Origin: a virus
Strand: one strand, 5' to 3'
IMG/VR virus record: IMGVR_UViG_3300031841_004461
Coordinates: 1 to 26,042 of that record
DNA: 26,042 nucleotides
Shown piece by piece: positions 1-26,042 of this stretch. The notes under the pieces were generated by a model, which was given only the letters and a program-made list of their open reading frames with translations, was not told the origin of the DNA and searched no databases. Positions within the stretch are counted from its first letter, which is position 1, and each line of letters opens with the position of its first letter. A program made the translations under genes and the position numbers.

Positions 1-597
1 TACGCCACACTGAAAAGTGACATCGCCACTTATATGGCAAGGGATGATTTAGAGTTGATGATCCCTACGTTTGTAAAGATGTGCGAGTCTAGGATTAGGG
101 ATATTGTCAGGGTTAGGGCTATGGAGACAAGTGCTGACTTGACCATATCTTCTCAGTCTACGGCTTTGCCGGTAGGGTTTATTCAGTTGCGGCGACTGCA
201 TATTGATTCAAGCCATTACCGAAAGATGGAGTATGTGGCCCCAGATGTAGGCTGGCGCAATGAAAATGATGTTGCTGCAAGAAGCCCAGCGAAATACACC
301 ATAGAAGGAGAGAGCCTTATTGTCTTCCCTCCACCCTCTGAGGATGTAACAGGGAAAATTCATTACTTTAAGGCATTCGATTCACTTGCGTCAGACTCCG
401 ACACCAACTGGCTTTTAACCAACGCTTATGATGTGTACCTGTATGGGTGTTTGGCAGATGCAAAAGCGTTTATTGAGGATGATGAGCAAGCTTCAAAATG
501 GTTAGGGGAGTTTAACGAAGCCTGTACTCGAGTAAACCAGACGGCCAAAAAAGGCCGAAGAGGGCAGCCTATGGTAAGGAGATCAAATGCTCCTTAA
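1..597 (+). CDS. Head-tail adaptor-like phage protein, 5' partial
   Basis: The reading frame is open from the first base (Y-A-T-L-K-S-D-I-A-T-Y before the first Met at 34), and that upstream stretch looks like the usual N-terminus of podoviral adaptor proteins, so the gene very probably starts outside the window. Visible features are a helical N-terminus (DDLELMIPTFVKMCESRI) followed by a beta-rich middle and a C-terminal helix with a basic tail (KKGRRGQPMVRR). Proteins of this type sit between portal and tail in P22- and T7-like virions. It overlaps the next gene by 11 bases, as expected for a translationally coupled structural operon. The assignment rests on family resemblance and position only. 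Confidence 0.7.
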   Translation, partial: YATLKSDIATYMARDDLELMIPTFVKMCESRIRDIVRVRAMETSADLTISSQSTALPVGFIQLRRLHIDSSHYRKMEYVAPDVGWRNENDVAARSPAKYTIEGESLIVFPPPSEDVTGKIHYFKAFDSLASDSDTNWLLTNAYDVYLYGCLADAKAFIEDDEQASKWLGEFNEACTRVNQTAKKGRRGQPMVRRSNAP

Positions 598-2035
598 TCA
601 AACCCTTGCTTTTGGCGAGTGGCTACCGGATCAGCCTGACCTTGGAAACTCTGTGACCGTGGTAAAAAATGCCATTCCAGGGGCTAAAAGCTACCATTCT
701 ATTAATGACCTGTCGGCAGCAACTACAGCATTGGCTTCCGCTCCGCTAGGGGCGTTTTGGTGCCAAGATTCTGGTGGCGGGTATGAGTTGTTCGCCGGGG
801 ATTCTGGTTCTTTATATCGGTTAAGTTCAACCACCTTTAATGACATTTCTAAATCAGGCGGATATACCGCAGAGAATTGGGAATTCACTAAGTGGGGCGA
901 GCGGGTTATCGCTGTGGATGGAGAAACATCTCCCCAATATTACGATATGGGTATGTCCACGCTTTTCGACGACCTGCCAGGAACCCCGCCAAAGGCTTCA
1001 CATATTGCTGTGGTAAGAGACTTTATTGTGCTTGGTAACTTAAATGAAGGCGGAACGGACTATCCTGGGCGCATTCGTTGGTCAGGATTCAATAATTCAG
1101 AGAAATGGACCTCTTCTCAATCAACTCAATCTGATTATCAAGATTTGCTGGGCCGTGGTGGGGCTGTACAGCGTATTGTTCCGGGCGAAACCGGCATAAT
1201 ATTTCAGGAATATGCAATCAGGCGAATGACCTACACCGGGCCGCCCACAATATTCAGGATTGATGAAGAGGAGAAGGATAGGGGGTGCCTTGCTCCTAAT
1301 TCTGTTACATGGTTTGGTGATCTAATTTTCTTTTTATCTCACGATGGTTTCTTTGTGAAAGCAGGGTTTAATCCCTCAACGCCAATTGGCACAGAAAAAA
1401 TAGATAACTTCTTTTTCAGTGATTTCTCCGGATCAGATTTTAGCCTAGTTCGCGGTGCTGTAGACAAAAAGAACAAATTAGTCGTTTGGGCTTACCCGTC
1501 AAAAGAGACGGGAGAGAACAGGCTGCTAGCCTACCGCTGGGACGTTCAAAAGTGGTCCATCATCGATGTAAATTCATCCTTCCCTACGGAATACGCTGTC
1601 CCCTCTCTTTCTCTCGATGATCTTGACGCAGTTTTAACTGATATAGATACAGACTCGATCAATATGGAGTCCACGGCTTACCTTGGCGGGAATATAAGTT
1701 TAGGCGTGTTTGACAGCACAAATAAACTAGGGACGTTTGGCGGCAATCCTTTAGATGCAACCATAGAGACGGGCGAGGCTTCTGGGCGAATGGGTAAGAG
1801 AATGAGCCTTAAATCGATTCGGCCTTTGGCGGATGGGAGCGTTTCTATCTGTGTCGGCACAAGAAACAATCAGAACGAAAATTATAACTACGGACTTCCA
1901 AGAACAGTCAACGCAAAGGGTGAGATAAGCGCAAGAACATCTGCCAGGTACCACCGGATAAAGGCGGTTATTTCAGGCGGGTTTCGTGAGGCTCAAGGCG
2001 TAGAAGTGTTTTACCGGGAAGAAGGCAGAAAATGA
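587..2035 (+). CDS. P22 gp10-like tail hub / packaged-DNA stabilisation protein
   Basis: A 482-residue protein that resembles the P22 gp10 family, which closes the portal channel after DNA packaging and holds the tail needle. The opening (F-G-E-W-L-P-D-Q-P-D-L), the early G-A-K-S-Y-H motif and the repeated short W/G-rich blades are typical of these propeller-like proteins. It follows the adaptor with an 11-base overlap and overlaps the next gene by 4 bases (ATGA). Length fits the family. An alternative is a T7 gp12-like nozzle protein; the order adaptor, gp10-like, ejection proteins favours a P22-like tail. Confidence 0.7.
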   Translation: MLLNQTLAFGEWLPDQPDLGNSVTVVKNAIPGAKSYHSINDLSAATTALASAPLGAFWCQDSGGGYELFAGDSGSLYRLSSTTFNDISKSGGYTAENWEFTKWGERVIAVDGETSPQYYDMGMSTLFDDLPGTPPKASHIAVVRDFIVLGNLNEGGTDYPGRIRWSGFNNSEKWTSSQSTQSDYQDLLGRGGAVQRIVPGETGIIFQEYAIRRMTYTGPPTIFRIDEEEKDRGCLAPNSVTWFGDLIFFLSHDGFFVKAGFNPSTPIGTEKIDNFFFSDFSGSDFSLVRGAVDKKNKLVVWAYPSKETGENRLLAYRWDVQKWSIIDVNSSFPTEYAVPSLSLDDLDAVLTDIDTDSINMESTAYLGGNISLGVFDSTNKLGTFGGNPLDATIETGEASGRMGKRMSLKSIRPLADGSVSICVGTRNNQNENYNYGLPRTVNAKGEISARTSARYHRIKAVISGGFREAQGVEVFYREEGRK

Positions 2036-2427
2036 TCACAGGCGTTATTCCGGAAGAGCTAGACCTTGTTTGGCCCTCTGTAAAAGAAGAGGTTGTGCGT
2101 GTTATCAACCGTTTTGATTTTGGCTTTGATTCTGATCACGTATTGAAACAATTAAAAGAAACAAACATGCAGCTTTGGCTGTGTAGTGGTGATGCTATTG
2201 CTGTCACCGAAATTTTGGTTATGCCTGATTTTAAGGTTTTGGGTGTGCCAATTATTGCAGGGAAAAATATGCGCGACTGGCTCCCCGATCTTGTGGGCAT
2301 CCTGAAAGCATACGGCAAACACCATAACTGTAAGTATTTAGAAGGCTATGGCCGAAAAGGGTGGGAAAGGATGTTAGATGGAGACGGGTTTAAGCCCTAC
2401 TCAATTACAACTAGGTGTGCATTATGA
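2032..2427 (+). CDS. Small GNAT-like phage protein (internal/ejection module)
   Basis: A 131-residue protein in the ATGA overlap after the gp10-like gene. The central part (residues about 45-120: short strands around LWLCSGDAIAVTEI, then LGVPIIAGKNMRDWL and YLEGYGRKGWERMLDGDGF) looks like the acetyltransferase fold seen in small proteins next to podoviral internal-virion genes, such as T7 gp13. The G-R-x-G-W-x-x-M-L pattern near the C-terminus is the part most like those proteins. No acetyl-CoA loop can be demonstrated by eye, so enzymatic activity is doubtful. It is probably needed for assembly of the ejection proteins encoded immediately downstream. Confidence 0.5.
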   Translation: MITGVIPEELDLVWPSVKEEVVRVINRFDFGFDSDHVLKQLKETNMQLWLCSGDAIAVTEILVMPDFKVLGVPIIAGKNMRDWLPDLVGILKAYGKHHNCKYLEGYGRKGWERMLDGDGFKPYSITTRCAL

Positions 2428-3305
2428 GCTTATTTCGTCGAGATATAGAAAATGATCATCGCCTTCACATGAAAGGTAAAAGTGGCGGCGGCGGAGGTGG
2501 AGGAACCCAGGTGCAGAAAACCGTCCCCTGGGATGGACAGCAACCCTACCTAAAAGATGTGTTTGGTCAGGCGCAAAACAATTACCGCTCTGGTGGGCCG
2601 GAATACTTTGGCGGCCAAACCTATGCCGACTTATCGGGGCAGACTAACAATGCTTTGGGCATGATGGAAAATAGAGCTATGAGCGGGTCTCCTCTTAATG
2701 ATGGGGCTAAGGACTTAGTGCAAAGCACCATGAATGGGGATTACCTGAATAGCAATCCTTACCTTGATCAGATGTTCCAGCAAGGCGCAGATAAAATTAA
2801 AGGCAATGTCAACGCACAGTTTTCCTCCGCAGGTAGGACGGGTTCAGGCGCACACGCTGGCCGGATGTATGAAGAGCAGGGCGATCTGTACAACAACATG
2901 TACGGAGGCCAGTACCAACAAGAAAGGAAAAATCAGCTTGCAGCTGCAACATTGGCTCCAGGGTTAGCACAAAACGATTATGCCGATATGGATAGGTTGG
3001 CTAAGGTTGGCTCTGTTTATGAGGGGCAAAATCAGAAAGGTATTAACGAGGACATGGCTAGGTTTAATCATTATGAAAACCTTGCTGATGAGAACTTGGC
3101 TAAATATGTGGCGGCAATTCAGGGTAACTATGGCGGCACATCTACGACAACATCTAAGGACTCTGGTGGAGGGAAGGACTGGCTAGCAGGTGCTGCTGGG
3201 GGGGCTATGACGGGGCTTGGTCTCGGTGAAGGAATGGGGCTTACCGGAATGGCTGCGCTTGGGCCGTGGGCAGCAGGGGGAGCGTTACTGGGGGCGGTTC
3301 TATGA
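2424..3305 (+). CDS. Internal virion / DNA-ejection protein, glycine-rich
   Basis: The start is taken as ATG 2424, which overlaps the previous stop (ATGA) and has AGGTG six bases upstream; a GTG at 2415 would also be in frame but lacks that spacing. The 293-residue product has a poly-Gly run near residue 20, a W-D-G-Q-Q-P-Y-L-K-D-x-F motif, and a Gly/Ala-rich hydrophobic C-terminus (about residues 240-293) that could insert into membranes. The W-x-x-Q-x-P-Y-L and S-S-A-G-R-T-G-S-G motifs recur in podoviral tail-tip or ejection proteins. It is the first of three consecutive ejection-type genes linked by stop-start overlaps. Confidence 0.55.
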   Translation: MSLFRRDIENDHRLHMKGKSGGGGGGGTQVQKTVPWDGQQPYLKDVFGQAQNNYRSGGPEYFGGQTYADLSGQTNNALGMMENRAMSGSPLNDGAKDLVQSTMNGDYLNSNPYLDQMFQQGADKIKGNVNAQFSSAGRTGSGAHAGRMYEEQGDLYNNMYGGQYQQERKNQLAAATLAPGLAQNDYADMDRLAKVGSVYEGQNQKGINEDMARFNHYENLADENLAKYVAAIQGNYGGTSTTTSKDSGGGKDWLAGAAGGAMTGLGLGEGMGLTGMAALGPWAAGGALLGAVL

Positions 3306-4360
3306 AGAATTATCAAGGGCTATTAGGTAATCCAATGTTTACCGCTGGAATGAGTCTACTTGGTGCTTCTAGGGACAAACGCAACGACCCGTATGCTGCT
3401 GTTTTATCTGGAATGCAAATGTCCAACCAGTATAACAATCAACAGCAGCTACTTTCTCAGAGGGCGGCAAAAAATAAAGCCCAACAGCAAGCACATGAAC
3501 AAAAGCAGGCAGAGTATAAAAAGCAGCAAGAGCTAGAAACTAAAAAGAATCAATACTTAGCCTCTTTGCAAGACAACCCTAATATTAACCAGGATTTATT
3601 GGGTGCAGTCCAGGCTGGAGTTATGGGTGGCGACAAGCTTTTTACTCAAGACAAGCAAAGGCAAATGTACAAAGGTGCAGATGGGTATAACTACTGGCAA
3701 GACAGCCCAACGGAAAGGGTTAATCCTAATATTGAATCGACAGCTGTTAATAAGGCTCCCGGCTACGGCTTAACGCCTATGTTTGCTACTGATGAGAATG
3801 GCAATATCTCGCCCTATCAGTTGAGTAATCAGGGTGGGGCTAAACCTGTAGTGCTTCCCGAAGGAGTATCAGTACTTGGCCCTGGCGGGATAGCACAACA
3901 GAAAGCGGAAGGAGCGGCACGAGGCAAATATACGGGGGAGCAGCTGGCTACAGCATCTTCTGATATTGCCAAGTCTGAAGAGTTTAGAAAAATTCTTGAT
4001 AAAGCTAAAAACCACCCAGGTAGAGAGGCTGCAACAGGATTTAGTAGTATTTTAAATCCCATGGCACTCCCTGGGTCAGAACGCAAAGATTTTCTTGTTG
4101 TTGCCGACCAGCTTAGGGGCAAAAATTTTATGGAAGCATACCAAGGCCTGAAGGGTGGTGGTCAAATTACAGAAGTAGAAGGCAAAAAAGCAGAAGAAGC
4201 TCAATCTAGGCTCAATGAGGCGCAGTCAGAAAGTGAATACTTAAAGGCCATTGATGAAATGGATATGCTTATTGCGGAAAGGATTGATCGCATTAGAGCA
4301 GAAGCAAGGTCTAATGCCCCAGACGATTTCCCTGAAAAATACAGGAAGTATATGCGATGA
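3302..4360 (+). CDS. Internal virion / DNA-ejection protein
   Basis: Starts at ATG 3302, overlapping the stop of the preceding gene. The 352-residue protein has a Gly/Met-rich N-terminus, a long Gln/Lys coiled-coil stretch (residues about 40-90) and a C-terminal block G-L-K-G-G-G-Q-I-T-E-V-E-G-K-K-A followed by a helical region. That GGGQITE-EG-KA motif is shared by many podoviral internal proteins. It probably leaves the capsid ahead of the genome with its two neighbours. No enzymatic motif was seen. Confidence 0.6.
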   Translation: MKNYQGLLGNPMFTAGMSLLGASRDKRNDPYAAVLSGMQMSNQYNNQQQLLSQRAAKNKAQQQAHEQKQAEYKKQQELETKKNQYLASLQDNPNINQDLLGAVQAGVMGGDKLFTQDKQRQMYKGADGYNYWQDSPTERVNPNIESTAVNKAPGYGLTPMFATDENGNISPYQLSNQGGAKPVVLPEGVSVLGPGGIAQQKAEGAARGKYTGEQLATASSDIAKSEEFRKILDKAKNHPGREAATGFSSILNPMALPGSERKDFLVVADQLRGKNFMEAYQGLKGGGQITEVEGKKAEEAQSRLNEAQSESEYLKAIDEMDMLIAERIDRIRAEARSNAPDDFPEKYRKYMR

Positions 4361-5976
4361 ATGACAGCGACTTAAGAGGAGCAATGACAAGGGCTGTTGA
4401 GGCCAAAGACTTTGAGGCGGCTGACTTTTTTTATAATCAGCTAGAGGCAAAACAACAGGCTTTACAGCCAGAGCCAACCTTGCAAGAGCGGAGGGATTAT
4501 ATGGGCGGTGGCGAGTTAAGCTTTGGCCCATTTGATACAGGCATAAAAACACCCCAGTGGCTAGATGAAACTCTGTCAGGTGTTGGTCGCAGAATGACAG
4601 AAATTGGTACTTTAGGATTTCATAAGCCTGACCCCAAAACAGATAAGATGTTAGATGACTCTATCCCTGCCACGATTGGTGGCGTTGCCACTGATATTGG
4701 TGCGCTATTAGTCACAGGGGGAGTTTTGGGGGGGAAGGGAGCGATGGCCCAGCATCTTACCAATCCGACATCCTTGATAAAGGGTATGGGTGCTGCTGGC
4801 GCGTATGGTGCTGCTACCGACCATGAAAGGCTTGAGGGTGGAGCGGGGGCGGCTATTGGGCAGGGAATAGGGTACGGGCTTCCCAAGCTGCTTGGCAAGG
4901 TGGTCAGCCCTTATGTGAAGAAGTCGGCTAGCAGCTTAATAGGCAATGGCGGCACATTAACGCCGGGGGAAATTCTTGGTGGCACGACACAGCGGCTTGA
5001 AGATGCTGCAACATCAATTCCGCTTTTGGGAGACACCATCCAGTCAGCTAAAGGCCGATCTTTGGCATCTTATAGTAAGGGTGTGATTAATGATGCCCTG
5101 GAGTCTGTTGGCTCAAAACTAGATGACTCTATGCCTGCCGGAAGAGCTGCGATTGCCAAGGCCGATGACATTATTTCATCAAAGTATGACAAGGCTCTTT
5201 TGGGGATGAATACTAAGCTTGATCAGCAGTTTTCCAGCGAAGTATCATCATTGCTCAAGCTCTCTGAGCAGCTACCAGAAAAACAACAAAAAGCACTGTA
5301 TGGATACTTAACAGAAAAAGTTTTTAAGAATTTCGATAACCCTAATCAACTTGTTTTGGGAAAAACATTCAAAGAGGTTGACTCTGCTTTAAGGAAAGAA
5401 TCAGATCGATGGATGGAAAGCCAAGACCCGTTTAATCAAAATTTAGGCAAGGCTTTAAAAACTGTTCGTAAATCTTTTTTGGATATGGGTAAGCGGCAAA
5501 ACCCTTTATCAGGGGAGGCTCTGGCCAGCGCAGATAAGGCTTATGCCAAGATGCAGAGGGTTAGTCAGGCAGCGGGGTATGAAGGAGCAAGAGAGGGCGT
5601 GTTTACCCCTGGGCACCTACTTAGAGCTATCAAGTCGAATACCAGCAAAAAATCGTATGGGGCCGGGAAAGGTTTTGATCAAAAGGCTACCGAGGCAGCA
5701 AAAGAAATGCTGGCAAAAACTATACCTGATTCAGGCACTGCTCCTAGAGCAATAATGAATACAGCATTACTGGGCGGGGCTTATGCGTTTGACCCCTTGC
5801 TGTTTGGTGGGCTTTTGGGTGCATCTGGCGCTTATACCAAGCCAGGCCAAAAGATTGTGCAGGCAGCATTAACGCAACGCCCTCCAATAGCAATTCCTTT
5901 GCGAAGGGGGTTAGAGCAATCGGCACCTTATACAGGGTTACTCGGCACGTCTGCCGGTGTGAATATCTCTCAATAA
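4357..5976 (+). CDS. Large internal virion / DNA-ejection protein
   Basis: A 539-residue protein beginning in an ATGA overlap. Gly/Ala-rich segments around residues 100-185 and 465-495 could cross or line a membrane, separated by a helical, charged middle region. A catalytic transglycosylase signature, which some ejection proteins of this position carry, was not found. Its place as the third member of the ejection block suggests it helps form the conduit across the cell envelope. The 3' end overlaps a minus-strand ORF by 39 bases. Confidence 0.55.
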   Translation: MNDSDLRGAMTRAVEAKDFEAADFFYNQLEAKQQALQPEPTLQERRDYMGGGELSFGPFDTGIKTPQWLDETLSGVGRRMTEIGTLGFHKPDPKTDKMLDDSIPATIGGVATDIGALLVTGGVLGGKGAMAQHLTNPTSLIKGMGAAGAYGAATDHERLEGGAGAAIGQGIGYGLPKLLGKVVSPYVKKSASSLIGNGGTLTPGEILGGTTQRLEDAATSIPLLGDTIQSAKGRSLASYSKGVINDALESVGSKLDDSMPAGRAAIAKADDIISSKYDKALLGMNTKLDQQFSSEVSSLLKLSEQLPEKQQKALYGYLTEKVFKNFDNPNQLVLGKTFKEVDSALRKESDRWMESQDPFNQNLGKALKTVRKSFLDMGKRQNPLSGEALASADKAYAKMQRVSQAAGYEGAREGVFTPGHLLRAIKSNTSKKSYGAGKGFDQKATEAAKEMLAKTIPDSGTAPRAIMNTALLGGAYAFDPLLFGGLLGASGAYTKPGQKIVQAALTQRPPIAIPLRRGLEQSAPYTGLLGTSAGVNISQ

Positions 5977-6120
5977 AATATCTTTCATTCTCCCTTCTGG
6001 AATCTTTCTATTAAAGAAAGACCGTAGTTTTTTGGCTATCCAGTCATTAGCTTTTATTGCTAACGGCAAGAGAAGGAATGCAATAGGGGTTGCATAAGCC
6101 CCTGGGGAACTCCAGTCCAT
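5938..6120 (-). CDS. Small antisense membrane protein (hypothetical)
   Basis: A 60-residue minus-strand ORF filling the only gap in the plus-strand structural operon. The product starts M-D-W-S-S-P-G-A-Y-A, has one hydrophobic helix (about residues 11-22) and a basic amphipathic tail. A CGGAGG ribosome-binding site lies eight bases before the ATG, inside the first codons of the opposite gene at 6119. The two ATG codons overlap within CATG at 6118-6121. Codon use looks gene-like and the 142 bases it fills hold no plus-strand ORF. No promoter was identified and it stands alone on its strand, so it may be an occasional ORF. Confidence 0.45.
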   Translation of the reverse strand: MDWSSPGAYATPIAFLLLPLAIKANDWIAKKLRSFFNRKIPEGRMKDILLRDIHTGRRAE

Positions 6121-6475
6121 GAATTTTGCCTCCGGTTCACAATTGGCACAGGTTAGGCCGACTTCAACTTCTGCTGAAAGTGCCTATACCGCAGAAATTC
6201 AAACAGAGATAAGCCGCATCGTTATTTGTAATACAACAGGTACTGCTGCGAGCTTTTCTCTATATCACGATGACGATGGTAGCACATTTAATGATGATAC
6301 TGCGATCTACGAAAGTAAAAGCGTTCCCGCCAATGATTCTATAGATATTAAATCTGAGTCTGTTGGCGGGGGGCTTATGGTGCAGATCGGAGGGCAGGTC
6401 GGCATCAAATCCGGCACTGCCAATGCGTTGAATTTTACCATCTACGGTACAACCGCACATCTAGCGAGCAACTAA
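6119..6475 (+). CDS. Small virion-associated protein (hypothetical)
   Basis: A 118-residue protein with the opening M-N-F-A-S-G-S-Q-L-A-Q and the strand pattern I-S-R-I-V-I-C-N-T-T-G, then S-L-Y-H-D-D-D-G. This is a recurring type of small beta-sandwich protein found next to tail-fibre genes in phages of marine and environmental proteobacteria. The start is supported by that N-terminal pattern and a weak GGGGA about ten bases upstream. It is followed after one base by the collar-fibre gene. A structural or decoration role is inferred from fold type and location. Confidence 0.65.
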   Translation: MNFASGSQLAQVRPTSTSAESAYTAEIQTEISRIVICNTTGTAASFSLYHDDDGSTFNDDTAIYESKSVPANDSIDIKSESVGGGLMVQIGGQVGIKSGTANALNFTIYGTTAHLASN

Positions 6476-6476
6476 T

Positions 6477-7394
6477 ATGTCTGAAATAAACACTTGGGAT
6501 AAAGTAGCATCAAATAATAATAGCTCCCCGCCGAATGGCTGGCCAGAGAATATGAATTATTCTGAGGTGAATAATTCGGCCAGGGAAAACATGGCAGCAA
6601 CGGCAAGATTATATGCCGACATGAACGGAACACTTGTATCTACAGGCTCTTCAAATTCCTACACCTTGACCCCAAATAGGACGTTAGCTGCTTATTCGCC
6701 CGGGCTGGAGTTTGTGTTTGTTGCTAATAACACCAACACAGGAGCAGCAACATTAAATGTTTCTTCCTTGGGGGCAAAAGACATAAAAAACCCAGATGGG
6801 ACCGCCATATCATCTGGGCATATAGCAAGTGGGGAATACTACCGTGTAATCTACTCAGGGGTGCATTTTGTTTTGTTCCCCTATGTAACTGCCCAAGGGC
6901 TTTCTCTTAAGTTAGGTGATGCCCCCTCCGATGGACTTTCTTATGGACGAAAGGATGGCGCATGGGTTGGGTTAGGTGCTCTTGCTGTGGGTGATGTTGT
7001 CGCTCATGCCGCCAGAACGCCTCCATATCGCACATTAGAGTGTGATGGTTCAACGATAAGCAGAACCACCTATTCTGATTTGTTTTCCGTGATTGGAACA
7101 ACCTTTGGCAGCGGGAATGGGTCGAGCACATTTAAGATTCCAGATTTAAGGGGTGAATTTATAAGGGGGTGGGCCAATGGGAGAGGGGTTGACTCGGGCC
7201 GATCTTTTGGCTCCTTTCAGGGCGACAGTTATAAAAGCCACAACCACAGTTATACAACCTACGGGTCCACAGGTCTTGCTTACACACAAAGTGGCGTGTT
7301 TTTCAGAAGCCCTACAACCTCAAACTCTGGTTCATCAGGGGGCACGGAAACGCGCCCCCGAAATCAGGCTTTAATGTATTGCATTAAGTACTAA
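6477..7394 (+). CDS. Tail fibre protein with tail-collar domain
   Basis: A 305-residue fibre-type protein. The N-terminal 60 residues contain W-P-E-N-M-N-Y-S-E-V-N-N-S-A-R-E, typical of phage fibre N-termini. The middle is beta-rich (residues 60-140). Residues about 171-232 form a tail-collar domain (V-G-D-V-V-A-H ... L-E-C-D-G-S-T-I ... I-P-D-L-R-G-E-F-I-R-G). The C-terminus S-H-N-H ... E-T-R-P-R-N-Q-A-L-M-Y-C-I-K-Y is characteristic of receptor-binding fibre tips. It is probably the host-recognition protein, followed by its assembly protein. Confidence 0.85.
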   Translation: MSEINTWDKVASNNNSSPPNGWPENMNYSEVNNSARENMAATARLYADMNGTLVSTGSSNSYTLTPNRTLAAYSPGLEFVFVANNTNTGAATLNVSSLGAKDIKNPDGTAISSGHIASGEYYRVIYSGVHFVLFPYVTAQGLSLKLGDAPSDGLSYGRKDGAWVGLGALAVGDVVAHAARTPPYRTLECDGSTISRTTYSDLFSVIGTTFGSGNGSSTFKIPDLRGEFIRGWANGRGVDSGRSFGSFQGDSYKSHNHSYTTYGSTGLAYTQSGVFFRSPTTSNSGSSGGTETRPRNQALMYCIKY

Positions 7395-7404
7395 GGAGAA
7401 GCTT

Positions 7405-8013
7405 TTGAACATCTACCACTACGACCCAAATACAAATGAATATCTTGATACATCCACCGCAGCACCCGACCCGTTAACTCCTGGCGAATTTCTTATTCCT
7501 GGGTACGCCACTACTGTAGAGCCGCCATCGGTCGTTACTGGGAAAGCAGCAGTTTTTGCGGATGGGCAGTGGTCAGAAGTTGACGACTACCGAGGAAGTA
7601 CGGTTTACAGCACAGCAAATGGGGAGTCTAAGGAGGTAGACCACCTTGGGGAGGTCGACGATGGGTATACTCTTTTTGAGCCAGCTGATTTTGATGAATG
7701 GGACGGAGGTCAGTGGGTAAAAAACACTGCTGCTGAGATAGCTTATGCTAAATCCAGTATTAAGGCATTAGCTCAAGAAAAAATATATTTGTTTGCCCCA
7801 GCTTGGAAGCAGGCCAACATGCAAGCTAGGGCATTACTGTTAGAGAGGGCGGAAAGAATAAACGGTGCGCTCACAATAGATGAGCAATCAGAGTTTGACC
7901 TGCTCATGGATGTATGGGCAAGGGTGAAAGCTATAAGAGATTACAGTGATACCCTAGAGCTTGCTGTTGAATCTGATCCCGGCATGGATATAACCCAAGG
8001 ATGGCCTGAGTAG
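7405..8013 (+). CDS. Tail fibre assembly-like protein
   Basis: Starts at TTG 7405, six bases after a strong AAGGAG; no ATG is suitably placed. The 202-residue protein opens with M-N-I-Y-H-Y-D-P-N-T-N-E-Y-L, followed by P-L-x-P-G-E-F-L-I-P-G-Y-A-T and repeated G-Q-W motifs, the pattern of fibre-assembly proteins encoded directly downstream of fibres. The C-terminal half (about 125-185) is helical. It is the last plus-strand gene of the structural operon and converges with the small-gene run on the minus strand. Confidence 0.75.
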   Translation: MNIYHYDPNTNEYLDTSTAAPDPLTPGEFLIPGYATTVEPPSVVTGKAAVFADGQWSEVDDYRGSTVYSTANGESKEVDHLGEVDDGYTLFEPADFDEWDGGQWVKNTAAEIAYAKSSIKALAQEKIYLFAPAWKQANMQARALLLERAERINGALTIDEQSEFDLLMDVWARVKAIRDYSDTLELAVESDPGMDITQGWPE

Positions 8014-8018
8014 TCGGC

Positions 8019-8039
8019 TATCCCATCGTAATGGGGATA
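8019..8039. terminator. Hairpin between convergent genes
   Basis: TATCCCAT (8019-8026) pairs with ATGGGGATA (8031-8039) with one bulged G and a four-base loop. It lies in the 48-base gap between convergent transcription units and could act as a bidirectional terminator. It lacks a clear T-run on either side, so intrinsic termination is uncertain. Confidence 0.35.
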
Positions 8040-8061
8040 TAGAGGTTGCGCCTTAAAAGAT

Positions 8062-8253
8062 TTATTCTTTACTCTCTGCTTTCATACACTTTTCAAAAAG
8101 AATGGAATATTTAGCTTCCGCCCAAGGAAAGCTGTTTTTCTCGCAAAGATCTTTGCAAATAGAAACAATGGTGGATTTGCTTATCCCTATATTCAAAGCC
8201 CGAAGAAGAAGGGCTTCCTGATCTTTTGGGAGTTTATATTTTGGTGTTGGCAT
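8062..8253 (-). CDS. Small hypothetical protein, last gene of a micro-ORF operon
   Basis: A 63-residue basic protein (M-P-T-P-K-Y-K-L-P-K-D-Q-E). Residues about 12-35 (EALLLRALNIGISKSTIVSICKDL) look like a helix-turn-helix or short helical hairpin. It starts two bases after the stop of the small ORF at 8256-8366, with only a weak purine-rich upstream sequence, so it may depend on translational coupling. Function unknown. Confidence 0.5.
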   Translation of the reverse strand: MPTPKYKLPKDQEALLLRALNIGISKSTIVSICKDLCEKNSFPWAEAKYSILFEKCMKAESKE

Positions 8254-8255
8254 TA

Positions 8256-8366
8256 TTAATTATTCCATCCATTAGGCGGCTCACCCATAGGGCAATCGGT
8301 TGTGTGGGCTAAGTCCATATAACAATAAGCGTAGTAATAACCGTTGTGGCGACAGTTAAGGCGCAT
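8256..8366 (-). CDS. 36-residue Cys-containing micro-protein
   Basis: An ORF of 36 residues (M-R-L-N-C-R-H-N-G-Y-Y-Y-A-Y-C-Y ... D-C-P-M-G-E-P-P-N-G-W-N-N) with three Cys, one Cys-x-His pair and many aromatics, a composition common in small phage proteins and unlikely by chance. It overlaps the end of the 8309-8485 gene in another frame and ends two bases before the next start. No clear ribosome-binding site is visible, so expression would need coupling to the overlapping gene. Confidence 0.35.
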   Translation of the reverse strand: MRLNCRHNGYYYAYCYMDLAHTTDCPMGEPPNGWNN

Positions 8367-8485
8367 ATTATAGGGGTGCAAATTATCACCCATCCTGGCA
8401 GCTTGTTAGGGTCTTTCCAGGCGCAGATAAATAACAAGGTTGCTAGTGCAAATATAAAGGCCGTTTGCTGTATTTGTTCAACCAT
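8309..8485 (-). CDS. Small two-helix membrane protein
   Basis: A 58-residue ORF with GGAG eight bases before its ATG. The protein has two hydrophobic segments (residues about 8-22, FIFALATLLFICAW type, and 32-56, very Ile/Val/Thr rich) joined by a short K-D-P-N-K-L-P-G loop. It is therefore predicted to be an inner-membrane hairpin. It lies in a tightly packed minus-strand run between attP and the fibre genes. The role is unknown; such proteins can be holin-like or exclusion factors, but nothing here proves either. Confidence 0.55.
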   Translation of the reverse strand: MVEQIQQTAFIFALATLLFICAWKDPNKLPGWVIICTPIICALTVATTVITTLIVIWT

Positions 8486-8507
8486 ATTCTTTACTCCAAT
8501 ACTCGTG

Positions 8508-8786
8508 TTAAGGGGTTAATCGCTCTAGTGTCACAGTATCGCCACTGCGATTTATCTTGTATGTTTCCCCTTGCGCGTTAGATAAGCACTGGAGAGTTTT
8601 TCTAGAATAGCGAACCCCGCTAATTAGCCATGTATCGCTTTGAATTTGATAACCATCCATCCTATGCATATACGAGTGAAGTGCTTGGAGGGGGAAAAGT
8701 ATAGCTCTCAGTATAAGTAGCCGCCTTGATAGAATCATAAATTCAGGATGTCTTCTGGCTGCCGCGGCCCATAATCGTTCTCTCAT
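8508..8786 (-). CDS. Small hypothetical protein
   Basis: Start chosen at ATG 8786, preceded by ACGGAG with an eight-base spacer; a longer frame to 8882 would overlap most of the upstream gene. The 92-residue product is basic at the N-terminus (M-R-E-R-L-W-A-A-A-A-R-R-H-P-E) with a hydrophobic patch at about residues 17-35. Its C-terminal part is strand-rich (D-T-W-L-I-S-G-V-R-Y-S-R-K-T-L). It ends in L-T-P just before a TTAACCCCTTAACAC sequence that recurs in this region. Function not recognised. Confidence 0.5.
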   Translation of the reverse strand: MRERLWAAAARRHPEFMILSRRLLILRAILFPLQALHSYMHRMDGYQIQSDTWLISGVRYSRKTLQCLSNAQGETYKINRSGDTVTLERLTP

Positions 8787-8805
8787 ATCATTCACTCCGT
8801 AGTGG

Positions 8806-9054
8806 CTATATAATAATTGCGTTTTCTCCGGCCTTGGTAAGCTTCCATTTATGCCAGGGGTAAGGCTCGGAAACAGGCTCAATCAATTTCTTGTTTTCCA
8901 GTGACTCAATGATAATTCTGAGCCAAGCATTCTCACTCATATCCCAAGTGCTTATTCGAGGATGATATTTAAGGGCGTATAGAACCCCGTGTTCATTTCG
9001 GGCTGATTTCTTTAAATCGACTACTGTTGCATTGGTAAAGCTATCGACGTGCAT
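8806..9054 (-). CDS. Small winged-helix-like protein (hypothetical)
   Basis: Starts at ATG 9054, eight bases after CGGAG and overlapping the leader of the 9060-9227 gene. The 82-residue protein has a C-terminal half A-W-L-R-I-I-I-E-S-L-E-N-K-K-L-I-E-P followed by P-W-H-K-W-K-L-T-K-A-G, resembling the recognition helix and wing of small winged-helix DNA-binding proteins. A regulatory role is a guess from that resemblance. The ribosome-binding leader is nearly identical to that of the next gene downstream. Confidence 0.5.
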   Translation of the reverse strand: MHVDSFTNATVVDLKKSARNEHGVLYALKYHPRISTWDMSENAWLRIIIESLENKKLIEPVSEPYPWHKWKLTKAGENAIII

Positions 9055-9059
9055 ATCAT

Positions 9060-9227
9060 TCACTCCGAAGGTGTCTCTGGGCATTTCCCATGCCTGCCAC
9101 TAATCATCGGGCCAATGCCACAGTTCTTGCAGAATAAGCCAGGGCCACCAGCCGATGGCAACTCCCCAAAGCCAATAATCCATACATGATCACCTGCCAG
9201 TAAATAATCTTTTCTTATAATGGCCAT
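9060..9227 (-). CDS. 55-residue zinc-ribbon-like small protein
   Basis: An ORF of 55 residues (M-A-I-I-R-K-D-Y-L-L ...) preceded by CGGAG at a nine-base spacing. The C-terminal half has F-C-K-N-C-G-I-G-P ... G-K-C-P-E, a Cys-x2-Cys plus Cys arrangement suggestive of metal binding. A 27-residue ORF rich in Trp (9100-9183) is nested in another frame and has its own AGGTG site. Only one of the two may be translated; this one has the better place in the operon, ending six bases before the next start. Confidence 0.45.
   Translation of the reverse strand: MAIIRKDYLLAGDHVWIIGFGELPSAGGPGLFCKNCGIGPMISGRHGKCPETPSE
9100..9183 (-). CDS. Nested Trp-rich micro-protein (alternative frame)
   Basis: A 27-residue ORF (M-D-Y-W-L-W-G-V-A-I-G-W-W-P-W-L-I-L-Q ...) fully inside the 9060-9227 gene in a different frame, with AGGTG seven bases before its ATG. 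The hydrophobic, Trp-rich core followed by an acidic end resembles tiny phage membrane peptides. It may be real in place of, or together with, the enclosing ORF. Evidence is limited to composition and the ribosome-binding site. Confidence 0.3.
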   Translation of the reverse strand: MDYWLWGVAIGWWPWLILQELWHWPDD

Positions 9228-9255
9228 CAATCTTCACTCCGTAGTTGTCTCTGGG

Positions 9256-9489
9256 TTAAGGGTTAAATGCTTTTATAATGGCAACCGCTTCTTCGCACCA
9301 CATACATTGCTCTCCAGGCTTATCGCATTCGTTATAGCCTGGGTCATCCGGGTCAGAATGTGCGTTAACAATTTCTTGCAGCCGTTCGGTAGCCCCTGCT
9401 GTCTCTGTCTTTAATATAAAATCCACGTTTGCCGCACATGAGCAGCAATGAGCACCCTTCACTATTCCGTGATTGCATTTTTCACTCAT
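9256..9489 (-). CDS. Cys-rich small protein (hypothetical)
   Basis: A 77-residue protein with Cys/His pairs near the N-terminus (K-C-N-H-G-I-V-K-G-A-H-C-C-S-C) and a second pair C-M-W-C near the C-terminus, consistent with a zinc-binding fold. Between them lies a helical region beginning K-T-E-T-A-G-A-T-E-R-L. TAGGT lies eight bases before the ATG. The stop is set in TTAACCCTTAACCC, a sequence repeated at neighbouring gene ends. Function not recognised. Confidence 0.55.
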   Translation of the reverse strand: MSEKCNHGIVKGAHCCSCAANVDFILKTETAGATERLQEIVNAHSDPDDPGYNECDKPGEQCMWCEEAVAIIKAFNP

Positions 9490-9520
9490 ATCTCATTACC
9501 TATAAGTATTGTGTTAAGGG

Positions 9521-9706
9521 TTAAGACTTCTTTATTCCTAGAAGTAAAAGGGAAGCGACCAAAAAAATATTCAATATTGTAATCGCTGGTGAGTTGTACC
9601 AGTGGCCCATATCAAGTATCCATTCGCCAGTATCGTATTGGTGCGAATAGTTAAGAAGGTCAATACCAATGCAAATGCTTAGACTAATTATTGCAAACCT
9701 ATCCAT
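9521..9706 (-). CDS. Small two-helix membrane protein, first gene of the micro-ORF run
   Basis: Start chosen at ATG 9706 with GGAG eight bases upstream; a longer frame from 9736 would include a stretch with no membrane-protein character. The 61-residue product has hydrophobic helices at about residues 4-18 and 40-57, linked by a Tyr/Trp-rich loop, and ends K-K-S. It is the most upstream gene of the minus-strand micro-ORF series. The promoter should lie between it and attP, but none is convincing. Function unknown. Confidence 0.5.
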   Translation of the reverse strand: MDRFAIISLSICIGIDLLNYSHQYDTGEWILDMGHWYNSPAITILNIFLVASLLLLGIKKS

Positions 9707-9861
9707 TGTTTTTTCTCCGGGTAATATCCAGTACATAAGTAACTGATAGTTTGATAAGGCGTATTACCCGAAATAGGGTATAAACGCATATAGATAGGGG
9801 GTAGTGGTGATTCAGGGGTTCTTTACTTGAATCAATAGGATGGGTCGTGTACTCTAAATAC

Positions 9862-9905
9862 TGGGGGTGTAGTGGTCGTCGGTTCAAATCCGGCCGCCCC
9901 GACCA
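9862..9905 (+). other. attP core: 3' half of tRNA-Pro(GGG)
   Basis: These 44 bases match tRNA positions 33-76. T33 and GGG at 34-36 are followed by 3' anticodon-stem bases TGTAG, a five-base variable region TGGTC, a T-arm GTCGG-TTCAAAT-CCGGC, acceptor strand CGCCCCG, discriminator A and CCA. The 5' half of a tRNA is absent: no CGGGGCG partner is seen upstream. Integration into such a tRNA gene would restore its 3' end. The core lies 93 bases from the 3' end of the integrase gene. Phage genes on both sides indicate attP rather than attL or attR. Confidence 0.75.
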
Positions 9906-9960
9906 ATTTATTATTGTTTTACAGTATGTTACACACACCCAAGAAATTATTAACTTCAAG

Positions 9961-9997
9961 CGTACAATAACCGTACAATAACCCAGCGTACAATAAC
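9961..9997. repeat. Three CGTACAATAAC direct repeats beside attP (putative integrase arm sites)
   Basis: The 11-base unit CGTACAATAAC occurs at 9961-9971, 9972-9982 and 9987-9997, ending exactly at the integrase stop codon. Direct repeats in this position, between the core and int, are typical arm-type binding sites for the N-terminal domain of phage integrases. The role is inferred from location. Confidence 0.6.
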
Positions 9998-11155
9998 TCA
10001 TTTAGGCAGACTCATTGTGATGGGTTGGTAGGGTAATTCGTCAGCATTCTGGTAGCCTATGGTGGTTGATTCTTGTTCGTGGGCCATTAGATTTTGAATT
10101 TCTTCAGTGGTATAGCCTTCAGCTTTATAAAGCGTGGCTGATAATCCACGAACCTCGTGAAAAGAGGTGCCTTCTATTCCGCACGAATCAATCACTTCGC
10201 GGAACATTCTGGATAGCCGGTCTGGTGTTACTTGATATAGATGCTCCTTGTTTTCGTTCCACACCCTTTTTTTTGGCTTGTGTGAAATGATAAATGGGCA
10301 TCTTTTGTGTTTTAGAGATAATTCCCGCGCTCTGTCTATTTGTGTTTTAAGAATGGGGTGATCTTTCAGGCTCCATTTAAGCCTTGCTGCTCTTGCGCTG
10401 CCTTTTTGGGCCTCTGACTTGCTAACAACCACCCTAAGTTCACCATCTATAATATCCGTCCACCGAAGGCCGCATATATCGGCCTCTCTCGAGGTTGTGT
10501 AACGGCTGATTTCCATGGCAATTTGTAGGCACTCATAGCCTAGCTTTTCTGCCTCAGCATAGGCTTTGTAATAACCCGCTTGAGTTAATGGCTTGCGCTG
10601 TTTCTTAGGCTTCTGTTTTAGTAGTAGTCTTGGGCGATCATCTGCCGTGGTGAATGGGTTGTATTTTATCTTGGCGGCTAAACCCTCACCCATTAGCCAG
10701 TTAAAGAACCGTCTAAACTCTGCCATTCTCAGTTTTTGTTGGTGGTAGGTAAGGCCATCCCACCAGGACAAAAGGGAATCTCTGTTGATTTGCCCGATAA
10801 TAGGAAAGGCTTCTGCAAATTGATTCAGCGCGTAAGCTCTGTTTTTCCAGCTGGGTTTGCTTTTCAACTCAGGGTTAATTTTTTCCTGATAGGCGATATA
10901 TATGGGGACATGGTAGGCAAGGTTGTCTCTTTTCGGTATTTTTCTTTCTACTGGCAAGTCCTGACCGCGCAGGCCATTCGCCTCAGTCGCGGTCTCGTTG
11001 GCTTGGTCCACGGTTTCGGCTGAAAACGTCTTGAATGTCCCGTCAGGTCTGCGGTATCGGTAGTAACCAACACGGCCTTTCGGGTCTTTATAGAGGTTGT
11101 CAACGAGGGGGATTCCGTCTACTAATCTGGTTTTTTTAGGTCGCATGGTGGTCAT
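9998..11155 (-). CDS. int: Phage tyrosine-recombinase integrase
   Basis: A 385-residue integrase. Residues about 20-60 form an arm-binding domain (G-Y-Y-R-Y-R-R-P-D-G-T), 75-165 a core-binding SAM-like domain, and 190-370 the catalytic domain. Visible catalytic residues are R223 (T-T-S-R-E-A-D-I-C-G-L-R-W), H333 and R336 (S-F-H-E-V-R-G-L-S-A-T-L), H359 and nucleophile Y368 (T-I-G-Y-Q-N). It lacks the extra segment expected of integron IntI enzymes, so it should serve phage integration at the adjacent attP, not attC recombination. The excisionase-like gene is seven bases upstream. No strong ribosome-binding site precedes ATG 11155. Confidence 0.93.
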   Translation of the reverse strand: MTTMRPKKTRLVDGIPLVDNLYKDPKGRVGYYRYRRPDGTFKTFSAETVDQANETATEANGLRGQDLPVERKIPKRDNLAYHVPIYIAYQEKINPELKSKPSWKNRAYALNQFAEAFPIIGQINRDSLLSWWDGLTYHQQKLRMAEFRRFFNWLMGEGLAAKIKYNPFTTADDRPRLLLKQKPKKQRKPLTQAGYYKAYAEAEKLGYECLQIAMEISRYTTSREADICGLRWTDIIDGELRVVVSKSEAQKGSARAARLKWSLKDHPILKTQIDRARELSLKHKRCPFIISHKPKKRVWNENKEHLYQVTPDRLSRMFREVIDSCGIEGTSFHEVRGLSATLYKAEGYTTEEIQNLMAHEQESTTIGYQNADELPYQPITMSLPK

Positions 11156-11162
11156 TTGTAAT

Positions 11163-11375
11163 CTAGTCCGTTAGCAATGACAAGCCCGAGCTGGTTTTTG
11201 TTTCGCGCATATCATCATTTGCAGCGAACCAGTTCAGGTCTATATAAGGCTTCCCGTCGATCATTTTCCCCTTAACAACTTGGCGATCAATCCAGTCACA
11301 CCAGACAGACAGGGAAGGGCAGCAGCCTTTCTCGAAGAACTCCCGATTTGCCTTTGTGTGAGGGGCCAGCTTCAT
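11163..11375 (-). CDS. Excisionase-like DNA-binding protein
   Basis: A 70-residue protein directly upstream of int. The segment S-L-S-V-W-C-D-W-I-D-R-Q-V-V-K-G-K-M-I-D-G-K-P-Y-I-D-L resembles the winged-helix core of phage excisionases (helix, then a G-K-x-I-D-G-x-x-Y wing). Size, position and orientation fit a recombination directionality factor that bends attP/attR for excision. The match is by pattern only. Its ATG follows the short spacer that begins with TTATAACAAAG after the preceding gene. Confidence 0.6.
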   Translation of the reverse strand: MKLAPHTKANREFFEKGCCPSLSVWCDWIDRQVVKGKMIDGKPYIDLNWFAANDDMRETKTSSGLSLLTD

Positions 11376-11392
11376 ATTAAATAAGCTCTTTG

Positions 11393-11635
11393 TTATAAAC
11401 CTAACTTAACTTTTAGCCTCGCCCAAAACCCACGCTTTGTTTCTACTATGGGAGTATTAAGCCTTCGCCACTCATTGGTGAGTTTTACGTAATCTTCATA
11501 ATTGTTGAACGTGTAATTAACCCTCACTGAGCTAGACATTACAAAAGGGTTTTGCAGAAAACGCCCGCTAGTTTGTTTAAACAATTCGGTCCAAGTATTA
11601 AACTTTTCTACCGGTATAGACTCTGTGATTTCCAT
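11393..11635 (-). CDS. Small hypothetical protein
   Basis: An 80-residue protein with GTGAGG five bases before the ATG. It contains F-L-Q-N-P-F-V-M-S-S-S-V-R-V-N-Y-T-F-N-N-Y-E-D-Y-V-K-L-T-N-E-W-R-R and a basic C-terminus (R-G-F-W-A-R-L-K-V-K-L-G-L). The stop codon TAA lies in TTATAACAAAG, the same stop-in-TATAAC arrangement seen at the ends of the cassette genes farther upstream. Function not recognised. Confidence 0.5.
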   Translation of the reverse strand: MEITESIPVEKFNTWTELFKQTSGRFLQNPFVMSSSVRVNYTFNNYEDYVKLTNEWRRLNTPIVETKRGFWARLKVKLGL

Positions 11636-11660
11636 TTATGCCTCACTAATAAGTTGTTTG

Positions 11661-11825
11661 TTATGCGTCCAGTATTTTTTTAGCTTCTTGACCTATATGC
11701 CAAGCCATAATTACTTCCATCGGCATATCATTTACTGTTGATCTTTGTATGTTTTCATAAATACTAATGCACGCGTTTATAGCCTGAGTGCGCTTGCTGT
11801 TTAGCTCTTCATTAGCATCAATCAT
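11661..11825 (-). CDS. 54-residue helical small protein
   Basis: An ORF of 54 residues (M-I-D-A-N-E-E-L-N-S-K-R-T-Q-A-I ... A-K-K-I-L-D-A), mostly helical, with GGAG eleven bases upstream of the ATG. Its TAA stop is embedded in GCATAACAAAC, like a cassette R'' box, but no full attC-like repeat follows before the next gene starts 26 bases later. Function unknown. Confidence 0.5.
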   Translation of the reverse strand: MIDANEELNSKRTQAINACISIYENIQRSTVNDMPMEVIMAWHIGQEAKKILDA

Positions 11826-11861
11826 CTGATCTTAATCTCCAGTTCTTTGTTGTGTGGGGCT

Positions 11862-12029
11862 TCAGGGCCACTCAATGCTATTGCATGCCTCGTTTAGCTC
11901 TTTGTTTTCAGCCCTTAATCTTTCAATTAGTCTATCTTTGGCCGTCAGACGTTGTTCCATTAGGGTAAAAACCTTAGCCGCTGTTATATTGTTGGACGCA
12001 ATTTCATATTCAATTTCTTCTATTGTCAT
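11862..12029 (-). CDS. 55-residue coiled-coil small protein
   Basis: An ORF of 55 residues with AGGGA eight bases before its ATG. Residues about 18-50 (V-F-T-L-M-E-Q-R-L-T-A-K-D-R-L-I-E-R-L-R-A-E-N-K-E-L-N) have a clear heptad pattern, so a short coiled coil is likely. Such small coiled-coil proteins are frequent in phage early regions. No specific function is suggested. The roughly 70 bases before its leader include TTATCAAATTTGATAA-like palindromic AT-rich sequence and a collapsed attC-like repeat. Confidence 0.5.
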   Translation of the reverse strand: MTIEEIEYEIASNNITAAKVFTLMEQRLTAKDRLIERLRAENKELNEACNSIEWP

Positions 12030-12101
12030 ATCAATATTCCCTGTGCTGTTGTTTCTATCAATTAACTATCAGTTATTATCAAATTGATAATTAGTCCATT
12101 C

Positions 12102-12126
12102 ACCTAACGAATATTCATTGTTATAC
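12102..12126 (-). repeat. Collapsed attC-like inverted repeat
   Basis: Read on the minus strand, a GTATAAC box holding the stop of the 12121-12420 gene is followed by ATT, the palindrome GAATATTC, and GTTAGGT. The two outer heptamers fit R''/R' boxes of an integron attC site, but the middle is only 11 bases, too short for a working attC. It may be a deleted site or a chance hairpin. Confidence 0.35.
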
Positions 12127-12420
12127 GTCTTTCCATCTTCCTAAATAGCAAGTAGGCTCGACAAGTAAGGTGCCGTTGCATAAATACGGTTTAATCTCGG
12201 GCATTTCTTTTGCCAAATTCCCAAATGCTATTTTCATTTCACGTCCTCTATCAATCTGTTCCGGCTTGTAAATCGTGACGGTTTGAGTGATGTCAAAAAC
12301 TACTCTGCCTCCATCCTTGTAGATGAATTTAACCCTGTATCTGGCGCGACCAAAGGCGGCGTTCATTAGCCATATAACAGCGCGGTTAAAAATCATTGCA
12401 ATTTGTTCCAGTGGTCTCAT
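12121..12420 (-). CDS. Small hypothetical protein
   Basis: Start chosen at ATG 12420, five bases after AAGGGG; a longer frame would run into the gene upstream. The 99-residue protein has an N-terminal hydrophobic helix (I-A-M-I-F-N-R-A-V-I-W-L-M-N-A-A-F) and then strands (Y-R-V-K-F-I-Y-K-D-G-G-R-V-V-F-D-I-T-Q). Its TAA stop is inside GTATAAC, the attC-like box. Function not recognised. Confidence 0.5.
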   Translation of the reverse strand: MRPLEQIAMIFNRAVIWLMNAAFGRARYRVKFIYKDGGRVVFDITQTVTIYKPEQIDRGREMKIAFGNLAKEMPEIKPYLCNGTLLVEPTCYLGRWKDV

Positions 12421-12430
12421 TTCTGCCCCT

Positions 12431-12757
12431 TCAACCAATTGATAATAGCGGCCTAGTTTTACCAATGACTTCGCGCCCAGCATCGTGCCAGCCAATCAGG
12501 CCATTTTGCTTTTCCATATTCAGCATCCACCGATAACGGTTTTCTTTGCCAACATCGAACAGCATGGCGCAGTTCTCTATGGACATTGGCGTTCTCATGT
12601 CCAGGGTGATGATGACCAGTTGTAAGCCTGAGCGTATTGGGTAAGGGCCGTGATCTGCCTCGGCGAGCCGCCTCAATGCTTGAACTTTTTGGCTGGCTCT
12701 GCCCATACGAGCTGATTGGTCGCTGGTCATGTACTTCCTTGCACTGTAATAGTTCAT
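12431..12757 (-). CDS. Hypothetical protein, possible winged-helix
   Basis: A 108-residue protein. The N-terminus is basic (R-M-G-R-A-S-Q-K-V-Q-A-L-R-R-L-A). The region I-T-L-D-M-R-T-P-M-S-I-E-N-C-A-M-L-F-D-V then N-R-Y-R-W-M-L-N-M-E-K-Q-N-G-L-I resembles a helix-turn-helix with a recognition helix. GGAG lies about eleven bases before the start. DNA binding is only a suggestion. Confidence 0.5.
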   Translation of the reverse strand: MNYYSARKYMTSDQSARMGRASQKVQALRRLAEADHGPYPIRSGLQLVIITLDMRTPMSIENCAMLFDVGKENRYRWMLNMEKQNGLIGWHDAGREVIGKTRPLLSIG

Positions 12758-12784
12758 TTTCTTTAAAACTCCGCGAAGTTCGGT

Positions 12785-12800
12785 TAATAACGTGTTATGG
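12785..12800 (-). repeat. Collapsed attC-like boxes after the 12795-13004 gene
   Basis: On the minus strand the stop of the 12795-13004 gene lies in CCATAAC, followed after two bases by GTTATTA. ATAAC-ac-GTTAT is a tight inverted repeat, as if an attC site had lost everything between its outer boxes. This could be chance; the argument is the repeated stop-in-box pattern in this operon. Confidence 0.3.
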
Positions 12801-13004
12801 CGCTACCAGAACTATCTCAGCTCTCCTTGCAACAATCTTTCTCCAGCCATGCAGACTCCAAGCGTTGTCGTCCACCCATAGGCCTCGTTTTTTCCGTTGC
12901 CAAGCAACCCTGTCGCTATCAACAGAGATTACTTTTAAGTGGTATCCAGTAGCGGCCTGTTTAATCTCGTCTCCGGCTTTTGGTGTTTGTCTTGGGTCAC
13001 GCAT
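12795..13004 (-). CDS. Small basic cassette-type protein (hypothetical)
   Basis: A 69-residue protein starting 15 bases after the R' box of the attC-like site at 13020-13076, with GGGAG seven bases before ATG. The sequence (P-K-A-G-D-E-I-K-Q-A-A-T-G-Y-H-L-K-V-I-S-V-D-S-D-R-V-A-W) suggests a small beta-barrel. Short leader and gene-box-gene packing are the usual layout of integron cassettes. It is the last gene of the array with a near-complete site upstream. Function unknown. Confidence 0.55.
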   Translation of the reverse strand: MRDPRQTPKAGDEIKQAATGYHLKVISVDSDRVAWQRKKRGLWVDDNAWSLHGWRKIVARRAEIVLVAP

Positions 13005-13019
13005 TTAATGTCTCCCGCG

Positions 13020-13076
13020 CCATAACAAGGCGCATAATTTCGGAAGCCTTCGGCTCCGGTTTGCTAATGGTTATAT
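13020..13076 (-). other. attC-like recombination site 1
   Basis: A 57-base imperfect inverted repeat after the 13071-13262 gene. Minus strand: outer box ATATAAC (containing that gene's TAA stop), inner stem CGGAGCC-GAA-GGCTTCCG with one extrahelical base, then outer box GTTATGG. Size, outer heptamers, imperfect pairing and stop-codon placement all fit integron attC sites. Confidence 0.7.
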
Positions 13077-13262
13077 TACTTCTCGCAGTTCAGCATTAAT
13101 CAAGTTAACAGCCCTTGTCATGTCGCCAATCTGCTCGTTAATCTCTTTAATTGTCGAGCTAAAGCATTCACTATCGTCGCTCAATAAATCAGCAACTTTG
13201 CACATTTCATTAACTGCCTTTGTCATTCTTTGCGAGGCTTCCGCCAAATCAAACTTAGTCAT
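13071..13262 (-). CDS. Cassette gene: small helical protein
   Basis: Start chosen at ATG 13262 (GGTG five bases upstream); an in-frame ATG at 13286 would begin inside the upstream recombination site. The 63-residue product is acidic and helical, with heptad-like spacing (M-T-K-F-D-L-A-E-A-S-Q-R-M-T-K-A-V-N-E-M-C-K-V-A-D-L-L). It resembles short coiled-coil phage proteins. It is framed by attC-like sites at 13278-13344 and 13020-13076. Confidence 0.6.
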   Translation of the reverse strand: MTKFDLAEASQRMTKAVNEMCKVADLLSDDSECFSSTIKEINEQIGDMTRAVNLINAELREVI

Positions 13263-13277
13263 AAATTCACCAACGTA

Positions 13278-13344
13278 ATATAACAATGTTAGGCAGCGGG
13301 AAAACTACGCTGCGCTTCGTTTCCCCTGCTACCAAGGGTTATAC
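13278..13344 (-). other. attC-like recombination site 2
   Basis: A 67-base imperfect inverted repeat. Minus strand: GTATAAC box holding the stop of the 13339-13545 gene, stem GCAG-GGG-AAAC pairing with GTTTTCCCGCTGC through unpaired single bases, and closing box GTTATAT. The stem sequence GCAGCGGGAA is shared with sites 3 and 6. Confidence 0.7.
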
Positions 13345-13545
13345 AGTTATATCTTTGCCGTCTTGATCAATGAAAGCCCATGATGGTTCAAGGACCAATA
13401 CAATTCTCAGCCGCTCTTTGCAGCTTAGGCAAAATGTTTCGGTGGAATCACCATCATTCAAAGTTGGAAAAACAGTCGATCCAGTGTGCCAAATTTCTTC
13501 GTCATTAAATTCGTGTTTACAGTGTGGGCATTTTGGGTATTTCAT
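13339..13545 (-). CDS. Cassette gene: zinc-ribbon protein
   Basis: A 68-residue protein with an N-terminal M-K-Y-P-K-C-P-H-C-K-H-E-F and a second pair F-C-L-S-C-K-E-R-L, a classic two-knuckle zinc ribbon. AGAGGA lies six bases before the ATG, and the leader begins at the R' box of site 3. The stop lies in the R'' box of site 2. The metal-binding prediction is solid; the partner or target is unknown. Confidence 0.65.
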   Translation of the reverse strand: MKYPKCPHCKHEFNDEEIWHTGSTVFPTLNDGDSTETFCLSCKERLRIVLVLEPSWAFIDQDGKDITV

Positions 13546-13565
13546 ATTAATTCCTCTGTGGACCT

Positions 13566-13624
13566 GTATAACAAAGCATCGCAGCGGGAAGCCTATTCGG
13601 CTCCCCTGGCTGCTGGGGTTATAT
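13566..13624 (-). other. attC-like recombination site 3
   Basis: A 59-base imperfect inverted repeat. Minus strand: ATATAAC box with the stop of the 13619-13828 gene, stem GCAGC-GGG-AGCC with unpaired bases on both sides of a short GAATA loop, and closing box GTTATAC. It is almost identical to site 6 outside the loop, which indicates a recent common origin. Confidence 0.75.
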
Positions 13625-13828
13625 GGCTAATTGTTTCCATTTATCCAGTTGAAAGCTCATATGGTCTGGAACTATTGTGTTATTAGGTGCTTTTACCCAC
13701 GAATAAAACTCACCTGCTATCCTTTTTACTGCTATGTACTTCTCTTGCTTCTTAAAGAAGAAAAGCACCGTCTTTTCAATTGTTAGCTCTGTTTTCCCAT
13801 TTACAACTTCGCTCTTGATTAATTTCAT
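13619..13828 (-). CDS. Cassette gene: small strand-rich protein
   Basis: Start chosen at the second of two in-frame ATGs (13828), because GGAG is then eight bases away; for the ATG at 13834 it would be only two. The 69-residue product is Lys-rich with alternating hydrophobics (L-T-I-E-K-T-V-L-F-F-F-K-K-Q-E-K-Y-I-A-V-K-R-I), suggesting a small beta-sheet protein. It is flanked by sites 4 and 3. Function unknown. Confidence 0.6.
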   Translation of the reverse strand: MKLIKSEVVNGKTELTIEKTVLFFFKKQEKYIAVKRIAGEFYSWVKAPNNTIVPDHMSFQLDKWKQLAI

Positions 13829-13856
13829 TTTCATCTCTCCAGTTAATTAGTACGCC

Positions 13857-13914
13857 ATATAACAACGCACTCAATCGGACTGCGCAAGCTTGCCGCTTAG
13901 CGCAAAGGTTAGGC
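13857..13914 (-). other. attC-like recombination site 4
   Basis: A 58-base site. Minus strand: GCCTAAC box containing the stop of the 13909-14082 gene, inner palindrome GCGgCAAG-CTTGCGC with one extrahelical G, and closing box GTTATAT. The outer part pairs less well than in the other sites. Box sequences match the RYYYAAC / GTTRRRY consensus most closely at the GCCTAAC end. Confidence 0.65.
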
Positions 13915-14082
13915 GCTACAGCAATTGCACGTAGGCTGCTCATTGCTTGTAAAGCTTTGATTAGCTGGTACATCTTTTCCGCATTTAGTCCACACCAGTT
14001 TTATTAGGTTTTGGTAAAAATTAAAATCCCCGCTCTCACAAGAATGTATCTTGCCTTCTTTGTCTTCGTATAAGTGGTTCAT
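13909..14082 (-). CDS. Cassette gene: 57-residue Cys-rich protein
   Basis: An ORF of 57 residues between sites 5 and 4, with GGAG eight bases before ATG 14082. The protein opens M-N-H-L-Y-E-D-K-E-G-K-I-H-S-C-E and ends T-C-N-C-C-S-A, giving five Cys that could bind a metal or form a small fold. A different minus-strand frame running through site 4 (13776-13973) is a shadow. The stop in the GCCTAAC box is the strongest support for this frame. Confidence 0.6.
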   Translation of the reverse strand: MNHLYEDKEGKIHSCESGDFNFYQNLIKLVWTKCGKDVPANQSFTSNEQPTCNCCSA

Positions 14083-14101
14083 AGTTCTCGCTCCGTAATG
14101 C

Positions 14102-14158
14102 GCCTAACAAGGCGCGTAAATTCGGACAGCATAGCTGCCGTTTCGCTTGTGGTTAGGC
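14102..14158 (-). other. attC-like recombination site 5
   Basis: A 57-base site with the most canonical boxes: minus strand GCCTAAC (stop of the 14153-14344 gene) and GTTAGGC. The inner stem is CGGcAGC-TAT-GCTGtCCG with extrahelical bases. Both outer heptamers fit the integron consensus. Confidence 0.78.
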
Positions 14159-14344
14159 GTTCCTGTCGTAAAAATACCAGTATGGCCACGAGAAAAATAA
14201 AACGACCCATACAGCCAGAAAAAGACCACTGTAAGGTTGTTGTACTTTGTGTTTGTGGATTATTGAATTGAACTTTGCTATTTGTGCAATAGCACCAATT
14301 ACCCACAACAAGCCTGCCAGCCAATATAATATTTCCATTTCCAT
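14153..14344 (-). CDS. Cassette gene: two-helix membrane protein
   Basis: A 63-residue protein with hydrophobic helices at about residues 5-23 (I-L-Y-W-L-A-G-L-L-W-V-I-G-A-I-A) and 40-58 (G-L-F-L-A-V-W-V-V-L-F-F-S-W-P-Y-W-Y-F), joined by a basic His/Lys loop. AAGGG precedes the ATG by nine bases. Membrane proteins are frequent among cassette products. An overlapping frame that reads through site 5 was rejected. Function unknown. Confidence 0.65.
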   Translation of the reverse strand: MEMEILYWLAGLLWVIGAIAQIAKFNSIIHKHKVQQPYSGLFLAVWVVLFFSWPYWYFYDRNA

Positions 14345-14366
14345 TTCGTTTTTCCCTTTCTCTCCC

Positions 14367-14429
14367 GCCTAACAAAGCATCGCAGCGGGAAGCCTCACAA
14401 GTTCGGCTCCCCTGGCTGCTGGGTTATTC
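14367..14429 (-). other. attC-like recombination site 6
   Basis: A 63-base site. Minus strand: GAATAAC box holding the stop of the 14424-14642 gene, stem GCAGC-GGG-AGCC with unpaired bases, loop GAACTTGTGA and closing box GTTAGGC. Outside the loop it matches site 3 almost base for base. It is the first site of the array in the direction of transcription. Confidence 0.75.
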
Positions 14430-14642
14430 CTCTGGAACAACAAACAACTGTGTACAACTAAAGGTAAGAATGCCGACTGTGAAATATTCTTTGTAGATGC
14501 AGGCATCAGATATTTTTTGTTGAGCGGCTAGCCTTTCTTCTTTAATGGCAAGGGCTTTTTGTGCATCCATTAATGTTATGTGCCCAAATAGCATTACAAG
14601 GCCTAGGCACAAAATACCAATTACTGTTATAAATTTTTTCAT
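14424..14642 (-). CDS. Cassette gene: membrane-anchored or exported small protein
   Basis: A 72-residue protein with a basic start (M-K-K-F) and one hydrophobic stretch at residues 4-24 (I-T-V-I-G-I-L-C-L-G-L-V-M-L-F-G), then a polar coiled segment (D-A-Q-K-A-L-A-I-K-E-E-R-L-A-A-Q-Q-K). It is a signal anchor or exported protein. AAGGA lies seven bases before ATG. It starts 14 bases after the csrA stop, so it is translated from the same transcript as csrA. Function unknown. Confidence 0.65.
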   Translation of the reverse strand: MKKFITVIGILCLGLVMLFGHITLMDAQKALAIKEERLAAQQKISDACIYKEYFTVGILTFSCTQLFVVPEE

Positions 14643-14656
14643 CTGTTATTCCTTTA

Positions 14657-14833
14657 TTAAGCCATTTCTTTTTCAGCTTTAATTCTTTCCGCCACTTCTT
14701 CACGATGAACAGATATATCCCTTGGCGCATTAACACCAATACGAACCTGATTTCCTTTAACCCCTAATACGGTAACGGTAATGTCATCACCAATTAAGAT
14801 GCTTGTGGATTCGGTTCTAGTTAAAATCAACAT
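14657..14833 (-). CDS. csrA: CsrA/RsmA-family RNA-binding translational regulator
   Basis: A 58-residue ORF, clearly CsrA. It opens M-L-I-L-T-R, contains [18 protein letters not shown] and S-V-H-R-E-E, and ends in a helix I-K-A-E-K. The RNA-contacting L4 and R44 are both present and the length equals the family's. By eye it is close to E. coli CsrA except at residues 7-13. CsrA dimers bind A-N-GGA loops, often over ribosome-binding sites, to repress or stabilise mRNAs. AAGGA seven bases before its own ATG could be an autoregulatory site (inference). It heads the cassette array in the phage's leftward operon. Confidence 0.93.
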
Positions 14834-14856
14834 ATTAATTTCCTTTTTTATTGGGC

Positions 14857-15165
14857 TTATGTATTAATAATTTCTGACGTGACTTCTTCATCAATGATGT
14901 TGAATTTAGTGTCAGGTTCCCTTGGGTGGTTGCTGTCGTATTTTCCAATCAAGCCGATGCCATCTTGTGAACAATCCTCAAGACCTAGAGCTACACATCT
15001 GGCCGCATACTCGATAACGTCATCAATTCCGTCTACGCTCCAGAACGCCCCGCGAAATTCCTCTAGGTATTCTTGGGTAGATTGCCCGTGAAAAACTTTT
15101 TCGGTCAGCTCTATTTCTATTTCTTGCTCGAGGACCACTCTTACTTTTTTCTTGAAACTTGGCAT
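14857..15165 (-). CDS. Hypothetical acidic early protein
   Basis: A 102-residue protein with AGGAT before the ATG. The N-terminus is a basic-then-acidic strand ([20 protein letters not shown]). The middle, [18 protein letters not shown], looks helical, and the C-terminus is acidic. It lies between the ssb terminator and csrA. Function not recognised. Confidence 0.55.
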
Positions 15166-15198
15166 ATCAATATCCTTTTTATCTATAAGTTTCTTCTA

Positions 15199-15222
15199 CC
15201 TACAAAGCCCCAGTTAAGGGGC
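15199..15222 (-). terminator. Hairpin downstream of ssb
   Basis: On the minus strand GCCCC-TTAACT-GGGGC is followed by TTTGTAGG. The stem is five G-C pairs with a short T-run, so it may be a weak intrinsic terminator or attenuator between ssb and the 15165-csrA part of the operon. Readthrough is likely to be needed for the downstream genes unless they have their own promoter. Confidence 0.5.
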
Positions 15223-15254
15223 GTTAGGGTTACAAATAAGATCTAAGGTAGGGG

Positions 15255-15698
15255 TCAGAATGGAATGTCGTCATCGAAGCTATCAAACCCAGAATCATGC
15301 GCCCCTTGTGGCTTGTTTTGTGGTGGCGGTGTAGGCTGGGTTGATTGCGATTCGGTTTGGCTCTTGCCATCAAGCATCTGCATTTCACTAGCCACGATTT
15401 CCGTGGTGTAGCGGTCTTGTCCGTCTTGGCCTTGCCACTTGCGGGTGCGTAGGGAGCCTTCCAAATAGACCTTTGAGCCTTTCTTTAAAAACTGTGAAGC
15501 GATCTCAGCCAGCTTGTTAAAGAAGACTATGCGGTGCCATTCAGTGCGTTCTTGTTGTTGCCCTGTTTGTTTATCTTTCCAGCTCTCACTAGTGGCTACT
15601 GTAATATTGGTTACAGCATTGCCGTTAGGCATGAACTTGGCTTCCGGGTCTTTGCCTAGGTTGCCGACTAGAATGACTTTGTTGATTCCTCTTGCCAT
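15255..15698 (-). CDS. ssb: Single-stranded DNA-binding protein
   Basis: A 147-residue SSB. The N-terminal OB-fold carries the standard blocks [17 protein letters not shown] and [15 protein letters not shown], followed by [17 protein letters not shown] Gln/Pro-rich linker ends in the acidic tip D-D-D-I-P-F that recruits partner proteins. It follows the exonuclease and Rad52-like genes, making a recombination and annealing cluster. The start overlaps nothing and lies close after the exonuclease stop. Confidence 0.95.
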
Positions 15699-15700
15699 TT

Positions 15701-16411
15701 TTACGCTGCCTCTTCTGAAGTTATAAAGTTAATGCGCTGGTAAATGGCTCTTACCTTTTCCACATCATCACGGTTATATTCAGCGACCCGTGCAACATCC
15801 CCGGCCTTTACAAAATCCCACACCTTCGACCCATCAATATCATCAGGCTTCCCTTCAATGCCGAGGGCTTTACATAGGCTGGCTTGGCTCATTCGGCCAT
15901 TGAATCCTGCCCATGCTTGCTGGGTACAATAAAAATCTTTTTCATGCCTGCCAGAAAACGGTAAGGGGAAAGGTGGCTTTATGCCCAAAACTACACATCG
16001 GTGAAACAAGAATTTGAGGTCGAAACCAGCGATAAACTGACCAATAAAATAGGGTTGCGTTGAATGCGCTTGTCGCTTTAAAGTTTCTGATATAGCGGAA
16101 AATAAATTGTTAATAAGTTTCGCTTCGTCATCGCTTTGATAGTCACCAAAAAAAACCGCCGGGTCGCTCGAATCTGTGGCGAAGGAGGAACTAATTATTC
16201 TTCCCTCTGCGCCATTAAAGGAAGTGTCCCTGTAGGCTTTTTCGATGGCGGCATCTTTTGCCCCTGCATATTTGCCTTGCCCGTTATGCCAATCATTAAT
16301 GGTTTCAGCTTTAGACATTGTTGATGGGGCTTGTATTGACTCAGCTATAATTGCTTTTGTTTCTTCTTCCGGTTGAGCCGGAATGGTTTCTATATCTAAA
16401 AAAATATTCAT
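15701..16411 (-). CDS. DEDDy 3'-5' exonuclease
   Basis: Start set at ATG 16411 in the ATGA overlap with the Rad52-like gene, with AAGGAG eight bases upstream. The 236-residue protein has all three exonuclease motifs of the DnaQ/PolB superfamily: F-L-D-I-E-T (D6, E8), G-F-D-L-K-F-L (D131) and Y-N-R-D-D (Y212, D216). It resembles the PolB-type exonuclease domains encoded alone by phages. It probably trims DNA ends for the annealing protein encoded directly upstream. No polymerase domain is present. Confidence 0.82.
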
Positions 16412-16956
16412 GCTGCTTGCTCCTTCTTGAATTGTCCCCACTGGAAACGTAACGCTGTTTCATCTTTTGCGGCGAGGTATGTCAGCTGCCCATCTGTGAA
16501 CTGGGTAAACCAAACCCAGTCTTTAATTTTTAAGTTCCAGGTTGGTTTTGGCCTATCGCCATCCATTTTCCATTCGTTGTCTTTTAGCTTTAGCTGAATG
16601 GGCGGATAGTCATAAAGCTCAATGCCGATACCGAGATTGAAGCAAGCTCTTTTAAACGCATCGCTGGCCTGACCCTTTTCTTTTTCAGTGTTTGATTGCG
16701 TGCCAACATCCGTTACCCAAGCCCATTGCTCGATGTCCTTATTCCAGATACCAACAGAGCAAAACAGTTGCCCGTTGATAAGCTCGTGCTTTCTTTGCCA
16801 GCCGCCAACACCGAATACTTGGTTAAGTCTGTTCATGTCTACACGAGCATCTTTGTAGGCCAGAATGGTTGCGTAACCACCTTTGTTGATTGACTGAATT
16901 CTGAAGTCCACCTGATCGATTTGTAGTGGCAGAGATAGTTCTTCTGTAGTTGTCAT
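16408..16956 (-). CDS. Rad52-like single-strand annealing protein
   Basis: A 182-residue protein with the core of the phage Rad52/Sak family: V-F-G-V-G-G-W-Q-R-K-H-E, C-S-V-G-I-W then V-T-D-V-G-T-Q-S-N-T-E-K-E-K-G-Q-A-S-D-A-F-K-R-A-C-F-N-L-G-I-G. The G-T-x-S-N-x-E-K-x-K-G-x-A-S-D-A-F-K-R-A block is diagnostic. Such proteins form rings that anneal complementary single strands during phage recombination and depend on SSB and an exonuclease, both encoded downstream. Gene order supports a single annealing module. Confidence 0.85.
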   Translation of the reverse strand: MTTTEELSLPLQIDQVDFRIQSINKGGYATILAYKDARVDMNRLNQVFGVGGWQRKHELINGQLFCSVGIWNKDIEQWAWVTDVGTQSNTEKEKGQASDAFKRACFNLGIGIELYDYPPIQLKLKDNEWKMDGDRPKPTWNLKIKDWVWFTQFTDGQLTYLAAKDETALRFQWGQFKKEQAA

Positions 16957-17117
16957 ATTGACCTCGCTAACTCTTCTTCATTGAAGGCTTTATTGACTTC
17001 ATTGGCATAAGCCCAATATTCAGTGGTGCCAAATGTATAGGGGTTGTTAGGTGCATCGTCGCGCATATCCATACGGGCTTTTTCCCTTGCCCTGCGTTTT
17101 AATGTTTCGCTATTCAC
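16953..17117 (-). CDS. Small early protein (54 aa)
   Basis: An ORF starting at GTG 17117, seven bases after AGGAG, and ending in an overlap with the ATG of the Rad52-like gene. The product (M-N-S-E-T-L-K-R-R-A-R-E-K-A-R-M-D-M-R-D) is basic then acidic. The tight overlaps on both sides make it very likely a real operon gene. Function unknown. Confidence 0.6.
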   Translation of the reverse strand: MNSETLKRRAREKARMDMRDDAPNNPYTFGTTEYWAYANEVNKAFNEEELARSI

Positions 17118-17271
17118 TTTCCTGCTCCTGCTTGAGAATATCTATTGCGTACTGGATATAGCTGGCTTGGCGTTTAAAGTACAAAGACGTGCGTTCACAT
17201 GATTCAGCCATTTGAATCCTCATTTCGGCCTCTTTTTCCAGCTTCTTAATCGCTTCTTTGTATTTGCCCAT
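17110..17271 (-). CDS. Small coiled-coil early protein (53 aa)
   Basis: An ORF of 53 residues from ATG 17271 with GGAG nine bases upstream, overlapping the next gene by eight bases. Nearly all of it is helical with heptad-like spacing (Y-K-E-A-I-K-K-L-E-K-E-A-E-M-R-I-Q-M-A). The 127 bases upstream to the next gene hold no supported ORF, only a Pro-rich open frame without a start. Function unknown. Confidence 0.6.
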   Translation of the reverse strand: MGKYKEAIKKLEKEAEMRIQMAESCERTSLYFKRQASYIQYAIDILKQEQESE

Positions 17272-17398
17272 TGCTTCTATCTCCTATAGGCGGCGGGGGC
17301 TGGTGCTTATCTCCAGCTATCGGCCACGACTCTCGCAACCCAGCAACAAACCTCCAGCCAGATTAGCCTTCTACGGCGTTATTCCCCGCCATAAACTT

Positions 17399-17656
17399 TT
17401 AATGCTCTACATAACCAGGACGCTTTCTAAGTCGATCATGGTAATCAGAAAGACGATGAACATTAGTATGGCGTTGAGCGCATTCCTTAATATTTGCTTG
17501 GTGTTTGTCATCGTTGAATCTCTCTATGTAGCGGCGCATTTCGTGTTTGAATCTTTCGCCATCCCATTCACCGGAAATAAGACGGTGTAGGTTTATTTCA
17601 AGAATTTGTTTGTGCTTTTCGTCGATGATTTCTAGGAATAGTTGTGTTGGATTCAT
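17399..17656 (-). CDS. Small early protein (85 aa)
   Basis: Start set at ATG 17656, which overlaps the upstream stop (ATGA) and is eight bases after GGAGG; the ATG at 17662 is too close to that site. The protein is charged and helical (F-L-E-I-I-D-E-K-H-K-Q-I-L-E-I-N, then R-Y-I-E-R-F-N-D-D-K-H-Q), with many His and Arg near the C-terminus. Not recognised; coupled to its neighbour upstream. Confidence 0.6.
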   Translation of the reverse strand: MNPTQLFLEIIDEKHKQILEINLHRLISGEWDGERFKHEMRRYIERFNDDKHQANIKECAQRHTNVHRLSDYHDRLRKRPGYVEH

Positions 17657-18051
17657 CCCCATGCCCTCCAGTTTTTACTCACCCACTCGTCAACAGGTTC
17701 TTCCATATAGGTTTCAGCCATGTTTCTGATTACGCGGCCTAGCTCTGCATCATCTTTGGTGATGATCATGGTGGTTATGTTTGTGGCTAGGGCTTGGTTG
17801 AAGGACTTCATACGCTTAATAATTTCTTCGCGCCGTGCTTCGGTTTTAGGCAGGTAAGTAGTATCAAAGGGGTATTTAATGGCATCAGGGCCAATGGCTT
17901 CCCATAGGTTGTCTGGGTCAGCTAGTAGCGTCTCAAACCTATGTTCTTTCATGGCCTTGTGAAGGTCAGAACCTTGAAATGCTTCCCACTCTTGATCAGC
18001 CTTATTACTGCTCGATTCTTCATGGTCACGTAGTGCTGTATTTATTCCCAT
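17653..18051 (-). CDS. First gene of the leftward early operon, hypothetical
   Basis: A 132-residue acidic, helical protein with AAGGAG eight bases before ATG, directly downstream of the leftward promoter at 18082-18111. Its position corresponds to the immediate-early gene of a lambda-like left operon (such as N), but it is acidic rather than Arg-rich and no antiterminator motif is visible. It contains R-E-E-I-I-K-R-M-K-S-F-N-Q-A-L and ends in W-V-S-K-N-W-R-A-W-G. Function unknown. Confidence 0.6.
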   Translation of the reverse strand: MGINTALRDHEESSSNKADQEWEAFQGSDLHKAMKEHRFETLLADPDNLWEAIGPDAIKYPFDTTYLPKTEARREEIIKRMKSFNQALATNITTMIITKDDAELGRVIRNMAETYMEEPVDEWVSKNWRAWG

Positions 18052-18081
18052 TTCCCCATCTCCTTTAGGTTGGTATGGGTA

Positions 18082-18124
18082 ATATTATTACCATTAGTAA
18101 TTATATGTCAATACCAATAGTAAT
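18082..18124 (-). promoter_or_regulatory. Leftward early promoter with two repressor operators
   Basis: On the minus strand, TTGACA (18106-18111) and TAATAT (18082-18087) are separated by 18 bases. ATTAC-CATTA-GTAAT (18087-18101) occupies the spacer, and a second copy, AATAC-CAATA-GTAAT (18110-18124), abuts the -35 element. The same architecture recurs at the rightward promoter. Binding of the repressor at 18979-19323 would block RNA polymerase. A palindrome GGTAATA-T-TATTACC overlaps the -10 region (18078-18092). Confidence 0.75.
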
Positions 18125-18142
18125 ATTTTTTGCTATAATTTG

Positions 18143-18163
18143 AAAATCATCCCCAAGCAGGGG
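18143..18163 (-). terminator. Hairpin after the immunity operon
   Basis: On the minus strand CCCC-TGCTT-GGGG is followed by ATGATTTTC. It lies 32 bases beyond the last immunity-region gene and just before the leftward promoter, so it may insulate that promoter. The T-run is short. Confidence 0.4.
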
Positions 18164-18194
18164 TTAATTTAGGCTGGCTAGGTGTTACGTGGGT

Positions 18195-18620
18195 TTATTT
18201 AGTAAAGGATAAAAGATGAGAGATAGCGTGAACGATATTTTCTTTTTGGGTGGGTTCTTTGGGTGGAAAGGCCGCATCATAAATCGCTTGGTCAAACGTA
18301 GCTTGCTCTGCCTGATAACTATAGTTGCTTACAGCTTTTGTGAAGGCGTTTTTGCGATAGAAGGGAACATTGGGCATAAAGTCCTGAGCAGCTCTTTTGA
18401 TGTTCAGCCCGCTGTTGCTGATTCTGGTGTAGTCATCAGGCGACCAGGTGCCGACCACAGGGTAGATGCCGGAAAGCTCGTCAAGGATAGCGTTACGAAA
18501 AATACTGGACCCCTGAACAAAGGCCTTTTTTCTGAAAATATAGATGGTGATAAGGCTGCCCACAAGTGCAGGCAAGAGAATAAAAATACCGCTATGAAGG
18601 TTGTTGATATATTCGTTCAT
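18195..18620 (-). CDS. Membrane-anchored protein of the immunity operon
   Basis: A 141-residue protein with an N-terminal membrane helix at residues about 11-29 (G-I-F-I-L-L-P-A-L-V-G-S-L-I-T-I-Y-I-F) followed by a basic R-K-K. The soluble part has I-F-R-N-A-I-L-D-E-L-S-G-I-Y-P and F-M-P-N-V-P-F-Y-R-K-N-A-F, a pattern I associate with a widespread uncharacterised family often seen in prophages; the C-terminus ends I-S-H-L-L-S-F-T-K. A plus-strand frame over the same bases is a shadow. Position downstream of the repressor suggests expression in lysogens. No strong ribosome-binding site precedes ATG 18620. Confidence 0.65.
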   Translation of the reverse strand: MNEYINNLHSGIFILLPALVGSLITIYIFRKKAFVQGSSIFRNAILDELSGIYPVVGTWSPDDYTRISNSGLNIKRAAQDFMPNVPFYRKNAFTKAVSNYSYQAEQATFDQAIYDAAFPPKEPTQKENIVHAISHLLSFTK

Positions 18621-18712
18621 ATTTTGATAGGGCTTTTTATTACTGTACCTATGTTTTTATGTGCGCTTACTGATATTACAGACCCGCCAACCAACAAAGA
18701 TAATAACTACAG

Positions 18713-18934
18713 CTAGTTTCGCCGGTTGGTGCAGGCAAACGCGCCAGCAGAATGGCCGGAGGTATACCCGCGCTTATATGAATCGTTACTCCAATCACCT
18801 TCAATCATGGTAGTTCTGATTTTGCATGTGGTGTTATACCCCGCTGCATACCCATCGTTATAACCTGCATCGTATTTATCTTCTGGGCTGCACCCCAATA
18901 AAAATATAAAACAAATAATAATTAAACACTTCAT
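18713..18934 (-). CDS. Small lipoprotein of the immunity operon
   Basis: A 73-residue protein with a lipoprotein signal: M-K-C, hydrophobic core L-I-I-I-C-F-I-F-L-L, lipobox L-L-G-C with the modified Cys at residue 15. The mature part carries G-Y repeats (Y-D-A-G-Y-N-D-G-Y-A-A-G-Y), a Gly-zipper-like motif repeated near the C-terminus (K-R-G-Y-T-S-G-H-S-A-G), and two more Cys. AAGGA precedes the ATG. Lysogen-expressed lipoproteins often alter the envelope or block superinfection; that role is inferred from place only. Confidence 0.7.
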   Translation of the reverse strand: MKCLIIICFIFLLGCSPEDKYDAGYNDGYAAGYNTTCKIRTTMIEGDWSNDSYKRGYTSGHSAGAFACTNRRN

Positions 18935-18978
18935 TGCTTCTTCCTTAAATCCAGTTGTGCCGCTTGTTTTCGTCAGGC

Positions 18979-19323
18979 TTATCCTGCTTCAGTGTGATCT
19001 ATGGGCGATTTCTTAAGCGCAGATACAACCTCTTTGATTGTTACTTTCTGTTCGGAGGTTAATCCATTTAAAATATCCTCCCCAGGCCTTTTGGGGGGCC
19101 TCCCACAGAACAGCCAGTCCATTGTGACATTTAGAATCTCGGCCATTTCTGCGCCGTTCTCTGTGGATGGCATTTTGTTGCCGTTCCAGTACCCGCTAAT
19201 CATCCCCTGTGTAACTCCAAACTTTGCTGCCAGCTCGTCGCGGTTAGTCACAGATATATCCCTACAAGCCTCTTGAAAACGAAGACTAAACTCTTTTTTG
19301 GTTGTTTCTTTACTCATATGCAT
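18979..19323 (-). CDS. CI-position repressor with HTH domain only
   Basis: A 114-residue XRE-family protein divergent from Cro. The HTH is at about residues 25-60 (R-D-E-L-A-A-K-F-G-V-T-Q-G-M-I-S-G-Y-W-N-G-N-K-M-P-S), followed by a conserved W-L-F-C-G-R-P-P. It ends soon after a short helix, so it lacks the S24 LexA-like autocleavage domain of lambda CI. GGTGG lies six bases before the first of two ATGs. It should bind the four ATTAC-N5-GTAAT operators. Induction would then need another mechanism, such as an antirepressor. Confidence 0.85.
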   Translation of the reverse strand: MHMSKETTKKEFSLRFQEACRDISVTNRDELAAKFGVTQGMISGYWNGNKMPSTENGAEMAEILNVTMDWLFCGRPPKRPGEDILNGLTSEQKVTIKEVVSALKKSPIDHTEAG

Positions 19324-19341
19324 ATTTTGCCACCAATGAAT

Positions 19342-19384
19342 ATTACTTTGGGTATTGACATGTAATTACTATTGGTAATAACAT
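19342..19384 (+). promoter_or_regulatory. Rightward early promoter with two repressor operators
   Basis: Plus strand TTGACA (19355-19360) and TAACAT (19379-19384) are 18 bases apart. ATTAC-TATTG-GTAAT (19365-19379) lies in the spacer and ATTAC-TTTGG-GTATT (19342-19356) overlaps the -35. The sequence from -35 to -10 is nearly the same as in the leftward promoter. The predicted transcription start falls at about 19391, the first base of cro. The outer operator would also control the divergent repressor gene. Confidence 0.75.
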
Positions 19385-19390
19385 TCGAAT

Positions 19391-19576
19391 ATGAGAGAAA
19401 TACATATAAAAGAGTTTTGTAGAGAGAGCAGGCAGGCAGAGGCGGCAGAAATACTTGGCTGCACGCAAGGGGCCGTATCAAAAATGCTGAAAGCAGAGAG
19501 AGACATATTCTTCGTGGTAGGGGATGGGTGCCCCACTTTCTACGAAATAAAGCGACCTAAAAAGAGTTCCGCCTAA
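19391..19576 (+). CDS. Cro-like repressor
   Basis: A 61-residue protein matching the Cro fold: helix M-R-E-I-H-I-K-E-F-C, HTH at residues about 14-36 (R-Q-A-E-A-A-E-I-L-G-C-T-Q-G-A-V-S-K-M-L-K-A), then a strand F-F-V-V and a basic tail R-P-K-K-S-S-A. It is the first rightward gene and faces the CI-type repressor. The ATG has no ribosome-binding site and lies about seven bases past the -10, so the mRNA is probably leaderless. Confidence 0.88.
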   Translation: MREIHIKEFCRESRQAEAAEILGCTQGAVSKMLKAERDIFFVVGDGCPTFYEIKRPKKSSA

Positions 19577-19579
19577 AGC

Positions 19580-19644
19580 CTTTCAGCCACCTATCTAGCC
19601 TGTTGGTTGTCATCCTCTCCCAACACTAGATAGGTGATTGAAAG
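19580..19644 (+). other. Long three-tier hairpin after cro
   Basis: CTTTCA (19580-19585) pairs with TGAAAG (19639-19644). CACCTATCTAG (19588-19598) pairs with CTAGATAGGTG (19626-19636), and TGTTGG (19601-19606) with CCAACA (19620-19625). A 2x2 internal loop, a two-base bulge and a 13-base apical loop separate the stems. The whole begins four bases after the cro stop and has no T-run. It may be an mRNA processing or stability element, an attenuator or an RNA. This is base pairing seen in the sequence, with no known family recognised. Confidence 0.6.
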
Positions 19645-19651
19645 CCTTCAG

Positions 19652-19670
19652 CCCCGCAAGGGGTTTTATT
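19652..19670 (+). terminator. Intrinsic terminator downstream of cro
   Basis: CCCC-GCAA-GGGG followed by TTTTATTTT. It is placed between the long hairpin and the next gene, like tR1 of lambda, and would limit early rightward transcription until antitermination or readthrough. Confidence 0.75.
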
Positions 19671-19704
19671 TTAAACAAAGAACGACCGTCAATTGGAGTC
19701 AAAG

Positions 19705-20127
19705 ATGTTGAGTAGTATTGACAGTCCAACACAAGGAAGCCTGAGGCTTAAGGTTATAAGGGAGTACGAGACTGTGGTGGGAATAGACATTATTAAAAAA
19801 AGAACAGACCTTAGGGCCGCTGTTCGCCTTGCTTGTGAGGCTTCTGGGCTGGATGACAAGGTTATCTGCTTGGAGCTGGATATTGACCCAGGGCAATGGG
19901 CAAGAATCAAATCGGGTAAAGCACATTTCCCCGATGAGAAGTACAACGACTTACTGGACTTGTTGGGGAATGAGATACCTCTTGAGTGGTGGGCCAATAG
20001 CCGGGGTTACAAGCTGGTGAAAATACGCTCCCGTCTTGAGGATGAATTAGAAGAGGAAAGACAAAGAACAGCAGAGCTTGAAATGAAGATTGCACTGCTG
20101 AAAGAAATTGCGACTGGAAAAGTTTAA
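19705..20127 (+). CDS. CII-position HTH regulator
   Basis: Start set at ATG 19705 with GGAG seven bases upstream; an upstream TTG is less likely. The 140-residue protein has R-A-A-V-R-L-A-C-E-A-S-G-L-D-D-K-V-I-C-L-E-L-D-I-D-P-G-Q-W-A-R-I, which looks like a helix-turn-helix, then P-L-E-W-W-A-N-S-R-G-Y and a C-terminal coiled coil (L-E-D-E-L-E-E-E-R-Q-R-T-A). The coiled coil suggests a multimer, as in lambda CII. It is not a clear CII homologue; its operon place between cro and O supports a regulator. Confidence 0.65.
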   Translation: MLSSIDSPTQGSLRLKVIREYETVVGIDIIKKRTDLRAAVRLACEASGLDDKVICLELDIDPGQWARIKSGKAHFPDEKYNDLLDLLGNEIPLEWWANSRGYKLVKIRSRLEDELEEERQRTAELEMKIALLKEIATGKV

Positions 20128-20136
20128 CCCTCGATT

Positions 20137-20161
20137 AACCGCCTTCGGGCGGTGTTTTTTT
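20137..20161 (+). terminator. Intrinsic terminator between CII-like gene and O
   Basis: CCGCC-TTCG-GGCGG followed by TG and a run of seven T. The TTCG tetraloop and T-run make this a strong intrinsic terminator. It sits between the regulator and the replication genes, so replication expression probably needs antitermination or a promoter in the 130-base gap. Confidence 0.88.
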
Positions 20162-20293
20162 AGGGTGGATTATCTGACTGACAAATGGGCAAGCCATGCG
20201 ACACGACGATTTAAAGGGCTGGTATATGTGCATAAAGCGGGTATTACCGTGGTTTTTACTTGGGGTGTTTATTTTTATGTTGGTGTTTATTTG

Positions 20294-21127
20294 ATGATAT
20301 TGGTTGCTCCCATAGAAGCCCTAACCGATGACCTTTTGACCGACCCAGAAAGGCGCGTTCTGCTGGCCCTGTTTTCCTTTAGAGCGAAGAACACCGAGAA
20401 CGTGTACCCCAAACTTCCGGCCCTGGCAGAAAGGGCGTCAATCAAAGATCACACCCGTATTTCTAAGCTAACAACGTCACTTGCAAAGAAGGGGTGGTTG
20501 ACCAAAAAGAAACGTGGTTTTACTGGCTGCAATCAATACTTTTTGACCGTTCCTGAGAGGCTTTCCAATTTGGACCAGGATACCAACTTGGTCCCGCATG
20601 CCAACTTGGACGAGGATACCAATTCCAATTTGGACCCAGATACCAACACCAATTTGGACGGAGATACCAAGTACAGAGAACAAACCATAGAACAAACCAT
20701 AGAACAAACCATAGAACAAACCAATACGTCGAAGTTTTCTAATACCGATTTTCTGTTGGCTGCAAATATTTACAAGTCCGTACTTTCCGTTGCCCCAAAA
20801 ACCAAACCACCAAACATGGAAAAGTGGGCTGATGATATTCGACTGATGCGAGAACGGGATGGCTACACCAGTGATGAAATTCTCAAGGTGTTCACTTGGG
20901 CGAATAACGATTCTTTTTGGAGGGTAAATATTCTTAGCCCGAAAAAACTCAGAAATCAGTTTGCCCAGCTTGACGCAAATATGACTAACGGGGGAAGCAA
21001 TGGAAAAAGCCAGCCAAATAATCGAAGCAATGGAACGCCAGCCGAACGAGCTAAAGCCCTTAGACAAGCCAAGCAGCAAGGTGATGGAACGCCTTTGGGA
21101 TGTGATGCTGGAAACCTACGACTTTGA
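20294..21127 (+). CDS. Replication initiator, lambda O-like
   Basis: Start set at ATG 20294, giving 277 residues; longer frames run back through the terminator. Residues about 8-85 (A-L-T-D-D-L-L-T-D-P-E-R-R-V-L-L-A-L then A-E-R-A-S-I-K-D-H-T-R-I-S-K-L-T-T-S-L) form a winged-helix DNA-binding domain. A low-complexity N-L-D-x-D-T linker and E-Q-T-I repeats follow, then a helical C-terminal domain. The linker DNA contains iterons, as in lambda O, where the initiator binds an origin inside its own gene. The P-like gene overlaps its 3' end. Confidence 0.8.
   Translation: MILVAPIEALTDDLLTDPERRVLLALFSFRAKNTENVYPKLPALAERASIKDHTRISKLTTSLAKKGWLTKKKRGFTGCNQYFLTVPERLSNLDQDTNLVPHANLDEDTNSNLDPDTNTNLDGDTKYREQTIEQTIEQTIEQTNTSKFSNTDFLLAANIYKSVLSVAPKTKPPNMEKWADDIRLMRERDGYTSDEILKVFTWANNDSFWRVNILSPKKLRNQFAQLDANMTNGGSNGKSQPNNRSNGTPAERAKALRQAKQQGDGTPLGCDAGNLRL
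20570..20670 (+). repeat. Replication origin candidate: five 17-base iterons
   Basis: Five copies of a partly palindromic 17-base unit TTGGAC-N4-ATACCAA, at 20570-20586, 20588-20604 (diverged), 20606-20622, 20630-20646 and 20654-20670. Starts are 18, 18, 24 and 24 bases apart. TTGG and CCAA ends give two-fold symmetry, like lambda iterons. They lie in the coding sequence of the O-like initiator and are followed by a tandem repeat. Translation gives the repeated N-L-D-x-D-T peptide. Origin function is inferred. Confidence 0.75.
20677..20724 (+). repeat. Four tandem copies of AGAACAAACCAT beside the iterons
   Basis: Copies at 20677, 20689, 20701 and 20713 (last differs at its final base), encoding E-Q-T-I repeats. 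The strand is asymmetric, with hardly any G or T. In lambda a helix-unwinding region follows the iterons at the corresponding position, so this may be the duplex-melting element of the origin. Confidence 0.65.
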
Positions 21128-21602
21128 ATGGGAGAAAAGGTACGGGCTTGAGCCGACAGCGGTTTGGATTAATGCGCTTGCCGGAGTTTCCCCGGAAATG
21201 ATCAAGGTTGGGCTTGAGCGAGTGGGGGGGGATAAAGCGTTTTCGATATGGCCTCCAAGACCCCTCCAGTTTCGTTTTTTATGCTTGCCGCGAGGTGAAG
21301 ACTTGGGGCTGCCAAATTACGACGAAGCCTACAGGCAAGCAACCGGGCAAAGTACCCGGAAGCACCCAGCGGTGGTATATGCGATTGGCCTATTGTCTGA
21401 CCCCTTTGCCTTCAGAAAGGTTAGGGCGGCACAAGTGGAAAGCATGTTTCAAGAGGTTTGGCGCAAGACCCTAGAATTTGTGATGGCTGGGGGTGAGCTG
21501 CCCGAAAGAAAGGAAGAAATTGAAGAAGTGTCGATCAAAGCCGACCCAGATTCAGAAACCGTTATTCATGCAAGGGAATCAATATCGAGGTTGTTTTCGT
21601 GA
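21000..21602 (+). CDS. Replication protein P-like helicase loader
   Basis: A 200-residue protein starting inside the 3' end of O (128-base overlap) after GGGGGAAG. The pattern Y-D-F-E-W-E-K-R-Y-G, V-W-I-N-A-L-A-G-V-S-P-E-M-I-K-V-G-L and W-P-P-R-P-L-Q-F-R matches the lambda P family, which loads the host DnaB helicase at the phage origin. The C-terminus is acidic. Gene order O then P supports the call. Confidence 0.78.
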   Translation: MEKASQIIEAMERQPNELKPLDKPSSKVMERLWDVMLETYDFEWEKRYGLEPTAVWINALAGVSPEMIKVGLERVGGDKAFSIWPPRPLQFRFLCLPRGEDLGLPNYDEAYRQATGQSTRKHPAVVYAIGLLSDPFAFRKVRAAQVESMFQEVWRKTLEFVMAGGELPERKEEIEEVSIKADPDSETVIHARESISRLFS

Positions 21603-21799
21603 CTGACAACGAACAAGAAAATGCTTACCAAGAATTTGAGCAGTGCTGCTCTCACCGAGAACACAATGATTTAAGCAATGGCATAGGTCCAAAACGGCAC
21701 CTGTTGTGTGCCAAGTGTAAAGCGCATTTTTATGATGGTAAGTTTTGGTCGGCAAGAGAATGGGAAGAATGGATTAATGGCGAGGAGACAACTGCATGA
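21599..21799 (+). CDS. Small zinc-finger-like early protein
   Basis: A 66-residue protein starting at GTG 21599, overlapping the P stop (GTGA), with GAGG eight bases upstream. It contains C-C-S-H-R-E-H and C-A-K-C-K-A-H, consistent with a zinc site, and a W-S-A-R-E-W-E-E-W C-terminus. It resembles small nin-region proteins. The next micro-ORF starts in its ATGA. Confidence 0.6.
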   Translation: MTDNEQENAYQEFEQCCSHREHNDLSNGIGPKRHLLCAKCKAHFYDGKFWSAREWEEWINGEETTA

Positions 21800-21858
21800 G
21801 CTACACAGCCAGAGCATTTACCCCAACTAAGCCATGTGCCGACAAGGGAAATATATAA
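21796..21858 (+). CDS. 20-residue micro-protein
   Basis: ORF from an ATGA overlap with GAGGAG eight bases upstream; product M-S-Y-T-A-R-A-F-T-P-T-K-P-C-A-D-K-G-N-I. The initiation site is excellent but the product is very short. It may be a coupling peptide for the next gene, or the remnant of a longer gene. Confidence 0.35.
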   Translation: MSYTARAFTPTKPCADKGNI

Positions 21859-21881
21859 CGAGATATACAGAGGTTAGTTTT

Positions 21882-22208
21882 ATGCAATCAGAGCAAGCAA
21901 GGTTGGACATGGAGAAAAAAGCGATTGATTTTTCTAAAGCTGATGCTGAAAAAACTTACCTAGAGGAATACAAAAAATGCCTTAAGGCGGAATTGATGAA
22001 AGAGGCTGAAGTTAATGGTGTTACCGCAGCTAACGCTCAAGAGCGAGAGGCTTACGCTCACCCTAAATACATTAGCTTGATAGAGAAATTAAGAAAGGTA
22101 TCTGAAACGGCAACACTGCTAAAGCTTCAATTCAAGATGAAGGAGTGGGAAATCGAGGTGTGGAGAACGAAAACCTCTATGAAAAAAGCGGAAATGAATC
22201 TGAGGTAA
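21882..22208 (+). CDS. Coiled-coil phage early protein
   Basis: Start set at ATG 21882 with AGAGG eight bases upstream. The 108-residue protein is helical and charged. It contains K-A-D-A-E-K-T-Y-L-E-E-Y-K-K-C-L-K-A-E-L-M-K-E-A-E then A-N-A-Q-E-R-E-A-Y-A-H-P-K-Y-I-S-L-I-E, a pattern that recurs in small proteins between replication and nuclease genes of proteobacterial phages. The role is unknown. Confidence 0.65.
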   Translation: MQSEQARLDMEKKAIDFSKADAEKTYLEEYKKCLKAELMKEAEVNGVTAANAQEREAYAHPKYISLIEKLRKVSETATLLKLQFKMKEWEIEVWRTKTSMKKAEMNLR

Positions 22209-22215
22209 AACTGGA

Positions 22216-22524
22216 ATGCCAAAAGTCATCAGCAACAAAGCCAGAAAGAGCGCACGAGGTGAGCAGTGCACCTTTCAAATTGTTGGGGTGTGCAACGGCA
22301 ACTTAGAAACCACCGTACTCTGTCATTTGTCTGATGAGACCAAAGGTATGGGCAAAAAGTCCGATGATATTAGTGCCGCTTATGGTTGCTCATCCTGTCA
22401 CGATGTTATCGACAGAAGGGTGCGCAGCGAAGAGTTAGAAAACCACCGTGAATGGTATGAAAAAAGAGCCATGGTACGCACATTAAGAAGAATGATTGAG
22501 CTAGGGGTGATTCAGTACACATGA
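22216..22524 (+). CDS. YbcO-like (DUF1364) nuclease
   Basis: A 102-residue protein with R-K-S-A-R-G-E-Q-C-T-F-Q-I-V-G-V-C-N-G-N-L-E-T-T-V-L-C-H-L, then C-S-S-C-H-D-V-I-D-R-R. This R-G-x-x-C ... G-V-C-N ... H-L ... C-x2-C-H-D-x-I-D-R pattern is that of E. coli YbcO and related HNH-like phage nucleases, which bind a metal through Cys/His. It overlaps rusA by four bases, and the pair is a common late-nin-region combination for recombination and replication intermediates. Confidence 0.8.
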   Translation: MPKVISNKARKSARGEQCTFQIVGVCNGNLETTVLCHLSDETKGMGKKSDDISAAYGCSSCHDVIDRRVRSEELENHREWYEKRAMVRTLRRMIELGVIQYT

Positions 22525-22841
22525 GGGTTGATATAAAGCCGTTATCAGTCAATCGAGCGTGGCAGGGCAAGCGGTATAAGACCGATGCCTATAAGCGATA
22601 TGAGCGTGACCTGATGCTGATTCTTCCCTCGCTGCATGTGCCAAAAGGAAAGTTAGAGCTGCATTTAACCTTTGGCTTCAGCTCAAAAAATAGTGATTTT
22701 GATAACCCGGTAAAACCCTTTGTGGATTGCCTGCAAAAGAAATACGGGTTCAATGACAAGCTGATTAAAAGGTCGGTGATTGAAGTTGAAGAAGTAAAGA
22801 AGGGTGGTGAATACGTCGAGTTTGAGATTAAAGAATATTAG
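22521..22841 (+). CDS. rusA: RusA-family Holliday-junction resolvase
   Basis: A 106-residue protein with the RusA catalytic block: N-S-D-F-D-N-P-V-K-P-F-V-D (D59, D61, K65) and later F-N-D-K-L-I (D79), matching the acidic residues and lysine of E. coli RusA. It resolves four-way DNA junctions made during phage replication. Length is normal. Starts in an ATGA overlap with the YbcO-like gene. Confidence 0.88.
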   Translation: MRVDIKPLSVNRAWQGKRYKTDAYKRYERDLMLILPSLHVPKGKLELHLTFGFSSKNSDFDNPVKPFVDCLQKKYGFNDKLIKRSVIEVEEVKKGGEYVEFEIKEY

Positions 22842-22852
22842 GGAGAGGTGAT

Positions 22853-23125
22853 ATGAATTTAGTTGAACTTAGAATAGAGCGCGAAAGATACGGAAAAAAC
22901 CAAGGCCAACACACAGGCAAAATTGTTTTTGATAATAAAAATGGAGAGGTTAGCTTACGACTTACACCAGAACACGTTGAGAAGATATTCCAACTGTGTG
23001 CTGACGCAATAATTGACACAGCTAAAACTGCTGCTAGCGATATGACTTGCTCTGTGTTAGAGCACCAGAAGTCGATCGAGGAAGTAGGGGAGAAAGAAGA
23101 TAGCCCGGAGGTAACAAGCGCATGA
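22853..23125 (+). CDS. Hypothetical early protein
   Basis: A 90-residue protein with GGAGAGGTG before the ATG. Strand-rich N-terminus (G-K-I-V-F-D-N-K-N-G-E-V-S-L-R-L) then a helix (H-V-E-K-I-F-Q-L-C-A-D-A-I-I-D-T-A-K), and an acidic tail. Small proteins of this shape follow RusA in several phages. Function unknown. Confidence 0.6.
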   Translation: MNLVELRIERERYGKNQGQHTGKIVFDNKNGEVSLRLTPEHVEKIFQLCADAIIDTAKTAASDMTCSVLEHQKSIEEVGEKEDSPEVTSA

Positions 23126-23128
23126 AGC

Positions 23129-23251
23129 ATGAACACCCACATCATTGACTACTACACCTACCTAGTCATTGTGGCAAAAAGACAACACCGCCCAATGGCT
23201 TGGTATACCTATCACTGTAAGTTGCAAGAGGAAATAAAGGCTCATTTATGA
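23129..23251 (+). CDS. 40-residue basic/aromatic micro-protein
   Basis: ORF M-N-T-H-I-I-D-Y-Y-T-Y-L-V-I-V-A-K-R-Q-H ... E-E-I-K-A-H-L ending in an ATGA overlap with the next gene. Gene-like composition and exact filling of the gap support it, although the nearest strong site (GGAGG) is 17 bases away. A competing 8-residue frame from 23122 has that site closer. Confidence 0.5.
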   Translation: MNTHIIDYYTYLVIVAKRQHRPMAWYTYHCKLQEEIKAHL

Positions 23252-23808
23252 CCCAACAATTCGACATACCTTTACGCAGTGGCAGGCAGTTATGGTGGGA
23301 ATGGAGCAGAGAGCGTGTTCCTGAGAAGTCCATGGTTAGAGTGCAAACATCAGGCGGACGCATTCTACCCCGATACGAAAAGGGCATAGGTACAGTCATA
23401 AAAAGCCTATCCATTGCACGTAGAGATATAGGGAATTACCTCTGGTCAGAACAGGCAGAGCTATATGAAGATTACAGGGAGTTTCTGCAAGACAAGCTGG
23501 CTAGTGACCTTAAGTTTATCGTCAGAACCCAGATCAGGCGAAAGGACTGGCGGGAGAACACCGAAAAGCTGATAAAAATGGCCATAAAGGACTGCGCCCA
23601 TAACCACCACGTAGAACCGAGAGCAGGAAAACTCTACACCTACGAGCAACTAGGTCAAGCCTTAGGATGCGATGAAGACACCTTTAGGAAAGCCCATATA
23701 GAGAAATGGAACTTCCTTAAAGACATCCTTGTAGGGTGGTTAAACGAAGCAGAACAGCCGCTGTATGGTTGGATTAACGAGAAGAGGAGGGCGCAGTCTT
23801 CTATCTGA
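23248..23808 (+). CDS. Possible Q-type late regulator (hypothetical)
   Basis: A 186-residue, highly charged protein occupying the place of the late antiterminator Q in lambda-like phages: last of the nin-type genes, before cargo and lysis. Residues about 137-160 (Y-T-Y-E-Q-L-G-Q-A-L-G-C-D-E-D-T-F-R-K-A-H) look like a helix-turn-helix, similar to sigma region 4. Trp/Arg-rich helices precede it. No Q family signature is certain, so the call rests on gene order, the HTH and the downstream promoter and terminators. Confidence 0.45.
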   Translation: MTQQFDIPLRSGRQLWWEWSRERVPEKSMVRVQTSGGRILPRYEKGIGTVIKSLSIARRDIGNYLWSEQAELYEDYREFLQDKLASDLKFIVRTQIRRKDWRENTEKLIKMAIKDCAHNHHVEPRAGKLYTYEQLGQALGCDEDTFRKAHIEKWNFLKDILVGWLNEAEQPLYGWINEKRRAQSSI

Positions 23809-23843
23809 GTAAATAGAAAATTTATTAAAATTGAGGTGAAACT

Positions 23844-24962
23844 ATGGGATTAGCACAACAATTATTACAGTCGTATGAAAACGCCCTTGCTATTAAATTT
23901 GGGCCGATTGTTTTGGCCATGCCAAATAAAAAAAGAGTGGCGGAGTCAAGAAAGAAGCACTCATCTGGGTTTGAGTATGAAACTATTAGCGAGGTTCTAG
24001 GTGAGCTAGATAAAGCGTTTGGGTCACTGGAAAACAAAAATCTTGACCGAGAAACAGAACGCCTGATAAAAAGTTTTGGGTTGTTTATGTTTGCAGGATC
24101 GGACGATTCGCACTTAGTTAATACTTCTGAAGCCGAAATTTCTGCATACGGCCTTCCAGCAGTCATGCCGATTATCTTTAGCTCTATGGATTCTGTGGGG
24201 AAATATCTTGGTACGACTATTGTTGTTTTCAAGAAGATGAAAGAGCACCATCGACTAGAGCCTGCAAGCAAGGATTCTGCAATATATGAAGTATGTTATT
24301 TCTTCAGCTCAAAAGAAGACAGCAAAAAGTCCATTAATAAAAAAACCTCTCAAACCAATTTCTTTTGTGAGATTTCAAAATATGGCCAAGTCCGACAACT
24401 AAAGCATCTTGAATTTACATCAGTCAGTTTTAAGTCAAAGAGGGGTGTTACAACCATCCCAAAAAATTCTTGGGCGTATCAGCCGACCTGGAATAACAGT
24501 GGAGGTAGGTGGATAGCTGACCAAGAATCAGGAAAGCGCGAGGCATCTGCTTTTTTTAACGTGGCAATGGGTCGCGAAATGAACGCCAATGTTATTGTTG
24601 AAAACTCTAGGGGGTATAAGGTGGTTTTTCTCGTGCCTATGCACAGATGGAAATACTTTTTCAAGGACAGAATTGATGTAATGGTCGGTGGACGAAAGAC
24701 CAAGATTTTCCACTACGTAGCGGGGCATGAACGAAAAAGAAACGACAAAATTATCTATGTTAAGCCGCACACAAGGGGTAGTCGGGATTTTCAGTGGGGC
24801 GACTATAACGTAAGAATCGTGCTGCCAGGTAAGCACGGAGCCGCTCTTTCAAGTTTTAATCTGGCTCCAGATCACTTTGATAATGATGAAATACCAAGCG
24901 GCTATCTTGATGAGTCGGAAGTTTACTGTGCAGTCTCCCGTGCAATGGCCTGCCAGCCCTGA
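23844..24962 (+). CDS. Unrecognised cargo-type protein (372 aa)
   Basis: A large protein of unknown family in the slot between the late regulator and lysis genes, where lambdoid phages carry accessory genes. GAGGTG is well spaced before the ATG. The N-terminus is helical, and residues about 60-130 are moderately hydrophobic. The C-terminal two thirds are rich in aromatic and basic residues (S-W-A-Y-Q-P-T-W-N-N-S-G-G-R-W, G-G-R-K-T-K-I-F-H-Y-V-A-G-H-E-R-K-R). No signal peptide or membrane helix is visible, so it is probably cytoplasmic. The C-terminus E-S-E-V-Y-C-A-V-S-R-A-M-A-C is Cys-containing. A defence, anti-defence or effector role is possible but unproven. Confidence 0.6.
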   Translation: MGLAQQLLQSYENALAIKFGPIVLAMPNKKRVAESRKKHSSGFEYETISEVLGELDKAFGSLENKNLDRETERLIKSFGLFMFAGSDDSHLVNTSEAEISAYGLPAVMPIIFSSMDSVGKYLGTTIVVFKKMKEHHRLEPASKDSAIYEVCYFFSSKEDSKKSINKKTSQTNFFCEISKYGQVRQLKHLEFTSVSFKSKRGVTTIPKNSWAYQPTWNNSGGRWIADQESGKREASAFFNVAMGREMNANVIVENSRGYKVVFLVPMHRWKYFFKDRIDVMVGGRKTKIFHYVAGHERKRNDKIIYVKPHTRGSRDFQWGDYNVRIVLPGKHGAALSSFNLAPDHFDNDEIPSGYLDESEVYCAVSRAMACQP

Positions 24963-25051
24963 CCCAGGCGAAGTCAGCATAAGCGAGTTGTTATAAATGC
25001 AAACTTACTACATCAATTTATACAAATGTTAAAAAATACAGCCTGGATGTA

Positions 25052-25094
25052 TTGACAGTAAAGGTCCGGTTATGTGACACTAATCACTAGTGTC
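25052..25094 (+). promoter_or_regulatory. Possible late promoter region with a 7-bp inverted repeat
   Basis: TTGACA (25052-25057) is followed, 18 bases later, by GACACT, a poor -10. A perfect inverted repeat GACACTA-ATCAC-TAGTGTC lies at 25076-25094, covering that -10. The arrangement, upstream of two terminators and the lysis genes, resembles a late promoter under antiterminator control. The intergenic stretch 24963-25216 contains no supported gene. Confidence 0.4.
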
Positions 25095-25100
25095 GAATTC

Positions 25101-25146
25101 CGAGCACAAAAGTAAGCCAGCCTAACCGCTGGTTTTTTTATGCTCG
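25101..25146 (+). terminator. First terminator upstream of the lysis genes
   Basis: CCAGC (25117-25121) pairs with GCTGG (25128-25132), followed by seven T. Outer segments CGAGCA (25101-25106) and TGCTCG (25141-25146) could pair as well, enclosing the T-run. Termination here would block the lysis genes unless overridden. Confidence 0.75.
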
Positions 25147-25170
25147 ATAATAAATGGTATCTCCCCCTCG

Positions 25171-25205
25171 CAGCCCCTTGTATCCGTACTTGGGGCTGTT
25201 TTTTT
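25171..25205 (+). terminator. Second terminator upstream of the lysis genes
   Basis: CAGCCCC (25171-25177) pairs with GGGGCTG (25192-25198) across a 14-base loop, followed by seven T. It is in tandem with the terminator at 25101-25146, only 11 bases before the holin start. Confidence 0.8.
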
Positions 25206-25216
25206 GAAGGATAACT

Positions 25217-25456
25217 ATGGCCGAGCAGTTAGTTATTGGTGTTGCCCATAAATCAACGCAGCTGGGCGGTGGCCTGGCTTTTGGTTCTGGGTTGGTGAAG
25301 TGGATCAGTGAAAACCACGATCTATTGGCTGGCCTTGGGATTATCGCCGGTATTTGTGTCGGCCTTGCGGGAACAATTGTTCAGTTCCATTTCCAGAGAA
25401 GGCGGGACCGTCGAGAGCAGGCGTTGTATGAGGATAGGATTGGCGATGATTCTTGA
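25217..25456 (+). CDS. Holin, S21 (pinholin)-like
   Basis: A 79-residue protein with AAGGA five bases before the ATG. A weakly hydrophobic Gly-rich first segment (residues about 15-30, L-G-G-G-L-A-F-G-S-G-L-V) precedes a strong second helix (about 37-56, L-L-A-G-L-G-I-I-A-G-I-C-V-G-L-A-G-T-I-V) and a highly charged tail Q-R-R-R-D-R-R-E. This resembles the holin of phage 21. It controls timing of lysis in the inner membrane. The endolysin follows directly. Confidence 0.78.
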   Translation: MAEQLVIGVAHKSTQLGGGLAFGSGLVKWISENHDLLAGLGIIAGICVGLAGTIVQFHFQRRRDRREQALYEDRIGDDS

Positions 25457-25464
25457 AGGGCGAT

Positions 25465-25884
25465 ATGTCAAAAGCTAAATGCATTCCTCTTGCTAAAGAG
25501 CTTGTAGAAGGTCACGAAGGCCGAAGGAGTACGGTTTATGAAGATCACCTCGGTATATCCACCGCAGGGATAGGCCGAAACCTTGAAAGCAAGGGTTTGA
25601 GTGATAGGGAAATAGATTTTCTCTTCGACAATGACATTAACGAGTGCCATGAAGATTTAGCGCACTTTCGTTGGTTTGCTGAAGCCTCGACCAAACAAAA
25701 AGCGGCCTTTATTGATTGGCGATTCCAATTAGGCGGGGCGGGGATAAGGAAGTTTAAGAGCACGATTAAATATTTAGAGTCTGGTGATTACAAGCAGGCT
25801 TCTATCGAAATGCTTAACTCTTTGTGGGCCAAGCAAACCCCGAAAAGAGCGCAGAAAATATCCAAACTTGTCGGTGGTCAGTAA
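25465..25884 (+). CDS. GH24 lysozyme (endolysin)
   Basis: A 139-residue endolysin; start at ATG 25465 with GAAGGG close upstream, although a TTG at 25453 overlapping the holin stop is possible. The T4-lysozyme-type active site is visible: E18 (E-G-H-E-G), D27 (Y-E-D-H-L-G) and T33 (S-T-A-G-I-G), with the same spacing as E11-D20-T26 of T4. It cleaves peptidoglycan between MurNAc and GlcNAc. No signal peptide, Cys switch or N-terminal anchor helix is seen. Confidence 0.88.
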   Translation: MSKAKCIPLAKELVEGHEGRRSTVYEDHLGISTAGIGRNLESKGLSDREIDFLFDNDINECHEDLAHFRWFAEASTKQKAAFIDWRFQLGGAGIRKFKSTIKYLESGDYKQASIEMLNSLWAKQTPKRAQKISKLVGGQ

Positions 25885-26042
25885 TGCCAATAGCAGCCAT
25901 TCACCTCCATGGTTATAACGTGGAGGACTACAGGGAGACGATTGGAAAGATCGACCAAAGATTTAGGCAGGCTGATATTCAATCTGAGGTATTGGTTTAT
26001 TACGCCGACAATGCGGTAACAGCCAGAAAGAAAAACCCAGAT
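25884..26042 (+). CDS. Hydrolase-like protein, 3' partial
   Basis: Starts in a TAATG overlap with the endolysin and continues beyond the window; 53 residues are visible. The opening M-P-I-A-A-I-H-L-H-G-Y-N-V resembles the beta-strand plus H-G oxyanion-hole motif of alpha/beta hydrolases, followed by a helix I-G-K-I-D-Q-R-F. The catalytic Ser and His would lie outside the window. It may be an esterase or a spanin-position gene; certainty is low. Confidence 0.5.
   Translation, partial: MPIAAIHLHGYNVEDYRETIGKIDQRFRQADIQSEVLVYYADNAVTARKKNPD

Follow-up and report, generated by a model that had tools for sequence, protein, structure and literature searches.

An array of integron-type attC sites and gene cassettes in a phage early operon

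Layout of the locus

The window analyzed here covers an IMG/VR record in full (26,042 bases), and it encodes phage structural, Erf, SSB, replication, and integrase genes. A minus-strand operon beginning at around 18051 carries the genes for Erf, an exonuclease, SSB, and CsrA, followed by gene 1 and then by six more small genes down to 12795. This array of small genes and repeats is probably part of the leftward early operon in a temperate phage, and the host of the phage is likely to belong to the marine Gammaproteobacteria. All of the features described below are on the minus strand. The csrA gene (14657-14833; 98.6 bits with NCBIfam NF002469, for which the cut-off is 73) is the early operon gene right before the array, and beyond the array there are a small excisionase-like gene (11163-11375) and a phage tyrosine integrase (9998-11155; phrog_1, 5e-29), which has no TIGR02249 match and is not an IntI.

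Each of genes 1 to 6 ends in a TAA stop within an NNNTAAC box, with an imperfect inverted repeat of 57-67 nt that closes in GTTNNNN, and the stop is found at +3 of this R'' box in all six sites. Gene 1 (14424-14642) appears to be a resident, or anchor, gene, and an attC-bearing homologue also heads the array of a related phage, L104; its 63-nt site (14367-14429; R''/R' boxes GAATAAC/GTTAGGC) is the proposed receiving site. Cassette 2 (14153-14344) encodes an apparent membrane protein of 63 aa and unknown function, and its site spans 57 nt (14102-14158; GCCTAAC/GTTAGGC). The products of cassettes 3 (13909-14082; 57 aa, containing cysteine) and 4 (13619-13834; 71 aa) are also unknown, with sites of 58 nt (13857-13914; GCCTAAC/GTTATAT) and 59 nt (13566-13624; ATATAAC/GTTATAC), respectively. 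Cassette 5 (13339-13545) encodes a zinc-ribbon-like protein of 68 aa, followed by a 67-nt site (13278-13344; GTATAAC/GTTATAT), while cassette 6 (13071-13286, with an ATG start at 13262) is followed by one of 57 nt (13020-13076; ATATAAC/GTTATGG). The cassette 2 gene had no match in Pfam, PHROGs, or PADLOC, and the PADLOC search gave no defence match.

A sequence-only reading had previously described this locus, and its observation was confirmed. It placed six integron-type attC sites at 13020-14429 of the minus strand, between csrA and the phage excision genes, as is the case, and its repeats of 57-67 bases with TAA in the first outer box (ATATAAC, GTATAAC, GCCTAAC, or GAATAAC) were confirmed in 6/6 sites. 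The next start, which it expected 10-45 bases after the repeat, comes after about 16-23 nt. The terminal boxes, given as GTTAGGC- or GTTATAY-type, were observed as GTTAGGC, GTTATAT, and GTTATAC, plus GTTATGG at cassette 6. Its sites 3 and 6, reported as almost identical with unrelated genes, correspond to those at 13566 (cassette 4) and 14367 (gene 1), which are 84% identical over their full length and differ by an indel of 5 nt in the loop, a single gap, and their outer boxes; the stem of the gene 1 attC is approximately a copy of the cassette 4 site. As to the extrahelical bases reported for the inner stems, the DNA folds of the bottom strands of 14102-14158 (z -2.63) and 13566-13624 (z -1.98) have the textbook attC shape, with one-arm bulges and an unpaired central spacer, while at the remaining four sites this shape is partial or absent in the minimum-energy fold. 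Two points can be added: a seventh cassette gene at 13004-12795 had been missed, and the gene at 14642-14424 looks like a resident gene.

Covariance models of attC

An Rfam search of the window gave no match, and we therefore built our own covariance models. The first of these, R1, derives from 16 attC sequences: 15 from integron loci in genomes of the order that includes a Microbulbifer host, plus Halioglobus found by IntI, and one aadA1 site, which its plasmid matches support. In A3, the alignment used for model building, one sequence reads ACTTAACGCC and not GTTTAACGCC, and one doubtful site was also put right beforehand. The second model, R2, was built from 113 R1 matches in IntI-bearing bacterial loci, and no window or L104 sequence was included in either. 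Both models are home-made, with a short calibration and rough E-values, and neither is the model of IntegronFinder. A simple box-and-hairpin heuristic missed the sites of L104, and the covariance models were used in its place.

With R1 and the filters off, five of the six sites came out on top among all window positions on both strands. With R2, the six sites took ranks 1 to 6 in a search of both strands of the 26 kb, all of them on the coding strand, with 27.7 bits for cassette 5 (E 2e-5, the best match in the window), 26.1 for cassette 2 (E 5e-5), 23.4 for cassette 4 (E 2.8e-4), 20.6 for cassette 3 (E 0.0015), 20.0 for gene 1 (E 0.0022), and 11.5 for cassette 6 (E 0.39, rank 6), followed by the next match at 9.4 bits. 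Thus, the covariance search that had been proposed as a check, although run with a home-made model from 113 bacterial attC sites instead of that of IntegronFinder, found exactly the six sites claimed and gave no refutation. In 80 tail-gene control loci (777 kb), R2 gave zero matches at E values up to 10. With six sites in 1.4 kb, the window meets, by our home-made R2, the CALIN criterion of at least two clustered attC sites found by a covariance model.

Register and cassette boundaries

IntI cuts attC at G|TTRRRY, and a cassette starts with TTRRRY and ends with its own attC up to the G. Because the cut falls at G|TT, the R'' box of a cassette should exactly complement the box before its own gene. 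This register was found in 6/6 cassettes of the window (2 to 7), the pairs of preceding box and R'' being GTTAGGC/GCCTAAC for both cassettes 2 and 3, GTTATAT/ATATAAC for cassette 4, GTTATAC/GTATAAC for cassette 5, GTTATAT/ATATAAC for cassette 6, and GTTATGG/CCATAAC for cassette 7, whereas the R'' and R' boxes of the same site are complementary in 1/6. The low-scoring site of cassette 6 keeps the register on both sides. In L104, the register is perfect in 5/5 cassettes, and by exact permutation a perfect register has a chance of 4 in 720 in the window and of 2 in 120 in L104. In other phage arrays, 17/31 neighbouring pairs were perfect versus 2/45 same-site pairs, and 0/50,000 permutations reached 17. 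We consider this model-free test to be the strongest evidence available, and it proves the unit of movement. The identity of the attC sites, the IntI-type joints, and the cassette boundaries are shown by sequence.

The register test also exposes the seventh cassette (12795-13004; 69 aa), which has GTTATGG (13026-13020) before it and the exact complement CCATAAC (12800-12794) at its end, where the attC site has collapsed (12785-12800; CCATAAC AC GTTATTA) to CCATAACACGTTATTA. The terminal GTTATTA matches the complement of the R'' box of gene 1 (GAATAAC) at 6/7 positions, as would be expected if the cassettes had been inserted into the attC of gene 1. Gene 1 itself is not bounded as a cassette, given that no GTTATTC box is present upstream of it.

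Cassette turnover in a related phage

The closest known relative of the window phage is L104 (a record of 41,872 bases), whose integrase is 84% identical, its excisionase-like gene 88%, its SSB 42%, and the upstream gene 54%. The order ssb, gene 1, xis, int is the same in both phages, and the C-terminal 32 aa of gene 1 are 56% identical to L104:5623-5799. From gene 1 on, L104 presents five attC sites with scores of 42.3 to 14.6 bits; none of its five cassettes is related to those of the window, and the sequence after the array is similar in both. Cassette turnover between the two phages is complete, with the neighbouring phage genes retained, and this is shown by sequence, although with a single close relative. 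The comparison of related phages, which the sequence-only reading had also suggested, consequently brought no refutation, the closest relative having a completely different gene set.

Support for insertion exactly into the attC of gene 1 is only partial, since the stem of this site differs between the window (14429-14367) and L104 (5794-5861) despite the conserved gene, and the terminal box of L104 does not match the R'' of gene 1. More distant relatives of the integrase had no attC match, and a search of viral contigs for the gene 1 family, with patterns that missed its best-conserved stretch, found only L104. One of the L104 cassette genes (6505-6822) encodes DUF5406 and has a 50% identical homologue in a Pseudohongiella genome, where it adjoins a related phage integrase, without attC. 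In another relative of the window phage, an apparent diversity-generating retroelement, recognized by eye from a reverse transcriptase and template and variable repeats, is located upstream of xis/int (L210:4900-6780).

Integron integrases and bacterial cassettes

As the sequence-only reading had stated, no integron integrase is in view: the window record (26 kb and maybe a fragment) has no TIGR02249 match, and no IntI was found in the L104 record. With no such match, the criterion for a complete integron (intI plus attI) is not met in the window, and the CALIN criterion of no intI nearby is met, within a record that may be a fragment. Relatives of the phage integrase are found in Microbulbifer, Pseudohongiella, Marinobacterium, Gilvimarinus, Aestuariicella, and similar genomes, and an IntI above the curated cut-off is present in 128/294 genomes of the probable host order, to which one of these relatives' genomes belongs. 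Given that neither phage record has an IntI and that these 128 genomes carry one, it is reasonable to suppose that the array depends on a host IntI.

The cassette 5 protein shares 58% identity with the product of G088:C13:2998-3195, a gene placed between attC sites in a bacterial genome that has IntI. This homologue is a cassette itself (GTTAAGC to GCTTAAC), the array around it contains seven neighbours that keep the register, and the attC sites of this genome share end sequences with those of the window, for example, ATAACCCCAGCAGCCAGG and GCGCCTTGTTATGG. The cassette 5 family is, by sequence, common to the phage array and a bacterial integron. The cassette 6 product has 45-53% identity to genes of the Vibrio plasmids pNV27-261K and pSA7G1, with no attC beside them, and a search of 391 genomes from the probable host order found no homologue. 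A concatenated search with four further window cassettes and two L104 cassettes returned only the known Pseudohongiella homologue of the L104 gene. Against INPHARED, neither megablast of 11.5 kb nor tblastn of gene 1 and cassettes 2-7 gave a match, and an exact search of viral contigs for the 3' half of the site at 14367 gave none.

We also observed the stop codon within R'' in 35/46 phage sites and in 9/28 sampled bacterial integron sites (p 0.0003). The G088 array has its stops within R'' as well, and this could possibly be a trait of the source clade.

Proposed mechanism and alternatives

We consider it likely that the region is an integrase-less cassette array (CALIN) in a phage early operon, arising through insertion by a host IntI at the attC of gene 1, and that the lineage gains and loses cassettes. 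According to this proposal, the attC at the end of the resident phage gene (14642-14424) would be the receiving site, a host integron integrase would make circular cassettes, and the same enzyme would insert them there in the phage DNA, cutting at G|TT. The cassettes would be read together with the early genes because the phage supplies the promoter, and a promoter-like site is found at 18111-18084. Cassettes would then come and go in the lineage while the surrounding phage genes stay. Because the closest relative has an entirely different set at the same spot, the phage lineage appears to exchange genes with bacteria via bacterial recombination. The earlier suggestion that the phage captures, carries, or donates cassettes using a host IntI is supported to this extent, with capture or donation by the phage itself still an inference that has not been shown. 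The action of a host IntI on phage DNA, rather than the uptake of a ready-made array, is also inferred, as no recombination has been observed; recombination of the window sites by IntI is inferred from their sequence, without assay data; and it is likewise an inference that the early promoter drives the cassettes and that the phage benefits from them.

The main rival, which we regard as unlikely, is that a bacterial block of cassettes was captured once per phage by homologous or illegitimate recombination, so that IntI acted only in a bacterial chromosome and the array is inert in the phage. In its favour, the register shows joining of the cassettes by IntI without telling where this took place, the close likeness of the stems at 14367 and 13566 could come from homologous exchange among attC repeats, and the record has no IntI. 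Against it, the two phages have no cassette in common, yet in each the same resident gene with an attC stands at the left edge and the array is followed by similar sequence; one-off capture of a block gives no reason to expect a conserved head together with a similar end in the two phages. Nevertheless, the near-identical stems of gene 1 and cassette 4 and the different gene 1 stem of L104 do not follow from simple IntI exchange, and they keep this rival alive.

A second and much less probable alternative is that the repeats are RNA-level elements of the operon, such as CsrA-binding hairpins, terminators, or processing sites, that resemble attC. The array adjoins csrA, GGA occurs in some of the sites, and as RNA they fold stably; however, the GGA motifs are in stems and not in loops of the predicted folds, the only site that a terminator scan gave within the array is on the opposite strand, and neither the register of boxes across cassettes nor the match to bacterial attC models is predicted by an RNA function. 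Finally, chance inverted repeats or an artefact of metagenome assembly (the contig is an IMG/VR virus record and was probably assembled from a metagenome) are all but ruled out on present evidence, as the same arrangement is found on a separate contig (L104), and model, stop position, and register agree.

Relation to known systems

Phage-borne attC clusters are of a known kind, since Qi et al. (2023; PMC9892861) found integrons or their components in 21 phages among 10,705 phage genomes screened and showed that IntI1 used five of the six phage attC sites tested. Like their CALINs, which occur in virulent and temperate phages such as Pseudoalteromonas phage PH101 and Tetrasphaera phage TJE1, the array that we propose to be a host-IntI product is an integrase-less attC array in a phage genome with its cassettes in one direction. 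What sets it apart is its position in an early operon, with a head gene that is conserved and cassettes that turn over fully. The relevant sections of that paper report no same-locus comparison of related phages, and in the literature searched we found no papers on attC in viral contigs. The window also resembles the sedentary chromosomal integrons of marine Gammaproteobacteria (G088, L267-L278) in attC structure, boxes, register, and one homologous cassette gene, but it has no intI or attI beside the array, its sites are short (57-67 nt), and its genes are very small.

What appears to be new is that the head gene is conserved while the cassettes turn over completely, that the array is set in an early operon, and that attC has a raised frequency in csrA-bearing phages. 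Turnover at the same locus between related phages is natural evidence that phages participate in integron traffic beyond merely holding attC sites, and it offers a possible route for the movement of cassettes between bacteria. It also suggests a ready supply of small early phage genes that can be interchanged and that may target hosts or competing phages, and it makes the question testable, as cassette gain and loss could be tracked in a phage-host pair with and without intI.

Other csrA-bearing phages

In whole-record scans, attC matches at E values up to 0.1 were found in 12/73 csrA-bearing viral records versus 0/50 records selected on other genes (Fisher p 0.0015), and 8/73 remain when support from the register is required (p 0.02). 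The link between csrA and attC is a correlation only, because some of the arrays are close to the end of a contig and could belong to flanking host DNA, and because the two sets of records are unequal in length and may also come from different habitats. An attC array is also present in G009, the record behind L074, which is outside the csrA set. A bolder reading, to which we lean a little less than to its negation, is that the phage lineage keeps a cassette dock, in the form of a resident early gene ending in attC, at which a host IntI would swap accessory genes, and that such docks are common in csrA-bearing environmental phages, which would make phages a standing part of cassette traffic.

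Like the window phage, L056 (G370; IMG/VR 3300025655_000105) is a csrA-bearing phage with an attC cassette array in its early region, but it encodes a true IntI (383 bits) as well as a phage integrase of its own, whereas the window record has none. This IntI (L308:14462-15448) is next to the cassettes, one of which encodes an RtcB RNA ligase, and the reading direction of the cassettes is towards intI, the reverse of that in class 1 integrons. In the phage G348 (L306, L307), which has the same type of head genes, attC sites are found in at least three scattered places, and among its cassettes are a partial C5 DNA methylase and, perhaps, an AAA ATPase. Many further IMG/VR contigs (L327-L347), in which phage and bacterial contigs were not distinguished, carry relatives of IntI; the four checked (L328, L331, L334, and L347) are above the TIGR02249 cut-off, and attC sites are often located upstream of these relatives on the same strand.
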